Source of the DNA: Thermoflexus sp. | Lineage (GTDB): Bacteria > Chloroflexota > Anaerolineae > Aggregatilineales > Aggregatilineaceae | NCBI GenBank assembly: GCA_020724465.1 | Contig: DYGX01000002.1 | Location: forward strand, 62,001-126,000 | DNA: 64,000 nt | Direction of reading: 5' to 3' | Shown here: positions 1-64,000 of the stretch, one piece after another | How positions within the stretch are numbered: the first letter of the stretch is position 1 | Layout: every line of letters begins with the position of its first letter | Made by a program: the position numbers and the translations under genes | Notes under the pieces: generated by a model | Database searches by the model: none | Told to the model about the DNA's origin: nothing | Seen by the model: only the letters and a program-made list of their open reading frames with translations

Positions 1-1632
1 CGGTCCTGCTTCGCGGACTTCGGGCGGGCACTGCGCTGCGAACTTGCGGAAATTGTCTGCAAAGCGCGAGGCGAGCTGTCGGTACCGCTTCCAGTACTCC
101 TCTTCGCGCGGCCACGAATTGGACGGCTGCAGAACCTCATCAGGCACGCCGGGGCAGTGAACCGGCACCTGAAAGCCGAAGACGGGATCCTCGCGGTATT
201 CGACGTCGTTGAGGTGCCCGGCCAGCGCGGCATTGAGCAGGGCGCGCGTGTGGCGGATGCTGATGCGCTTGCCAACGCCATACGGCCCGCCTGTCCAGCC
301 GGTGTTGAGTAACCAGCACTGCGAGCCATAGCGCAGGATTTTGCGCTTGAGCAGATCCGCATAGACGGCCGGATGGTGCACCATGAACGGGGCGCCAAAG
401 CAGGTGCTGAACGTGATCTGTGGCTCCTCGCCCAGGCCGATCTCCGTGCCGCCTACTTTTGATGTGTAGCCGGAGATGAAGTGATAGAGCGCCTGATCGG
501 GCGTCAGCCGGGCGATAGGCGGCATCACACCCTGCGCATCGCAGGTCAGCAAGACGATGTTGCGCGGGTGGCCGCCCATCTTCGACGGCACCGCGTTCTC
601 GATGAACGTCAGCGGGTACGAAGCGCGCGTGTTCTCGGTCAGGCGGTCGTCGTTGAGATCGATGTGGCGGGTGAGCGGATCGGCCACCACGTTCTCCAGG
701 ATCGTGCCGAAGCGCCGTGTCGCGGCGTAGATTTGGGGTTCGGCCGTCGGCGACAGCGCAATGACCTTGGCGTAGCAGCCGTTCTCGAAGTTAAAGATCC
801 CGTCGTCGCTCCAGCCGTGTTCGTCGTCGCCGATCAACCCCCGTGACGGGTCCGCCGAGAGCGTCGTCTTTCCGGTGCCGCTCAGGCCGAAGAAGAGCGC
901 CGTGTCGCCGTCGGGGCCTTCGTTGGCCGAACAGTGCATCGTCATGACACCTTCCAGCGGCAGCAGGTAATTCATGACGGTGAAGATCGCTTTCTTGATC
1001 TCGCCGGCATAGGCCGAATTGCCGATGATGCACATGCGCTGCTCGAAGCTGAGGGCGATGACGGTTGGCGTGCGCGTCCCGTCGATCGTCTCGGATGCCT
1101 GGAAGGACGGCGCGCAGATGACGGTGAAGTCTGGGACGTGCTGGCGATATTCTTCGCGGTTGGTGGGCGTGATAAACATGTTGCGGGCGAACAGGCTGTG
1201 CCATGCCAGCTCGGTAACAATGCGGATCGGCAGGCGATAGTTCGGATCCGCGCCAACATAGCAGTCCTGGACGAACAGATCGCGCCCCTGCAAATAGCCC
1301 TGGAGCCGCGCGAAAAGCTCGGAGAACTTTTCGGCGGACATCGGGCGGTTGTACTCGCCCCACCAGATGTGCTCTTCGCTGTTTGGCTCGCGCACGATGA
1401 CCTTGTCGGCGGCGGCACGCGCTGTATGCTTGCCGGTGTTGACCACCACCGGTCCCTGGTGGGTTATCATGCCCTCGCGGCGGAAGATAATCTCCTCAAC
1501 CAGCGCCTCGGTGGGCAGGTTCCAGTACACCGTGTTCAGATTAGCCAGACCCTGGTGCAGCAGCCCGAAATCGCTTTTCAGCTCGCGCGCCTGATCCTGA
1601 GCGGGCGTCTTGATATTGAGCAGGTTGTTCAT
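1..1632 (-). CDS. pckA: Phosphoenolpyruvate carboxykinase (ATP), 3' end cut by window
   Basis: Converts oxaloacetate and ATP to PEP, CO2 and ADP, the entry step of gluconeogenesis (cytosol). The minus frame is open from base 1632 to base 1, giving 544 residues. The P-loop FFGLSGTGKTTLSADP lies near residue 245 and is followed by LIGDDEHGW, the metal-binding kinase-2 segment; this pairing is typical of the ATP-dependent family. The last residues in the window, REAGP, match the usual end of the family, so only a few residues and the stop are missing. The start ATG overlaps the stop of the upstream aminotransferase as ATGA, which implies translational coupling. Together they could link amino-acid-derived oxaloacetate to gluconeogenesis. 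Confidence 0.95.
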   Translation of the reverse strand, partial: MNNLLNIKTPAQDQARELKSDFGLLHQGLANLNTVYWNLPTEALVEEIIFRREGMITHQGPVVVNTGKHTARAAADKVIVREPNSEEHIWWGEYNRPMSAEKFSELFARLQGYLQGRDLFVQDCYVGADPNYRLPIRIVTELAWHSLFARNMFITPTNREEYRQHVPDFTVICAPSFQASETIDGTRTPTVIALSFEQRMCIIGNSAYAGEIKKAIFTVMNYLLPLEGVMTMHCSANEGPDGDTALFFGLSGTGKTTLSADPSRGLIGDDEHGWSDDGIFNFENGCYAKVIALSPTAEPQIYAATRRFGTILENVVADPLTRHIDLNDDRLTENTRASYPLTFIENAVPSKMGGHPRNIVLLTCDAQGVMPPIARLTPDQALYHFISGYTSKVGGTEIGLGEEPQITFSTCFGAPFMVHHPAVYADLLKRKILRYGSQCWLLNTGWTGGPYGVGKRISIRHTRALLNAALAGHLNDVEYREDPVFGFQVPVHCPGVPDEVLQPSNSWPREEEYWKRYRQLASRFADNFRKFAAQCPPEVREAGP

Positions 1633-2846
1633 AGCCAGTCCCTGACCAGTTTGCGGTCCCCAATATAAATCTCATTCGGTGAGTTCGGGTCGAGCGCCCA
1701 TTTCATCCGGTCAATACCTTCGGTGATCTCCTTGATCGAGCCGGAAAAGCTCAGCCGCAGGTACCCTTCCATGCCGAATGGGGCGCCGGGCACGGTGACT
1801 ACCAGGGCCTTGTTGAGCAAAAAGGTTGCCAGCTCGACCGAATTCGAGCTATAGGCGCGGAAATCGGGCAGGCAGTAGAAGGTTCCCAACGGTTTCTCGA
1901 CGCGCACACCGGAGAAGCTCTGCAGCTCGCTGATCATCACATCCCGGTTGTTCTGAATAGTCAGGCGCAAATCTTCGACAAAGCTCTGCACGCCGGTCAA
2001 GGCGCCCTCGGCGGCGGCCTGCGAAACAACCGCCGGACAGGATGTGGTCTGCGCCTGGATCGCGGTCATGACTTCGATTAGGCGTCGCGGGCCGACTGCC
2101 CAGCCAATGCGAAAGCCGGTCATCCCGTACAGCTTGGAGACACCGTTCACCAGCACGATGTGCGACTCCTCAACGTCGCGGGTCGTGAACTGGTAGGCCG
2201 ATGGCGCGTGATGCCCGTCGAAGACGAGCTTGTGGTAAATGTCATCCATGATCAGGTAGATGCCGCGGCTTTCGCACAGCTCGACCAACTGGCCGATCAA
2301 CTCGGACGGGTAGATCGCGCCGGATGGATTGTTCGGGCTGTTGACGATAATCGCCTTGGTGTACGAGCTGACGGCGCGCTCAATCTCCTCGAAGCGGGGG
2401 ATGAACGAACCGTCTTCCGGCGTCACAACGACGGGGATGCCGTAGACCATGCGGACCATTTCCGGGTAGCTGACCCAATAAGGGGCCAGCAGGATGATCT
2501 CGTCCTGCGGATCGGTGATCGCGAAGAGCAGATTGTAGAGGGCTTGCTTGTCACCCGAAGAGATAATCACGTTCTCCGGGGCGACAAGCCGCCCGTAGTT
2601 CTCCTCAGTGTAACGAATGACAGCCTTCTTCAGCGAGGGCAGCCCGTCCGACGGCGCGTATTTGATGTCGCCGTTTTTCAGCTTGGCCGCCGAGCTGAGA
2701 ATGGCCGTAATGGGGACCTTGTTCTTCGGCTCCCCGATCCCCAGGTGGATAATCGGCTCGCCGCGTTCACGGAGTATGCGCGCCGCTTCGTTGAGAGCCA
2801 GCGTCGGCGACTCCTTAATCGTGCGGGCAAGTTGGCTGATACTCAT
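1629..2846 (-). CDS. Class I PLP-dependent aminotransferase (aspartate type)
   Basis: Fold-type I aminotransferase of 405 residues, most like the AspB branch that transfers an amino group between aspartate and 2-oxoglutarate. Visible landmarks are the substrate/PLP segment NSPNNPSGAIY near residue 170, DDIYHKL, the PLP lysine in NGVSKLYGMTGFRIGW near residue 238, and the C-terminal arginine in YLRLSFSG. A GAGGAGG ribosome site lies 11 bases before the ATG. The stop overlaps pckA by four bases, and the pair is served by the promoter at 2974-3001. The exact amino-acid substrate cannot be read from sequence. Confidence 0.9.
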   Translation of the reverse strand: MSISQLARTIKESPTLALNEAARILRERGEPIIHLGIGEPKNKVPITAILSSAAKLKNGDIKYAPSDGLPSLKKAVIRYTEENYGRLVAPENVIISSGDKQALYNLLFAITDPQDEIILLAPYWVSYPEMVRMVYGIPVVVTPEDGSFIPRFEEIERAVSSYTKAIIVNSPNNPSGAIYPSELIGQLVELCESRGIYLIMDDIYHKLVFDGHHAPSAYQFTTRDVEESHIVLVNGVSKLYGMTGFRIGWAVGPRRLIEVMTAIQAQTTSCPAVVSQAAAEGALTGVQSFVEDLRLTIQNNRDVMISELQSFSGVRVEKPLGTFYCLPDFRAYSSNSVELATFLLNKALVVTVPGAPFGMEGYLRLSFSGSIKEITEGIDRMKWALDPNSPNEIYIGDRKLVRDWL

Positions 2847-2973
2847 CGATGGCTTCGCCTCCTCAAAGCGATTACAGCGCAGATGTGTGGGACTACCCTC
2901 GCGCCCAGGGTGGCGGTCGATCCGGTCTTGGGGCGCTCTGCTCGCGTGTGCTGCGGGGCGCTCATTGTTCTGA

Positions 2974-3001
2974 ATTGTACAAGTGGTCTTGAAACAGGCA
3001 A
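2974..3001 (-). promoter_or_regulatory. Sigma70-type promoter of the aminotransferase-pckA operon
   Basis: On the minus strand, TTGCCT (2996-3001) is separated by 16 bases from TACAAT (2974-2979). The predicted start of transcription is near 2967, leaving a leader of about 120 bases before the ATG at 2846. Confidence 0.55.
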
Positions 3002-3048
3002 GTGGGCGATCTTGGCAGTTTTGACACAGCGGGATTCCGCGCGCCTCG

Positions 3049-4644
3049 TCAGAACTGGTAGCCGATTCCGTCGCCGAGCAGGGCCGGATCCACGCGGACG
3101 GCGGGAATGATCACGAGAATATCCGGCGTAGGGCGCAGGGCGGTGTAGGGCACGCCCAGGCCGTCGAAGGCGCGCTCGAAGGGGGTATCGGTCTGGCCGG
3201 GCAGGATCACCTCGACAAACGCGACACGCTCGGCAGCTTCGATGGCGAGTGGCACCCGGGGGAAGCGCACGATCCCCCCCGCGCCGAAAATGTCATACCA
3301 GTCAGCCGCCAGGATGCGCTCGCGCGTCTCGAACATGAGCACATGCGCCACGCCGACATCCGCCCACACATGCCGGATGCGGTGCGCGTCGAGCGCCTCG
3401 ATCAGCGGGGCAAGGGTGGCCGGCTGGCGGGTGTAATAGGGTGAGGTCCAGGCGCGAACCGGGTCCAGCCGCAGCGCACCCAGCAGGTTGAACGCCAGCA
3501 CGCTGGCGGTGCCGGCGGCGGCTGCCGCTCGCCAGACGCCGCGTCGCTGGGCCAGCCAGTCGGCCAGCGCCCCGACGCCGACCGGCATGACGCTGTGAAT
3601 CATCAACACATAGCGTCCGGTGGCGTCGAAGCCGAACCCGTTCAGGGCGTGGTTGCCGTAGCCGCTGAGCCAGTAGATGATGGGCAGAAGCAACGCAAAC
3701 AACGCCAGCAGCCAGCGGCCCGGCGCCGAGGGTTGGCGGCGGCCTCGCCAGGCGGCAGCGATCAGGCCGATCAGCGCGCCCTGGTAGACGATCTGGAGCC
3801 ACCAGACCGCCGGCCAGCTTAGCACGCGCCAGGCCGGATCCCCGCTGACCATGCGCGGCGCCAGATCGTAGTTCAGGTGGTCAAACACCGCCCAGGTGTT
3901 GCCCCAGATGTCGCCCTGGCTGCTGAGCAGGAAGGTAAAGGTCGCCAATTCGTGCCGCAGGTTGTAGACCCAGAACGGCAGGCTGCCGAGGAAGAACATC
4001 AAACCCGCCGCCCAGACCCAGCGCCGCAGTGGATCCCGCCCGTACACGAACAAAATCATCGCGACGGGAAGCGCGTAGAACGCGATCAGCCAGGATACCC
4101 AAAACGCCACGCCACCAACCCCCGCCAGGGCAAGCAGCGCCCGCGCGCGCTCAGGTGCTGGCCGGGCGGAGTCGGTGACATAGGTCGTCAGGACGAGCAG
4201 CAGGCTGCCGAGCGCAAGCGTTTCGGCGGTGGCACCCCAGGCTTTCAGCCCGGTGACCAGCAGATAGGCCGGGGCCAGCGCGGCCAGCACAGCGCCCAAC
4301 GCTCCGGCGCGCGGGCCAAACACCCGCCAGCCAAGCCAGCCCGTCAGGGCGATATACGCGCCGGACAGAAGCCAGGGAATCGTCTTGAGTGTGGCCGCGC
4401 CCGGCCCGGCCAGCGCAAAGACGAGCGCGATCGCATACGACTCAAGCGCCCCCAGATAGGGCTGGCCGGGGTGAAAGATCGGGCGCTCGCCGCCGAGGAT
4501 GTGTAGGGCTTGCAGGCCGACCATACCCTCGTCGTAATCGTAGCGCCAGCCCGCACCGTGCAACAGGGTCAGGCGCAGAGCCAGGCCCGCCGCGACGGCC
4601 AGGACGATGACGGATCGCGCTGGCCGGTGGGACGAGGGGTTCAT
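3049..4644 (-). CDS. Polytopic membrane glycosyltransferase-like protein (GT39/ArnT-like)
   Basis: 531 residues with roughly ten or more hydrophobic segments. Near the N-terminus, after the first membrane segment, comes WRYDYDEGMVGLQAL, which resembles the acidic first-loop motif of lipid-linked-sugar glycosyltransferases of the PMT/ArnT clan. No large soluble catalytic domain is seen; the C-terminal 110 residues look extracytoplasmic. The ATG overlaps the stop of the gene at 4641-5570 as ATGA, so the two are translated together. The substrate is unknown. The class assignment rests on topology and the DYDE motif, not on a close match. Confidence 0.7.
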   Translation of the reverse strand: MNPSSHRPARSVIVLAVAAGLALRLTLLHGAGWRYDYDEGMVGLQALHILGGERPIFHPGQPYLGALESYAIALVFALAGPGAATLKTIPWLLSGAYIALTGWLGWRVFGPRAGALGAVLAALAPAYLLVTGLKAWGATAETLALGSLLLVLTTYVTDSARPAPERARALLALAGVGGVAFWVSWLIAFYALPVAMILFVYGRDPLRRWVWAAGLMFFLGSLPFWVYNLRHELATFTFLLSSQGDIWGNTWAVFDHLNYDLAPRMVSGDPAWRVLSWPAVWWLQIVYQGALIGLIAAAWRGRRQPSAPGRWLLALFALLLPIIYWLSGYGNHALNGFGFDATGRYVLMIHSVMPVGVGALADWLAQRRGVWRAAAAAGTASVLAFNLLGALRLDPVRAWTSPYYTRQPATLAPLIEALDAHRIRHVWADVGVAHVLMFETRERILAADWYDIFGAGGIVRFPRVPLAIEAAERVAFVEVILPGQTDTPFERAFDGLGVPYTALRPTPDILVIIPAVRVDPALLGDGIGYQF

Positions 4645-5570
4645 TCCGCGTCGGATTCGGTGATGGTGAAGGCCATGCGGCTGATTGGAGCGGCGCTGTC
4701 GCCCAGATAAAGCCGCACCTCATAGCTTCCCGGTCCGAAGCCGGTATCGCTGCCGAAGAAGAACGACGTGCGCCCGCTGGTTGGCAGGCCCCACAGGTAG
4801 CTGCTGCCGTCGACAAGCTGGCCGTCCTGGTACAACTCACGCCGCCAGAGCACGCCCTGCGTCATGTTCTCAAAGGTCACGAAAAGGTAGATGCGCTCGA
4901 TCCCGGCCGGGAAGGTTGTGGACGGATTGACCGGCAGCAGCGACGCGGAAACCTCGTCGTCGAGCGCGGTGATTTGCAGGCGGGCGTTCGGCGCGGGGGT
5001 CACGTCCGAGACCAGAGGCCGCCCGTTCGGCGTGAAGGTCGGGAACGGTGTCTGGGTAGGCGTGCCGCCCGGCGTGGCGGTCACAATGACGACGACGGTT
5101 GCCGGGGGTGGATTAGTCGGCAGGACGGCGCTGGCCGGGGCGGACGTGTCGGTTGGCTGGGGCGGGGCGGGTGTAGGCGACTCCAGCGCCAGCACCACGC
5201 TGGTTGGCGTGTCGGTAGGCAAGATCGCCGCCACCGGCTCAAGGGTGTCTGAAGGCAGGATCGCGGCGGGTGTCAGCGTTGTCTCGGCAGCCATGTGCGG
5301 GGTGGGCGAACCCATCGCGTCCTCGTCAGCATCCTCGATCATCATGCGAGCCAGCAGCGTGCTGCCGCAGATTAGCCCGCTGAAGACAAACAGCGCAAAC
5401 GCCAGTATGAAGATTCGCCAGCCGCGTTGACCGGCCTCGCGACGGCGGCGCCAGAACACATCGCGCCGGCTGCGGCGGAACAGATGCAGCGATACCACAA
5501 AGAGCAGTATCGCCAGCGCAAACAGCCCGCCAGCGGCGTAGAGCCATGTGTCTTGGGATAATTCCGGCAT
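4641..5570 (-). CDS. Single-pass membrane protein with Thr/Pro linker and small C-terminal domain
   Basis: 309 residues. After a short N-terminus there is a hydrophobic segment (about residues 12-30, AGGLFALAILLFVVSLHLF), a basic stretch, and a second hydrophobic segment (about residues 52-72). A long Pro/Thr/Ala-rich region follows, to about residue 190, then a beta-rich C-terminal domain of about 110 residues containing IYLFVTFENM and a GSYEVRLYLGD repeat-like end. This looks like a protein anchored in the membrane with an exposed domain on a flexible stalk. Its co-translation with the glycosyltransferase-like gene suggests an envelope role. I do not recognise the family. Confidence 0.7.
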   Translation of the reverse strand: MPELSQDTWLYAAGGLFALAILLFVVSLHLFRRSRRDVFWRRRREAGQRGWRIFILAFALFVFSGLICGSTLLARMMIEDADEDAMGSPTPHMAAETTLTPAAILPSDTLEPVAAILPTDTPTSVVLALESPTPAPPQPTDTSAPASAVLPTNPPPATVVVIVTATPGGTPTQTPFPTFTPNGRPLVSDVTPAPNARLQITALDDEVSASLLPVNPSTTFPAGIERIYLFVTFENMTQGVLWRRELYQDGQLVDGSSYLWGLPTSGRTSFFFGSDTGFGPGSYEVRLYLGDSAAPISRMAFTITESDAE

Positions 5571-5605
5571 CTTGGCTTACCTATGTCTGGCGTTCCATCC
5601 GCTGC

Positions 5606-5614
5606 ATTATAGCA
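5606..5614 (-). promoter_or_regulatory. Extended -10 promoter for the 5570-3049 gene pair
   Basis: On the minus strand ATGCTATAAT holds a perfect TATAAT (5606-5611) with the TG of an extended -10 just upstream. No good -35 is visible. Transcription would start about 30 bases before the ATG at 5570. Confidence 0.5.
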
Positions 5615-5701
5615 TGTGCCAGCCGGACAGGGTGAAAACGGGCGCTGCTGGCACTGGGAACGGACAGCCGGAAACAATCGTTAAACCAATCTGGTCCGCC
5701 C

Positions 5702-5730
5702 TTGTCAAAGGGGCGGAGTATGACTATAAT
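5702..5730 (+). promoter_or_regulatory. Promoter of tRNA-Val
   Basis: TTGTCA (5702-5707), a 17-base spacer, then TATAAT (5725-5730). The tRNA begins 10 bases after the -10 box, so the 5' leader is only a few bases. Confidence 0.8.
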
Positions 5731-5740
5731 GTTGTTCGTC

Positions 5741-5814
5741 GGGTCGTTAGCTCAGTTGGCTAGAGCGCGTCGTTGACATCGACGAGGTCAGAAGTTCAAG
5801 TCTTCTACGACCCA
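5741..5814 (+). tRNA. tRNA-Val (anticodon GAC)
   Basis: Acceptor stem GGGTCGT pairs with ACGACCC. The D arm is GCTC/GAGC, the anticodon stem CGTCG/CGACG with loop TTGACAT (anticodon GAC), and the T arm AGAAG-TTCAAGT-CTTCT. The discriminator base is A at 5814. The CCA end is not encoded. The gene stands alone between its own promoter and terminator. Confidence 0.97.
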
Positions 5815-5816
5815 CA

Positions 5817-5851
5817 ACGCCGGTCGCTGCATCCAGCGACCGGCGTTTTTT
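5817..5851 (+). terminator. Rho-independent terminator of tRNA-Val
   Basis: A 14-base stem (AACGCCGGTCGCTG with CAGCGACCGGCGTT) closes a short loop and is followed by a run of six T. The reverse strand lacks a matching T run, so it acts on the tRNA transcript only. Confidence 0.9.
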
Positions 5852-5859
5852 GATCCTGA

Positions 5860-8160
5860 CTATGGCCGGAACGGGGGGCATCCCTCGCCGGCTTCGATGA
5901 CCAGATCCGCGCGCACCCAACCGACGATCGTCGAGTCCTCAACTTCGAACCGCACCCGATACCACCGCTGGTTGTCATTGCCGAGGTCCTGCGCGAGCAC
6001 GTCCATCCGCTGCCCCTGCATCCCTACCGAGATCTGACGGGCGACCGGGCTGGGCTGCGACCGCACATTCACATTCTGGTTCGGGAACACGATGCACAGA
6101 ATCGCCGGCGTGGGGGTGATGCTGGGCGTCCAGGTCGCCGTCGGCGTATCTGTGGGCGTCGGCGTGTCAGTCGGCGTGGGGGTGATGCTGGGCGTCCAGG
6201 TCGCCGTCGGTGTATCTGTGGGCGTCGGCGTGTCGGTCGGCGTAGGGGTGGCGCTCGGCGTCCAGGTGGCGGTTGGCGTGTCGGTCGGCGTGGGCGTGAG
6301 CGTCTCCGTCGGTGTCGGCGACGGCAAGGGGGTGATCGTGGGTGTTGAGGTCGGTGTCGGCGATGGCGGGTTGAGGATCGGACCCCAGGCCGGTTGGGTC
6401 GCCAGCGCCACCGCGGCCAGCACGACCAGGATGACGATTCCGCTCACGGTCCAGACGACGTAGCGCCGGCGGCGCATCTGCCGGATGGCTTCTTCCAGGC
6501 GCAGAATCTCGGTGCGCCGGCCCAGGATGCGGAAGGGTTCGTCTTTGGCCATCTCAAGCCAGCGCTGGGCTGTCTGCGGGTCTTCCTCGTCCAGGGCGGC
6601 TTCGACGCGCTCCAGATGGCGCGCCAGCAGATCGGCGACGATCATCCGATAGCGCGGATCCTGGGCATAGCTGCGCAGGCCAGCCAGCATATTCCGCGCC
6701 TGGCTCAGTTCGTTTTCGTAGTTCTGGGCGATCAGCGCCGAGGCCCGCTCGATAATGTGGCGGGCTTCGGCCATATCGGCTTCGCTCTGCCGCGCGCGTT
6801 GCAGCAGGCCGGTGATCTCTTCGTTGGTGGGTTCAAGCTCGGCGGCGGTTTCCAGGGCGCGCACGGCTTCGATGGTCAGGCGGTGCTTTTCCTCGAGCAC
6901 CGTCGCCGACTCGACACGCGTCAGGGCACCCTGCGCCTGGGTGTAAAGCTGCGCGATCAGGTTGTCCGAACGCTCCTCGACTTCGCGCACCAGCCGCTTG
7001 AGGCGCTCACTGCCCGGCAAAAGCTGGCGCAGGCTCGCCAGCAGGGTGTGGATTTCCTGCAGGTCGCGGGCGCGGTCTTGGAGCGAACCGGACGCCATGT
7101 TGAGCTGCACCGTCGCCTGATCGTACTGCTGGCGAACGCTGCGCACCAGGTCGATGCGCTCCTGGGCGAGCGGGTCGTTCGGCACCACGCGCAGCGCCCC
7201 TTCGTACTTCTGAAGCGCCCCGTCCCAATCGTCGGCGGCCAGCAGCCGGTCCCCTTCCGCCAGCAGCTCGCGCGCCAGAGACAGGTCTTGAATATCCAGC
7301 AGCGCCTGCTCGACGTCCTTCCAGCTTGGGATACCGGCCCGCGCTGCCAGGTCGCGCGCCTCGCGATAGAGCCGCTCGGCTTCGTCGTAATTGCCCGCAC
7401 GCACCAGGGAATTCGCCCGGTTGTAGGCGACACGCGCATCGAACGGGATGCGGTGATCGGGGACGACGCCTCGCAGCAGGTTATCTTCCGCCTTCTGGCG
7501 ATATTCCTGAGCCTGCGCGTTGTCCGGGTCCTCGGCCAACACCCGGTTGGCGAGATCAACCGTGCGCTGATATTCGCCTGAATAGTAGGCTTGCGCGATC
7601 TCGGAGAGCAGCGCCGCGGTCGTCCCGGTAGTGCCGTCCGAGCTGGGCGGGCTGGCGCCGGTCTCGGGCGGGCGGCGGCGCTCGGTAGGCGGTGGGGCAT
7701 CGGCAGAAGCAGGCGAAGGTGGTGGCGGAGCGGTGCGGGATACCTCAAGGCCGTAACGTTCCAGCAGCCCGCGCACCTTCAGCTCCAGGTGCGGGCTACG
7801 GCTGGCGGCCTCGCGCAGCAGTTCGAGCGTCTCCGGGTTGTGCGGATCGCGCTCCAGCGCCTGGGCGAGAATGTCGATCGCCTCGTCAACGTCGTCTTCG
7901 TCGCCGGCGATCTCAATGCGGATCCGCGCCCGCCGCAGCAAGCTGCGCACCGGCGCGGATTCCGGAGAGGATGGGGCGCTGCGGCGCGCAAGCTCGGCGA
8001 ACAGATCGCGGGCGGTGGCTTCGTAGACCGTGTTTTTGCTCTGGGCGAGCAGGCTGCGCGCTTCGCTCTCCAACTGGGCGATCTGGCTGGCGGTGGCGCT
8101 CTCGGGGAGCGATTCCACAGCCTCGCGCAGCGCGTCAAGTTGCTGTTTGAGATCGGCCAT
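5860..8160 (-). CDS. TPR-rich membrane protein with Thr/Pro stalk and C-terminal SH3b domain
   Basis: 766 residues. Residues 1-140 are helical with a TPR-like unit ([20 protein letters not shown]). A Pro/Ser-rich linker follows, then TPR repeats from about 185 to 550 (for example [20 protein letters not shown] and [19 protein letters not shown]). A basic patch [10 protein letters not shown] precedes a membrane helix at about 564-587. Residues 592-687 are a Thr/Pro stalk made by a 66-base DNA repeat. The last 80 residues form an SH3b-like domain ([17 protein letters not shown] ... RWYRVRF ... GWVRADLV), which commonly binds cell wall. The topology implies a cytoplasmic TPR part and an outside SH3b part. 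It lies 30 bases downstream of the kinase at 8191-9330, so it may be a signalling partner or substrate. Confidence 0.8.
6108..6305. repeat. 66-bp tandem repeat coding the Thr/Pro stalk
   Basis: Three units with a 66-base period: the GATGCTGGGCGTCCAGG block recurs at 6118 and 6184, and a diverged copy is in register at about 6250. Each unit encodes 22 residues of Pro/Thr repeat with a TATWTPS motif. The period is a multiple of three, so copy-number change would lengthen or shorten the stalk in frame. Confidence 0.85.
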
Positions 8161-8190
8161 CCGGCGTCTCCTTCAGGGCTGGTGCGGCGT

Positions 8191-9330
8191 TCACGGGATC
8201 ACCCGGTGGTTCAGCGCCACGTTGATCTGGTTGAGCAGACGGCGCAGTTCCGCTTCGAGTTCCTCGTTGATCTCGTCCAGGATCATCGCTTCGAGCAGAC
8301 TTTCGCGGGCCAGGCGCATCGCTTCTTGCCCGCTGCGCAGTTGTTCAAGCCCGCTGCGGATCTGCTGGCGCGCCTGCTGCAGCGCCGGGCTGGTATGCAT
8401 CCCTGGAAAGTGCCAGCCGTGGCGCACGGCGACCCGCTCCAGCCCGCTGATGAACGCCCGCGCGTTGGGCAGATCGTGGCGCGCGCCTTGCTGCAAGAGT
8501 TCCTGCAAGCCGTGGCTGAGCGTTGGCTCCACGCCGAAATCCAGATGGTTGACATCCTTGTAACGCTCCTCGACCTCGGCCTGCGAGGCGGGCTGCGGCA
8601 TCAGCGTGTTTTTCTGCGGCAGAAGGCCGGTGAAGATGGGATAGAGAACCCCAACGCACAGATTGTGCACGTCCTGGGCGATCGACTGATCGAGGGTGTG
8701 GGTGCCGGTCTCGAGCAGCCGCGAGCTGTTGAAATCGATGATGCGCAGCGTCGTGCCGTCCCAATAGACGTGTTCCAGCTTGTGGTCGAGATACACGATC
8801 CGCTGCTGGTGAGCAGTGTGAAGGAAGGCGCCAAACTGCAGTGCCAGGTCGATGCCTTCTTCGGTCGGCAGACGGCGGCGGCCGTTCGAGCCGCTGGGCT
8901 TCATGACGTAGAACAGGTTGTTCTGGCGGGGCAGCAGTTCGAGCGCCAGATAGGGCCGCCAGCCTTTGGCGATGCAGGGATAGAGCTGCTCGCGGAAGGC
9001 GGCGACATTCGTGCCCAGCGATAAAATCTCGCCCCCGTCGGGCCGCTCGGGGCGCGACGAAATATACCCGCAGTCGTACAACCGCACGGCGGCGGGACTG
9101 TCCTTCAAACGCACAAGCAGATCGGCCTCGTTGACGAAGGCGCGGGCTTCCCAGCGCGGGCCGCCATCCGGCGAGAAGTGCTCCGGACGCATAACCTTGA
9201 AAGCTACTAACTGGCCCGTCTGGCGGTCTTCCGCCTCAAGCACGCGCGCGTAATGGCCCGGCGCAAACGTGTCGATGTAGTTGCCGAGCGCATAGCGCGT
9301 TTCCAATGCCACTTCCAATACAGCCATCAT
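8191..9330 (-). CDS. Atypical protein-kinase-like protein
   Basis: 379 residues with a eukaryotic-type protein kinase fold. A degenerate glycine loop is followed by VAFKVM (ATP lysine near residue 44). The catalytic loop near 180 reads IVYLDHKLEHVYWD instead of the usual HRDLKPENILLD: the catalytic Asp and following Lys remain, but the metal-binding Asn is His. The DFG motif is DFN (near 199). The last 100 residues are a helical, Glu/Gln-rich segment after the kinase fold. It may be a low-activity kinase or a pseudokinase. It lies between the 1427-residue kinase and the TPR-SH3b gene in one minus-strand cluster. AAGGGTGA precedes ATGATG, so either Met could be the start. Confidence 0.78.
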   Translation of the reverse strand: MMAVLEVALETRYALGNYIDTFAPGHYARVLEAEDRQTGQLVAFKVMRPEHFSPDGGPRWEARAFVNEADLLVRLKDSPAAVRLYDCGYISSRPERPDGGEILSLGTNVAAFREQLYPCIAKGWRPYLALELLPRQNNLFYVMKPSGSNGRRRLPTEEGIDLALQFGAFLHTAHQQRIVYLDHKLEHVYWDGTTLRIIDFNSSRLLETGTHTLDQSIAQDVHNLCVGVLYPIFTGLLPQKNTLMPQPASQAEVEERYKDVNHLDFGVEPTLSHGLQELLQQGARHDLPNARAFISGLERVAVRHGWHFPGMHTSPALQQARQQIRSGLEQLRSGQEAMRLARESLLEAMILDEINEELEAELRRLLNQINVALNHRVIP

Positions 9331-9371
9331 TCACCCTTCTTGCTGTCCAACACTCTCAACGGGCGGGCGTG

Positions 9372-12300
9372 TTACGGGAGATTGCTGCGCGGACTGAACT
9401 CCACCTCGAACGCGCTTACACGGACGACGGTGTTGCGCCCGCTGGCGACCAGCACCAGCGAGATCGGCGCGCCTTCCGGGAAGACGACGACCGAATCGCC
9501 AAGCAGCCGGTCATTGATGTAGAACCCCAGCGTGTTTGCGTTGACTCGGCGCAGCGATAGCTCGATCTGCGGGGCATTAAGCGGCGCTTCGCTGCGCGCG
9601 CGGAAGGTCCCGTTTTGATTCATGCCCATCGCGATCAGGGCGGGTTCTTTGAACTGGACCGTGCCGATCGCGCTCTGCCCGCTGGCGTTGAGCGCACCCA
9701 GCCCAAAGCTCACATCGCCATCTGCCAGCTCGCGCTCGTCGTAGGTAACCAGTTCCAGAACCGCGCGGGCGCTGGTCAGCGTGCTCGCCGCGCCCGGACC
9801 GAACAGCCGGCCCAGCATCCCTGGGTCGAACGTGACGGTGGTCGCCCCCGCCGATCCCGCTCCGGTCGCAAGCTGCCAGACGCCGCCCGGCCCGCTTGAG
9901 AAGACCGTCTCCGGCCAGGGGCGCTCGTCCTCGTCGATCGCACCCAGAGCATCGAGCACGCTGGTGTTGGTGGGCGCGTCGCTCAGTGGGGCGGCGGCGA
10001 CGGCACGCGGCGGCGCGGGCGTGCTGGTCAGGAACAGTGTCGGTGTCGGCTGTGGCGTGTCGCTGGGCGCCGGGCTGGGAGTGGCGGTTGGGACCGGCTC
10101 GGTCGGGGGCTGCGCAGGCGTATCCGTCTCGGCGGCGATCGCGGCGGCTTCGGCCAGCGTGCTAGTCGGCACGAGTTGCGTGGCCGTGGGCGAACGCTGT
10201 CCGGCGGAACTGCCCGCCAGACGTTCCGGCAGGTCTTCGTTTTGCATCGCGCGCAGCACGGCCGCGCTGCCGATCGCCAGCAGCACGATCAGCGCCCCGC
10301 CGATGATCCAGTTCCAGGGCAGGTCGTCGCGTGCCGTCCGCTCGCGCAGGGCTGCCTGGGGGACCGGCTCCGCTGTCTGCTCGTCGTCCAGCAAGAAGGT
10401 CAGTTCCTCGCCTTCTTCGAGCGAGGGCGGGGCAGCAGCGGCAGCGCGCGTCGCGGGGTGCGGCGCCGGCTCCGGTTCGTCTTGCGGAAGCTGCTCGACA
10501 ACCGATTCCCAGTGGCGGAAGAGGGGATAGGCGGGGTGCTTGTCGATAAACAGCGAGCTAAAATGGCGGCTGAAGGCGGCGAGCTTCTCGCGGCGGTTCA
10601 GGCGCGTGGCGGTGTAGGTTTCGACTACGCTCTGATACATTTCGTGCCACTGGCGCACCTGATGCGCATAATCGGGGCCGAGCGCGCTGAGAGTGAGATC
10701 GATGATCTCGCGGTGCGCGTCGCGCACTGCGGGATCTGGCTCGTCGTCCCGGCGCGCGGCTGCTTCCTCGATCCGCAGCTTGAGGGCTTGTAGCGCATTG
10801 GCCGTGTCACGCAGCCGGGTCAGCCAGTCCACATACGGCTCGATGTGCAGCCCGCCTGAAGCAATCGCGCGCTTGATGTCGTCCAGCGCCACATCCAAGC
10901 CCTGTCGCGCGGCGTAGAAGTTCCCGTCGGACCAGTCGCGCACCGCCTGAATCGCCATCTGGACCGACTGCTCGGCGCCGCCCAGCAGTTCCGCTGCGAG
11001 CGGCGCGTTGAGCGTGCGCCGCGCCCGGTCGAGATCGGCCGGGTCGGCGACACTGTTTAGCGCGGCTTCGGCGGTCTCCACCAGGCGGCGGCTGGTCAGC
11101 GTGCGGTCGAGGATCTGGTAGGCGGGGTGGGTCGGCGCCTCATCGAACGCTTTCGCGGCGGCGCTCCGCCAGAATTCCGCCGTCTCCAGATCATCGTTTA
11201 GCAGCGCCAGCGTGCCCTGCAGCACATAATGGAAGTAGAGGGCGCGCCATCCGGCGCTGCTGCTCTCGCGCAGGCGCGCGACGATACCACGGCTCATCGC
11301 GCGCAGATAGAGCGTGCTGCTGGGCATCTGCTCGGCGAAGGTGCGGCGCTCTTGTTCTTCGTCGCTGAGCAGGATAGCCAGTGTGTCCTTTTCGGTGCGC
11401 TCCGTGCGCTCAGGGTCGTGTGTTTCTCCGGCAAGCCACCGCAGCAACAGATCGCTGAGCCGGCTCAGGCGCTCAGCCGCGAAACGCTCGCCGTCAGTCT
11501 GGGCAGCGTCAAGCGCCTTGCGTCCGAACTCGCTCGCCTGTGCCGCATCGCCGCGATCCCACGCCCGCCAGCCATCGATCAGCGCATCGGCCAGGCGGGC
11601 ATTGGCGCAGTGACGCTCGACGAAGGCCGTATCTGGGATACGGTTGGCGACCGTTCCCAGCCAGGCCGCCAGGTGCTCGTTCACAGGCCGGATCACCTCG
11701 GCGGTGGCGCGCAGCGTCTCGATGCTCGCTTCGCGGCGGCCAAGGGCGATGTAGCTGGCCGAGCGGTTCCACCCGCTCGCCGCCTCGCGGACGGCCTCAG
11801 CCGCCGCATGCAGGTGCGGATCACGCAGATCGGCCAGATAGGGTTCCAGGAAGTCGTCTACATCGGCGAACCACTCGGACAGGTTGGATCCGTCCGGGCG
11901 GGGCTTGAACTGCGCCAGGGCCGCCAGCGCCTGGTGAATCTCGTCGAGATAGTCGTTCAGCGCGTCGAAATAGGGCGAGAGCGGATCGATCGCGGCGGCG
12001 GCGCGCAGCAGCTCGCCCGCGCGCATGGGGTCGCTGATCGCCGTCTGCCCAACGGCATCCAGGTGCTGGACGATAGCCCTGGCAGCCTGCCGGACGCGCT
12101 CCACGCTGGCGCGCGCTGCTTCGCGCTCTGCTTCGCTCCACACTATCGGTGTGCGGTCCAGTTCTGTTGCGAGATATTCCAGCGACCGCTCGAGGTCGAC
12201 ATAAATCGCGCGCAGGCCGTTCAGGCCGCTGCCGGGCGCGGCCTCGAGCTGAGCGGCGGCGGCGCGCAGGGCGTTGAGCACCCGGTCCGCGTGTTGCAGG

Positions 12301-13655
12301 GTTTGCAGGTCGCTCTTCAGGCGCACCAGGTGGGGGCGCAGCAGCATCAGCCCGGTGATGGTGGATAACTGCTCGGCGATCAGCCATTGCGCTTCGCGGG
12401 CCGCCGGGCGCGTCTCCGGCGTGGTCAGCAGCGTGTGTCCCGCCAGGGCGGCATCGCCTGCAAACAGCGGGTCGAGCGCCGCGACGAACCCGGCGGGTGG
12501 GGGTGTGATATGCATCTGCTCGCCGATGGCTGCCGTGGCGATCAGGAAGCGGATCAGGCTTTCGGTGGTGTGATCGGCTTCGGGCAGCAGGTCGTCAAGC
12601 AGCGCGAGCGCGCGCGGCCAGTTCCCGCTCTCCAAATAGATGCGGATGGCATCGAGATCCGCCTGGATCATGAGCTGCCGCCGCAGGCTTTCGATCTCTG
12701 CCGCGAGCGCGCGGGCATCGGGATAGCCGGGATCCATAACCAGCGCGTCTTGCAGCTCCGCGGCGAGCTGTTCCAGCTCTTCCTGGCTGGCAGTGGGTCG
12801 CACGCGCTTGCGAACCCGTCCCAGAATATCATCGCGCACGCGCTCCAGCGGCTGGCGATATTCCGCCAGCGCCTGGCGCAGGTCGGTGATCGTGGCGTAC
12901 CGCCGTTTCAGGTCCGGATGCACGGCACGGGTGATGATCGCCTGTAGGCGGGCGGGGATGCGATCAGCCTGCGGGCCAAAGTTGACGAAGAAGGCTTCGC
13001 CGTTCTCGTCGGATTCGGTCGCCAGCCGCATACCCCCGGTGAAGATGAAGTAGAGCAGCTCACCGCACTGGTAAATGTCGGTAGCGCGCGAAACCGGCGC
13101 GAGCGCGCCCGGCTCGTCGGTAAAGACGGCGTTGCCCCAGTCGATGACCTTTAGCTGGTAGCATTCACGATCCCAAAAGAGATGCTTGGCGTCGACGTCG
13201 TTGTAGATGACCTGCCGCTCGTGGGCAAAGGCCAGCAAGTCGAGCAGCCGGTCCATGATCACCAGCGTTTCCAGTTCCGGCAGCAGGCGATCCTCTTTTG
13301 CCAGCTCCAGCACCAGGTCCTCGACGATGACCCCCTCGGCCCGCTCGAGCACGATGTATTCGTGCGTGTGACCGCCTACGCGGAAAGTCCCACCCCCGCA
13401 CAACTCGACCAGCACAGAATGGCCGGAGAGCCGCTCAAGCGCGTGGCGCTCGTTGCGGATGCTGACCTCTTGGCCGGCGCGCATCGGGGGCGCGTCCTGG
13501 GGCGCGGGCCGTTTGACGACGACCGGCCGGTCGTCCTGGAGCGTATCGTACGCGCGCAGCGTCTCGCCCGACCGGCCGCGGGGATAGATATGATCGTAGC
13601 GATAGCGATTGTCAAACAGGCTCTCTGTCCGTCGGCCAGGGGGTCGAACTGACAT
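9372..13655 (-). CDS. Giant kinase-TPR membrane protein
   Basis: 1427 residues. The N-terminal kinase-like domain spans about residues 15-275: VVVKRPAP holds the ATP lysine near 47, the catalytic loop IYNDVDAKHLFWD lies near 152, and VIDWGNAVF near 172 stands in place of DFG. The catalytic Asp is kept, while the +2 Lys is Asp and the metal-binding Asn is His. A very long helical region (about 290-1090) with weak TPR-like units follows, then an acidic Pro/Ala linker. A membrane helix WIIGGALIVLLAIGSAAVL is near 1113, then a Thr/Pro stalk to about 1225 and a beta-rich C-terminal domain of about 190 residues that resembles a concanavalin/LamG-like fold. GGAG lies six bases before the ATG. It appears to be a sensor joining an outside ligand domain to an inside kinase. 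Confidence 0.8.
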   Translation of the reverse strand: MSVRPPGRRTESLFDNRYRYDHIYPRGRSGETLRAYDTLQDDRPVVVKRPAPQDAPPMRAGQEVSIRNERHALERLSGHSVLVELCGGGTFRVGGHTHEYIVLERAEGVIVEDLVLELAKEDRLLPELETLVIMDRLLDLLAFAHERQVIYNDVDAKHLFWDRECYQLKVIDWGNAVFTDEPGALAPVSRATDIYQCGELLYFIFTGGMRLATESDENGEAFFVNFGPQADRIPARLQAIITRAVHPDLKRRYATITDLRQALAEYRQPLERVRDDILGRVRKRVRPTASQEELEQLAAELQDALVMDPGYPDARALAAEIESLRRQLMIQADLDAIRIYLESGNWPRALALLDDLLPEADHTTESLIRFLIATAAIGEQMHITPPPAGFVAALDPLFAGDAALAGHTLLTTPETRPAAREAQWLIAEQLSTITGLMLLRPHLVRLKSDLQTLQHADRVLNALRAAAAQLEAAPGSGLNGLRAIYVDLERSLEYLATELDRTPIVWSEAEREAARASVERVRQAARAIVQHLDAVGQTAISDPMRAGELLRAAAAIDPLSPYFDALNDYLDEIHQALAALAQFKPRPDGSNLSEWFADVDDFLEPYLADLRDPHLHAAAEAVREAASGWNRSASYIALGRREASIETLRATAEVIRPVNEHLAAWLGTVANRIPDTAFVERHCANARLADALIDGWRAWDRGDAAQASEFGRKALDAAQTDGERFAAERLSRLSDLLLRWLAGETHDPERTERTEKDTLAILLSDEEQERRTFAEQMPSSTLYLRAMSRGIVARLRESSSAGWRALYFHYVLQGTLALLNDDLETAEFWRSAAAKAFDEAPTHPAYQILDRTLTSRRLVETAEAALNSVADPADLDRARRTLNAPLAAELLGGAEQSVQMAIQAVRDWSDGNFYAARQGLDVALDDIKRAIASGGLHIEPYVDWLTRLRDTANALQALKLRIEEAAARRDDEPDPAVRDAHREIIDLTLSALGPDYAHQVRQWHEMYQSVVETYTATRLNRREKLAAFSRHFSSLFIDKHPAYPLFRHWESVVEQLPQDEPEPAPHPATRAAAAAPPSLEEGEELTFLLDDEQTAEPVPQAALRERTARDDLPWNWIIGGALIVLLAIGSAAVLRAMQNEDLPERLAGSSAGQRSPTATQLVPTSTLAEAAAIAAETDTPAQPPTEPVPTATPSPAPSDTPQPTPTLFLTSTPAPPRAVAAAPLSDAPTNTSVLDALGAIDEDERPWPETVFSSGPGGVWQLATGAGSAGATTVTFDPGMLGRLFGPGAASTLTSARAVLELVTYDERELADGDVSFGLGALNASGQSAIGTVQFKEPALIAMGMNQNGTFRARSEAPLNAPQIELSLRRVNANTLGFYINDRLLGDSVVVFPEGAPISLVLVASGRNTVVRVSAFEVEFSPRSNLP

Positions 13656-13701
13656 GCCGTACTCCTGCCAAGCCGTTTTTTGGTCGAGCTTCGTGCGCCC
13701 T

Positions 13702-13731
13702 ATTGTACGCGGCTCACGCTCGGATTACCAA
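13702..13731 (-). promoter_or_regulatory. Predicted promoter of the kinase-TPR cluster
   Basis: Minus strand TTGGTA (13726-13731), an 18-base spacer, then TACAAT (13702-13707). Transcription would start about 40 bases upstream of the ATG at 13655. Confidence 0.5.
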
Positions 13732-13754
13732 CACGCACGGCAGAAAGCGTTTAC

Positions 13755-14936
13755 TCAGCGGCCCCACCCGGCGACGTGCTGCGCGGCGGTAGACGCCAGC
13801 AGCGCAATCTGCCACATCCCGACGCGCAGCGGCTGGAGGTTGATGTATTCGTCTGGGCGATGCGAGTTCCCCCCGGTCGTCATACCGACTGTTACGGCTG
13901 GCAGTCCGCAGGCCAGAAGCGCGTTGGCGTCGGTGCTGCCGGTTTCGAAGCGCGCTTTGTGTCCGGCGGTCCGCAGCGCGGCGGAGGCAAGCTGCACCAG
14001 GGGATGGTCGACCGGTATCCGTCCGCTTGGCCGATCCCCGACCACGTCGATCGCGAACGCGACGCTTGGGCGCGCAGCACCGGTGACGATCTCGCGGATA
14101 TTCGATTCCAGTGCAGCAAGCGCGGTGGGGTCTTCGGAGCGCAGATCGAGGTACAGCTCGGCATGTGAAGCCAGGCTGTTGACCGACTGTCCGCCGCTGA
14201 TCAGGCCGATGTTGTAGGTGGTGCGCGGGTGGCGCGGCGGTGCCAGCGTGATCATGCGCGCGCCGGCGGCGATCAGCTCGTGGATGGCGTTGGGCTGTCC
14301 GAAGTGCGTCCAACTGTGCCCGCCCGCCGTGCGGCAGGTGATGCGCAGGCGTCGGACTGCGATCCCTGCATGGTAGATCCGGCCCAGCGCCATGCCTTCC
14401 AGCACGATGCCTGCGCCGAGACGGCTGCCGAGCCGCTCCCAGACGGCGCGGATGCCGTCCAGATTGCCCAGGCCCTCTTCGCGCGTGTTGGCGACCAGCC
14501 ACACATCGCTATTCGGCCGGAAGCCGGCAGCAGCCCACAGCCGCAGCAGGCTCAACAGCCCGGCGACGCCCAGACTGTTGTCTCCCAGGCCCGGCCCGTA
14601 GATGCGCTGGTCGTCGTGCCGGATCGTCAGGTCGGCATCAGCCGGGAAGACCGTGTCCGTGTGTGCCGAAATCAGCAGGGCGGGGGCGTCCGGGTTGTGC
14701 CCCGGCCAGCGACCGTACACGTTTTCCACATCATCTCGCGCAACGTCCGACAGGCCGGCGGCGGAGAATCGCTGCGCGACATATGCCGCGCGAGCGGCCT
14801 CGGAGAAAGTCGGCGCTGGAATCTGCTGGATCGCGATGGCATCTTGCAGCAGGGTGTCGATGTCGAGCGCAGCCTGCATCACCCGCGCAGCAGGCGAGGC
14901 GAGAAATGCGCGCACGCTAGCCTCTCCACCGGTCAT
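13755..14936 (-). CDS. M20 family metallopeptidase
   Basis: 393-residue zinc hydrolase of the M20 clan (peptidase T/dipeptidase/ArgE group), cytosolic. Metal-site motifs are ISAHTDTVF (first His/Asp), GPGLGDNSLGVAGLL (bridging Asp), TREEGLG (catalytic Glu pair) and, near the C-terminus, GGNSHRPDEYIN (last His). The dimerisation domain between the two halves begins near GIAVRRLRITCRTAGGHSW. GAGGG lies nine bases before the ATG. The 19-base gap from the upstream side of the transaldolase gene suggests co-transcription, with this gene first or the two read through. The exact substrate, a dipeptide, tripeptide or acylated amino acid, is not resolved. Confidence 0.88.
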   Translation of the reverse strand: MTGGEASVRAFLASPAARVMQAALDIDTLLQDAIAIQQIPAPTFSEAARAAYVAQRFSAAGLSDVARDDVENVYGRWPGHNPDAPALLISAHTDTVFPADADLTIRHDDQRIYGPGLGDNSLGVAGLLSLLRLWAAAGFRPNSDVWLVANTREEGLGNLDGIRAVWERLGSRLGAGIVLEGMALGRIYHAGIAVRRLRITCRTAGGHSWTHFGQPNAIHELIAAGARMITLAPPRHPRTTYNIGLISGGQSVNSLASHAELYLDLRSEDPTALAALESNIREIVTGAARPSVAFAIDVVGDRPSGRIPVDHPLVQLASAALRTAGHKARFETGSTDANALLACGLPAVTVGMTTGGNSHRPDEYINLQPLRVGMWQIALLASTAAQHVAGWGR

Positions 14937-14955
14937 CGAACAGCCCTCGTGTGGA

Positions 14956-15588
14956 CTAACCCGGCAAATGTTGGCCGAAATCTGCGATATCGCGCCGGGT
15001 CAGGTCGTGCTCTCCCAGCGCAAGAATCAGGTCAAGCGGCAGCGTGATATGCTGGATGCCGACAGCCAGTGCCTCGATCACATCGTCGACGGATTTGAAG
15101 CTGGCAGCCAGGATCAGCGTCTGGGTGTCGCGCACGGCGTCTACAATGCGCTTGAGCACGAGCGGCGCATCGGGGACATCGCGCTTGAGCCGGCTGTAAT
15201 ACGGGATGGCGAAGCTGGCCCGGACCTGTGCCGCGAGGAACGCCTGCGCGGGACTGTAGATCGCGGTCATCGCGCACTCGATCCCGGCCGGGATCAGGCG
15301 CGAGACCATCGCCAGGTTCTCGGTGGTGGAAGGGACCTTCAGCAGCACTTTGTCGGGCCGGATCTTGTACGCGGCCCAGGCTTCGTCTGTGCGCGCCTCG
15401 ACCGTGTCCGCGGTGAGCTGGTAGAACACGTGCCCGTCCACAATCTCGGCCAGCTCACTGAGCACTTCGAGACCGGGGCGGCCGGTCTGTGCGATCAGCT
15501 TGGGATTGGTCGTCACTCCGGCGATGAACCCGAGTTCCTGCGCGCGCCTCGCGTCGTCGGGGTTGGCAGAATCCAGGTAAATCCCCAT
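14956..15588 (-). CDS. Small transaldolase / fructose-6-phosphate aldolase family protein
   Basis: 210 residues, the usual size of the short TalC/Fsa group. It opens with MGIYLDSANPDDARRAQ and GVTTNPKLIA, and the Schiff-base lysine is in DKVLLKVPST (about residue 87). ECAMTAIYSPAQAFLA and the C-terminal phosphate-binding AASFKSVDDVIEAL/ITLP segments complete the barrel. It would move a dihydroxyacetone unit in the pentose phosphate pathway or cleave fructose 6-phosphate; these two activities cannot be told apart here. AAAGGAG precedes the ATG by six bases. Confidence 0.88.
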   Translation of the reverse strand: MGIYLDSANPDDARRAQELGFIAGVTTNPKLIAQTGRPGLEVLSELAEIVDGHVFYQLTADTVEARTDEAWAAYKIRPDKVLLKVPSTTENLAMVSRLIPAGIECAMTAIYSPAQAFLAAQVRASFAIPYYSRLKRDVPDAPLVLKRIVDAVRDTQTLILAASFKSVDDVIEALAVGIQHITLPLDLILALGEHDLTRRDIADFGQHLPG

Positions 15589-15941
15589 GCTGCACTCCTT
15601 TATCCGTGTCCAGAATCGATTCGCCTGCGCTCGCCATCATTATGCCGTAAGACCCAGATTCGCGCTGACCCGTCCTCGTTCGAATGTGCCTGCGGGTCGA
15701 GATTTCCCACGCATCCGGCACAATGTGGGAAAGGGTGGGTAAATTGCATGTGCCGAGTGTTAAGATCACCGCCTGAGGAATCACAAAGAATAAAGGCACA
15801 CAGAATGAGGGCGGGGCCGATATATGGGGGGATCACTGCCGCCCTGGCACCATCTGTAGGTGTCGTGACCCTTGGACGTTCTTGCGCGCCCGGCTGTGTG
15901 GGTTGAAGTGGCCGGCGTCGGGCGGGCAAGACAGGCTCGAC
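15589..15941. other. Intergenic region between divergent genes
   Basis: About 350 bases between the divergent transaldolase and response-regulator genes. The short frames here have no ribosome site and no family resemblance, so I treat it as non-coding. It should hold the control region of both genes. The plus-strand promoter is clear (next entry), whereas the minus-strand promoter for the transaldolase is not. Confidence 0.5.
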
Positions 15942-15969
15942 TTGTCTGTCTGTGAACTGTCATTATAAT
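15942..15969 (+). promoter_or_regulatory. Promoter of the response-regulator gene
   Basis: TTGTCT (15942-15947), a 16-base spacer, then TATAAT (15964-15969), about 73 bases upstream of the chosen ATG at 16043. Confidence 0.6.
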
Positions 15970-16042
15970 GGCGGGTTAAGCAATGTTAAAGAGGCGCGCG
16001 CAGCGGCACGGCGCGCAGACAGATACGGCACGAGGGGGACGT

Positions 16043-16735
16043 ATGGGGGCGACGAGTGTCTTACTCATTGAGAGCGCTCGCACAAACGGGATATCGTTTG
16101 CTGACGCCCTGAAAAGCAGATACCAGGTGCGCATCGCCCACTCGGGCAAACAAGGTCTGGCGATGGTGCAGGCCAACCGTCCGGATGTGGTTGTACTGGA
16201 CGCCGCTTCTCTGCGGACATCCGGCAACCGCATCGTAGCCCGCCTGCGCGCCCTGTCCGGCGAGCTACCGATCATTCACATCCGGCCCAGCGATAAGGCT
16301 GGCGGAGAGAGCGCGGCGGACGTGCTGCTGGTGCCCCCCTTTACCGCACGCAAGCTAATCAACCGCATCGAGCGCTTCGCGTCCTCTGCCCAGGGCGACC
16401 GCCTGGAAGTCGGCCCGTTTTGTCTGAGCCGCCAGCAACAGACCCTGACGACGCCCACAACCGAGAAGAAACTGACCCCCAAGCTCGTGGCGCTGATGGA
16501 ACTGTTCATGCAGAACCCGAATGTGACGCTGGAACGGCGCCACATCATGCAGGCGATCTGGAACACCGACTACATGGGTGACACGCGCACGCTGGACGTG
16601 CACATCCGATGGATCCGCAAGGTGGTTGAGCCGGACCCGCGCAAACCGCAGTATATCCAGACGGTGCGTGGGGTGGGGTATCGCTTCAGCCTGCCGACTG
16701 AGGGTGACGCAGCGTCTCCGGCCTCTGCCAGTTAG
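16043..16735 (+). CDS. OmpR-type winged-helix regulator with degenerate receiver
   Basis: 230 residues from ATG 16043, chosen because GAGGGGG lies four bases upstream; a longer frame from 15983 has no such site. The receiver-like half (about 1-118) has LLIESA where two acidic residues are expected, VVLDAASL with the candidate phospho-Asp, and lacks the usual KP motif. The C-terminal DNA-binding half (about 125-220) is well preserved, with KLTPKLVALMELFMQNPN, TLDVHIRWIRKVVEPDP and QTVRGVGYRF typical of the OmpR/PhoB winged helix. No kinase gene is adjacent on this strand. It may bind DNA without being phosphorylated. Confidence 0.85.
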   Translation: MGATSVLLIESARTNGISFADALKSRYQVRIAHSGKQGLAMVQANRPDVVVLDAASLRTSGNRIVARLRALSGELPIIHIRPSDKAGGESAADVLLVPPFTARKLINRIERFASSAQGDRLEVGPFCLSRQQQTLTTPTTEKKLTPKLVALMELFMQNPNVTLERRHIMQAIWNTDYMGDTRTLDVHIRWIRKVVEPDPRKPQYIQTVRGVGYRFSLPTEGDAASPASAS

Positions 16736-16764
16736 CGCATTGCGCATCTTTGTAACTCAAACAC

Positions 16765-16790
16765 AAAAAGGCATCCCGCAAGGATGCCTT
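16765..16790 (-). terminator. Rho-independent terminator of rpsT
   Basis: On the minus strand AAGGCATCC pairs with GGATGCCTT around a four-base loop and is followed by a T run. It lies 38 bases after the rpsT stop. The plus side has no T run. Confidence 0.85.
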
Positions 16791-16828
16791 GATTGTCAGA
16801 GTCGCAAGTCAGCCGCAGAGCTTACCGG

Positions 16829-17101
16829 TTAGCGCTGAGCCTCAAGCTGGGCCAGTCGTTTCATCAAGCGGCTCTTGCGACGTGCGACATTGTTCTTGTG
16901 CAGCACGCCCTTATTGGCCGCCTTATCGAGCGCCCGGATCGCGTCGATCGTCGCCTGGCGCGCCTGTTCAATGTCCCCGGCCTGAATCGCGGCCTGAGCC
17001 TGCTTGTACTCGGTGCGCGTGCGCGAGCGCCACATCCGATTGCGAAGGCGCTTCTTCTCGTTGCTGCGAATACGCTTGAGTGCAGACTTGTGATTAGCCA
17101 A
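16829..17101 (-). CDS. rpsT: 30S ribosomal protein S20
   Basis: 90 residues, the usual length. S20 binds 16S rRNA early in small-subunit assembly. It is Lys/Arg-rich and helical, with ANHKSALKRIRSNEKKRLRN at the N-terminus and KGVLHKNNVARRKSRLMKRL at the C-terminus. The start is TTG at 17101: GGAGAC lies six bases upstream, and the family always begins at this A-N-H-K point. The longer frame to 17158 would add 19 unconserved residues. A promoter at 17149-17177 and a terminator at 16765-16790 make it a single-gene unit. Confidence 0.96.
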   Translation of the reverse strand: MANHKSALKRIRSNEKKRLRNRMWRSRTRTEYKQAQAAIQAGDIEQARQATIDAIRALDKAANKGVLHKNNVARRKSRLMKRLAQLEAQR

Positions 17102-17148
17102 CAGTAAGTCTCCAGTCGTGCTACGGTTTCGGACTGACAAGCAAGCGC

Positions 17149-17177
17149 ATTGTACCAAAACGCCGGGTGGTTGTCCA
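17149..17177 (-). promoter_or_regulatory. Promoter of rpsT
   Basis: Minus strand TGGACA (17172-17177), a 17-base spacer, then TACAAT (17149-17154). The leader to the TTG start is about 40 bases. Confidence 0.75.
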
Positions 17178-17244
17178 GAGCCGCTTGCGGTTTGTGCGAG
17201 GGAGATGCTCCGCGCTCAATTCCGGCAGCGGCGTCCGGATCAAG

Positions 17245-17327
17245 TAGGGCAGGTGAGATTCGAACTCACACGAGGTTCCCCTCAGCGGATTTTAAGTCCG
17301 CGGCGTCTACCGTTCCGCCACTGCCCC
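17245..17327 (-). tRNA. tRNA-Leu (anticodon TAA)
   Basis: Acceptor GGGGCAG pairs with CTGCCCT, leaving a G-U pair at position 1-72. The D arm begins TGGCGGAA, as is usual for Leu. Anticodon stem GCGGA/TCCGC encloses CTTAAAA (anticodon TAA). A long variable arm (class II) is followed by T arm GTGAG-TTCGAAT-CTCAC and discriminator A. CCA is not encoded. Confidence 0.96.
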
Positions 17328-17358
17328 GTCACGCCGTCTCGCGTGTTGAGCGTTTCAC

Positions 17359-17387
17359 AGTGTAGCATGTCACCCGGCGAGCGTCAA
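17359..17387 (-). promoter_or_regulatory. Promoter of tRNA-Leu
   Basis: Minus strand TTGACG (17382-17387), a 17-base spacer, then TACACT (17359-17364), about 31 bases ahead of the mature tRNA. The -35 lies just after the stop of the histidine-kinase-like gene. Confidence 0.8.
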
Positions 17388-17392
17388 TCCGA

Positions 17393-18526
17393 TCACGGCG
17401 GGTTTTCGCCTCGCGCAGCCGGCAGGCGAATCGTGAATGTGGCCCCCTCACCTTCGACGCTGGTGAACGTCAGGCGCCCGCCCATCGCCTCAATCTCGGT
17501 CTTCGCCAGGTACAGGCTCAGGCCGTAGCCGAACTCGGCGAGAATCTCCGGCTGGTTCGCCCGCTGGAAGGGCGCAAAGACGCGCCCGCGCTCGCTTTCG
17601 CGGATTCCGGCGCCGGCGTCGGCTATTTCGATGCGTACCATTCGCCCGCGGCTGGCCATCCCCGCCTGAATCCGGATCGGTGTGCCGGGCGGGCTGTACA
17701 TCAAGCTATTGCGCAGCATATCGCGCAGCGCCAGAGCGAGATGCTGGCGCGAGGCCAGAACCCTCGTGTCCGCCGGGATCGCGATCACGATGCGAGCGCG
17801 GTGGCTTGTCCCCGCCTCGTCTGTTTCGAGCAGTCCCTGCGTATCCAGGTCTTCCAGCAGGTCGTCCACGAAGTCCGCCAGCCCGATAGGGCGCTGCGCG
17901 GCAGCCACCATCTTTCCGAGCTGACCGGTGCGGATGACTTCCAGGCGGTGCAGCGCGCCCAGAAGAAGTTCCAGCCGGAACATGTGGATCGAGATAATGC
18001 GCGCGAAGCCGCCGATCCGCTGCGCCAGTTCCTCAACCGTCAGGTTCGGCTTGCGGTGCGCGAGAGTCTGCTCGATCAGCCGGGCGTGTCCGCGCGTGCT
18101 GGATACCGTCGTGGCCGCTTCATCGCGAAACGTGCCGAGCAGATCGGTGAGCGAGGACCAGTCGGGCTGCTCCAAAACCACCAGCGTGCAAGCCGTGCCG
18201 TCATCCAACGCGATGGCGCCCGCCCAGCCGGGCGTGTAGGCCCCGCCGATCCAGGTGTGGAAGCGCAGCGGCGCCGCCTGGCGAAGCGCCCGCCGGCGGA
18301 TTTCATCGGCAGGCGGGGTGTCGCCGCGCGACGTATCCAGCCAGGCCGCGACTGCCGGCCACCCCTCGGCGCGGAAGCGGACAAGCTGCGGACCCAGCAG
18401 CGCGCGCGCCGCGTCGTTGTCCAGAATCAGCCGGTCGTCCTCATCGAAGATCAGGACCGCGTGACCGAGGGCGTCGAGCACGGCGCGCAGGTCGAGCTTG
18501 CCGGAAGATCCGCCGGTATCTACCAT
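17393..18526 (-). CDS. Histidine-kinase-like ATPase with PAS domain
   Basis: 377 residues, soluble, no membrane segment. A PAS-like N-terminus (GHAVLIFDEDDRLILDNDAA, about residues 20-60) is followed by a helical region (about 130-220) in the place of the dimerisation/phosphoacceptor domain. A GHKL ATPase domain fills 235-372: N box LRDMLRNSLMYSP, G1 DAGAGIRE, G2 GYGLSLYLAKTEIEAMGG. In the helical region TVSSTRGHARLIEQ contains a His, but not in the usual H-E-x-x-x-P context, so the phosphoacceptor is doubtful. It lies 19 bases after lysS on the same strand and probably shares its message. No cognate regulator is next to it. Confidence 0.8.
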   Translation of the reverse strand: MVDTGGSSGKLDLRAVLDALGHAVLIFDEDDRLILDNDAARALLGPQLVRFRAEGWPAVAAWLDTSRGDTPPADEIRRRALRQAAPLRFHTWIGGAYTPGWAGAIALDDGTACTLVVLEQPDWSSLTDLLGTFRDEAATTVSSTRGHARLIEQTLAHRKPNLTVEELAQRIGGFARIISIHMFRLELLLGALHRLEVIRTGQLGKMVAAAQRPIGLADFVDDLLEDLDTQGLLETDEAGTSHRARIVIAIPADTRVLASRQHLALALRDMLRNSLMYSPPGTPIRIQAGMASRGRMVRIEIADAGAGIRESERGRVFAPFQRANQPEILAEFGYGLSLYLAKTEIEAMGGRLTFTSVEGEGATFTIRLPAARGENPP

Positions 18527-18545
18527 CTGTCGCCTGGCGTTTCCC

Positions 18546-20078
18546 CTAACGATCGTTGCGCTCGCGCAAGTGCGGGAAGAGCAGCACCTCGCGGATGGTG
18601 CTCTTGTCCGTCATCAGCATCACCAGCCGGTCGACACCGATCCCGCAGCCGCCGCACGGGGGCATCCCGTAGCGCATGGCGCGCAGGTAGTCCTCGTCCA
18701 CCGGTGTAGCTTCGTCTTCTTCAGCTCCATACAGGCGGCCCATTTCCACAAAGCGCGCCTCTTGATCGAGCGGGTCGTTCAGCTCGGTGAAGGCATTGCC
18801 CATTTCCATCCCGCCGATGAAGACCTCGAACCGCTCCACATGGGATGCATCGCCCGGCACGCTCTTGGCGAAGGGTGAGATGTCTCGTGGATAGTCGAGG
18901 ATGAAGGTCGGCTGGATCAGGGTTGGCTCGACGGTATCACCCAGCAGCGTGTCGACCAGTTTGCCCCACGTGTACTTGGGCGGAGCCGCCAGCCCGGCAC
19001 GCTGCATCGCCGCGGCGAGGGTCTGGGCATCCGGATGCTCGGTGTAGTCGATGCCGGTGCGCTCGCGGATGGCGTCGCGCAGGGTGATGCGTGTCCACGG
19101 CGGTGTCAGGTCGATGGTATTCCCTTCGTAGTGGATGATTGTGCTACCCGTCACCTGTTCTGCGACAAACGCAATCATTCGCTCGGTGAGGTCCATCATC
19201 CCGTAGTAATCGGTATAAGCCTGATAGTACTCAAGCTGGGTGAACTCGGGGTTGTGCTTAAAGCTGACGCCTTCGTTGCGAAAATCGCGCCCGATCTCGT
19301 ACACCGCGTCGTACATGCCCACCAGCAGCCGCTTGAGGTACAGCTCGAAGCTGATGCGCAGGTACAGATCCTGGTGTAGTTGGTTGTGATGCGTGATGAA
19401 CGGGCGCGCAGCCGCCCCGCCGTAGATCGGCTGCAGGATCGGTGTCTCGACTTCGAGAAAGCCTTCCGCATCCAGGAACTGGCGCAGGGCGTTGATGGTT
19501 CGGGCCCGCGCGCGAAAAACTGCGCGCGTGTCCGGGTTAACCGCCAGATCGGCGTAGCGCTGCCGGTAGCGTTCCTCGACATCGCTGAACGCCCCATAGC
19601 GCTCGACCGTCCCGTCTTCGCGCACGCGCTCCTTGATCACCGGCAGGGGGCTAAGCGCCTTGGCGAGCACGGTCAGTTCGTCGACCAGGACGCTGATCTC
19701 GCCGGCACGGGTGCGCATCATCGTGCCCGACGCCTGGACAAAATCGCCCAGGTCCAGGTCCTGCCGGATCATCTCGTACGTGCTTTCGCCGACCTTGTCG
19801 ATGCGCACGAATAGTTGCAGGCGTCCCGCGCCGTCTTCGATATGCGCAAAGTAGACTTTGCCCTTGAGGTTCTGGCGCACGATTCGCCCGGTGACCGTGA
19901 CGGAGATCGGCTCCGGCTCGCTGGTCGCCTGGCGTTCGGCGGCTTCGAAGGCGCGCGCGGCTTCAACGGTGGTGTGCGTGCGCACGACCCGGTTGGGGTA
20001 GGGATCGATCTGGCGTCTGCGCAGGCTGTTGAGCTTGTCCAGCCGCTCCTGCTCCAGGTTATTGGATGGCGTCCACAT
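18546..20078 (-). CDS. lysS: Lysyl-tRNA synthetase, class II
   Basis: 510 residues from ATG 20078, the usual length. AGGA lies seven bases upstream; the frame could run up to 20183, but the extra 35 residues are not family-like. It charges tRNA-Lys. The N-terminal anticodon-binding OB fold (about 55-150) is followed by class II motifs: motif 2 FRNEGVSFKHNPEFTQLEYY and motif 3 GGCGIGVDRLVMLMTD. It is downstream of greA by 128 bases. Confidence 0.95.
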   Translation of the reverse strand: MWTPSNNLEQERLDKLNSLRRRQIDPYPNRVVRTHTTVEAARAFEAAERQATSEPEPISVTVTGRIVRQNLKGKVYFAHIEDGAGRLQLFVRIDKVGESTYEMIRQDLDLGDFVQASGTMMRTRAGEISVLVDELTVLAKALSPLPVIKERVREDGTVERYGAFSDVEERYRQRYADLAVNPDTRAVFRARARTINALRQFLDAEGFLEVETPILQPIYGGAAARPFITHHNQLHQDLYLRISFELYLKRLLVGMYDAVYEIGRDFRNEGVSFKHNPEFTQLEYYQAYTDYYGMMDLTERMIAFVAEQVTGSTIIHYEGNTIDLTPPWTRITLRDAIRERTGIDYTEHPDAQTLAAAMQRAGLAAPPKYTWGKLVDTLLGDTVEPTLIQPTFILDYPRDISPFAKSVPGDASHVERFEVFIGGMEMGNAFTELNDPLDQEARFVEMGRLYGAEEDEATPVDEDYLRAMRYGMPPCGGCGIGVDRLVMLMTDKSTIREVLLFPHLRERNDR

Positions 20079-20206
20079 CGCGAAATCCTGCTCTCCTCGC
20101 TGGGTAGGGGCCGGCCCGCCTTGTGGCAGCGGGCGGCGTTCAAAACAATGCCCACGCGAGCGGGTGCTGGCATGGGCAATCACAGACCGCCTGATGGAGT
20201 CTGATT

Positions 20207-20680
20207 TTACTCGATCGCAATGATCTTGAATTCGATCTCGCCATCCGGCGCTTCGACCACGACGCGATCGCCCACTTTGTGATCCATCAGCGCGCGGCCG
20301 AGCGGGCTTTTGAACGAGATCTTTCCGGCACGCGGGTTTGCTTCGGCAGCGCCGACCAGATGGTAGACTTCCGTCTCATCCGTGCCCACTTCCTGGACAG
20401 TAACGATGCTGCCCAGTGTGACGGTGTCGTTTTTCGCGTCTTGCTCGATGATCTGGGCGTTGCTCAGGATCATCTCCAGACGCATGATCTCGCCTTCGAT
20501 GAACGCCTGCTCGTTCTTGGCGTCCTCGTACTCGGCGTTCTCGACCAGTTCGCCCCCTTCTTCGAGGGCCAGGCGCAGGCGTTCGGCAACTTCCTGCCTG
20601 CGCACATTTCGCAGGTAGTTCAGCCGTTCTTCGTATTCTCGTAACCCCTCAAGTGTCAGATAATGAATGTCGTCACTCAT
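20207..20680 (-). CDS. greA: Transcription elongation factor GreA
   Basis: 157 residues. GreA enters the secondary channel of RNA polymerase and helps cleave back-tracked RNA. The N-terminal coiled coil (1-75) carries the acidic tip ELVENAEYEDAKNEQAF, and the C-terminal FKBP-like domain ends with KISFKSPLGRALMDHKVGD. GGAGGAGCGGG immediately precedes the ATG. It is likely the first gene of greA-lysS-kinase. Its upstream region contains the separate promoter-RNA-terminator unit at 20871-21023. Confidence 0.95.
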   Translation of the reverse strand: MSDDIHYLTLEGLREYEERLNYLRNVRRQEVAERLRLALEEGGELVENAEYEDAKNEQAFIEGEIMRLEMILSNAQIIEQDAKNDTVTLGSIVTVQEVGTDETEVYHLVGAAEANPRAGKISFKSPLGRALMDHKVGDRVVVEAPDGEIEFKIIAIE

Positions 20681-20870
20681 CCCGCTCCTCCAGAAAGTCG
20701 GATGTGTTGAAACATCGCGTGCTGTGGCGGCAGCCCGTTCCCTGGCGCGGTTCCCCTCCCGCGCCCGCAGGACACGCGCCTTGACCCGCCTGTTTCGTAA
20801 GCGTTGTGTTGCTGCGTGCTATGTAAAGATTAATTAAGTCGTCATGCGCATTTACTTTATATCGAAGCAG

Positions 20871-20898
20871 GTATAAAAACACAGCCTAAGCTGTGCTT
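20871..20898 (-). terminator. Rho-independent terminator of the small RNA
   Basis: Minus strand CACAGC-TTAG-GCTGTG, extendable to an eight- or nine-base stem with one G-U pair, followed by TTTTTAT. It could also end feo transcripts. Confidence 0.8.
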
Positions 20899-20988
20899 AC
20901 GCCATCTACGAGTACACCCAGAGCATCTGAGGGTAAAAAACAAGAGACCGCCAGCGCGGCGATCTAAGTCCCGTTCCGTCCGTAAGTG
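20871..20988 (-). ncRNA. Predicted structured small RNA or attenuating leader, unknown class
   Basis: A minus-strand transcript of about 118 bases is framed by a strong promoter (20995-21023) and an intrinsic terminator (20871-20898). Inside, CTTACG near the 5' end can pair with CGTAAG just before the terminator, enclosing a hairpin CGCC-GCGCT-GGCG and a second one around CAGA-TGC-TCTG. The AAG of the closing stem is shared with the base of the terminator stem, so the two may compete. No open frame with a ribosome site is seen. It could be a free small RNA, or a leader that attenuates greA, whose ATG is 190 bases further on. I do not recognise a known RNA family. Confidence 0.55.
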
Positions 20989-20994
20989 CCACCA

Positions 20995-21023
20995 ATTATA
21001 GCACAACGTTTCCCGCTTGTAAA
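20995..21023 (-). promoter_or_regulatory. Promoter of the small RNA
   Basis: Minus strand TTTACA (21018-21023), a 17-base spacer, then a perfect TATAAT (20995-21000). It is one of the best promoters in the window and lies 28 bases after the feoC stop, pointing away from feoC and towards the terminator at 20871. Confidence 0.75.
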
Positions 21024-21051
21024 GTTCGGCAGAGCGCGATCGCTCGCGTGA

Positions 21052-21348
21052 TTACGAGTGACAGCAGCCACAGGGTGGGGGTGGCTCCGGTGCGCGCTCG
21101 CCGGGCGCTGCCAGTTCATAGCGGCGCGGCATCTTCACGATCAGCGGGCAGGCGCGTCCTTGATGGCACGCGGCGCAGGCGCTGCCGGCGGTGCCCGCCT
21201 CGCGCAGGCGCCCTTTGCGCACCCAGTACTCGATCATCCCTTCAAGCAGCGGGGGCGAGACGTCCAGTGTAGCCGCGAGCTGCCCCAGCGAGAGCGGCGC
21301 TTCGGCAACCTGGAATGCTTCCAGCACGGCACGTAGAGTCGTTGTCAC
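21052..21348 (-). CDS. feoC: FeoC-like winged-helix protein, Cys-rich tail
   Basis: 98 residues from GTG 21348, eight bases after the feoB stop and preceded by GAGGGA. The first 55 residues form a small winged helix (LSLGQLAATLDVSPPLLEGMI and EYWVRKGRLRE), the FeoC type that modulates the FeoB iron transporter. Four cysteines follow in SACAACHQGRACPL, which resembles the Fe-S or metal site of many FeoC proteins. The C-terminus ends in CGCCHS. The longer frame to 21492 overlaps feoB and is unlikely. Confidence 0.8.
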   Translation of the reverse strand: MTTTLRAVLEAFQVAEAPLSLGQLAATLDVSPPLLEGMIEYWVRKGRLREAGTAGSACAACHQGRACPLIVKMPRRYELAAPGERAPEPPPPCGCCHS

Positions 21349-21356
21349 GTTTCCCT

Positions 21357-23585
21357 CTAGAATCCCAGCAGGCGCCCGCCCTGATAGACTAGAACCGCTG
21401 CCAGCCACGCTACGGCCAGCGTGTAAGCGGCCTGTGTCAGCATCCAACGCGTGCCGTATTCGTGCCGCATGGCCGACACTGCCGCGACGCACGGCACATA
21501 GAGCAGCACAAACACATTGAAGGCCACCGCCGCCAGCGGCGTGAAAGCGGCGCGCAGCGCACTCTGAAGCTGCGGCGCGCCGGCTTCGTCCGCCGCGCCG
21601 GCAGGCACCAGCGCCAGTTCGGGCAGCGCGACGCCGGGCAGCAAGTTGATGGTGCGCGGCACGACGTTGGCGATCTCCTGAACAGTGAGGACCAGCGCCT
21701 TGCCCAGGCCGATCGCAATCGCGCGGAGATCACTCCCCAGATCGCTGTCGGGGGCGCTTTCTGCGCCGCTGCCCACGTAAAGCTGGTTCATGGTTGTGAT
21801 CACGACCTCTTTCGCTGTGAAGCCCGTGATCAGAGCGCCGGTGGCCTGCCACGAACCAAACCCCGCCGGCGCGAGGGCCGGTGCCAGCGCAGCGCTCACG
21901 CTGCCAAACAGACTGTCGTGCGGTGGAACCTCTCCAAACCGCCCGCCGCGCCCCACAGGCAGCGCCAGCAGGAGCCAGATCACCAGCGACGCGGCCAGGA
22001 TCAGCGTTGCGGCGCGGCGCAGAAAGTCGCGCGTCTGGGTCCAGATCTGAAGCCACACGGTGTGCCGGTTGGGCAGCCGGTATGGGGGCAGTTCCATCAC
22101 AAACGGCGGAACGGGCTTGTTGCGGTAGATGACTCGCGTCAGCAGCAGGCTCGTCAGCACGGCCACGCCGATCCCGGACAGATACATGGCGAACACCAGC
22201 GTGCCCGACGACGCGCCGAAGAACGCCGTCCCAAAGAGCACGTAGATCGGCAGGCGCGCGCCGCAGCTCATGAAAGTGGTGAGAAACGCCGTGATCTTGC
22301 GGTCTTCGGAGTGCTCCAGCGTGCGCGTGGCATAGACGGCCGGGACGGTGCAGCCAAACCCGACCAGCAGCGGCAGAAAGCTCTTGCCGTGCAGCCCCAG
22401 CCTCTGCATAAAGCGATCCATGACGAACGCCGCGCGCGCCATATAGCCGCTGTCTTCCAGCACGCTGATGACCAGAAACAGCGCCATCAGCACGGGGATG
22501 AAGACCAGCACGCCCCCCACGCCCGCGATGGCGCCGTCGATTACCATGCTGGCGAGCCAGCTCTCGCCCAGTCCCGCTGCGTTGAACGCGATCTGCGTCC
22601 AGTTGACCACCGGCCCGTTGATGACCCCGTCGATCCAGTCCACCAGGGGCGCGCTGGCGTTGGCGGTGATCTGAAAGACGATCCACATGAGGAACAGAAA
22701 GACCGGCACGCCCCACACCGGGTGCGTCAGCACGCTGTCCACGCGGTCGGAGCGGGTGGTGGGCTCGGCGCAGCCTCGCGTGACGGCCTGGGCGGCGATC
22801 TGGCCGATGACCTGGTAGCGAAGGTCGGCGATCAGCGTGTCTGGCTCCTCGCCCGTCGCCGCGCTGATCCGCTCGACGGCCTCAGCCATCGCCGCGGTAA
22901 TGATCGGAAAGGACGCCACTCTGTCCAGCAGGTCGTCATCTTGCTCCAGCAGCTTGAGCGCCAGCCAGCCCGCGTCATAGCGCGCCGCCAGGACCGGTTC
23001 CCGTTCAATCAAGGACTGGAGCCGGCTTTTCTCTGCCGCCACGCTCTCTGGCAGGGGGAGCACCCACCGGGGTCGGACGCGTTCGCTCTGGTGGATGTAG
23101 CGCGCGATTGCCTGCTTGAGATCGTCAAGCCCCACCTGGCGGCTGCCGATGAGCCGCACCACGGGAACACCACCCAGCGCCGCCGACAGCCGGTCGGCGT
23201 CGATGGAAATGGCGCGGCTTTCAGCGACGTCGATCATATTCAGCGCCAGGATGACGGGCGCGCCCATTTCAAGAAGTTGAAGCACCAGGTACAGGTTGCG
23301 CTCGAGGTTGCTGGCATCGACGATAGCAACCACCACATCCGGGCACTCGTCCAGAATGTAATCGCGGGTGATGATTTCTTCTGCGGAGAAGGCGCTCAGG
23401 CTGTAGGTGCCGGGCAGGTCCACCAACTCCAGATCATATCCGTTGAGCGGCAGCCTGCCGGTCTGTTTGGCGACCGTCTTACCCGGCCAGTTGCCGGTGT
23501 GCTGGCGCGCGCCCGTCAGCGCGTTGAAGATAGTGCTCTTGCCAGCGTTGGGATTGCCCGCCAGGGCGATTCGAACGGTGGGCAT
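21357..23585 (-). CDS. feoB: Ferrous iron transporter FeoB
   Basis: About 742 residues. The N-terminal G domain has G1 GNPNAGKST, the G2 region QHTGNWPGKTV, G3 DLPGTYSL and G4 NMID. A helical insulation domain follows, then a polytopic membrane part from about residue 285 with the family's gate segments (GFGCTVPAVYATRTLE and SCGARLPIYVLFG). It imports Fe2+ across the inner membrane. ATG 23585 is chosen; a TTG four codons earlier would overlap the feoA stop. It is the middle gene of feoA-feoB-feoC. Confidence 0.95.
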   Translation of the reverse strand: MPTVRIALAGNPNAGKSTIFNALTGARQHTGNWPGKTVAKQTGRLPLNGYDLELVDLPGTYSLSAFSAEEIITRDYILDECPDVVVAIVDASNLERNLYLVLQLLEMGAPVILALNMIDVAESRAISIDADRLSAALGGVPVVRLIGSRQVGLDDLKQAIARYIHQSERVRPRWVLPLPESVAAEKSRLQSLIEREPVLAARYDAGWLALKLLEQDDDLLDRVASFPIITAAMAEAVERISAATGEEPDTLIADLRYQVIGQIAAQAVTRGCAEPTTRSDRVDSVLTHPVWGVPVFLFLMWIVFQITANASAPLVDWIDGVINGPVVNWTQIAFNAAGLGESWLASMVIDGAIAGVGGVLVFIPVLMALFLVISVLEDSGYMARAAFVMDRFMQRLGLHGKSFLPLLVGFGCTVPAVYATRTLEHSEDRKITAFLTTFMSCGARLPIYVLFGTAFFGASSGTLVFAMYLSGIGVAVLTSLLLTRVIYRNKPVPPFVMELPPYRLPNRHTVWLQIWTQTRDFLRRAATLILAASLVIWLLLALPVGRGGRFGEVPPHDSLFGSVSAALAPALAPAGFGSWQATGALITGFTAKEVVITTMNQLYVGSGAESAPDSDLGSDLRAIAIGLGKALVLTVQEIANVVPRTINLLPGVALPELALVPAGAADEAGAPQLQSALRAAFTPLAAVAFNVFVLLYVPCVAAVSAMRHEYGTRWMLTQAAYTLAVAWLAAVLVYQGGRLLGF

Positions 23586-23593
23586 GGCGAAGA

Positions 23594-23875
23594 TCAAGCG
23601 GTGTACGGATCCGCGCCGTTGTCATGCGGCGCGACAATCAATTTGTGCGCGATCCCCCGCCCGACAGCCATCCGCGCGTCGTGCCGGACGGCGATGATCA
23701 TCGGCCCGTGACCGTGAGCCTGGATCACACGCAGTGTGGCGCCCACCGTCAGGCCCAGATCGGCCAGCCGCTTGCGCAGGCGGTGGCCGCCGCGAATCTC
23801 AACCAGCCGCACCTGTTGCTGAGGTGCAGCCATGCTCAGAGGAAGCGTAGGGCGAGGTTCGGCGGCGATGGTCAC
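23594..23875 (-). CDS. feoA: FeoA-like SH3-fold protein
   Basis: About 93 residues from GTG 23875, picked because AAAGGAG lies upstream; ATG at 23833 is an alternative giving about 79 residues, nearer the family size. The core QQQVRLVEIRGGHRLRKRLADLGLTVG, followed by RVIQAHGHGPMIIAVRHDARMAVGRGIAHKLIV, is the FeoA SH3 barrel. It is cytosolic and supports FeoB. It is the first gene of the operon, behind the operator at 23911-23954. Confidence 0.88.
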   Translation of the reverse strand: MTIAAEPRPTLPLSMAAPQQQVRLVEIRGGHRLRKRLADLGLTVGATLRVIQAHGHGPMIIAVRHDARMAVGRGIAHKLIVAPHDNGADPYTA

Positions 23876-23910
23876 GGGGGAGATTTCTCCTTTGTGGTGT
23901 CGGACCAGTT

Positions 23911-23954
23911 CGCAATTGCAGACGAGTCGCAATTGCGAATCGTTCTCAATTATG
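23911..23954 (-). promoter_or_regulatory. Fur-like operator with three CAATT boxes before feoA
   Basis: Plus-strand CAATTG at 23913 and 23930 and CAATTA at 23948 are spaced 17 and 18 bases. The two outer pairs form imperfect 21-base palindromes. Read on the minus strand, AATTGAGAACGATTCGCAATT has nine-base arms with one mismatch, and resembles the AATTGAGAA-type half sites of Fur boxes. It lies 36-80 bases upstream of the feoA start. Iron-dependent repression is inferred from this and from the operon's function. Confidence 0.55.
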
Positions 23955-24028
23955 AAGTGTACGAGAAGTGGGTGTAGTGTGCAACTGCACGCTCTGGACG
24001 GTTGATTGTCATATTGCGAGCGAAGCAG

Positions 24029-25270
24029 TCAGGGTGTTGTCACGGGAACGGCGGACACGTCGCCTTCAACGGTGGTCAGCCCGGCGAAGATCCAGCCATT
24101 GACCCCGTTGACCGTCACGGCCCACCATGTGCTGTCCGCGTTCCGCCCCACGATCGAGGCGCGCTCCCCGGCTGCCATGACCCGGATCGTCGGATACTCT
24201 GTGCCGGGACCCTGGCGGACATTTAGCGCCGTGTCGGCCCGTGCGATTGGACCTTGCAGGTCCGGGGCACCGCTGCCGCGCGCAGGGGTGTTGGTTGGGA
24301 GGGCGGTTGGCGGCCCGGCGGTTGGCGTGGCTTCCGTGGGAGCGGTGGGCAGGACGGGTGGCATCTGCACACCGGCAGCCCGGATTCCCTCGATGCGCAC
24401 ATCCCGCAGCCCTAACGACGCGCCGTCAGCCCGGAAGGCTTCAACGGTGATCCGGTACCCCTGCTCGTCGGGCACAGTCCATGCCACACTGCCGATCAGG
24501 AGCGGATCACCCGCCGGGTCCGCCGCTCGCACCTCGCCTACCGGGATCGAGTTCACCTCAAAGACGAGCCGGTCCACGCCGAGCCAGTCGAACGCAGCAG
24601 CATGAAGCACGATCCGCGCGCCGGCAGCGTAGCGGCTGTTGTTCACCGGGGCGACCACAACCAGGCGCGGGGCGGGGACGGGCGACACGATGCGCACGAC
24701 TTCGACCGCTGCCGACGCCTGCCCTTCGGGGCGCAGCCGGATCTCGCCGGCAGGCAGGGGCGCCGGATCCTGGGCGGCGAGCGCGATCCGGCCATCCACA
24801 TAGACCCGGTGCGCGCCCTGGCTGTGAACGATCTCGACGGTCACCGGCCGGCTGGCCGCAGTCGCCAGCGGCGCTGGATCGCCTAGGGGCGCTTCAGTGC
24901 CGCCATCATCGCGCCGCACCAGACTGACTGCACCGGCGTCAAGTCGCAGCCCATAGGCACCTGCCGGTCCGGCGCCATATTCAATCAGCAGCGGCCCGCT
25001 GCCCTGACGCTCGGCCACCACCGTCAGAACCAGGCTCGCCGGATGGATCGCGTAGCTTGCGCTGGCGCCGGGTGGGAGCCGCAGCACGCCGCCTGCCGCG
25101 CTGGCGCCATCGGCAAGGCGCCAACCGGTGAGCAGCGGGCCGTCAAACGTCTCGAGGACATCGATGCTGGTGGGGGATGAACCGGAAAGATCGAGCGAGC
25201 AGGCCAGCGCCGCCGCTGCCAGGTGCAGCAGCACCAGCCCCAATCGCGCCCGCCAACCGACGTGCTGCAT
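24029..25270 (-). CDS. Predicted exported (lipo)protein with SH3b domain
   Basis: 413 residues. The N-terminus has a hydrophobic signal segment ending in AAALAC at about residue 24, a possible though non-ideal lipobox. The central part (about 40-320) is beta-rich, with concanavalin-like and Ig-like stretches. A Thr/Pro linker follows, then an SH3b domain at about 345-405 (LNVRQGPGTEYPTIRVM ... WWAVTVNGVNGWIFAGL). It is probably attached outside the membrane. The feo operator lies downstream of its stop, and the next gene upstream on the strand is hypE, 139 bases away. Confidence 0.75.
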   Translation of the reverse strand: MQHVGWRARLGLVLLHLAAAALACSLDLSGSSPTSIDVLETFDGPLLTGWRLADGASAAGGVLRLPPGASASYAIHPASLVLTVVAERQGSGPLLIEYGAGPAGAYGLRLDAGAVSLVRRDDGGTEAPLGDPAPLATAASRPVTVEIVHSQGAHRVYVDGRIALAAQDPAPLPAGEIRLRPEGQASAAVEVVRIVSPVPAPRLVVVAPVNNSRYAAGARIVLHAAAFDWLGVDRLVFEVNSIPVGEVRAADPAGDPLLIGSVAWTVPDEQGYRITVEAFRADGASLGLRDVRIEGIRAAGVQMPPVLPTAPTEATPTAGPPTALPTNTPARGSGAPDLQGPIARADTALNVRQGPGTEYPTIRVMAAGERASIVGRNADSTWWAVTVNGVNGWIFAGLTTVEGDVSAVPVTTP

Positions 25271-25409
25271 CTCGCTCTCCTGTGCGCCCGCCCGAACTCC
25301 ACGCGAGGTGTCGGGCGCCGTGCAGCGTCAGCTTAGCCAAAAACGAACCCCGGCGCAATTGTTCATGCGGTTGGGCGGCCTGCAGAACGCCCGGTAGGTG
25401 GCCGGAAGC

Positions 25410-26471
25410 TCAGCAGATGCGCGGCAGGATCTCACCCAGCGGCATATCAACCACGCGCCGCCCGCCGATCGCCGTCCGCAGGACGACGATTCCCGGGTGC
25501 TCGTCCACCACGCGCCCGATGATTGCGGCCTCGCGCCCGTAGGGATGACGGTGCATGGCGTCCAGCACGGCGTTCACGTGCTCTGCCGGTACGACGGCGA
25601 CCAGTTTGCCCTCGTTGGCGACGTAGAGCGGGTCCATCCCAAGCATTTCGCAGGCGGCCTGCACGGCAGGGCGGACCGGGATCGCGCGTTCGTCCAGCTC
25701 GATCCCGGCGAGCGATTGGGTTGCCAGCTCGTTCAGAACCGCCGCCACGCCGCCGCGTGTCGCGTCGCGCAGGCAGTGGATCGCGGGCGTCGCATCCAAC
25801 ATTGCCGCAACCAACGTGTGGAGCGGCGCGCTGTCGCTGACCAGTTCGCTCTCGAAGGCCAGCCCCTCGCGCACCGACATGATCGCCATCCCGTGATCGC
25901 CAACCGTGCCGCTGACGATCACGACATCGCCGGGGCGAGCCTGGTCCGCCGCGATGTGGACACCGGCAGGCACCACGCCAATCCCGGATGTGTTGATGAA
26001 CAGGCCGTCGCCGTGCCCCTTCTCGACTACCTTCGTATCACCGGTCACGATCTGAACCCCCGCCTGGCGGGCGGCGCGGGCCATGCTGGTAGCAATCCGC
26101 ACCAGGTCGTCCATCGCCAGCCCTTCTTCCAGGATGAACCCGGCGGAGAGGAATAGCGGTTGCGCTCCGCTGACCGCCAGATCGTTGATCGTGCCGTGTA
26201 CTGCCAGGCTGCCGATATCGCCGCCTGGGAAGAACAGCGGGTTGACCACGAACGAGTCGGTTGTGAACGCCAGCCGCATCCCGTCCAGCTCCAGCACGGC
26301 CTGATCGTTGAGGCTGGCGAGGGCCGGGTTGTCAAACAGGGGCACAAACAAATGCTGGATCAGATCGGCGGAGAGCCGACCGCCGCTGCCGTGCCCCAAC
26401 ACGATCTGCGGGTAGTCGCGCAACGGCAGCGGGCACACGAAACCGTCGAAGCTGGGTGGTTGATCGGACAT
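25410..26471 (-). CDS. hypE: Hydrogenase maturation protein HypE
   Basis: 353 residues from ATG 26471 (GAGAGAAG just upstream). HypE dehydrates carbamoyl-thiocarboxamide to make the cyanide ligand of [NiFe] hydrogenase. Visible are LGHGSGGRLSADLI, the ATP-grasp-like PurM fold with TTDSFVVNPLFFPGGDIG and GTINDLAVSGAQP, and the end PRIC, whose C-terminal Cys carries the thiocarboxamide. No other hyp gene or hydrogenase subunit is in the window. It follows korC on the same strand after a 157-base gap that contains a dyad. Confidence 0.93.
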   Translation of the reverse strand: MSDQPPSFDGFVCPLPLRDYPQIVLGHGSGGRLSADLIQHLFVPLFDNPALASLNDQAVLELDGMRLAFTTDSFVVNPLFFPGGDIGSLAVHGTINDLAVSGAQPLFLSAGFILEEGLAMDDLVRIATSMARAARQAGVQIVTGDTKVVEKGHGDGLFINTSGIGVVPAGVHIAADQARPGDVVIVSGTVGDHGMAIMSVREGLAFESELVSDSAPLHTLVAAMLDATPAIHCLRDATRGGVAAVLNELATQSLAGIELDERAIPVRPAVQAACEMLGMDPLYVANEGKLVAVVPAEHVNAVLDAMHRHPYGREAAIIGRVVDEHPGIVVLRTAIGGRRVVDMPLGEILPRIC

Positions 26472-26562
26472 CACTTCTCTCGCGCGTATCACATCCGGGA
26501 GCATGAGCAGCCGGGCGTTGCTGGTGAGATGCCAGTAATGTACTGCGAACGCAGGCCAGAAT

Positions 26563-26627
26563 CAAACGCCCGCCGCGCCATCCTGCGACGCGGCGAGCAC
26601 AGACAGTGTCGGGTGTGCGGGCGTTTG
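26563..26627 (-). repeat. Long dyad just after korC
   Basis: CAAACGCCCGC (26563-26573) and its exact reverse complement GCGGGCGTTTG (26617-26627) can form an 11-base stem with a 43-base insert, which itself holds a smaller GC stem. It begins two bases after the korC stop. There is no long T run. It may weaken read-through into hypE or protect the 3' end. Confidence 0.45.
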
Positions 26628-26628
26628 G

Positions 26629-27192
26629 CTAGGCGGATTCGCTCGCGGGTGTGGCCTCGCGGCCCAGCTCCCATCCTCGCGCCAGAGCCGCCAGATTCAG
26701 CGCGTGCATCTCCGCTTTGCGCGCGCCGAGCTTTTCTAGCAGGACTTCCTGCGCCGTCTCCAGCGAGACGACCGGGCGCTGGGCCAGCATGGCGCTGAAA
26801 AGCAGCATATTCGTCAGCCGGACGTCACCCATCTCCGATGCCAGGGCCGTCGCCGGGATGCGCACGATCGTGATGTCTGTCCGGTGGGTCTCGATCGTGA
26901 TTAGGGACTGGTTGACGACCAGCAGCCCGCCCGGTTTGACCAGCTCTTCATATTTCTCGAGCGATGGGTTGTTGAAGACGACCGCGATGCTGGGGTGCTT
27001 GGTCACCGGCGATCCGATCGGTTCGTCGCTGACTACCACCGTGCAGTTGGCCGTCCCGCCGCGCATCTCCGGCCCGTACGATGGGATCCATGTCACATGC
27101 TTTCCTTCGGCCAGGGCGGTGTAGGCCAGAAGCTGCCCCGCAAACAGGACGCCCTGCCCGCCGAAACCTGCAAAGATGATTTCTTCCTGCAT
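26629..27192 (-). CDS. korC: 2-oxoacid:ferredoxin oxidoreductase, gamma subunit
   Basis: 187 residues. The opening EIIFAGFGGQGVLFAGQLLA and PSYGPEMRGGTANCTVVVSD are typical of the gamma chain, which with alpha, beta and the ferredoxin-like delta chain converts a 2-oxoacid and CoA to acyl-CoA, CO2 and reduced ferredoxin. It lies eight bases after korB. Confidence 0.92.
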   Translation of the reverse strand: MQEEIIFAGFGGQGVLFAGQLLAYTALAEGKHVTWIPSYGPEMRGGTANCTVVVSDEPIGSPVTKHPSIAVVFNNPSLEKYEELVKPGGLLVVNQSLITIETHRTDITIVRIPATALASEMGDVRLTNMLLFSAMLAQRPVVSLETAQEVLLEKLGARKAEMHALNLAALARGWELGREATPASESA

Positions 27193-27200
27193 TGCGCATC

Positions 27201-27983
<783 letters not shown>

Positions 27984-27990
27984 GCCTGCC

Positions 27991-29067
27991 TTACTCCCTT
28001 GCCGGCCTGGATTGCAGCTTGCGGTACAGGTCGCGAATCGCGTCATAGATCTCTTCCGGGACGGGGACCACCCCGCCGGTTCGTCCGTAGAACGTGACCG
28101 GCACCTGACCCCCGGCGGCCAGCCGGACGTCTTCGATCATCTGGCCGGTGTTCATCTCCACCACCAGGAACGCGCTCACCTGATCCGCCAGCGCCGAGAG
28201 GCGCTTTTCGGGGAAGGGCCACAGCGTGATCGGGCGGAACAGACCGACTTTCATCCCTTCGCGCCGGGCCTGCTGGACGGCGGTTTGCGCGATTCGCCCG
28301 GCCGTGCCGAAACCTACCACGACCAGTTGGGCGTCGTCGGTCAGCATCTCGGTCGAACGCTGTTCTGTGTCGTGGATGATGCGCAGCTTGGCCTGCAGGC
28401 GCTGGTTCAGCGCCTCGAGATCGGGCGCGTTGAGCTGCAGCGAGGTGATCACATGCGGCGCGCGCCCGTCGGCGCCGGTCAGCGCCCAGTCGTCATGCCG
28501 GCGCGTGATCGGCTGCATCGGCGGCAACTCGGCGGGTTCCATCATCTGGCCGATCAAGCCGTCGGCGACGACAAACACCAAATGGCGGTATTTGTCCGCC
28601 AGGTCGAAGGCCAGACCCATCAGGTCGATCGCTTCCTGGACCGACGCTGGAGCCAGCGCGATGGCGTGATAGTCGCCGTGTCCAGCCGAGCGTGTGAGCT
28701 GGAAGTAATCCGACTGGGATGGCTGGATGTTCCCCAGACCCGGTCCGCCGCGCATGACATCCACCACCACGCAGGGGACTTCCGACGCGGCGATGTACGA
28801 GAAACCTTCTTGCATCAGGCTGATCCCAGGGCTGGATGACGAGGTCATCGCGCGCACCCCGGCGCACGCCGCGCCGTACACCATGTTGATCGCGGCGACC
28901 TCGCTTTCGGCCTGGACGAAGGCGCGCCCCAGCTCGGGCATTCGCTTCGCCATATGTTCAAGCAGTTCGGTTTGCGGCGTGATGGGGTAGCCGAAGTAAG
29001 CCTGCACGCCAGCACAAATCGCCGCCTCGGCCAGGGCGACGTTGCCTTTCATCAATTCGACGGCCAT
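27991..29067 (-). CDS. korA: 2-oxoacid:ferredoxin oxidoreductase, alpha subunit
   Basis: 358 residues from ATG 29067. This position follows the korD stop by 13 bases and gives the family N-terminus [60 protein letters not shown] and the C-terminal LWPFPEKRL segment match the KorA/VorB type. It has no fused gamma domain, so the enzyme is the four-subunit form. Confidence 0.92.
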
Positions 29068-29080
29068 CGATTGTGCTCTC

Positions 29081-29341
29081 CTAGCCTGCACCGGCTGCTG
29101 CGGCCTGGCTCTGACGCACGCTGACCTGCCGGTAGACGGTGATGCAGACATCGGGACAGGCAACGGCGCAGATTGCGCAGCCGGTGCACTTGCCTTCCGG
29201 GTCGACCAGCATCGCGGGATAGTATCCCTTGACGTTGACCCGGTCTGTCGCCATCTGGATCACGTGCTGCGGGCAGGCGATCATGCACAGCGTGCAGCCC
29301 TTGCAGTTGGCTTCGTTGATTTCGATCCGGCCTTTCGCCAT
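29081..29341 (-). CDS. korD: 2[4Fe-4S] ferredoxin, delta subunit of the oxidoreductase
   Basis: 86 residues with two clusters, [12 protein letters not shown] (about 13-24) and [12 protein letters not shown] (about 52-63). This is the usual delta chain that relays electrons from the TPP site to free ferredoxin. It begins 18 bases after the CoA-transferase gene and leads directly into korA. Confidence 0.92.
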
Positions 29342-29359
29342 AGACTCTAACTCCTCACC

Positions 29360-30700
29360 CTATGAACTTTCTGTAGTCTTGCGCAGTTCCGGCACAAAGA
29401 AGCGCGGGATGTGATAGTAGTGCTCGGCGGCTTCGGCCAGCTCGGCGCGGAAGTCAGGATGGGCGATGTCGATCAGCAGCTTGACACGCTCGCGGATGGA
29501 GCGGCCATACAGGTCCACCACGCCATACTCGGTCGCGATGAAATGCACATCGTTGCGCGTGGTGACCACCCCCGCGCCGGGGTCGAGGATCGGAACAATG
29601 CGGCTGACGGTGCCGCCGCGCGCCGTACTGGGCATCGCGATAATCGGCATCCCGCCCCGGCTGCGCGCCGCGCCGCGCACGAAGTCTACCTGGCCCCCGA
29701 CGCCGGAATAGAAGCGCGTGCCGATGCTGTCCGCGCACACCTGGCCGGTGAGATCAACCTGAATGGCCGAGTTGATCGACACCATCTTGTCATTGCGGGC
29801 GATGTTGAAGGGGTCGTTCACATATTCGGTCGGGTGCAGCTCGACGATCGGGTTGTCATCGATGAAGTCGTAGAGGCGCTTCGTGCCCAGCACAAATCCC
29901 GCGACGATCTTGCCGGGGTGGAACGTCTTGCGCTCGTTGGTGATCACACCGCGCTCAACCAGCTCGACCACGCCATCGGAGAACAACTCGGTGTGAACCC
30001 CCAGATGCCGGTGGTTGACCAGTTTCTTGAGCACCGCATCGGGGATACCGCCGATCCCCATTTGCAGCGTGGCGCCATCCGGGATCAATGCCGCCAGGTG
30101 CTCGGCGATCGCTTCCTGCTCCGGCGACGACACCGCCATCTGCACCTCGGGCAGCGGGTAGTCCACCTCAACCACATAGTCGATTTTCGAGACGTGGATG
30201 AAGCTGTCGCCCAGCGTGCGCGGCATGTTCGGGTTCACTTCCGCGATGACGATCTTGGCGCTCTCGGCGGCGGTTTTCGTCACGCCGACTTCCACACCGT
30301 ACGAGCAGTAGCCGTTCTTATCCGGCGGCGTGATCTGGATCAGCGCGACGTCGATCGGCAGCCGGCCGGACTTGAACAGGTCCGGGATTTCAGACAGAAA
30401 TACCGGCGTGAAATCCGCGCGGCCATCGTTGACTGCGTCGCGCACGTTCTCGCTGATGAAGAGCGAATTGACGCGGATGTGAGGCACCAGTTCGGGCTTG
30501 ACGTAGTCCGCCTTCCCGACGGTAAGCACCTGGATAAGCTTGAGATTCTCAAGTTGCGGCGCGCGCTCGTTGACCGCTTCCATCACCACTTGCGGCACCG
30601 AGCAGTTGCCCGTCACGAAGATGCGATAACCCGACTTGAGCACCTGGACAGCTTCGTGAGCGGTGACTTTTTTGGGTTCATAAAGACTGAGCCAGCTCAT
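29360..30700 (-). CDS. Acetyl-CoA hydrolase/4-hydroxybutyrate CoA-transferase family protein
   Basis: 446 residues of the Cat1/4-HB CoA-transferase family. Landmarks are VDVALIQITPPDKNGYCSYG, LQMGIGGIPDAVL, the catalytic Glu in GVHTELFSDGVVEL near 240, and ATEYGVVDLYGRSIRER near 400. It would swap CoA between an acyl-CoA and a free acid. Its place between an aminotransferase and a 2-oxoacid oxidoreductase suggests release of the acid from acyl-CoA made by that oxidoreductase. Confidence 0.88.
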   Translation of the reverse strand: MSWLSLYEPKKVTAHEAVQVLKSGYRIFVTGNCSVPQVVMEAVNERAPQLENLKLIQVLTVGKADYVKPELVPHIRVNSLFISENVRDAVNDGRADFTPVFLSEIPDLFKSGRLPIDVALIQITPPDKNGYCSYGVEVGVTKTAAESAKIVIAEVNPNMPRTLGDSFIHVSKIDYVVEVDYPLPEVQMAVSSPEQEAIAEHLAALIPDGATLQMGIGGIPDAVLKKLVNHRHLGVHTELFSDGVVELVERGVITNERKTFHPGKIVAGFVLGTKRLYDFIDDNPIVELHPTEYVNDPFNIARNDKMVSINSAIQVDLTGQVCADSIGTRFYSGVGGQVDFVRGAARSRGGMPIIAMPSTARGGTVSRIVPILDPGAGVVTTRNDVHFIATEYGVVDLYGRSIRERVKLLIDIAHPDFRAELAEAAEHYYHIPRFFVPELRKTTESS

Positions 30701-30712
30701 GCGCTACTCCTG

Positions 30713-31957
30713 CTATTTGGATGGGACTGGCTGCGCCGTGTTCTGCATTTCGGCGATCACATCGGCGAGGCGGCGGATGCCTTCGACGATGCGCTCCTCG
30801 TCCATACACGAGAAGTTCAGCCGCGCGGTGGGCGGCGCATCGGGACGCGCGAAAAACGCTCCCCCAGGCACAAAAGCCACATCGCGCTTGACCGCGGCTT
30901 CAAACACAGCGCGGTCCGAGAGTCCAGCGGGAAGCTGCATCCAGAGAAACAACCCACCGTCTGGATGGGTCCACTGCACTCCTGGCGGCATGAAGCGATC
31001 CAGCGCGGCCAGCATAGCGTCCCGCCGCTTGCGGTACACCGTGCGCAGATGGTTGATGTGCTGGTCGATGAAGCCGTCCTTCGCCACCTCGTAGATGACC
31101 ATCTGGGTGAACGTGCTGGTGTGCAGGTCTGCACCCTGCTTGAGCTGCACCAGGCGCGCGATCACTTCTTTGGGGGCCACGATCCAGGCGATCCGCAGGC
31201 CGGGCGCGAGCGTCTTGGAGAAGGTGCCCAGGTTGATGACATTTCCGCTGTACGTTGAGCTACCCAGCCCCAGGTACTCGGCGTCCGCCACAACGAGCGG
31301 ATCCAGGTGTTCGCCCTCGAAGCGCAGGGCGCCGTAGGGGTCGTCCTCGACGATGGGCACGCCGTGCTCGTGCGCGATGCGGACCAGCTCGCGCCGCCGC
31401 TCCGCGCTGATGGTCACGCCGGCCGGGTTCTGAAAGTTCGGCAGGATGTACATGAATTTCGGCCCGTGCCGCAGCGCTTCGGCAAGCTGATCGGTGCAGA
31501 TCCCGTCCGAGTCAGTTGGAACGCCGACATAGCTTGCCTGGTAGAGCGCCCAGGCTTGCAGTGCGCCCAGGTAGGTCGGCTCCTCGACCAGCACGCGGTC
31601 GCCGGGGTTGATCAGCAGCGCCCCGATCAGGCTTAGCGCCTGCTGCGAGCCAGACGTGATGAGCACGTTGTCCGCATCGACGCAGAACTGGCGCTCGCAC
31701 AGGCGCTGGGCGATGAACTCGCGCAACGGGAGATAGCCTTCGGTGGTGCTGTATTGCAGCGCCTGATGGGCGGACTGCGCCAGAACGCGCTGGCAGGCCG
31801 CCTGGAACCGCTCAACCGGAAAGTATTCGGCGGCGGGCAGGCCGCCCGCGAACGAGATGACTTCAGGGCGCTGGGTGAGTTTAAGTAGTTCGCGGATCGT
31901 GGAGCTGGTGATGCCGTTCATGCGGAGTGCATAGCGTGATTCCCACACGATGCTCAT
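30713..31957 (-). CDS. PLP-dependent aminotransferase (LysN/2-aminoadipate type)
   Basis: 414 residues. Motifs are VISFAGGLPAAEYFPVE, ITSGSQQALSLIGALLINPGD, LPNFQNPAGVT, EDDPYGALRFEG, the PLP lysine in NLGTFSKTLAPGLRIAWI, and the C-terminal arginine in ARLNFSCMDEE. It is the free-standing group related to LysN and MocR effector domains, often broad for aromatic, branched or aminoadipate substrates. It heads the run aminotransferase, CoA-transferase, korD-A-B-C. The start is ATG 31957. Confidence 0.88.
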   Translation of the reverse strand: MSIVWESRYALRMNGITSSTIRELLKLTQRPEVISFAGGLPAAEYFPVERFQAACQRVLAQSAHQALQYSTTEGYLPLREFIAQRLCERQFCVDADNVLITSGSQQALSLIGALLINPGDRVLVEEPTYLGALQAWALYQASYVGVPTDSDGICTDQLAEALRHGPKFMYILPNFQNPAGVTISAERRRELVRIAHEHGVPIVEDDPYGALRFEGEHLDPLVVADAEYLGLGSSTYSGNVINLGTFSKTLAPGLRIAWIVAPKEVIARLVQLKQGADLHTSTFTQMVIYEVAKDGFIDQHINHLRTVYRKRRDAMLAALDRFMPPGVQWTHPDGGLFLWMQLPAGLSDRAVFEAAVKRDVAFVPGGAFFARPDAPPTARLNFSCMDEERIVEGIRRLADVIAEMQNTAQPVPSK

Positions 31958-32040
31958 AACTGTATTTATCCTGTTCTCTGCTTAAAGATTCAAGAAAACG
32001 GGCAGCGCACCGGATGTCGTTTGGCGCGCCAGTCTATGCT

Positions 32041-32073
32041 CACTATAGAAGGCCGGAACGGCTTTCTGTAGTG
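32041..32073. repeat. 14-base-pair dyad upstream of the aminotransferase operon
   Basis: CACTATAGAAGGCC and GGCTTTCTGTAGTG surround a GGAAC loop. As plus-strand RNA all 14 positions pair, two of them G-U. On the minus strand these two are mismatches, and no T run follows. It lies 84 bases ahead of the aminotransferase start, so an operator for that operon is one reading. Confidence 0.5.
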
Positions 32074-32159
32074 GCAGAAGTTATCCGTCGTGACGCGGTG
32101 TGTCACTTCGGAAAGCAACCTGCTAGCCCGGCGGGTGAGAGAAAAGTACGACGAAAAGT

Positions 32160-33566
32160 CTAGCTCCGGGCGCGCAGGTAGGCGCTGATCGCAGCCGCGG
32201 CGCGCATACCGTCGCAGACTGCCTGGCTGACCAGCGCCGGGCCGCGCACCGCGTCGCCCGCGGCGTACACACCCGGCAGGCTGGTCGCTCCTGTATCAGC
32301 GTCGGCGCGAATATAACCGGCGGCGTCCAGCTCAAGCGCAGGATCGAGCCGGCGAACTGCCGGATCGGGCCGCCAGCCAAACGCGACGATCGCGCTGTCG
32401 GCTTCCAGCAGGAACGTGCTGCCGGGGACCGGCACGGGGCGGGCGCGACCAGACTCGTCGGCGGCGCCAGGGCTGGTTTCAGCGAACTCGATGGACTGCA
32501 GCGCGCCGTTGGGGTCGGGGCGCAGCGCCAGCGGCGCGGCCTGGAAACGGAAGCGGACCCCTTCAGCCTCGGCAGCCTGTCGATCCCGTGGGGGCGCGGG
32601 CATTTCGTGCGCGCGGCGGCGGTAAACCAGCGTTACGTCGACGGGCTGACCGGACTGAGCTTGCAGGCGGGCGGCGGTGCGCGCGCAGTCAATGGCCGTT
32701 CCCCCACCACCCAGGACAATCACCCTGGTGCCGAGTTGTGGCACTGTATCCTGATCGGCCCTGAGCACCGCAGACAGCAGCCTGGCGCCCTGCCAGACCC
32801 CCGCCAGCCCGGCGCCGGGGAGCGACTCGGCCTCAACGCGCGCGCCGGTGCAGATCAGCACTGCGTCAGCCTGCTGGCGCGCTTCCTCAAGCGAGAGGTC
32901 CGCGCCCAGGCACGTGCCCGTCTTCAGGCGAAGCCCGGCGCGCAGCAGCCGGTCCACGTGCACGTTCAGCACCTCACGCGGCAGTTTGAACGTCGGGATG
33001 GCGCTGCTCAGCCAGCCGCCGGGCTGCGGTGCGGCGTCGATCAGCGTCACCTGATGCCCGGCTGCCAGCAGATCGCTCGCGGCGGCCAGCCCGGCAGGAC
33101 CGGCACCGGCGATGAGGATATGTTTCCCGCTGCGGCGGCGCGGCGCAAGCCGCGGAGCCGGCGAGTGTCGCGTTGCGTATCGTTCCAGCGCGCCGATCGC
33201 GAGCGGGTAGCCATGCCTGCCAAGCACACAGGCGCCTTCGCACAGCCGCTCGTGCGGGCACACGTAGCCGCAGATGTCCGGCAGGGCGTTCGTGGCGCGG
33301 AAGATCGCCCCTGCCTGCTCGACGTCACCCTCAGCCAGGGCACTCAACGCGCTCGGAATATCGCTATGCAGCGGGCAGGCTTCCACGCATGGCCGCTTGA
33401 GGCAGCCGAGACAGCGATCCGCTTCGGCGATCGCGCTTTGCGTGTCGAAGTCGAGCGCGACCGGCCCGAAGTCCCGCATGCGCTCCGCAGCCGGGCGGGA
33501 GGGCACGGCGCTGGGTAGAACGCGCGATGAGCGGGCCGCGCGCGATCTCGGAGCAGGTGTCGGCAT
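32160..33566 (-). CDS. GltD/NfnB-like NAD(P)H and FAD-dependent oxidoreductase
   Basis: 468 residues. The N-terminal helical Fe-S part (about 30-125) has two Cys groups, CLGCLKRPCVEACPLHSDIP and CGYVCPHERLCEGAC, as in the glutamate synthase small subunit. The first dinucleotide site is ILIAGAGPAGLAAASDL (FAD, about 150) and the second VIVLGGGGTAIDCARTA (NADPH, about 282). It ends with GVYAAGDAVRGPALVSQAVCDG. No glutamate synthase large subunit is near, so it may serve another partner such as a ferredoxin-linked enzyme. The true start may be downstream of the first 28 Ala/Pro/Arg-rich residues, at MRDFGPV. Confidence 0.85.
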   Translation of the reverse strand: MPTPAPRSRAARSSRVLPSAVPSRPAAERMRDFGPVALDFDTQSAIAEADRCLGCLKRPCVEACPLHSDIPSALSALAEGDVEQAGAIFRATNALPDICGYVCPHERLCEGACVLGRHGYPLAIGALERYATRHSPAPRLAPRRRSGKHILIAGAGPAGLAAASDLLAAGHQVTLIDAAPQPGGWLSSAIPTFKLPREVLNVHVDRLLRAGLRLKTGTCLGADLSLEEARQQADAVLICTGARVEAESLPGAGLAGVWQGARLLSAVLRADQDTVPQLGTRVIVLGGGGTAIDCARTAARLQAQSGQPVDVTLVYRRRAHEMPAPPRDRQAAEAEGVRFRFQAAPLALRPDPNGALQSIEFAETSPGAADESGRARPVPVPGSTFLLEADSAIVAFGWRPDPAVRRLDPALELDAAGYIRADADTGATSLPGVYAAGDAVRGPALVSQAVCDGMRAAAAISAYLRARS

Positions 33567-33730
33567 GGTGTGACCTTCGGTACAAGCCGCGACCAGTCAA
33601 TCGCGCCATGAGCATAGTCGCTGCCGGCCAATCGGTCAAGCGGAACCCTGGCAGCGTGCCGCGCGCCGCGCTACACTCCAACCAGGGCTTTCTCGCGTCT
33701 GCTTGCCTTTGCGCAGAGGTTGGGGGGGGA

Positions 33731-34651
33731 ATGACCGCTCACAACGCATCCACACGCACGCCGATGCGCGTGATTGCCGGGCTGCTCCGGCTCTCGCGCT
33801 GGAAAGAACACACCCTGTTTACCATCCCACTGACCCTGCTCGGCGCTTTGATGGCGGCCGAAAACCGGCCAGGCGTCGAGCTGGACGGGCGTGTGATCGC
33901 TGTGACGGTGGCGAACATCCTGGCGATGACGGTGGCGTTCATGGTCAACGATGTGGAAGACGCCCCCGACGATGCCCTTGACCCGGCGCGTGCCGCGCGG
34001 AATCCGGTCGCGACCGGCGAGATCCGCCCACGCGAGGGGTGGGCGGCAGCGCTGGGGATCGGCGTGGTGGCGCTGCTGCTCTACGCCACGGTCAGCCGGG
34101 GTGCGCTGTGGATCGGGGCCCTGACTCTGGCGCTGTCGATCCTGTACTCGTGGCGTGTGGTGCGCCTGAAAGCACGCCCGGTGGTGGATATCCTCTCGCA
34201 CGTGTTGATGCTGAGCGCGCTGCTGTTTCTGGCGGGCTACTTCGCCTACGACACTGCGCCGGGGCGCGCCTGGCTGGTGGCGCTGGGTGCGGCGCTGGCT
34301 TCTGCCTACGGCCAGCTTTACAACCAGCTTCGCGATTACGAAGCGGACCGGGCAGCCGGGTTGCGCAACACGGCGAGTTTTCTCGGCCTGGCCGGCACGC
34401 GCCGCCTGATGTACGCCAGCCTGGGGCTGGCGGCGGGTTGCCTGCTGGCGAGCATTGCGCTGGGGTTATGGCCGCTGTGGCTGCTGGCCGTTCCCGTGCT
34501 GATGGCGCCGCTGTTCCTCGTCTTCCGGCCCCGCACTGATGCGCGCGGCAGTGACGCGATCGACGCCAGCGGGCGGGTGCAGATGGGGTTCTTGATCCTG
34601 GCGAACGTCGCCGTGCTGGCCTGGCTGGTGGTGGCGCTGCTCGGCCAGTGA
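33731..34651 (+). CDS. UbiA-family prenyltransferase
   Basis: 306 residues from ATG 33731, right after a G-rich ribosome site; the frame extends up to 33527 without support. It is polytopic, with about eight membrane helices. The first Asp-rich motif NDVEDAPDDALDPARAARNP (about 75-95) binds the prenyl diphosphate, and the second is DYEADRAAG. It would attach a prenyl chain to an aromatic or glycerol-type acceptor (quinone, haem or lipid pathway); the acceptor is unknown. Confidence 0.88.
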   Translation: MTAHNASTRTPMRVIAGLLRLSRWKEHTLFTIPLTLLGALMAAENRPGVELDGRVIAVTVANILAMTVAFMVNDVEDAPDDALDPARAARNPVATGEIRPREGWAAALGIGVVALLLYATVSRGALWIGALTLALSILYSWRVVRLKARPVVDILSHVLMLSALLFLAGYFAYDTAPGRAWLVALGAALASAYGQLYNQLRDYEADRAAGLRNTASFLGLAGTRRLMYASLGLAAGCLLASIALGLWPLWLLAVPVLMAPLFLVFRPRTDARGSDAIDASGRVQMGFLILANVAVLAWLVVALLGQ

Positions 34652-34758
34652 GATCGCCCCGCACGCCCTGCGGACGCCTCTGTGAGACGCTATAATCTCG
34701 CTCAAGGTGGGGACTCGGCTCGCACCCGCTGTTGCCTGACAAGAAAGGATGAACCGAG

Positions 34759-35844
34759 TTGAGCATCGACCGAGACTATACGATCGTGGTCCTGGAAGGC
34801 GATCAAACCGGGCAGGAACTGCTAGAAGAATCGCTGCGCGTGCTGGAGCCGTTTGCCGGCCCGCTGGGCGTGCGCTTCCGGCGGTTTGACCTCAGCCTTG
34901 AGAACCGGCGCCAGACCCGCAACCAGGTGGTCTACGATGCCGCGGAAGCAGTCTGCCAGCATGGGCTGGGGCTGAAAGCGGCGACCATCACGCCCGGCGA
35001 CCCAGACGACGTCGGCAGCCCGAACGCGCTGCTGCGCGAGGCCATCGGCGCGCAGGTGATTCTGAGGGTGGGGCGGCGCATCCCGCCTGTGCAGCCGATC
35101 GCCGGCGTGCATGCACCGATCGCCGTGGTGCGCATGGCGGTTGACGACGCTTATGGGGCGAAAGAGTGGCGCGAGGGCGAAGGGCTGGATGAGGTCGCCT
35201 ACCGCACAGAGAAGATTACCCGCCGCACCTGCCGGGCGGTGGCGGAGTTCGCGTTTGTGTACGCGGCGCGCATGGGGGCGAAGGTCTTTGGGGGGCCGAA
35301 GTACACCGTCAGCCCGATTTATGAGGCCATGTTCAAAGAAGAGCTGGATGCCGCCGCGCAGCGTCACCCGACCGTCCGCTACGAACCGCAGCTTATCGAC
35401 GCGACGTATGCGCTGCTGCTGGAGACGTCGGGCGAGTCACTGGTCATCCCGGCGCTGAATCGCGATGGCGACAACCTGTCCGATCTGGTGATGAAGATGT
35501 TCGGTACCATCGCCGGGTCCGAGTCGCTGATTCTCAGCTTCGATGACGACCTGAACACGCGCGCGGTGATCGCGGAAGCCACGCATGGCACGGCCCCTTC
35601 ATTGCAAGGCAAGAACCTTGCCAACCCGATAGCCATGATCCTGGCCGGGGCAGCGCTGCTCAGCTATATCGACAACGAACAGCTTCGGCGCGTCCACCGT
35701 GCGATCCGCGAAGCGACGCTGGAGACCGTCTATGACGGCGTCCGCACGGCGGACCTGGGCGGGCAGGCCACGACAAGCGAGTTTACCGACGAGGTGATCC
35801 GCCGGGTGCGGGCCAAGCTTGCTGTGTGGGATGCGCTGGGCTAG
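34759..35844 (+). CDS. Isocitrate/isopropylmalate dehydrogenase family protein, variant N-terminus
   Basis: 361 residues, starting at TTG 34759 after AAGGATG. The C-terminal cofactor and substrate part is well kept (EATHGTAPSLQGKNLANP, about 275-292), as is SPNALLREAIGAQVILR. The N-terminal glycine motif usually read GDGIGPE is GDQTGQE. TATAAT at 34691-34696 gives a possible -10. It may be an NAD(P)-dependent decarboxylating dehydrogenase of isocitrate, isopropylmalate or homoisocitrate; which one is open. Confidence 0.82.
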   Translation: MSIDRDYTIVVLEGDQTGQELLEESLRVLEPFAGPLGVRFRRFDLSLENRRQTRNQVVYDAAEAVCQHGLGLKAATITPGDPDDVGSPNALLREAIGAQVILRVGRRIPPVQPIAGVHAPIAVVRMAVDDAYGAKEWREGEGLDEVAYRTEKITRRTCRAVAEFAFVYAARMGAKVFGGPKYTVSPIYEAMFKEELDAAAQRHPTVRYEPQLIDATYALLLETSGESLVIPALNRDGDNLSDLVMKMFGTIAGSESLILSFDDDLNTRAVIAEATHGTAPSLQGKNLANPIAMILAGAALLSYIDNEQLRRVHRAIREATLETVYDGVRTADLGGQATTSEFTDEVIRRVRAKLAVWDALG

Positions 35845-35855
35845 CGAGGGCCGGC

Positions 35856-38504
35856 ATGACCTCTGGTGCAAGCCCTGTCAAGCTGATCTTGACGCACGAT
35901 AACGCCGATTTTGACGCGATCGCCTCGCTGTACGCCGCGTACAAGCTGGATCCGACTGCGATCCCGGTTTTGCCGCGCCGTGTCAATCGCAACGTAGAAC
36001 ACTTTCTGAACCTGTATGCCACGGTGTTCCCCTTCCGCCATCCGGACGATCTCAAGCGCGGCGGGCAGATCGATCATGTGACGGTCGTGGATACACAGAG
36101 CTTCACGACGGTGCGCGGGATGCGCCCCAACACGCCGATCCATTTCATCGATCACCACCCGCTCGACCGCGAGCTGACCGAGGGGCAGACGTTCACCGGC
36201 GAGCAGGTCGGAGCCGCGACCACGCTGCTCGTGGAGCAGCTTCATGCGCATGGGATTGCGCTGGAGCCGCTCGAAGCCACGTTGCTGATGCTGGGTATTT
36301 ACGAGGACACCGGCTCGCTGTCGTATGGCACGACGACCGCGCGCGATATTCGCTGCGCAGCGTGGCTGATGGAGTGCGGCGCGGATCTGGATGTGGTGCG
36401 CGAGTTCTTGCAGCACCGCTTGCTGCCCGAGCAGCGCGTGCTCTACGACAAGCTGCTCGAAGCCGCCGAGACGCACACGGTCAGCGGGCACGGGATTGTG
36501 CTGGCGGCGGCCACCACACACGAACCCGTTGACGAGATCGCGACGCTGGCCCACAAGCTGCGCGAGCTGTACGAGCCCAGCGCGGTGTTCGTGCTGGTCC
36601 AGCTCAACGGGGATATCCAGTTGGTGGCGCGCGCGACCACCGACGCAATCGATGTGGCGCGCGTCGCCCGGCATTTTGGCGGCGGAGGGCATGGCCGCGC
36701 TGCTGCCGCGCTAATCCGCGATCGGCAGCTTGCCGCCGTGCGCCAGGAGATTCTGGACCTGCTGCCGGATCTGGTCTCGACACCGGTGCGCGTGCAGTCG
36801 CTGATGTCGGTCGGGGTCGAGACGATCCGCGCCGACGACCGCGTCAAGACGGCGCACGAGCGCATGATCCGCACCGGGCACGAGGGTTATCCGGTGGTGG
36901 ATGTCCAGGGGCGCCTGGTTGGCCTGGTGACGCGGCGCGGCGTCGATCGCGCGATGAATCACGGCCTGGGCCGCTTGCCGGTCAGCCAGATCATGGATGC
37001 CGGTACGGTGACGGTCAGCCCGTCGGACTCAATCGAGGTGCTCCAGCAGCGCATGATGCGCTCGGGGTGGGGGCAAATTCCGGTTGTTGACGAGAACGGC
37101 CATCTGCTGGGAATCGTCACGCGGACCGACCTGATCAAACGCTGGGGCCAGACGGAAGACGAGACGCGCCGGGACGCGATCATGGCCAGGCTGCGCCGGG
37201 CGCTGGCGCCCGAGACGTGGCGTCTGCTCGAAGTGGTTGCGCAGCAGGCCCAGGCGCAGCGTGTCGGCCTGTATCTGGTGGGTGGATTTGTGCGCGATCT
37301 GCTGCTCGACATCCCGAACCACGATATCGATCTGGTGACGGAAGGGGAAGCCCTGGAGCTGGTTCGCGGCTTGCAGGCGGCCTATGGCGGCGAGGTGCGC
37401 AGTCACGCGCAGTTTGGCACGGCGAAATGGCTGCTCAACGCCGAGGTGGCGGCCAATCTCGGCCTGGATCCAGAAGCGAACGGGCTGCCGCGCGCGATCG
37501 ATTTTGTGTCGTCGCGGCGCGAGTTCTACGAGGAGCCGACCGCCCTGCCGACCGTGCAGCGTAGCTCCATCAAGCTCGATCTGTACCGGCGCGATTTCAC
37601 GATCAACACGCTGGCGATCCGGCTTGCGCCTGCGCCGCCCGGCGAGCTGCTGGACTTCTACGGCGGCGAACAGGACTTGCAGGCCGGGATTATCCGCGTG
37701 TTGCACAGTCTGAGTTTTGTCGACGATCCAACGCGCATGCTGCGTGCGGTGCGGCTTGAGCAGCGGCTGAGCTTCACCATCGAGCCGCGCACCGAGGAGC
37801 TGATTCGCAGCGCGCTGGGGCTGCTCGATCGCGTCAGCGGCGACCGCATCCGCCACGAATTCGCGCTGATCCTGGCAGAACAGGAGCCGCTGCGCGCGCT
37901 GGCGCGGCTTGAGCGCCTGGGTATTCTGGCTCAAATTCATCCCGACCTGCGCATTGACGACTGGGTGCGCGCGGCGTTCTATGCCATCCGCTACGCGCGC
38001 GAAAACCCGCCGTGGCCGTCGCTGGCGAAGTTCGACAACTGGATGCTGAGCACCTTTGCGCTGCTGACGAGCCGCCTGCCAGAAGCGGAGTTAGAGCAGT
38101 TGGGGCGGCGGCTGCAGTTCTCGCGGGTCTATCTCAATCACCTGCAGGACGCCCGCACCACGATCGCGAAACTGCCGCTGCTCGATGGCCCACTGCCCGC
38201 CAGCGAAGTCGTCAGGATCTTGGAGCCAGTCGGCGAGGTCGGGTGGCTGGTGGGGTGGGCGGCGGCGCCCAGCGCGCAGGTCCGCGCCAACATCGAGCGG
38301 TTCGCGCGGCAGTGGCGCTATGTCAAGCCAACCATTCGCGGCAGCGAGATCGAGCGGCTGACCGGCCTTAAGCCCGGTCCGATCTACGGAGAGCTTTTGG
38401 CGGAACTGCGGCGCGCGTGGCTGGACGGCACGATCGCCACACCGGAACAGGAGCATGCACTGCTGCTGCGCCTGGCCGCCGAGCGCACAGCGACTGAAGC
38501 CTAG
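35856..38504 (+). CDS. DHH phosphoesterase-CBS-CCA/poly(A) polymerase fusion
   Basis: 882 residues from ATG 35856. Domain order: DHH phosphoesterase (1-190, DNADFDAIAS and FIDHHPLD), DHHA1 (about 200-300, GGGGHGRAAAAL), two CBS domains (about 305-430), and a class II nucleotidyltransferase head (about 450-620, YLVGGFVRDLLL and NHDIDLVTEG) followed by the tRNA-binding helical part. It is known in several phyla as a tRNA CCA-adding or poly(A)-type enzyme joined to an oligonucleotide phosphoesterase. The two halves could add and trim RNA ends, with CBS domains sensing adenylates. Confidence 0.9.
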   Translation: MTSGASPVKLILTHDNADFDAIASLYAAYKLDPTAIPVLPRRVNRNVEHFLNLYATVFPFRHPDDLKRGGQIDHVTVVDTQSFTTVRGMRPNTPIHFIDHHPLDRELTEGQTFTGEQVGAATTLLVEQLHAHGIALEPLEATLLMLGIYEDTGSLSYGTTTARDIRCAAWLMECGADLDVVREFLQHRLLPEQRVLYDKLLEAAETHTVSGHGIVLAAATTHEPVDEIATLAHKLRELYEPSAVFVLVQLNGDIQLVARATTDAIDVARVARHFGGGGHGRAAAALIRDRQLAAVRQEILDLLPDLVSTPVRVQSLMSVGVETIRADDRVKTAHERMIRTGHEGYPVVDVQGRLVGLVTRRGVDRAMNHGLGRLPVSQIMDAGTVTVSPSDSIEVLQQRMMRSGWGQIPVVDENGHLLGIVTRTDLIKRWGQTEDETRRDAIMARLRRALAPETWRLLEVVAQQAQAQRVGLYLVGGFVRDLLLDIPNHDIDLVTEGEALELVRGLQAAYGGEVRSHAQFGTAKWLLNAEVAANLGLDPEANGLPRAIDFVSSRREFYEEPTALPTVQRSSIKLDLYRRDFTINTLAIRLAPAPPGELLDFYGGEQDLQAGIIRVLHSLSFVDDPTRMLRAVRLEQRLSFTIEPRTEELIRSALGLLDRVSGDRIRHEFALILAEQEPLRALARLERLGILAQIHPDLRIDDWVRAAFYAIRYARENPPWPSLAKFDNWMLSTFALLTSRLPEAELEQLGRRLQFSRVYLNHLQDARTTIAKLPLLDGPLPASEVVRILEPVGEVGWLVGWAAAPSAQVRANIERFARQWRYVKPTIRGSEIERLTGLKPGPIYGELLAELRRAWLDGTIATPEQEHALLLRLAAERTATEA

Positions 38505-38528
38505 GCGCCGATCCGTCCTGATGAAATG

Positions 38529-38558
38529 TTGCCGGTCCGGCGGGAGTCGGTGTACTAT
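38529..38558 (+). promoter_or_regulatory. Predicted promoter of the cupin gene
   Basis: TTGCCG (38529-38534), an 18-base spacer, then TACTAT (38553-38558), about 57 bases before the ATG at 38615. Confidence 0.4.
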
Positions 38559-38614
38559 CGTGCGCCACAGCATATCGTCCGTCATTGAGCAAATGTCCAT
38601 CTAGAGAATCCCGT

Positions 38615-38941
38615 ATGCCTGTTTCCACTCTTCCCGTCAAAGTGACTCGTTGGCGCGGCGGCCAGCACCCGACACTCGAGAACATCACCCGCCAGCTTGA
38701 ACAAGAGGGCCTGCGCCCCTATATCTGGAGTTGCGCGCCCAATTTCCGCCGCCCTGTGTGCAGCCATGGATACGACAAAACCGTCTACTGCCTGCGCGGC
38801 TCGTTCGAAATCGAGTTTGCTCACGCCAATGGACGGGTGCGCCTCAGCGCGGGGGATCGCATCGACCTGCCGCAAGGCATACGCTATAGCATGGTCGTGG
38901 GTCCCGGCGGGTGCGAAGGTGTAGAAGCTGCCCATCGCTAG
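38615..38941 (+). CDS. Small cupin-domain protein
   Basis: 108 residues from ATG 38615. A single cupin barrel is suggested by SHGYDKTVYCLRGSFEIEF and LSAGDRIDLPQGIRYSMVVGPGG. Of the usual metal ligands one His and the Glu-like position appear kept. The ribosome site is weak. The function is unknown; it stands alone between two terminator-poor gaps. Confidence 0.65.
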   Translation: MPVSTLPVKVTRWRGGQHPTLENITRQLEQEGLRPYIWSCAPNFRRPVCSHGYDKTVYCLRGSFEIEFAHANGRVRLSAGDRIDLPQGIRYSMVVGPGGCEGVEAAHR

Positions 38942-39045
38942 GTTTTCAAGCAGCAACCTTTGATGTACAGTTGCCAGGGTAGAGTCAGCCGGCTCGCCCT
39001 GGTTTTGTTTCTGGGGAGAGCCGTCCAGGGACGAGGAGGTGTCGA

Positions 39046-39606
39046 ATGCGTCGTTTTCGCCCCATCCGGCGCAGACAGGCGCGCAACAGCGAGCTGCCCG
39101 CGCAAGCTGAAGCCGATCTGGAAGTGCCCGGCGGAGACGTTCTGACTCCTTTTGTGCCGGTGCGGCCCGCCGCACCTGAAGATGAGTCCGCCCTGGTGCC
39201 GGGACGGCTGCGCGAGCGCGAGCAGCCGCCGCGGCTGAGACGGCGGAGCGGGCGCACGCCGCTCGCAAGTGTTCGGCTGTCCGTGCTGTTGCTGGCGCTG
39301 GCCCTGGTCGCGACCGGGATCGTCGGGACGTTGGCGAACCTGGATCGCCTGGAACTGAGTGTGCCTGATGCGTGGCCAGCCGGTGTGCTGCTGGTGGCCG
39401 TGATGTGGCTAATTGTGTCGTTGGCCCGGCGCCAGGTAACTGCGGCATTGGGCGCGGCGGCTCTGTCAGGGATCGGCTTGAGCGCGCTGCTCGATGCCGA
39501 GGCGATTGCGCCCTGGCGCGAGACGCTGGTGGGTCTGGTGCTGATCGCTGTAGGTCTGGGCATCGTCATTCGTGGGTTGCTGCTGCGCCAGCGGGTGCTG
39601 ACCTAG
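39046..39606 (+). CDS. Small membrane protein, unknown function
   Basis: 186 residues. A basic, Pro/Glu-rich cytoplasmic N-terminus (1-75) is followed by three hydrophobic segments at about 78-98, 108-128 and 160-180. GAGGAGG lies just upstream of the ATG. I do not recognise a family. Confidence 0.7.
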   Translation: MRRFRPIRRRQARNSELPAQAEADLEVPGGDVLTPFVPVRPAAPEDESALVPGRLREREQPPRLRRRSGRTPLASVRLSVLLLALALVATGIVGTLANLDRLELSVPDAWPAGVLLVAVMWLIVSLARRQVTAALGAAALSGIGLSALLDAEAIAPWRETLVGLVLIAVGLGIVIRGLLLRQRVLT

Positions 39607-39789
39607 GCTGCGCGGCACGCGAGAACTGGAAGTGAGCCGCCTGGTTTGTTACTATTGTGGCGGCTGCACTACCAGGTGGCACACGCCGGCGCGTTCCGCG
39701 CGTGGTGTAACGGCGAGCGGCTGTGCGGCATCTAAAAAGGTATCGGAACTTGGTTGCTGTGTGGTGTATATTGTTGCCGGAGGATATGA

Positions 39790-41493
39790 GTGGCGGGTGA
39801 CGTAACGGTTGGGCTGGCCTTCCTGGCGGGCGTTATTTCGTTCATTTCCCCGTGTGTGTTACCGCTGGTCCCGGCCTATGTGGGCTACATGGGCGGGCGT
39901 ATAACCCAGCAGATCTCCGCTGCGGATGCGCACGCTGCCCCGGCACGCAGCCGGTTTCAGACCTTCACCCACGGGCTGTTCTTTGTGCTGGGCTTCAGCG
40001 CGTTTTTCGTCGTGTTCGGCCTGCTGACGACGGCGGCGCTGTCGTCCCTGGCGGCGGTTGGCGTCTCCGATGCGCAGGTGAAAGACGCCATCACGCGGCT
40101 GGGTGGGACGGCGGTTATCCTCTTTGGCCTGCACATTATGGGGGTTCTGCCGCGCATCCTGACCTGGCTGCATCGGCAGGCGCTGCTGCTCGACCGTAAC
40201 CCGTATGGCAACCTGATCTCGGTGCTGGTTGGCATCGCGGCGATCGGCATCATCTACTGGCTCTTTGTCGAGTCGTGGTTCATGACGCTGGTCGTCGTGT
40301 TGCTGCTGGCGCAGGTCTTCCGTGGCGCGCTCCGAGCGGACAGTCCGGGCCAGTTCTGGGGCAGCATCATCAACCAGGCGCATATGGCGCTTTACGCCGA
40401 TACGCGCCGCCAGAGCGCGATGCTGACACGCTATGGCTATGGCGGGTCCTTCTTTATGGGGATCGTCTTTTCAGCCGGATGGACGCCGTGCATCGGCCCG
40501 ATTTACGGCGCGGTTTTGACTCTGGCGGCAAGCGGCGGATCGCTGCCGAAAGCGGGGCTGATGCTCACCGCCTATTCGATTGGGCTGGGTATCCCGTTCT
40601 TGCTGACGGCGCTGGCGCTGGATCAGGCGCAGGGGCTTTTCCGCCGCCTACAGCGCAATATGCGCACAATCGAGCTGGTCAGCGGCGTGTTTTTGGTGCT
40701 GATCGGGCTGCTGGTCTTCACCGGGCAGCTTGAGCGCCTGACGCAGATCGGCGGGAACCAGGGCGCGCTGGCGGATGTCTCGATCAACATGGAGAACTGC
40801 ATCGTGGGCGCTATTCAAGGCGACATCCGATGGCGCAATGTGATCGGCTGTATTGGCGAGGGTGTGAAGACCGATATCTACTTCGCGAATAAGCCGGTAG
40901 CCCTGGCAAGCAGTGCGCCGCCGAGTCTTGACGCCGGCACGCCACCGGGCAGCCTGGCGATACCGCAACTCGGCGGGGAGGCTGTCGTGCCGGGCGCAGA
41001 ACGTCCCGCCGATCCTGCCTCGCGTCTGAGTTCGGTCGATGTCATCGATGTTCCGGTCGGTTTGCGGGAGGGGGATCTCGCGCCGGATTTTGTTTCGGAG
41101 ACACTTGACGGCGAGACAATCGCCCTGTCCGACTTTCGGGGCCAGGTGGTGTTGCTTAATTTCTGGGCGACGTGGTGCGGGCCGTGCCGCGAGGAAATGG
41201 CCGACTTCGAGTCGATCTACCGGCAGCGCCGTGACGCCGGGCTGGTGGTGCTGGCTGTCAACGCCTACGAATCGCCCGCCCAGGTGCGTGCGTTTGTCGA
41301 TGAGTTTGGCCTGAGTTTTCCCGTTGTGCTTGACCCGACGGGCGTCATCAACTCGGAGCTATACCGTTCCGCCATCGTTGGCTATCCGACCAGCCTGCTC
41401 ATTGACCGCCAGGGGGTGATCGTCAAGCGTTTTCCGGGGACGGTGCGCGCCGCCGATCTGCTCGAAGCCCTGGATGCCCTCGGTGTGAGCTAG
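39790..41493 (+). CDS. CcdA-type thiol transporter fused to a TlpA/ResA thioredoxin
   Basis: 567 residues from GTG 39790 (GGAGG upstream). The N-terminal six-helix CcdA/DsbD membrane domain holds the redox pair FISPCVLPLVPAYVGYMGG and SAGWTPCIGPIYGAVLTL. A middle outside segment of about 100 residues holds MENCIVG and NVIGCIGEG. The C-terminal thioredoxin fold (about 425-565) carries LNFWATWCGPCREEM near 460. It would carry electrons from cytosolic thioredoxin to an attached outer-face thiol reductase, for cytochrome c maturation or repair of exported proteins. The fusion places both steps in one chain. Confidence 0.9.
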   Translation: MAGDVTVGLAFLAGVISFISPCVLPLVPAYVGYMGGRITQQISAADAHAAPARSRFQTFTHGLFFVLGFSAFFVVFGLLTTAALSSLAAVGVSDAQVKDAITRLGGTAVILFGLHIMGVLPRILTWLHRQALLLDRNPYGNLISVLVGIAAIGIIYWLFVESWFMTLVVVLLLAQVFRGALRADSPGQFWGSIINQAHMALYADTRRQSAMLTRYGYGGSFFMGIVFSAGWTPCIGPIYGAVLTLAASGGSLPKAGLMLTAYSIGLGIPFLLTALALDQAQGLFRRLQRNMRTIELVSGVFLVLIGLLVFTGQLERLTQIGGNQGALADVSINMENCIVGAIQGDIRWRNVIGCIGEGVKTDIYFANKPVALASSAPPSLDAGTPPGSLAIPQLGGEAVVPGAERPADPASRLSSVDVIDVPVGLREGDLAPDFVSETLDGETIALSDFRGQVVLLNFWATWCGPCREEMADFESIYRQRRDAGLVVLAVNAYESPAQVRAFVDEFGLSFPVVLDPTGVINSELYRSAIVGYPTSLLIDRQGVIVKRFPGTVRAADLLEALDALGVS

Positions 41494-41549
41494 TCGAACT
41501 CTTCACTCCGGTTTCTATCGCCCATTTCACCGGACAGGACACTGCTGCT

Positions 41550-42326
41550 ATGACCACACGACCGATCCGCACCGAAGGCGAACTGCGCCGTATCATCCGC
41601 ATGAACCGTTGGGTGCTGCACATTTCCCGCCACTGGCTGGCAGGGCTGCTGGTGATTCTGGCGCTGTATGTTGGGCTGTCGCTAGTGGCGCCGGTGCTGA
41701 TGAAGCTTGGGGCCGAGCGGCCAGCCGATGTGCTGTACAAGATGTACAGCCCCGTGTGTCACCAGTTCGCGTTCCGCTCATGGTTCCTGTTCGGCGAGCA
41801 GACCAGCTACCCGCGCGCCGTAGCAGGCTCCGGCCAGGGATCCTTCGAGACGTACGCCGCACGCGATCCGTTCTTCGACGACGTCGATCTCTCGCGCTGG
41901 ACGGCCGATCTACAGCTTAAGGCGCGGGCCTTCCGTGGCAACGAGGAAATGGGGTATAAGACGGCGTTGTGCGAGCGCGATGTGGCGATCTACGCGGCAA
42001 TGCTGCTGGCCGGTCTGGCGTTCACGCGCGTGCGCGGCCGGCTGCGCCCTGCGCCGCTCTGGCTGTATCTGATTCTGGGCCTTGGCCCGATTGGGCTGGA
42101 TGGCTTCAGCCAGATTCTCAGCTACCCGCCTTTCGAGTTCTGGCCGGTGCGCGAGACTCTGCCCGCATACCGTGCGCTGACCGGCGCGCTGTTCGGTGCG
42201 ATGAACGTCTGGCTGGCGTTCCCGTACCTGGAAATGTCGATGCGCGAGACAAAAGAAGCGGTCCAAGCCAAGCTATCGCTGGCGTATGAACGCCTGGGCG
42301 AGCTTCAGGACCGCAACGCCGTGTGA
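41550..42326 (+). CDS. DUF2085 membrane protein
   Basis: 258 residues with about four hydrophobic segments. Family marks are YSPVCHQFAFRSWFLFG and, further on, ALCERDVAIYAAML, then GLDGFSQ. The conserved Cys/His residues hint at a metal or thiol role, but none is established. It lies 56 bases after the CcdA-TlpA gene. Confidence 0.8.
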   Translation: MTTRPIRTEGELRRIIRMNRWVLHISRHWLAGLLVILALYVGLSLVAPVLMKLGAERPADVLYKMYSPVCHQFAFRSWFLFGEQTSYPRAVAGSGQGSFETYAARDPFFDDVDLSRWTADLQLKARAFRGNEEMGYKTALCERDVAIYAAMLLAGLAFTRVRGRLRPAPLWLYLILGLGPIGLDGFSQILSYPPFEFWPVRETLPAYRALTGALFGAMNVWLAFPYLEMSMRETKEAVQAKLSLAYERLGELQDRNAV

Positions 42327-42370
42327 GTTCCGTTTCACACCGCATCTGAATCGCAGCGAGCAGCAAGAAA

Positions 42371-42392
42371 CCCCGGCCAGACCTGACCGGGG
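42371..42392. terminator. Hairpin terminator between convergent genes
   Basis: CCCCGGCCAG pairs imperfectly with CTGACCGGGG. The minus-strand side is followed by TTTCTTG and the plus side by CTTCTGTT, so it may serve both the DUF2085 gene and the TadE-like gene. Confidence 0.6.
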
Positions 42393-42419
42393 CTTCTGTT
42401 GTCGGTAGTCCAGAGTGTC

Positions 42420-44519
42420 TTACTCGACCCCGCCGAACGTTGCTACGGGTGTGATCGCCGTGGGCGTATTGGTTGGTGTGCGCGTGTTCGAGGGCGTCGG
42501 CGTGATGGACGGCGTGGGAGTTCTCGACGGCGTGAGCGTGATCGATGGCGTGTAGGTGATGGTCGGTGTGCGCGTGTTGGTCGCCGTCGGCCTCGGCGTT
42601 GGCGGTTGCGTCGGGGCCGGAGTTGGCACGTTAGGCGCCTCGCCGTAGCAGATGAAGTTGATAGTGAAGGTTGTGTCGTTGAAGTCCGACGGGATGTACC
42701 CTTCGTCACTCAGGCGCTTGCTGGTTCCATCGAAGTCGAACCAGACATCCAGCGTGCGGCCAGGCTCGATCACCGGGCTGGTTTGCCATCCGGCACTCCC
42801 TTGCGATGCGACTCCTGGTGGAGTGGGAATATTGCCGTCCCAAACCAGGACTGCCCGGGAGTCGTGGGCGCTTGTTCCGCCGGCGCTGACGAAGTCCAGT
42901 GTGATCGATTTGCGCGACTGGTTATAGGTGTTCCAGTTGATCGAGAAGCCCGTCAGATATGCAACGGCGACATCCGTGTTGGTGACGGTGAAGTGCACGA
43001 CCCCGTTGAGATCGAACCCGACAAACCGGGTCAGGTAGTTGGTGCAGACGGGGGTTGGCGTGTAGGTCGGCGTGAGTGTGTACGGCGTGGGTGTAGGATA
43101 GCCGGTGATTTCCAGCACGCAGTCCTGGTTGACGCCGCCCCATTCGGTGCCGAAGTAGATCTTCGTGCCGGCGAAGCTGCCGATGGTGAAGTAGCTGCTC
43201 AGGTTGGCCGGGCCGTTCGCGAATTCGGCCTGGAACGTGACGGACGTACCCGCATCCAGCCGACGGTCGTTGTACGGCGAGATGCCGTCGATCCATCCCG
43301 GCACACCGCTATACACGTCGGTTGGCGGGTTGTAGTCGGCGCCATCCCAGAAGGCAGCGCGGCTCTGGAGGCGCATCACATCCAGGTACATGTTGCTGAA
43401 CAGCGTGTGTTTGCGCCATTCGACCGTCGCGCGGGTGATGAAGACCGGCGCCGTCGCGTTGGAGTTGCGCACCGTCATGCGCAGATAGTTGTTTGACAGA
43501 CTCACATTCGTGAGCTGGATCAGGTTGCAATCCGGCCGCTGGGTGGGCACCGGTGTGTCCACCGGGGTGTTCGTGGCCGTTGCCGTGGGCGAGGGCGTGA
43601 TGGTTGGGGTATCGCTGGCCGTCGGCGACAGGCTGGGTGTGAAGGTCAGCGTTGGCGGACGGGTCGGCGCCCCCAACTGCGGCGGCAGGTTGACCAGCCG
43701 GGTCGAGCGGAACGACTCGTTGATCATCACGCGCCGTGCCTGAAGCTGGATGTAGTCGGCCAGCCCCAGCGGCGTGATCAGGGGGTGGTTGAAGAAAACG
43801 ACGATCTCGACGGCATCGCCCGGCCCGCCCGCGTCGTACTGGTTCAGCGTCGGGTCGGGCGCTTCGTCGAGCCGACAGATGCGATCGTTGCGGTCCGCGC
43901 TGGGGATGTAGCGCGGCGGTCGCAAGCCGGTGACGGGATCCGTGCGATACAGCGATTCGCGTGAGCTGCAAATGAAGACGTGGAACCAGCCGGGTTGGTT
44001 TTCGCCGACCGTTTCCGTGTTCACCCAGTCGAGGGTGAAGGGATTTTGCAGACCCTGGATGCGCTCTCCGGCGGCAAGTGCCAGGCTGGCCGCCCCGATG
44101 CGCGCTCGCTCGATGATCGAGGGCAGGCGGGCCAAGTCGTACCGCAGACCCCGATCGTCGTCGCTGAAGGGATCACAATCTTTGCCCCAGTGATCGTAGA
44201 AAAGCTGGTCGAAACCATCGGTGCAGGGGACGAGCGCGTTCAGGATGTCTTCCCGTCTCTGCAGCGGGTCTGTGAGCGAGCTAGTGTAGCCGATGGCGCT
44301 GGCGACAGAGTTCTCGTCCCACCGGCCGGTGACGGCGTAGCGAGCAGCAGCGCGGGCCGCGTTCTGGAGCGTGATCCAGGCGTGGAAAATGCGCGCGAAT
44401 TCGATGACGCCGAACATAAGCAGCAGCAGAATCGGCAGTGTCAGCGCGAATTCCGCCATCGTCTGGCCCCGCCTGCTGCGCGGCGGCTCTGGTGCTGGTG
44501 ATTGGCTGGGTGGGTTCAT
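42420..44519 (-). CDS. TadE-like pseudopilin with long Thr/Pro-linked outside region
   Basis: 699 residues from ATG 44519 (AGGGGGAC upstream). After RRGQTMAEFALTLPILLLLMF, a TadE N-terminal helix with the usual E after the cleavage-like site, the protein runs outside the membrane. A Thr/Pro linker at about 310-350 leads to two beta-rich domains (about 350-600), which may be cellulose-binding or Ig-like, and a final Thr/Pro tail of about 70 residues. It shares a strand with TadG-like and TadE-like genes upstream, with about 46-base and 21-base gaps. Confidence 0.8.
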   Translation of the reverse strand: MNPPSQSPAPEPPRSRRGQTMAEFALTLPILLLLMFGVIEFARIFHAWITLQNAARAAARYAVTGRWDENSVASAIGYTSSLTDPLQRREDILNALVPCTDGFDQLFYDHWGKDCDPFSDDDRGLRYDLARLPSIIERARIGAASLALAAGERIQGLQNPFTLDWVNTETVGENQPGWFHVFICSSRESLYRTDPVTGLRPPRYIPSADRNDRICRLDEAPDPTLNQYDAGGPGDAVEIVVFFNHPLITPLGLADYIQLQARRVMINESFRSTRLVNLPPQLGAPTRPPTLTFTPSLSPTASDTPTITPSPTATATNTPVDTPVPTQRPDCNLIQLTNVSLSNNYLRMTVRNSNATAPVFITRATVEWRKHTLFSNMYLDVMRLQSRAAFWDGADYNPPTDVYSGVPGWIDGISPYNDRRLDAGTSVTFQAEFANGPANLSSYFTIGSFAGTKIYFGTEWGGVNQDCVLEITGYPTPTPYTLTPTYTPTPVCTNYLTRFVGFDLNGVVHFTVTNTDVAVAYLTGFSINWNTYNQSRKSITLDFVSAGGTSAHDSRAVLVWDGNIPTPPGVASQGSAGWQTSPVIEPGRTLDVWFDFDGTSKRLSDEGYIPSDFNDTTFTINFICYGEAPNVPTPAPTQPPTPRPTATNTRTPTITYTPSITLTPSRTPTPSITPTPSNTRTPTNTPTAITPVATFGGVE

Positions 44520-44565
44520 ACAGTCCCCCTTCGAACGCATCCCGTGTGCGTCATCCAGGCTCGGT

Positions 44566-46551
44566 CTAGCGGGACAGCCGTGTGAACAGGCGCCCGGCGA
44601 TCTCTTCAAACACCCTGTTCAGCGAGGCGAGATCTTCCGCATAATAGTACTGGCCACATTGTTCTCTGGGGTCCTTCGGTCCGGTATCCGTTTCGCAAGG
44701 ACCCAGCGACGGGCGCACGACCCGTCCCTCGCGCAGCGTCTCCTCAGTATTGTCGTCGATCACGCCGTTGTCGCCCGCGTCCGCGATATAGCGCAGCAGA
44801 GGCGCGCCGGTCGGCTCTGTGATCACGTCTTCGCCGAACGCGATCGCGAACATGGCGATGAAGTTGCCGGGCTGGTTGGGAGCCACCTCGATTAATCCGG
44901 CGAAGTCGGCCATGTCGCGCGCGTAGTCGTCCGCGTCATATTTGCCGCCCACGCCGCACTCCGGGTTGCCGGACCCTGGCTCGCCCGTGCCCCAATCCAG
45001 GCAGAAGTGACGCGAAGCCGGGTTGTTGTCGTTGCAGATCGGCGCGGTTTGAATCAAGGTGGATGTGTACAGCTCGGCCTGCGCCGGGTTGTTCTCGGTG
45101 CACTCCGGGTAATACCAGTCCGGATTATTGCAGTTGCCGGAACTTGGCAGGCAGCAGAACGTCCACCAGGGGCAGTAGCCGTATGATCCGTACGCTGGCT
45201 GAACCGCGCCACCGACCGGGTCCGTGACGTTCGCCGCGCCGTCGCTCAGCACGATCATGACCCACACGGCTTCGCGCCGGACATCTACCGGATCGGTCAG
45301 GGCATTATTTGCCTTCAGGATGCCGCCGCCGATGTTGGTGTTGCCGCAGGGCGCCCAGGCTTCGTAGGCGAACGGGCGAAGGTTCGGGTCGATATTCTCC
45401 GGGTCGGCCAGATAAGCCTGGTAGGCCTGGAGAAGTTCCGGGCATGTGTTGAACGTGCCGGTTGGGTTAACCATCACGCCGATGTCCCGGTTGAGGGCAT
45501 CGATCGCCACCTGCTCGCTGCGCAGCAGCGGCCGCAGCGTCGTGCCGCCGCCGGTTGGGGTGATGACATTAGCTGCGCGGTCGAAAGTCACCAGAACCAC
45601 CCGGTCGCCGCGCACAAAATCCAGGCGTTTGATGAACAACCGCGCCGCGTCCTTGACGTCCTTGAACGGGTTGCAGACCAGCGCCGAGGCGTCGTTGGGA
45701 TCTGCCGTGTTCGTCGAGACACCGTTCTCAGACGGGCCGTCGTACATGCCGTTGCCGTTCGCATCGTGCCAGATCAGCCCGTTTGGCAGGATGACGCCGT
45801 TAGCCTGCATCCGGCCGTCGCCGACCAGCCCCTGCCCAGGATAGTTGCAGCAACCGGCCCACTTCTCTTTGGTCCCGCCCGCGATGCCGCTGTAGCACTG
45901 GTTGCGCATGGTCAGCCCACCGGATCCGGGGACGTTCAGCCCGGCGAGTTGATAGTCGGCGGCGGTGGTGTCCTTGGCCATCGACTCGGACGTGTCGATC
46001 ACCAGCGCCACGTCGAGCACGGCTGTTTCCGAAACCGATGTGGCTTCGAGCGTAATCGCGTTGATCCCGATCAGCGACAGGAAGGTTGTGGGCGATATGA
46101 CCTGCGCGCTGACGCGAACCAGCTTGCGCGGGTCGTCCCAATCGCATAGCTCGGTCTCCGGCATGAAGGCGCTGACCGGCGCGTGCGCCTCGGGATGCGG
46201 GTCGCCTTCCCACGGCCCCAGGCCGCTGCGCCACTGGTAGATATCCGTTTCGCACGTTTCAACCAGGATGCTGTCTGCGTCGAGGCCGTGCAGCGCGATG
46301 TACTGCTGGGCTGCGATCGCCACCTCGCCGTAATCGGTCCCCTCGCGGATCTGGCCGGCTGCCGCAATCGCGGCGGCGTCCACGGCCCGGCGCAGCGCCG
46401 AATAGCGCACGAAGAGGATGGCGATATCAGTCACCAGGCCGACGAACGCAATCAGCGCGATGAAGGCGAACGCGAGCAGCAGGATCGACTGGCCGCGCTG
46501 GCTGCGCTTGAGGTGCTGGGCAAAACGTGGGGCATGTAGGTAGCGTATCAT
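44566..46551 (-). CDS. TadG-like protein with von Willebrand A domain
   Basis: About 661 residues from ATG 46551 (GTG 46557 is also possible). A Tad-type N-terminal helix (QRGQSILLLAFAFIALIAFVGLV) is followed by a vWA fold starting at DVALVIDTSESM, a complete DxSxS metal (MIDAS) site, near residue 188. Long loops rich in Cys interrupt the vWA domain (CCNYPGQG, CPWWTFCCLPSSGNC). TadG-like proteins work at the surface with Flp/Tad pili, but no pilin, ATPase or prepilin peptidase lies in this window. Confidence 0.82.
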   Translation of the reverse strand: MIRYLHAPRFAQHLKRSQRGQSILLLAFAFIALIAFVGLVTDIAILFVRYSALRRAVDAAAIAAAGQIREGTDYGEVAIAAQQYIALHGLDADSILVETCETDIYQWRSGLGPWEGDPHPEAHAPVSAFMPETELCDWDDPRKLVRVSAQVISPTTFLSLIGINAITLEATSVSETAVLDVALVIDTSESMAKDTTAADYQLAGLNVPGSGGLTMRNQCYSGIAGGTKEKWAGCCNYPGQGLVGDGRMQANGVILPNGLIWHDANGNGMYDGPSENGVSTNTADPNDASALVCNPFKDVKDAARLFIKRLDFVRGDRVVLVTFDRAANVITPTGGGTTLRPLLRSEQVAIDALNRDIGVMVNPTGTFNTCPELLQAYQAYLADPENIDPNLRPFAYEAWAPCGNTNIGGGILKANNALTDPVDVRREAVWVMIVLSDGAANVTDPVGGAVQPAYGSYGYCPWWTFCCLPSSGNCNNPDWYYPECTENNPAQAELYTSTLIQTAPICNDNNPASRHFCLDWGTGEPGSGNPECGVGGKYDADDYARDMADFAGLIEVAPNQPGNFIAMFAIAFGEDVITEPTGAPLLRYIADAGDNGVIDDNTEETLREGRVVRPSLGPCETDTGPKDPREQCGQYYYAEDLASLNRVFEEIAGRLFTRLSR

Positions 46552-46572
46552 AAGCACCTGACCGTTCGTCTG

Positions 46573-47526
46573 TCAGAACCGGATGTCGGGTTCGGCCGCC
46601 GAAACGGGGAAGAAGGTCCACACGTGAATGGTGCTGGTTTCGTCGAGCGGACCCAGGCGGAACCAGGGCATGCCGAGCAACTGCGTGTGCTCCCAGAAGA
46701 TCTCGACCAGGACAAGCCCGTAGCTGGTGGCCTGCGACAGCTTGCGGACCCGGTCGGCATCCCCGTCGAAATTCAGCATCCGCTCGACATCATCCAGCGA
46801 AAACGGAGAGCCGAGGCACTGCTGCGACCCGCCGTAATCGTTGCGATGGTTGCCGCGAAATACATAGCCCCGGACGTTCTCGAACCCAGCATCCCAGAAG
46901 CGCGCATATTCCTGTTCATAGATGCCGTTGGGCGTGCCGTCAATCGGATACCAGTCGAAGGGGTCGCGGCTGTTGTCGTTCTCGCACTCATTGGCGCGGG
47001 CCGGCAGACGCCCCGTAATGCGCACTTCCGCGCTGGATGTACCCTGATTGAGAACGACAAACTGGAAGATCGAGATAACAATGTCGTCTGTCTGGTGGTT
47101 GAAGCGCAGGGGTTGCATATTGATCAGTACCCCGCACGCGATACCATCGTAGTAACCGCGCTCCAACTCTCCCCGGTCGCCGTATCCCCACGCGCTCAGG
47201 TCCGGCCCCGGCCAGGTGGTGTAGTCGATGGTGGGGTCGTGGTCGTTGTAGTAGCCCGGGATCTCCTCGCAGTCCATGGCGCTGTAGTTCCGCTCATCGC
47301 CGTCTGGCCACAGGAGCGGATCGCCGGTCGCGGCGAAGCGGCCCGCCTCGCGCACAACATCCAGCAAGGTCAGGTAGCTATTGGCGAACCAGCCGATTTC
47401 GGCAAGGCCCATCAACATCACCAGCAGCACGGGCAGCGTGATCGTGAGTTCTACCAGGCTCTGGCCGCGCGCACCGGTAGGCTTGCCGTCCAGGATGGCG
47501 AGGAAGGTGCGGAATTTCGCGCGCAT
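46573..47526 (-). CDS. TadE-like pseudopilin
   Basis: 317 residues from ATG 47526, with GAGGTGA upstream. GARGQSLVELTITLPVLLVML is the TadE pseudopilin helix (about 17-40). The rest is an outside domain with several Cys and many aromatic residues. It is the first gene of a three-gene unit with the TadG-like and second TadE-like genes. Confidence 0.8.
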   Translation of the reverse strand: MRAKFRTFLAILDGKPTGARGQSLVELTITLPVLLVMLMGLAEIGWFANSYLTLLDVVREAGRFAATGDPLLWPDGDERNYSAMDCEEIPGYYNDHDPTIDYTTWPGPDLSAWGYGDRGELERGYYDGIACGVLINMQPLRFNHQTDDIVISIFQFVVLNQGTSSAEVRITGRLPARANECENDNSRDPFDWYPIDGTPNGIYEQEYARFWDAGFENVRGYVFRGNHRNDYGGSQQCLGSPFSLDDVERMLNFDGDADRVRKLSQATSYGLVLVEIFWEHTQLLGMPWFRLGPLDETSTIHVWTFFPVSAAEPDIRF

Positions 47527-47755
47527 CAGTTTCACCTCAAGACAGTCCCCGGCAAAACGGTGAGACCGGATGGGCGTCCGGCCGCTAATCTCTATGCACA
47601 GTCCCGTTTTCCTTATTTGATGATACCACGGATGAGTTGGCGCCCCTGTCGACAACTGTAAGGAGTTTATAAGGATTTGTCAGTGTGGTTGAACTGAGGC
47701 GGCGGCTCTGCGGGAAACGGCCGGTGGCATATCCCGCGCGGGCCGTCAGCCTTGT

Positions 47756-48466
47756 TCATTCCACCTGAGCGCGTACCGTATAGCCCCGCCCGTGCAGCGA
47801 CACCACGATCTCCGGCAGGTCCGGGTTGGCTTCGATTTTGCGGCGTAGATTGCGAACATGGTTGCGCACCAGGGCCGTATCGCCGGTCCCAGGTGGATAC
47901 TGCCAGATCGCTTCCAGCAGCTTGGGAGCAGCGTGGTAGTCGTTGGGGTGTTTGCACAGGAATTCAAGAAGCTGGAACTCGGTCGGCGTCAGTTCGATCT
48001 GGCGATCGCCGACAATAACGCGATGCTGCTCCGGATCGAGTTGCAGCGCCGCCATGCCACGGTGATTCTCCGCCTGCGGCAGTCGTCTGAGGAGCGCCTG
48101 CACGCGCGCCCGCAGTTCGCGGGCGGCAAATGGCTTGCGCAGATAATCGTCGCCTCCCGCGTCCAGCGCTTGCGCGATGACGGATGCGTTTTTCTCCGTG
48201 CCCAGGAAGAGAATCAACGTGTGGTGAGCATGTGGCATGGTCCGCAGGTGAGCGCAGAATTCGACTCCGTTCATCCCTGGCAGGGCTTGATCCAGGATGA
48301 CGAGGTCGGGGCGATGTTGGCGGGCGAGGCTCAGCGCGGAGGGGCCGTCAACGGCTTCAATGACTCGATGCCCTTCCTTTTGCAGGGTTTTATTGATGAT
48401 CGCGCGGATCGAGGGGGTTGCATCCACAACCAATATTGTACGCGAAGAAGGTGGTTTTCTCTGCAT
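47756..48466 (-). CDS. OmpR/PhoB-type response regulator
   Basis: 236 residues from ATG 48466 (GAGAAG upstream). The receiver has TILVVDATPS, phospho-Asp in DLVILDQALPGMNG and Lys in YLRKPF. The DNA-binding half shows LTPTEFQLLEFLCKHPN and VVSLHGRGYTVR. A -10-like TATACT lies at 48507-48512. It is next to a second regulator and a large kinase, and upstream of the Tad-type genes. Confidence 0.85.
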   Translation of the reverse strand: MQRKPPSSRTILVVDATPSIRAIINKTLQKEGHRVIEAVDGPSALSLARQHRPDLVILDQALPGMNGVEFCAHLRTMPHAHHTLILFLGTEKNASVIAQALDAGGDDYLRKPFAARELRARVQALLRRLPQAENHRGMAALQLDPEQHRVIVGDRQIELTPTEFQLLEFLCKHPNDYHAAPKLLEAIWQYPPGTGDTALVRNHVRNLRRKIEANPDLPEIVVSLHGRGYTVRAQVE

Positions 48467-48606
48467 CTTCTCGGCTCTTGGACCGTCCACAACCCGGTAT
48501 AGCATCAGTATACGAGACATCCGGAAGCTTGTGGGAGCCGAGCTATGAATCTTATGTGAAAAATCCTATGCGTTGGATACTTTTCGACTGACCGTGCGCT
48601 CCGCGA

Positions 48607-49308
48607 TCAATCCGAAATCATGTATCCCACGCCGTGAATGGTGCGGATGATGCGCGGCGCGTCGTTATCCGGCTCCAGCTTGGCGCGCAGATTGCGCACG
48701 TGAGCGCGGACCAGATCAGGATCGCCGGTGTTGGGCGGATAGTCCCAGACAACTTCGAGCAGATGCTGGGGCGACAGCGCCTGATTGACGTGCTCGACCA
48801 GATAGCGCAGCAGCCGGTGTTCTGTAGCGGTGAGCTGGATCGGCGGGCGATCGCCGACCACAACCTGGTGTGTGTTGGAGTCTAGCGTAAGCTCGCCGAC
48901 GGTGAGCACCGGGCTTTCGATCAAGGTTTGCCGCTGGCTGCGGCGGATCAGCGCGCGCACGCGGGCGGTCAGCTCCGCCAACTGAAACGGCTTGACGACG
49001 TAATCATCTCCGCCGGCATCCAGGCCGGCCACCACATCATCGGTGTGCCCGCGTGCAGTCAGGAACAAAATGGTCAGGTCGTTGTAGTTGGCATTGGCGC
49101 GGATGGTCCGGCAGACCGCGAGTCCGTCGAGGCCGGGCATGATGATGTCGAGAATCATCAGGTCTGGCCGGCGTTCGCTCAAGAGCTTGAGTGCCACGGC
49201 CCCCGAACTGGCCCGGCCCACTTCGTAGCCTTCGGAGGACAGTGCCCGTGCCAGTGTTCCCAAGACTTCAGGATCATCGTCGACCGCGAGGATATAGGGT
49301 TTGCTCAT
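48607..49308 (-). CDS. OmpR/PhoB-type response regulator
   Basis: 233 residues from ATG 49308 (GTG 49311 is one codon earlier). A complete receiver: AVDDDPE acidic pair, DLMILDIIMPGLDG phospho-Asp, LTARG and YVVKPF Lys. The winged helix has LTATEHRLLRYLVEH and TIHGVGYMISD. It begins directly after the kinase stop at 49312, so the pair forms one two-component unit. Confidence 0.93.
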   Translation of the reverse strand: MSKPYILAVDDDPEVLGTLARALSSEGYEVGRASSGAVALKLLSERRPDLMILDIIMPGLDGLAVCRTIRANANYNDLTILFLTARGHTDDVVAGLDAGGDDYVVKPFQLAELTARVRALIRRSQRQTLIESPVLTVGELTLDSNTHQVVVGDRPPIQLTATEHRLLRYLVEHVNQALSPQHLLEVVWDYPPNTGDPDLVRAHVRNLRAKLEPDNDAPRIIRTIHGVGYMISD

Positions 49309-49311
49309 CAC

Positions 49312-51963
49312 TCAATCTCGTCTGTTGTACATAGGAAGCCGGATATAAAACTGAGTACCTGCCTGTTCCGCGCTTTCGATGCGCAGGCTGCCGCCGCACT
49401 TCTCGATCACCTGGCGGCAGATATGCAGCCCAAGCCCGGTGCCCTCTCCGGGCGCTTTGGTGGTATAGAACGGCTCGAAGATCTCGTCGCGCTTGTCCGG
49501 CGGGATGCCGATGCCGTTATCCCACACCACCACTTCGACGCACTCCTCGCCGGGCACTTCCCACGATGCGATCCCGATCTCCGGATTGGGGCAGTCGCTC
49601 ACGGCGTCGCGTGCGTTTAGCAGCAAGTTCAACCAGACGTCCTCAAGCTGGCCGTTGGGCGCGCCGACCGGCGGCAGATCTTCGGCCAGCGAGATCCGCA
49701 GTTGGACGCCGCCTTGCTGAATATGTCCTTTGACCAGCATCAACGTATTGTGGATCGTTTCGTTCACATCAATCGGCTCGATCCCGTCGTCGCTGGACTG
49801 CTGGCGAGCCATCGTCAGCAGCCGGCGGACGACCTCGTGGGCGCGCTTGCCCGCTCGCAGGATCGCTTCCAGTGACGCGGTGTGCGGCCCTTCAGCGGGC
49901 AGGCTGCGCAGCAGCAACTCGCTGTCGACCAGGATCGTCGTCAGCGGATTGTTGATCTGATGGGCAACGGCGGCGGCCAGCTCGCCCATGGCCGAGAGCC
50001 GGGCGGCCTGGACGAGCTTGCTCTGTGTGCGATTGAGTTCGTCCAGGCTGCGCTCAAGTTCGCGAAATAGCCGCGCATTTTCCAGCGCGTTGGCCGCTTG
50101 CAGCACAAGCGCCTGAGCCAGCCGCACCTCGCGACCGCTGAAGCGGCGCGTGTGCAAGGTATCGACCAGCAGGACGAACCCCGCAGTTCGTTCCTTGATG
50201 ATCAGCGGCACCCCCAGCACGCTCTGCGCGCCGCGCGCTTCAACCAGCGGCTGCAGATCGCAGGCTTCTGCGTCGGTGATGGTGGCGCGCTGGGTGTAGA
50301 CCTGCATCAGCTTGGGAAAGCGCGCCAGATCGATGACGGGTTTCGGTTCTTCCGGCCAGATACCTTCGCCGCAGGAAACGAGCAGTTGGAAGCACTGCCG
50401 CGCTTCGTCCCACAGCGCGATCTCGCACCAATTGGCAGCAACCAGGCTGGCGATTCGCTCGGCAGTTCTGAACAGGCCCTTTTGCGGGATGGCAGCGCCG
50501 GGAGTCAGCGCCTGAGACACGCTGTCCAGCGCCAGTTGCTGGATCTGCGCCATGATGCCGGGCGGATAGGCATCCGCGTAATATGGCTTGTTGATGTGGT
50601 AGAGCGTGATCAGGCCCATGCGCTGGTTGTGCGCGACGAGCGGAAGGAATACCATGCTCTCCGCGCCATATCGATAGGGCAACCATTCGCTGCTTGTCTC
50701 GTCCTGCGGCAGGTCCGCCGGGGTGATGGCGACGATCTGCTTCTTCCTGAACGCCTCATCAACAGCGGGGACGGGCTGGCAGCTCCAGGCAGGGCCGGCG
50801 TCTGGCCGCCAAGTGGCCCGCGCGCTGACGGCCAGGAAGGCGAACTCGCCGGTCGCCGGGTTTTGCTCCAGCGTGTAACACTCGGAGACCCCCAGCGCGC
50901 CGATCAATTGGTTGGCAATCACCGAGAGCACGCGGTCAATGGCGAGCGTGGAATTGGCCGCTTCGCCCGCCTGAACCAGAACCTGAAGCTCGGCTGCACG
51001 CTGGATGCTCTCTTCAAATAAGCGCGCATTTTCTATCGCGATGGCGGCGTGCGCGGCCAGGTCCTGCAGCAATTCGCGGTCGTGCTCGGTGAAAGTGCGG
51101 TTCGTCTTGATGTTGTTGACGCCCAGCACGCCAAGCGTTTTGCCCTTGCTCGACAGCGGCACATAGAGCAGCGACTGAACCAGATACTCGGTCTTGATTT
51201 TCTGCCAGCCCTGATCGCCCACCAGGACCGGCTTGCCGGTCTGAAACACCTGCCCGGCCAGGGTGTTGTGGGTCTTGACGCGGAAGTTGCTGGCCGTTTC
51301 GCTGTCGATGCCTTTGACCGCGCGAATGTACAGGGCTTTTTCGTCTTCGTCCGGCAACAGAAGCAGCCCTTCCTCGGCATTCGTCAGGCTCACCGCCGCG
51401 TCGACCACCTGCGCCAGCAGCGTGTCCACATCCAGCACACTGCTCAGCGAGCGTGCCAGGGCCGAGAGCGTCTGCTGCTCGATCAGGCGGCGCTGCAGGA
51501 TGGAGCTGGCGGCGGTCTCATAGGCGTCGGGTATAGGAGTAATGCGGTCGGATGCGCGCCCGGCCCGCGATTCGCCGGCTTTCGTCCGGAGATTGAGCGC
51601 GGCGGTCACCTGTTCCACCAGCGCCGCGGGTGAAACATTGCGCTCGATGACGCCCGCGGCTCCCGCGCGCAGGGCCTGCGCGGTGCCTAGTCCAGCGCTT
51701 TCCACAACCGCCAGCCACGGTAGCGGCGCGAAACTGCGCATGAGGTCGGTCAGGGGGCGGCGGTTTTCATCCAGCAGCGCCGTATCCACCAGCGCCAGGT
51801 CGAACTGGCCGTGCTGCAACGCCCACAGCGCATCGCCGCCATAATACGAATTCTGGACGTTGAACCCTGCTTCTTCCAGAATATCCGTCAGGCGAGTCAT
51901 CGTCGGGCGGTCGCCTTCGGCGATCAGGATGTGTGCGGCCGTAAGCCGCGCCAGGTAATCCAT
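49312..51963 (-). CDS. Histidine kinase with receiver-like and three GAF domains
   Basis: 883 residues, no membrane segment. A receiver-like domain (about 10-125, with LALVDTALL but no clear Lys) is followed by GAF-type domains at about 165-320, 335-500 and 510-655. The HisKA helix has the phospho-His in AAAVAHQINNPLTTIL near 690. The ATPase part has NLLLNARDAV, VWDNGIGIPPD and EGTGLGLHICRQVIEKCGG. It probably senses a soluble or bound ligand and phosphorylates the regulator at 48607-49308. Confidence 0.92.
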   Translation of the reverse strand: MDYLARLTAAHILIAEGDRPTMTRLTDILEEAGFNVQNSYYGGDALWALQHGQFDLALVDTALLDENRRPLTDLMRSFAPLPWLAVVESAGLGTAQALRAGAAGVIERNVSPAALVEQVTAALNLRTKAGESRAGRASDRITPIPDAYETAASSILQRRLIEQQTLSALARSLSSVLDVDTLLAQVVDAAVSLTNAEEGLLLLPDEDEKALYIRAVKGIDSETASNFRVKTHNTLAGQVFQTGKPVLVGDQGWQKIKTEYLVQSLLYVPLSSKGKTLGVLGVNNIKTNRTFTEHDRELLQDLAAHAAIAIENARLFEESIQRAAELQVLVQAGEAANSTLAIDRVLSVIANQLIGALGVSECYTLEQNPATGEFAFLAVSARATWRPDAGPAWSCQPVPAVDEAFRKKQIVAITPADLPQDETSSEWLPYRYGAESMVFLPLVAHNQRMGLITLYHINKPYYADAYPPGIMAQIQQLALDSVSQALTPGAAIPQKGLFRTAERIASLVAANWCEIALWDEARQCFQLLVSCGEGIWPEEPKPVIDLARFPKLMQVYTQRATITDAEACDLQPLVEARGAQSVLGVPLIIKERTAGFVLLVDTLHTRRFSGREVRLAQALVLQAANALENARLFRELERSLDELNRTQSKLVQAARLSAMGELAAAVAHQINNPLTTILVDSELLLRSLPAEGPHTASLEAILRAGKRAHEVVRRLLTMARQQSSDDGIEPIDVNETIHNTLMLVKGHIQQGGVQLRISLAEDLPPVGAPNGQLEDVWLNLLLNARDAVSDCPNPEIGIASWEVPGEECVEVVVWDNGIGIPPDKRDEIFEPFYTTKAPGEGTGLGLHICRQVIEKCGGSLRIESAEQAGTQFYIRLPMYNRRD

Positions 51964-52007
51964 CGCACCCCTTCGACGGAAGCCCTATTAGCTGCTGATG
52001 GTCTCTG

Positions 52008-52037
52008 TTTTACACCAGGTTTCTAAAAAATGTAAAA
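52008..52037. repeat. TTTTACA/TGTAAAA dyad upstream of the histidine kinase
   Basis: TTTTACA (52008-52014) and TGTAAAA (52031-52037) are perfect seven-base arms with 16 bases between, 45 bases upstream of the kinase ATG. It may be a regulator site for the kinase-regulator unit. Confidence 0.35.
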
Positions 52038-52105
52038 TCAGGCGGCGAACCCCTGCGCCCACACCCGCAAGCGGCGCAGGTCGAATTGAGCGATCGGCTG
52101 GGAAG

Positions 52106-52654
52106 TCACTGGCTCAACCGGGCACGACGCCGGGCGAGGTCGTCATCGACGGCGCGCTCGTCAAGCGGCGCTGGCGGGGTAGCCTCCAGCGCCACCCTGT
52201 TGCTGCTGGGGGAAATTGATTGTTCGGGTTCCGCGCTTGGAATGGAGCCTTCGCCTGGCTGTCGGCGTGCTTGAGCGAGTGCCGCTTCGTAAACGTTGAC
52301 GTGCCGGATCAACTCTGCCGTCGCGCGGCGGCGGGCGTCTAGCTCGGCTGCCGCGATGGTCCGGCGCTGCTCGGCCAGCTTCATCTGGCGGATGGCATGG
52401 CGCGCGGCCGCTTCCTGGCCGGCGGCGAGGGCGGCATCGGCCTGCGCGTCCCAGTCGCGGATCTCGCGGTCGAGCGCGGCGAGTTCGGCTTCAGCGCGGT
52501 CATCGTCGGCCAGCGCCTCCTCGACCTGCTTGCGCAGCCGTGCCAGCTCGCGATCGGCTTTGCGGCCGAGCGGCGGGCGACGATCGCGGCGCGATGTCCT
52601 TCTGGGCAGGCGTGACTGCACCAGCACGTTGAGCTTGTCGATTAAGTTCGGCAT
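52106..52654 (-). CDS. Short PspA/IM30-like coiled-coil protein
   Basis: 182 residues from ATG 52654. MPNLIDKLNVLVQSRLPR is an amphipathic N-terminal helix like the PspA membrane-binding helix. A long Ala/Glu/Arg coiled coil (about 40-135) and a disordered tail follow. PspA proteins usually have 220 or more residues, so this is short and the assignment is tentative. No ribosome site precedes the ATG, but a promoter lies so close that the message may be leaderless. Confidence 0.6.
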   Translation of the reverse strand: MPNLIDKLNVLVQSRLPRRTSRRDRRPPLGRKADRELARLRKQVEEALADDDRAEAELAALDREIRDWDAQADAALAAGQEAAARHAIRQMKLAEQRRTIAAAELDARRRATAELIRHVNVYEAALAQARRQPGEGSIPSAEPEQSISPSSNRVALEATPPAPLDERAVDDDLARRRARLSQ

Positions 52655-52661
52655 GGCTTCT

Positions 52662-52690
52662 ATTGTACCGGCTTGGTACCAACGGCACAA
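52662..52690 (-). promoter_or_regulatory. Promoter placing the PspA-like start at the 5' end
   Basis: Minus strand TTGTGC (52685-52690), a 17-base spacer, TACAAT (52662-52667), then only seven bases to the ATG at 52654. Confidence 0.5.
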
Positions 52691-52733
52691 TTCCGCCCGC
52701 GTCAGCCGCGGTCGACGCAAGGGGGATTTGCGC

Positions 52734-52739
52734 TATAAT
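52734..52739 (+). promoter_or_regulatory. -10 box for the pgeF-ygg operon
   Basis: TATAAT, 35 bases before the GTG start. No clear -35 is seen. Confidence 0.4.
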
Positions 52740-52774
52740 CATCTGCTGTTGAGCAGACCAGTCGAGGAAGCGCA

Positions 52775-53563
52775 GTGCAGCGAATCAACGGAGCGGGCCC
52801 GGCCTACTATCAGTTTGACCAGTGGGCCGATGAACAGCGCCTGATCCACGGGGTGTTCACCCGGTTGGGCGGGGCGAGCGCAGAACCGTGGGCCTCGCTG
52901 AATCTGGGTGGCACAGTCGGGGATGATCCGGCTGTTGTGCGCGAGAATCACCGGCGTGTCTACGCGGCGCTGGGCCTTGATGGCGAGCGCGCCTGCACCG
53001 TCTGGCAGGTGCACAGCGCCGACACGGTGGTCGTGCGCGGGCGCGTCCCCCAGCGGCGCTGGCTGGCACGCGCGGATGGCATGATCACCGATCAGCCGCG
53101 GCTGCCCCTGACAATGCGCTTCGCCGACTGCTCGCCGATTCTGCTCTACGACCCGGTGCGGCACGTTGCCGGGATCGTGCATGCGGGGTGGCGCGGCGCT
53201 GTTCGCGACGCTGCCGGGAGCGCGGTGCGCGCCATGTGCGCCGCGTTCGGCTGTCACCCAGGCGACATTCAGGCGGGGATCGGGCCGAGCATCGGGCCGG
53301 ATCGCTACCAGGTCGGTGAAGAAGTGGTAGCCGCCGTGCGGAAGGCGTTTGGCGTTGTGGATGGGCTGATCCGGCGCGCGGATGATGGCAGCACCTATCT
53401 AGATTTGTGGCTGGCGAATCGGCTTGCGCTGGAGCGGGTGGGTGTGGGCCAGATCGAAGTGGCGGGCATCTGCACGGCAACGCGCACGGATGAGTTCTAC
53501 TCTCACCGGGCCGAGCGTGGCCGGACGGGCCGGTTTGGCGCGGTGATTGCGCTGGCGGAGTGA
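52775..53563 (+). CDS. pgeF: PgeF/YfiH-type multicopper-fold protein (laccase domain)
   Basis: 262 residues from GTG 52775 (GAGGAA upstream). The zinc site is shown by WQVHSADT, RFADCSPILLYDP and GIVHAGWRG. Family members act on purine nucleosides or edit peptidoglycan stem amino acids in the cytosol. It leads the common pgeF-yggS-yggT-yggU order, which in many bacteria sits near division genes. Confidence 0.9.
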   Translation: MQRINGAGPAYYQFDQWADEQRLIHGVFTRLGGASAEPWASLNLGGTVGDDPAVVRENHRRVYAALGLDGERACTVWQVHSADTVVVRGRVPQRRWLARADGMITDQPRLPLTMRFADCSPILLYDPVRHVAGIVHAGWRGAVRDAAGSAVRAMCAAFGCHPGDIQAGIGPSIGPDRYQVGEEVVAAVRKAFGVVDGLIRRADDGSTYLDLWLANRLALERVGVGQIEVAGICTATRTDEFYSHRAERGRTGRFGAVIALAE

Positions 53564-53569
53564 CGGCGG

Positions 53570-54310
53570 ATGGAGTTCGTCGAAAGCAGTCTGGCGGAGC
53601 GTGTCGCAGAAGTGCGCGCCGAGATTGCCCGTGCCTGCCAGCGTGCCGGGCGGGCGCCCGAGTCGGTGACGCTTGTCGCGGTCAGCAAGACGCATCCCCC
53701 CGAGCGGATCGTGGAAGCGATCGCCGCTGGCGTTCACGATTTCGGCGAGAACCGGCCTGAAGAGGCCCGTCCAAAGATGGATGCAGTCGCGGCGCTGTCC
53801 CCGGAGCCGATCCGCTGGCATATGATCGGGCATGTCCAACGCCGCAAGGCGCGCCTCGTCACGCGCGGATACGCACTGCTGCACTCGCTCGACAGCCTGC
53901 GCCTGGCAGAGCGCCTCGATCGCGCCCTGGCCGAGCAGGGGCGCGCGCTCGACGTTCTGCTCCAGTTCAACGTGTCGGGCGAAGCCACCAAAGAGGGTTG
54001 GGATGCGTATCAATGGGAAAATCGCCCGGCGCAGCGGGCCGCGATCTGGCGCGAGGTTGAGGCGATTCTGGCGCTGCCGAATCTGCGGGTGCGCGGGTTG
54101 ATGACGATGGCGCCGATCGTGGACGATCCGGAAGCCGCACGACCGGTCTTTGCAGCGCTGCGTTCTCTGCGCGACGCGCTGCGCGAGACGTTCCCGGCGG
54201 CGGCGTGGGATGAGCTGAGCATGGGGATGACGGATGATTATCCGGTTGCCATCGAAGAAGGTGCGACCTTGGTCCGGATTGGGCGCGCGATTTTCGGCGC
54301 GCGCCAGTAA
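53570..54310 (+). CDS. yggS: PLP homeostasis protein (YggS/PLPBP family)
   Basis: 246 residues, seven bases after pgeF. PLP binds the Lys in VTLVAVSKTHPPERI (about 40), HDFGENRPEEA and WHMIGHVQRRKARL follow, and SMGMTDDYPVAIEEGATLVR closes the barrel. It has no known enzymatic turnover and keeps PLP levels balanced. Confidence 0.93.
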   Translation: MEFVESSLAERVAEVRAEIARACQRAGRAPESVTLVAVSKTHPPERIVEAIAAGVHDFGENRPEEARPKMDAVAALSPEPIRWHMIGHVQRRKARLVTRGYALLHSLDSLRLAERLDRALAEQGRALDVLLQFNVSGEATKEGWDAYQWENRPAQRAAIWREVEAILALPNLRVRGLMTMAPIVDDPEAARPVFAALRSLRDALRETFPAAAWDELSMGMTDDYPVAIEEGATLVRIGRAIFGARQ

Positions 54311-54368
54311 CGCGCACCACTGGTACCGATCGAACGCAGGACACAGTGCATATTGAGGAGACAGTCCC

Positions 54369-54620
54369 TTGGAAATCGCCGCGCTCATTAGCTTGTTCAT
54401 TCAGCTCTATTCCTTTGTGATCCTGGCCCGGGTGCTGATGAGCTGGGTGCGGATGGACCCGGATAGCCCGCTGGCGCGCGTGTTGTATGATCTCACGGAA
54501 CCGGTGCTGGGGCCGATCCGCAACCTGTTGCCACCGGCAGCCGGCCTCGATTTCAGCCCGATCATTGCCTTTGTGCTGCTGCGTGTGCTGGGGCAGATGC
54601 TGATCTCGTTCTTCCAGTAA
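54369..54620 (+). CDS. yggT: YggT family membrane protein
   Basis: 83 residues from TTG 54369 after GAGGAGA. Two hydrophobic segments flank SWVRMDPDSPLARVLYDLTE and EPVLGPIRNLLP, the YggT core. It is proposed to act in division or envelope homeostasis. Length and neighbours fit. Confidence 0.9.
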   Translation: MEIAALISLFIQLYSFVILARVLMSWVRMDPDSPLARVLYDLTEPVLGPIRNLLPPAAGLDFSPIIAFVLLRVLGQMLISFFQ

Positions 54621-54663
54621 GCGCGCAGGGCCGCCTGATGGGCGCCAGAAGGGAGAGCCGAAC

Positions 54664-54969
54664 TTGCCACGCGAGTTCAAGATCACAGACGCCCGGCACG
54701 GAGCCGCTTTTACCGTCCGGGTGGTGACGCGGGCCGAGCAGGTCGAGATCGTCGGCCTGCAGGATGACGGCGCTCTGCGCGTGCGGCTGACCGAGGAGCC
54801 AACGGATGGCCGCGCAGACGCGCAGTTGATTGCCGTTCTGGCCGAGGTCCTTGAGGTTGATGCAGCGCAGATTGAGATTGTGGCCGGGCGCGACCAACCC
54901 AACAAGATTGTCAGCGTTCAGGGTGTGTCGCCGGCGTGGATTGAGAGTCACCTCGCGGCGTGGTACTAG
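54664..54969 (+). CDS. yggU: YggU (DUF167) family protein
   Basis: 101 residues from TTG 54664 after GGGAGAG. FTVRVVTRAEQVEI, ADAQLIAVLAEVLEV and IVAGRDQPNKIVSV match the small DUF167 fold. Function unknown. It is the last gene of the ygg operon. Confidence 0.85.
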   Translation: MPREFKITDARHGAAFTVRVVTRAEQVEIVGLQDDGALRVRLTEEPTDGRADAQLIAVLAEVLEVDAAQIEIVAGRDQPNKIVSVQGVSPAWIESHLAAWY

Positions 54970-55003
54970 CCGGACTTCCCCGGCAGTTGAAGGGCGGGCA
55001 GGG

Positions 55004-55861
55004 ATGGTGATCGGCGGCAAGTCACTTCGCGCCTTCCTGATCACAGCCGCAGGGCTGTTGCTTGCCTGGAGTCTGGCGGCCTGCGGCGCTGATTCCGCGA
55101 GCGAGGCGCCACCCCCCACGCGCACCCTGGTTCCACCGACCGCTCCGCCCACCTTGACACCCACTTCGCCGATCCCCACGCCGACCGATCTGCCCGCGGC
55201 AAGGAGCTTTTCCCCGGCGCAGACGCCCGTTGCCGCGCCCGGACTGCCGGACGATCTGCGTGCGGCGCTGCAGCAGGCCGTCGATGACTGGGTAGCATCC
55301 GGTGCAGTAACCCGCCGCGAGGTACGCGTCCTCAGCCTGGAGCGCTTCCGCTGGCCCGATGCGTCTCTTGGCTGCACGGAGCCAGCCGGGTCGCCGGGCG
55401 AGATTGAGGGCGGCGCGGACGGATACCGGATTCTGCTGGCGGGAGCGCGGGCAGCGGTGGCCTATCACACCGGGGGCGGGGCGCTGGTGCGCTGCCCGCC
55501 GGGTGGACTGGCGGCCGGGCTGCGCGGCGAGCCGCTCGCGCCCGATCCAATTGCCCAGGCGATGGTCGATCTGGTGCAGCGCGATTGGTCGGAGCAGGGG
55601 GTGGCAGACGAGGACGGCATCGAGGTAGTAGGATTGGTATCGGTCATCTGGCCCGACGCAAGTCTTGGATGTCCCAAGGGCGCCGGTCCGTACCCGGCCC
55701 AGGAAACGCCCGGCTATCGCGTCGTGCTGCGCCAGGGCGAGCGCCAGGCCATCTATCACACCAGTATTCGCGACTTTGTCCGCTGCGCGCCGGACGAAGA
55801 GATTCTGCCTGGGGTGCTGATCGAGGCGCTCGCGACCCCCGTACCGGCGCCGTCTGACTGA
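55004..55861 (+). CDS. Lipoprotein with a duplicated WPDASLGC module
   Basis: 285 residues from ATG 55004. The signal ends in a good lipobox (WSLAAC, Cys about 27). A Thr/Pro stalk follows, then two similar modules of about 80 residues (about 105-175 and 200-275). Each contains WPDASLGC, a GYRI/GYRV strand, a YHT motif and a final RC. It should be bound to the outer face of the membrane. Function unknown. Confidence 0.78.
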   Translation: MVIGGKSLRAFLITAAGLLLAWSLAACGADSASEAPPPTRTLVPPTAPPTLTPTSPIPTPTDLPAARSFSPAQTPVAAPGLPDDLRAALQQAVDDWVASGAVTRREVRVLSLERFRWPDASLGCTEPAGSPGEIEGGADGYRILLAGARAAVAYHTGGGALVRCPPGGLAAGLRGEPLAPDPIAQAMVDLVQRDWSEQGVADEDGIEVVGLVSVIWPDASLGCPKGAGPYPAQETPGYRVVLRQGERQAIYHTSIRDFVRCAPDEEILPGVLIEALATPVPAPSD

Positions 55862-55882
55862 ACGGTCCGCCGGCCCACACAG

Positions 55883-55916
55883 CGCGGCCCAGGGAAATGA
55901 CACGCCCTGGGCCGCG
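55883..55916. terminator. Hairpin between convergent lipoprotein and NACHT genes
   Basis: CGCGGCCCAGGG pairs with CCCTGGGCCGCG around a ten-base loop. A short T-rich stretch follows on the plus side (GTTTGCTTTC). It probably stops both converging transcripts. Confidence 0.65.
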
Positions 55917-55937
55917 TTTGCTTTCGTCAGACGGCGC

Positions 55938-58523
55938 TTATGTTGCGCTGGGCAGCGGACGGCCGATGCGCAACTGGATCTCGGCCAGCGCGCCAAAGGC
56001 TGCCGCCCTGACTTCAGGGCTGCGATCGCGCAGCGCCGCGTAGAGCGGTTTGAGCGCCTGGATATGCCCCATCCGGCCCAATGTGGCGGCAGCCATCACT
56101 TTATCAAACTGGCGCCCTTCTTGCAGCGCGCGGATCAACACCTGGCGCGCGTTTCTGCCGTTGGGGACGCCCTCGCCGCGTTCCGCCGCCCACTGAATCA
56201 ACCAGGGGAGCGAATCGGCTTCGGGGTGGGCGTGCGGCCCGTCGTGTTCGGGGGCGCGCGCGGCCATAAAGGCTTCTTCTGCCGCGGTGCGCACGTACCA
56301 CTGCTCGTCTTCCATCATGGCGCGGTAGAGCGCCACCAGCGCCCACGACGCCTTGATCCGGCTCAGGCCGTACACCGTCGCCCGCCGGATCATGATGTCG
56401 TCCGCCAGGATGCCGTCGCGCAGAATCTCGTGGCCGCCTTGTGGAATAGCAGCCAGCGCCTCGGCTACCGCGCGGCGCAGTTCATCCGTCCCTTCCAGCA
56501 ACCCCTGCACCATGATCTCCAGCGCGCGTTCGGTGCCGATCGCGCCCAGAGCCAGCCCGGCAGCAAGCTGCACGTTGCGGTGCGAGTCTGACAGCATCGG
56601 CGCCAGATCGCGCAGAGCTTCCGAGTCGCCCAGTGCCCCCAGCCCGACGCATGCCAACTGGCGGACGTGCGGGTCGGTGCTGCGCAGCGCCTGGCGAAAG
56701 ATGAACAATACGTTGCGGTCGCGCGAGGCGATCAGCGCGGCCATCGCCCGTTCGCGCAGCAGCGGATACTGCTCGGGGGCTACCAGCGCGGCAGACAGTC
56801 GCTTGAACAGGTCTCCGCGCCAGGGCGCATCCGGAGGTGCGTCCGGCAGCCAGCGCACCAGCTCGAACAGCGGGCTGAAGAGCAGGTCGGGCGTCGCACT
56901 CAGCCGGCGGTAAACCACCGGCAGCATGTTGAGCTGCGCGGCGGCGAAGCCCAACGCGTCGGTCCAGGCGGGTTCGAGCGCATAGGCAGCAGCTTCGTCG
57001 GAGCTGCGCGTGACGATGAATTCGCTCGCCAGGAAGCTGGCGATCTGCGCATGGGTGAAGCTGAACCGTTCCCCTGGGTGGCGGCGCGCAAGGCGGTGCC
57101 TGACGAGCGCGTCCAGCAGATCGTCGACCTTGACCGGCGCAGAAGCTCCGCCCAGTGCCTGAGCCGCCCCGCTGCGGTCGAAGATGAAGCTGTGGTCGAG
57201 GGCGTGGGCGGCCAACGCGGCCAGCGCGGCACGCTGATCGGAGGCGCCCAGCGTGCGGCTGATGAACGCATCGTACCAGCCCGGCCGGCCGGGGCGCTGC
57301 GCGTCGCCCGCCAGCCCGGCCCAGATCTTGAGCGTGACATCAAGCGGCGTGCGGCCCCGGTTGTCGATCATCAAGTGGCGCAGCGGCTGGCCGTCGGCCT
57401 GGGGAGCTTTGCGCCGCATGTGACGCTCCCAGGCTTCGTCCCAGGACCGGACCAGCGTGCGGTAGTCGTCGTCCTTCCAGGCGCGGATGTAGGTCGGTGT
57501 GAAACCAAGCTCAACCAGAGCATCATGGCCGGTGACCGGCCCGGCGATGACCATCAGGTTGTGACCGTACATCTGGCGCAGGCTTTGCAGCCACGGGAAA
57601 CAGGCTTCTCGCTCGTCCGGTGCCAGTTCGTCATAGCCATCGAGCAGAACCAGCGCACGCCCTGTTTCCAGCGCCGGGTAGATCACGCCGCCCACCACCT
57701 GCGCGGTCACCGCGCTGACCTGACGCTGGACGGCTTCGACGAGCGGCTCGGCCGGGTCAACACCGCCCTTGCCGTAGCGGCCAGGGGTAAGATCCAGGTC
57801 GCGCAGGTGGACGAGAATCGGGATCAGGCCGGGGATCTTCAGCGGCGGCAAGCGGTCCGGCTGCGCCGCGCTAAGCTGCTCGCGCTCTTTTTTGCGTACA
57901 TCGTGCAGCTTCTCAAGCGCCCGCGCCTCGATGCGCTCGCGCTCGCGCATGCGCTCGGTGCGCTCACCTGCCGAGAGATACTGCTCTTCTTCGTAGATCG
58001 CCTGGTCGGTCAGCGCTTCGAGGGTCTCGAATTTCAGCTCGCCCAGCGCCAGCAGGGCCAGCGCCGCGAGCGCCGTGCTTTTCCCGGCGCCGCTGATTCC
58101 GAGAATAGCGATCTGACGGTCGCCCGCGTCGAGATCGGTTAGCGGAAAGGTTTCGAGGTTGTAGGGCGCGTAGCTGTAGGGCAGGTCGTGAAAGACGGGG
58201 ATCACGTCAAAGACGCTGGTCGCCGGGGCAGTGCCCGGCTCGGGGACCGAAAGCGGCTGCGGGCCGGGCAGAAGCTGCGGTTCAACCAGGATCTCGGACA
58301 GGGGCACGTGCTCGCCGCCCAGATGATAGCTTTGGGCAACATGCGCGATGTCGCGGGCATAGCGTGCCTGCGCGCTGCGCCCGATGAACTGGCGCGTGCC
58401 TTCGATCTGCGAGCCGGTTGCGGCCCGAATGCGGCGCAGGCGCGCGCGCGCCGCCCAGGCCAGCCCCACCAACGCGGCAACGACCAGGATGCCCAAAACG
58501 AACGACAGCGGCTCAACGCTCAT
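55938..58523 (-). CDS. Membrane-anchored NACHT NTPase with HEAT repeats
   Basis: 861 residues. A membrane helix at about 5-27 is followed by a short linker. NACHT domain: Walker A GISGAGKS near 145, Walker B LVLLDGYDEL near 290, with a winged-helix part to about 560. The C-terminal 250 residues are HEAT/armadillo-like repeats (for example DPHVRQLACVGLGALGDSEAL and NVQLAAGLALGAIGTERAL). STAND NTPases of this type switch on oligomerisation after ligand binding to the repeats. Their roles include signalling and, in some bacteria, phage sensing. No effector nuclease or protease domain is seen. Confidence 0.88.
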   Translation of the reverse strand: MSVEPLSFVLGILVVAALVGLAWAARARLRRIRAATGSQIEGTRQFIGRSAQARYARDIAHVAQSYHLGGEHVPLSEILVEPQLLPGPQPLSVPEPGTAPATSVFDVIPVFHDLPYSYAPYNLETFPLTDLDAGDRQIAILGISGAGKSTALAALALLALGELKFETLEALTDQAIYEEEQYLSAGERTERMRERERIEARALEKLHDVRKKEREQLSAAQPDRLPPLKIPGLIPILVHLRDLDLTPGRYGKGGVDPAEPLVEAVQRQVSAVTAQVVGGVIYPALETGRALVLLDGYDELAPDEREACFPWLQSLRQMYGHNLMVIAGPVTGHDALVELGFTPTYIRAWKDDDYRTLVRSWDEAWERHMRRKAPQADGQPLRHLMIDNRGRTPLDVTLKIWAGLAGDAQRPGRPGWYDAFISRTLGASDQRAALAALAAHALDHSFIFDRSGAAQALGGASAPVKVDDLLDALVRHRLARRHPGERFSFTHAQIASFLASEFIVTRSSDEAAAYALEPAWTDALGFAAAQLNMLPVVYRRLSATPDLLFSPLFELVRWLPDAPPDAPWRGDLFKRLSAALVAPEQYPLLRERAMAALIASRDRNVLFIFRQALRSTDPHVRQLACVGLGALGDSEALRDLAPMLSDSHRNVQLAAGLALGAIGTERALEIMVQGLLEGTDELRRAVAEALAAIPQGGHEILRDGILADDIMIRRATVYGLSRIKASWALVALYRAMMEDEQWYVRTAAEEAFMAARAPEHDGPHAHPEADSLPWLIQWAAERGEGVPNGRNARQVLIRALQEGRQFDKVMAAATLGRMGHIQALKPLYAALRDRSPEVRAAAFGALAEIQLRIGRPLPSAT

Positions 58524-58538
58524 GGCAGCTTCCTCGAT

Positions 58539-59240
58539 CTATCGGGCTATCAGAATACGTCCGCAGTTGGAACAGAAGACAATTTCGTTGCCCTGGCGGA
58601 CCTGCTGCACAATCACTTCCGTCTGGCTGACGGCGCAGCGCTTGCACCGGTCGCCTTCCAAGACGGAGACTGCGTACCCTTGTTTCTTGCGGCGCAGGTC
58701 CTCGTACAGCGCAAGCGTGTCGCCATCCACCTCGGCGGCGATCTGCTCGCGTTGGGCCTTGAGCCGGCGGATCTCAAGCCGGAGTTGCTGGCGCTCTTCC
58801 AGCAGCGCGCCGTGCTGCGATGCCCGCTCTGCCTCGATCTGCGCCAGCACCTCGGACGCGGCGTGCAGCCGCTCCTGAAGATCCTCAACCGTGATCATGG
58901 TTTCCAGGAGGGCGTTTTCCAGGTCGCTGTGGCGGCGTTGTAGCTCCTCAATCTTGTGTTCGATGTCCTGCAATTCTTTTGGGTTGCTGACGGAGCCGCC
59001 GTAAAGCTGGTTGGAGAACTGCGTGCGCTGCGCGGCCACGCTCTGCATCTCCAGGTTGAGGTCGGCGGCGCGGGCTTCCTGCGGGCGCAGCGCCTCTTCC
59101 AGTGAGCGTTGCTGTGCCCTGGCTTGCTGGAGCACCTGGTCGCTTTCCAGCTCGGCATCGATCTCGCGCACGCGGCGGCGGTGGCTGTCGAGCTGGCTGT
59201 CAATCCTCTGGATGCGATAGAGAGTGTGGGATGGATTCAT
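58539..59240 (-). CDS. Coiled-coil protein with C4 zinc ribbon
   Basis: 233 residues. Residues 1-180 are a long Gln/Glu/Arg coiled coil with the break LYGGSVSNPKELQDIEHKI. The C-terminal zinc ribbon has DRCKRCAVS and FCSNCGRI. This family is widespread but of uncertain role, with nucleic-acid or ribosome-related ideas. It lies 15 bases upstream of the NACHT gene on the same strand and may be co-transcribed. Confidence 0.85.
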   Translation of the reverse strand: MNPSHTLYRIQRIDSQLDSHRRRVREIDAELESDQVLQQARAQQRSLEEALRPQEARAADLNLEMQSVAAQRTQFSNQLYGGSVSNPKELQDIEHKIEELQRRHSDLENALLETMITVEDLQERLHAASEVLAQIEAERASQHGALLEERQQLRLEIRRLKAQREQIAAEVDGDTLALYEDLRRKKQGYAVSVLEGDRCKRCAVSQTEVIVQQVRQGNEIVFCSNCGRILIAR

Positions 59241-59396
59241 CCGTTTCTCCGAACTGGCGCAGCCCGCAGGTCGATGTACAATGAACCTATGATTAACGTG
59301 GAATAAGGCGCTGACTGGCAGGGCGCATTATACTACACGCCAGATTCTCGCGACAATTCGCCTCGGGCTTGCAGCGCGTGGGGTGAGAACGCTCTG

Positions 59397-61046
59397 ATGC
59401 AGACGCTCCGCAGGGTCGATATCTCAGCGGCAGAATGGCGCTGGGTGATCATCATCAGCGGTCTGTTGGTGGCCCTGACGCTTGCCCCGTTTGCCTGGGC
59501 GCTGGCGCGGAACCAGGTGGAAGACAACTGGCAGTTCATGGGGATGCTGTCGAACCCGAAGGACGGGGCGACCTATCTGTCGAAGATCGAACAAGGGCGG
59601 CAGGGCGCGTGGTTGTTCGAGCTGCGTCACACCCCGCAGGCGCATAATGGCGCCGGGTTTCATGTCTTCTACCTGCTGCTCGGCCATGCTGCCCGGCTTA
59701 CCGGGCTGTCGAGCCTGCTCGTTTTTCATCTGGCGCGCGTGGCAACCAGTCTGTTTATGTTTTTCGCGCTGTACCAGTTCGGCGCGACAGTGTGGGTTCG
59801 CCTGCGCCCGCGCCGGTTGTTCTTTCTCCTGGCGGCGGTGGGCTCGGGCCTTGGCTGGCTGCTCCTGGTCCTCGACCCGGACAAGATCGCGATCGACCTG
59901 AACACGCCCGAAGCGTTTCCTTTCTTCGCCGCGTTCACCAATCCGCATTTCCCCCTCAGCATTGCCTGCCTGGCGCTGATCGCCGCGACCTACCTGGTGG
60001 TTTTCAGGCGAGGGTTCACCGCTGAGCCGGGTGTGGATAACGGCGGGCTGCAAATTATGTTGCTCTCGATGGTGCTGGCGCTCATCCAGCCCTTCGCGTT
60101 GATCCCGATCGGCGCGGCGCTGATCGCGTACCTGCTGGTGCGCGCGTACCTGACGCGCCGGATCCCATCGCATGAGTTGCGCTGGTCGTCGATGCTGTGG
60201 CTCCCGGCGCTGCCCTTTGCCGTCTACTACGGAGCGGTGCTGCAGTTCAACGACGTCATGGCTGAGTTCAACCGGCAGAACCAGACTCCTTCGCCCGCTC
60301 CATACGCGTACCTGGTGGGCTATGGTTTGCTGCTGGCCGTCGCGCTGCCAGGTCTGGCGCGCGCCATTCGGCGCTTCGAGCGCGACGGCGATCAGTTTAT
60401 GCTGCTGTGGTTTGTGCTGAACGTGGCACTGCTCTACGCGCCGTTCAACCTGCAGCGCCGGATGGTGGTCGGCCTGATCATCCCGCTGGTGTTTTTCGCC
60501 GTGCGCTCGCTGGAAGATTACTGGTTCTTCCGCGTGCCCAAGCGCTGGCGAGCGCCTGCGCTGGCCGTCTTGCTGGTGTTTATGCTGCCCAGCAATTTCC
60601 TTAATCTCGCCATCCCCCTCTTTGGAGTCGTCAGCAGTCCAGAGCAGGGGCTGGAAAACGGGCTGCTGGTCGAAAGCGGTTACTGGGACGCTTTCCATTG
60701 GCTAGACGAGCGCGGAGAGCAGAGCGCGGTGGTTCTGGCGGCGCCGACCGTCAGTGTCTGGATCCCGGCGTATACCTCGCAGCGTGTCGTTTACGGGCAC
60801 GAATATGAGACGGTGCCTGCTGAAGAACGGCTGCATCAGGTTGAGGCTTGGTACGGGGGAGAAGACTGCACAACACTGCTTGGCTCAGCCCTGCCATTCC
60901 ATGTTGCGTATATCTTCTGGGGACCGCGCGAGCGCTCGCTGGCGGCGAAGATCGGCGGCTCGGCTGGCGCAAGCTGTACCGAATCGCTGCCGGCGAATGT
61001 CCCACGGGAAACATTCGGCGATGTCACCGTCTTCATCCACCGGTGA
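59397..61046 (+). CDS. Polytopic membrane protein, glycosyltransferase-like
   Basis: 549 residues with about ten membrane segments. The first outside loop has DGATYLSKIEQGRQGAWLFE and HNGAGFHVFYLLLGHAARL. This is shared in pattern with the next gene (D/Y-L-x-K ... G-x-W-L-F ... H-x-G ... LLGH-x-AR), so the two are paralogues. It could be a lipid-linked-sugar transferase. The substrate is unknown, and no GT39 DE motif is exact. Confidence 0.65.
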   Translation: MQTLRRVDISAAEWRWVIIISGLLVALTLAPFAWALARNQVEDNWQFMGMLSNPKDGATYLSKIEQGRQGAWLFELRHTPQAHNGAGFHVFYLLLGHAARLTGLSSLLVFHLARVATSLFMFFALYQFGATVWVRLRPRRLFFLLAAVGSGLGWLLLVLDPDKIAIDLNTPEAFPFFAAFTNPHFPLSIACLALIAATYLVVFRRGFTAEPGVDNGGLQIMLLSMVLALIQPFALIPIGAALIAYLLVRAYLTRRIPSHELRWSSMLWLPALPFAVYYGAVLQFNDVMAEFNRQNQTPSPAPYAYLVGYGLLLAVALPGLARAIRRFERDGDQFMLLWFVLNVALLYAPFNLQRRMVVGLIIPLVFFAVRSLEDYWFFRVPKRWRAPALAVLLVFMLPSNFLNLAIPLFGVVSSPEQGLENGLLVESGYWDAFHWLDERGEQSAVVLAAPTVSVWIPAYTSQRVVYGHEYETVPAEERLHQVEAWYGGEDCTTLLGSALPFHVAYIFWGPRERSLAAKIGGSAGASCTESLPANVPRETFGDVTVFIHR

Positions 61047-61159
61047 ATCAGCACAGATCGGGCTTGGTGTGATGCTTCCCTTGGCGGCGCATGTGAATAT
61101 GCGCGCCGTGCTTCCTCTGTCGGTACGATCGACACAACTCGCGCTGTGGGGGGCGAAAC

Positions 61160-62788
61160 GTGCTTCCCGGTGAGCGCATTTCTCCCCGCGAGTGGCGCCG
61201 CGTTGTGGTCTTCGCGGCGCTGATTTTGTGCGCCACAACAGTTCCGTATGTTGTCGGGTGGTTGGCTCAAGGTGACGACTGGCGTTTTACGGGTGCGCTG
61301 TTCGGCGTGGAAGATGCCAACAGCTATCTGGCTAAAATGCGAATCGGGGCGAGTGGCGGCTGGCTGTTCGTAAACCGCTATACCAGCGAGCCGCACCGGG
61401 GCGCTCTGTTCTTCCTGCCTTACATTCTACTCGGCCATCTGGCGCGTCTGCTGGTGGGTGGCAAGCCTGTTGCGGTGGGCACGCTGATCGCGGTCTATCA
61501 CGGGGCGCGGGTGGTGGTTGGCTTCGCGCTAATCCTGGTGATCTACCGCTTTGTGGCCGCTTTTGTGCGCGCGCCTGCCGTGCGCTGGCTGGCGCTGATA
61601 CTGGCGACGCTGGGCGGCGGGCTGGGCTGGCTGCTGAGCCTAACCGGACGGGGAGCCGTCTTCGGCTCGCTGCCGCTCGATCTGTATGTGCCCGAAGGCT
61701 ACTCGTTCCTGATTCTGTTCGGCCTGCCACATCTGGCCCTGGCGCGGGCTGCGCTGCTGGCCGGGTTCCTGGCGCTGTTGGACGCGACTGCGCTGGACGG
61801 TGCCGCGCGGAGCTGGCTGGGGCGCTCGCTTCTGGCCGGAGCCGCATGGGTCGTGACCGGACTGTGCGTCCCGTTCTACATCGCGGTCGTCTATGTTCTG
61901 CTGGGTGTGTGGGGCCTGGCTGTGTGGGTGCAGCGCCGCCACTTTCCGTGGGATCTGTTCTGGCGCGCGGCGACTGCTGCGCTGGTCCCGCTGCCGGTGC
62001 TGCTTTACTCCACGTGGGTGTTTGCGGCGAACGACGTGCTCGCGCAGTGGGCGGCTCAGAACCGGCTGCCCTCACCGCACCCGCTGCACTATGCGCTGGG
62101 CTACGCTGGGCTGGCGATCCCGGCGGCGGCTGCGATCCCCTGGGCATGGCGGCGCGGCGCGCAGCACGCCGGGCATCTTCTTCTGGTGAGTTGGGTGGTC
62201 GCGGCCCCCGTGCTGGTGTATATGCCGGTCAATGTCCAGCGGCGGCTGGCCGAGGGGATCATTGTGCCGCTTGGTATACTGGCTGCGATGGGGCTGCGAC
62301 GGCTGGCCCCTCGCCGCCGCAAGCTCGCGCAAGCCGTCCTGTTAGCGTTGGTGCTGCCGACGTCGGGCCTGCTCTGGTTGGGCGGGCTGGTGAGCGGGCT
62401 GGCGCCACAGCGCCCGATCTTCCGTCCGGCGGATGAGATCGCGGCGTTGCAGACCTTGAATGCCGTTGCTTTCAGAGGAGCAGTTGTCCTGAGCAGGCAC
62501 GAAACTGGTAACCTCGTGCCGGTGCACACCGATCTGATCGCGTATGTCGGGCATGGCCCGGAAACGGTCGATGCGGAGACGAAGGAGCGCCGCGTGGCGG
62601 CGTTTTTCCGTGACACCCTGTCTCCCGACGAGCGAGCGGCGCTGCTGGCCGAAGTCGATTATGTGCTGGCCGGCCCGCTGGAGCGCGCGGACGCGTCGGG
62701 TGACGGGTGGCAGGCTGGCTTACGCGAAATCTCGGTTCATGGCAGCGGTCCCGATCGTTTCGTGGTCTACGAGGTGCAGCGTGACTAG
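61160..62788 (+). CDS. Polytopic membrane protein, paralogue of the preceding gene
   Basis: 542 residues from GTG 61160. ANSYLAKMRIGASGGWLFV and HRGALFFLPYILLGHLARL match the paralogue's loop. About ten membrane segments and an outside C-terminal region of about 120 residues. Its stop overlaps the next gene's GTG by eight bases. Confidence 0.65.
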   Translation: MLPGERISPREWRRVVVFAALILCATTVPYVVGWLAQGDDWRFTGALFGVEDANSYLAKMRIGASGGWLFVNRYTSEPHRGALFFLPYILLGHLARLLVGGKPVAVGTLIAVYHGARVVVGFALILVIYRFVAAFVRAPAVRWLALILATLGGGLGWLLSLTGRGAVFGSLPLDLYVPEGYSFLILFGLPHLALARAALLAGFLALLDATALDGAARSWLGRSLLAGAAWVVTGLCVPFYIAVVYVLLGVWGLAVWVQRRHFPWDLFWRAATAALVPLPVLLYSTWVFAANDVLAQWAAQNRLPSPHPLHYALGYAGLAIPAAAAIPWAWRRGAQHAGHLLLVSWVVAAPVLVYMPVNVQRRLAEGIIVPLGILAAMGLRRLAPRRRKLAQAVLLALVLPTSGLLWLGGLVSGLAPQRPIFRPADEIAALQTLNAVAFRGAVVLSRHETGNLVPVHTDLIAYVGHGPETVDAETKERRVAAFFRDTLSPDERAALLAEVDYVLAGPLERADASGDGWQAGLREISVHGSGPDRFVVYEVQRD

Positions 62789-64000
62789 GCGCGACGTTCC
62801 ATCCTGGCTGCCGTTTATCCTGCTGGCGCTGGTGCTGCTCTCGCTCTTTCACCGGCTGTTGAGCGGGCAATCCTTGTTCTGGGGTTTGCCCGCGCTACAG
62901 TTTTACCCGTGGCGCGATTTTGCCTTTGCGCAGGTCAAACTTGGACGCCTGCCGACCTGGAACCCGTATGTGGGCGCTGGCGCGCCGCTGCTGGCGAACT
63001 ATCAGACGGCTCTGTTCTATCCGCCGAACTGGTTGTGGCTGATCTTGCCCGGCGTGCAGGCGATGAGTCTGGCGGCGATGCTGCATGTCGTCTGGTCGGC
63101 GGCGGGGATGTGGCTGTTCACCGGTGCGTTGGGCGTGTCGCGCTTCGGCCGCAGCATGAGCGCGCTGGCTTATGCCCTGTCCGGCTATTTGATGGCGCGG
63201 ATTGGCTCGTTTCCGACAGTGAATGCGGCGGCGTGGATCCCCTGGATCTTCTGGCTGGTGCATCTAGTAGTGGTGAACCGGCGGGCGCGCGACGCCGGCT
63301 GGCTGGGTGTCGCGGCCGGGTTGCAGCTTCTGGCGGGGCACGCGCAGACGACGTGGTACGGCGCGCTGATGGTCGGATTCTACGCCGTGTGGGTGACCGC
63401 GTGGCTGCTGCGCGGCCAGCCCGCAGCCCGGCGCCTGGCAGGGCTTGGGCTGGCGGCAGCGGGCGCGGCGCTTGGCGTCCTGATCGCGTCCATCCAGCTT
63501 GTGCCCACGCTCGAATACTTCGCGCAGTCGCAGCGCTCGAACGGGCTGGCGTTCGATGTCGCGGCCAACCTGTCCTATCCCCCGCTGCAACTTCTAACTC
63601 TGCTGAACCCCAACTTCTTCGGCACACCCGCCGATGGCAGCTACCTGGCGGGGGGTATGTTCTTCGAAAACGCCGCGTACATCGGGTTCGTGCCGCTGCT
63701 GGCCGCCGGGGCTGCTGTGGCGGGCTGGCTGCGCCGCCGCCGCTTCCTGGTTTACTACCCTGCCTTTCGCACGGTTCCGTTCTGGTGCCTGCTGGTGTTG
63801 CTCACGCTGCCGCTGGCTGCCGGGCGCTATGGGCCGGTCTTTCGCCTGCTGTACGAACACGTGCCGACCTTCGACTTTTTCCGCGAGCCGGTTCGCTGGA
63901 TGATTGCCCCGGTGTTTGCGCTGGCCGTCCTGGCCGGGATCGGGACGGGCGCGTGGGGACAGGGGCGGTGGGCGGTGTTTTGGTCGCGTCTGGCGCTGGC
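62781..64000 (+). CDS. YfhO-like membrane protein, 3' end cut by window
   Basis: At least 406 residues from GTG 62781, overlapping the previous stop. QFYPWRDFAFAQVKLGRLPT and WNPYVGAGAPLLANYQ are YfhO-like marks in the first loop, followed by many membrane helices. YfhO-type proteins are thought to modify surface polymers with sugars. It probably forms one envelope-glycan unit with the two genes before it. Confidence 0.7.
   Translation, partial: MTRRDVPSWLPFILLALVLLSLFHRLLSGQSLFWGLPALQFYPWRDFAFAQVKLGRLPTWNPYVGAGAPLLANYQTALFYPPNWLWLILPGVQAMSLAAMLHVVWSAAGMWLFTGALGVSRFGRSMSALAYALSGYLMARIGSFPTVNAAAWIPWIFWLVHLVVVNRRARDAGWLGVAAGLQLLAGHAQTTWYGALMVGFYAVWVTAWLLRGQPAARRLAGLGLAAAGAALGVLIASIQLVPTLEYFAQSQRSNGLAFDVAANLSYPPLQLLTLLNPNFFGTPADGSYLAGGMFFENAAYIGFVPLLAAGAAVAGWLRRRRFLVYYPAFRTVPFWCLLVLLTLPLAAGRYGPVFRLLYEHVPTFDFFREPVRWMIAPVFALAVLAGIGTGAWGQGRWAVFWSRLAL

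Follow-up and report, generated by a model that had tools for sequence, protein, structure and literature searches.

The stretch of Aggregatilineales DNA analyzed here (the window) is 64,000 nt long and contains, between feoC and greA, a compact promoter-hairpin unit on the minus strand. The features of the region are as follows.

20995..21023, minus strand: sigma-70-type promoter TTTACA-17-TATAAT of the greA leader, matching 11/12 consensus positions
20871..20988, minus strand: predicted prematurely terminated greA leader RNA of ~118 nt, its start and end deduced from promoter and terminator positions and from colinear family homologues
20935..20965, minus strand: hairpin M1, AGATCGCC-GCGCT-GGCGGTCT followed by the interrupted U tract CTTGTTTTTT, its stem invariant in 12 family leaders
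20916..20934, minus strand: linker hairpin ACCCTCAG...CTCTGGGT, predicted in the fold and specific to this genome
20875..20895, minus strand: hairpin M2, the intrinsic terminator CACAGC-TTAG-GCTGTG-TTTTT, conserved in families f1, f2, and f4
20207..20680, minus strand: greA, an open reading frame (ORF) for a transcription elongation (transcript-cleavage) factor and the gene presumably controlled; orthologues lie directly 3' of the element in relatives
18546..20183, minus strand: lysS, the next gene, encoding lysine-tRNA ligase; the greA-lysS order is kept in relatives, lysS is probably co-transcribed with greA, and its true start is probably inside the listed ORF

Promoter and hairpins of the leader

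The promoter has its -35 element (TTTACA) at positions 21023 to 21018 and its -10 element (TATAAT, preceded by TG) at 21000 to 20995, and it is the sole promoter-like site of such strength across 18 to 23 kb of the window. Transcription from it would start near position 20988. The original prediction described this promoter as pointing into ~118 nt that lack a good open frame and end at an intrinsic terminator, and all three points were borne out: the promoter lies as described, comparison of the 12 family leaders revealed no ORF common to them, and M2 occupies positions 20895 to 20875. M2 was not listed by our initial promoter/terminator scan but is plain in the sequence, in the fold, and in a later order-wide hairpin scan. 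The predicted fold of the leader RNA has an energy of -43.4 kcal/mol (z = -2.7 relative to dinucleotide shuffles), and only 2/200 shuffles were as stable.

Comparison of family leaders separated conserved from variable parts. The promoter and both hairpins, M1 (GATCGCC-loop-GGCGGTC plus CTTGTTTTTT) and M2 (CACAGC-loop-GCTGTG plus TTTTT), are conserved, and the stems GATCGCC/GGCGGTC and CACAGC/GCTGTG are invariant or nearly so in the 12 leaders. The 5' segment and the linker, in which the linker hairpin sits, are not conserved, and the linker varies several-fold in length. Relatives have a promoter of the CTTTACA-N17-TATgnTA type at the same place upstream of the hairpins. Because M1 and M2 each match only once in the 4.4-Mb genome, we rejected the idea that they are generic terminator sequences shared across the genome.

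In family f1, the first hairpin begins ~19 nt past the predicted start, and the distance to M1 ranges from about 19 to 23 nt. M1 is probably a weak first terminator; since its U tract is interrupted, it may instead be a pause hairpin. The M1 hairpin of family f3 carries a full U tract and so would be a terminator. Across families, we found covariant pairs in M2 (A-U to C-G and C-G to G-C) and in M1 (G-C to A-U, together with the one-sided changes U-G to U-A and C-G to U-G). Such compensatory changes are few, and the stem sequences are more conserved than pairing or a plain terminator would need, so that a further role, such as protein binding or action in trans, is possible.

Association with greA across the order

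A DNA search of 60 related genomes found both hairpins, colinear, in most of the family. In family contigs that reach greA, the element lies directly 5' of greA-lysS, while the upstream neighbor varies. The feo genes adjoin it only within this genome's own genus; thus, the element belongs to greA, and the feoC side, which the original prediction used to place it, is incidental. A link to feoC or iron was rejected. One genome of the same genus (G001) appeared to lack the element, but its contig begins 131 nt before greA, and this edge explains the apparent loss. Another genome (G004) has M1 without M2.

We then used a covariance model built on one family's leaders, without any part of greA, to search 154 genomes of the order. 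Matches were strong in this genome's own family and weaker in families f4, f2, f7, and f3, where they lay mostly directly 5' of greA. The original prediction had proposed a covariance search of homologues; among relatives, the M1 and M2 stems are conserved before greA, and the outer closing stem that it drew (see below) is not. M1 is found ahead of greA in other families, too, and shows covariant pairs there. A pattern for M2 gave 61 matches in the 154 genomes (a reversed-pattern control gave 0), and 56 of these were directly before greA. The other five are scattered (two inside coding sequence, one intergenic, one before a beta-lactamase-like gene, and one after an apparent glycine riboswitch), and an M2 regulon was therefore rejected. 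The last of the five (L271, G033:C84, at about position 300) is an M2-like hairpin upstream of a glycine-cleavage H-protein gene and is probably the riboswitch's own terminator.

Hairpins before greA were also sought without the use of the M1 and M2 motifs, by locating greA by protein search and scanning the regions upstream. Under strict terminator rules (at least 6 bp, score of at least 10, U-rich tail, within 300 nt upstream), a terminator hairpin preceded 97/105 greA orthologues, where dinucleotide shuffles lead one to expect 2.6 and the antisense strand gave 7; looser rules within 250 nt gave 99, compared with 16.6 (shuffles) and 17 (antisense). These counts are not independent trials, since the 105 leaders share ancestry and come from uneven sampling (the order has 61 genera, of which several are heavily represented). 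The finding that holds more firmly is that each of the eight families has a terminator hairpin before greA. Most of the 105 leaders also have the promoter upstream. Of the copies of a greA paralogue in the same genomes, only 1/20 had a strict hairpin.

The hairpins themselves differ among families. M1 is followed by M2 in f1 and f4, M2 stands in f2 (at times followed by another hairpin), f3 and f7 have M1-like hairpins, and f8 has others. Four genomes (G096, G097, G100, and G107; e.g., leaders L076 and L079) have M2 and then a second perfect terminator-like hairpin of the type GTGCTATT...AATAGCGC-TTTTTT just before the greA ribosome-binding site, a tandem arrangement in a different family. In G059:C187 (L252), an M1-like hairpin (TCAATCGCC-TGCT-GGCGGTTGA-TTTTTT) lies upstream of the genome's best GreA (51% identity), which was counted with the paralogues; because of this hairpin, it may be a true orthologue. 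Most of the ~30 genomes of genus g35 in family f2 (G117 to G149) have a single, more distant GreA (best E values of ~1e-31 to 1e-39), and there the greA orthologue with its leader seems to have been lost or replaced.

The spacing between the last hairpin and greA is often short. In many relatives, M2 or another terminator stands 22 to 60 nt before the greA start (in f2, the last hairpin is separated from the ATG by a median of 50 nt and a minimum of 22), and in G012, the U run of M2 is followed almost at once by the greA ribosome-binding site and ATG. In those genomes, greA must therefore be transcribed through the terminator. In the genome studied here, the gap is ~190 nt; we found no second promoter-like site between the terminator and greA in the window, and a weak or non-sigma-70 promoter inside the gap is possible.

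Alternative explanations for the element

The original prediction recognized no riboswitch or housekeeping RNA, and this holds. The Rfam scan that it called for matched no known family at the element: at gathering scores, the only hits in the window were two tRNAs elsewhere, with no riboswitch or leader, and at E values up to 10 nothing credible appeared in the region, the best subthreshold hit being isrD (E = 3.1). The model of the enterobacterial greA leader GraL (RF01769) had no match in the region at E of ≤10 or in this genome and did not exceed its cutoff in any of 18 family genomes, while its positive control matched in E. coli. Identity with 6S RNA was rejected, since a separate 6S RNA is encoded elsewhere in the genome (G000:C33:33888-34062, RF00013 model). 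A leader-peptide attenuator was likewise rejected, as the 12 leaders share no ORF and the first hairpin begins ~20 nt into the predicted RNA.

An intergenic hairpin with a U tract is usually a 3' terminator, and M1 and M2 might by chance be ordinary terminators of the upstream gene, here feoC. We give this reading practically no weight, because a conserved promoter separates the hairpins from the upstream gene, that gene differs between relatives, and the M1 and M2 sequences are specific to greA. Another reading, offered by the original prediction alongside that of a greA leader, is a stand-alone small RNA; it would have a promoter and a terminator to itself and act in trans, and greA would be expressed from a separate downstream promoter. 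The clear promoter-to-terminator unit, the almost frozen hairpin sequences within the family, the ~190 nt that separate terminator and greA in this genome, and the fact that GraL itself also acts in trans (PMC6829880) would all suit such an RNA. However, the element is tied to greA throughout, and it lacks conservation beyond the hairpins, in the segments that should hold a pairing seed. As a main role, it is disfavored above all because the terminator stands so close to the greA ATG in many relatives, with no space for a promoter, and because no second promoter was found here; we regard it as improbable.

The original prediction also drew a fold closed by CTTACG/CGTAAG around two inner hairpins, from which a two-state attenuator or riboswitch could be imagined, the closing stem competing with the terminator. 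Both structures can indeed be drawn in this one sequence, and AAG is common to the closing stem and the terminator stem. Neither the closing stem nor the second inner hairpin, which lies in the nonconserved linker, is conserved, however, and the competing folds are not conserved in relatives. The 6-bp closing stem is perfect here only, has one mismatch in the same-genus relative, and is absent from the other 10 leaders, where the corresponding pairings are short and, with one marginal exception, no better than those of shuffles. The several-fold differences in linker length, and the occurrence of M2 in other families without an equivalent closing stem, also argue against a two-state switch, which we consider very improbable.

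Proposed attenuation of greA and relation to known leaders

The element very probably serves the greA(-lysS) transcript as a 5' leader and transcription attenuator. Of the two roles offered in the original prediction, synteny and the order-wide conservation of promoter and terminator hairpin strongly support the second, a leader that attenuates greA. The sequences themselves show how the parts are arranged, that they are conserved and tied to greA, and that several relatives have no space for a second promoter. That termination occurs and is partial, yielding a short leader RNA and a read-through greA mRNA, we infer from this lack of room. RNA polymerase would start at the strong promoter, meet M1 with its U-rich, interrupted tail ~20 nt into the RNA, and then reach the canonical intrinsic terminator M2. 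The greater part of the transcripts would stop as an RNA of ~118 nt (or ~55 nt, at M1), and greA mRNA would be made by read-through alone.

GreA is a rescue factor for stalled RNA polymerase, and other factors compete with it for the secondary channel of the enzyme; in E. coli, an unusual leader, GraL, sets the level of GreA. No conserved aptamer or antiterminator was found in the leaders compared; this, together with the very short RNA before M1 and the lack of a conserved ORF, speaks against a ribosome or a metabolite as the controlling agent. Read-through may rather depend on the state that RNA polymerase is in, and the most plausible input is GreA itself, which would give negative feedback. 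By analogy with GraL, we view such GreA-responsive feedback as a serious candidate, although we hold it tentatively. Rather unlikely, in our estimate, is a more specific scheme in which M1 and M2 are sequence-specific sensors of the RNA polymerase state, forming a two-stage GreA-responsive terminator that evolved apart from GraL; RNA polymerase carrying GreA or another factor would then read the nearly frozen stems, and the short RNA might also act in trans.

In E. coli, the GraL hairpin follows 19 nt of RNA, about two-thirds of transcripts end within the leader, and GreA reduces read-through by way of this leader, an effect that needs its cleavage activity and was seen only in vivo (PMC6829880). 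The element resembles GraL (RF01769) in having a promoter-proximal intrinsic terminator in the greA 5' untranslated region, very little RNA ahead of the hairpin (GraL has 19 nt, and the distance to M1 here is about 19 to 23 nt), and a short RNA and a greA mRNA that come (here, as predicted) from one promoter. The sequence of the hairpin matters in GraL and is conserved here. Unlike GraL, the element gives no covariance-model match, is unrelated in sequence, has two tandem hairpins in this genome's family, and belongs to a different phylum. Premature terminators before greA/rnk genes have been described in Proteobacteria, bacilli, and Clostridia; no common feature was found among greA- and rnk-leaders, and Chloroflexi are absent from the main text of that study (Naville and Gautheret 2010, PMC2965389). 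The greA-leaders of bacilli and the rnk-leaders also have a premature terminator upstream of a greA/rnk-family gene but were given antiterminator models (PMC2965389), none of which is conserved here. The rimP-leader (PMC2965389), too, is a leader attenuator, with a second tandem terminator in several Gammaproteobacteria, but its gene and sequences are different.

E. coli GraL and the leaders of bacilli thus already illustrate the principle, and what we describe is a clade-specific sequence family without an Rfam entry; we count it as new because RF01769 gave no match and Chloroflexi are absent from the main text cited above. Our literature search found no paper on greA leaders in Chloroflexota. 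A leader that very probably attenuates greA by premature termination is present through most of a chloroflexotal order, probably Aggregatilineales. Chloroflexota outside the order also have a promoter, hairpin, and U tract before greA, with other stem sequences; examples are TACCGCTG...CAGCGGTA-TTTCCC (L185, L187, L192, and L207) and CTGAGAG...CTCTCAG (L184 and L200), at the same place. These clade-specific hairpins suggest that greA attenuation is phylum-wide. The leader is a candidate family for Rfam, with a simple annotation rule, and its natural variants (M1 only, M2 only, or both) could be used to test what GreA feedback needs. That an unrelated leader with the same layout is conserved through an order of Chloroflexota suggests that premature termination before greA evolved repeatedly.
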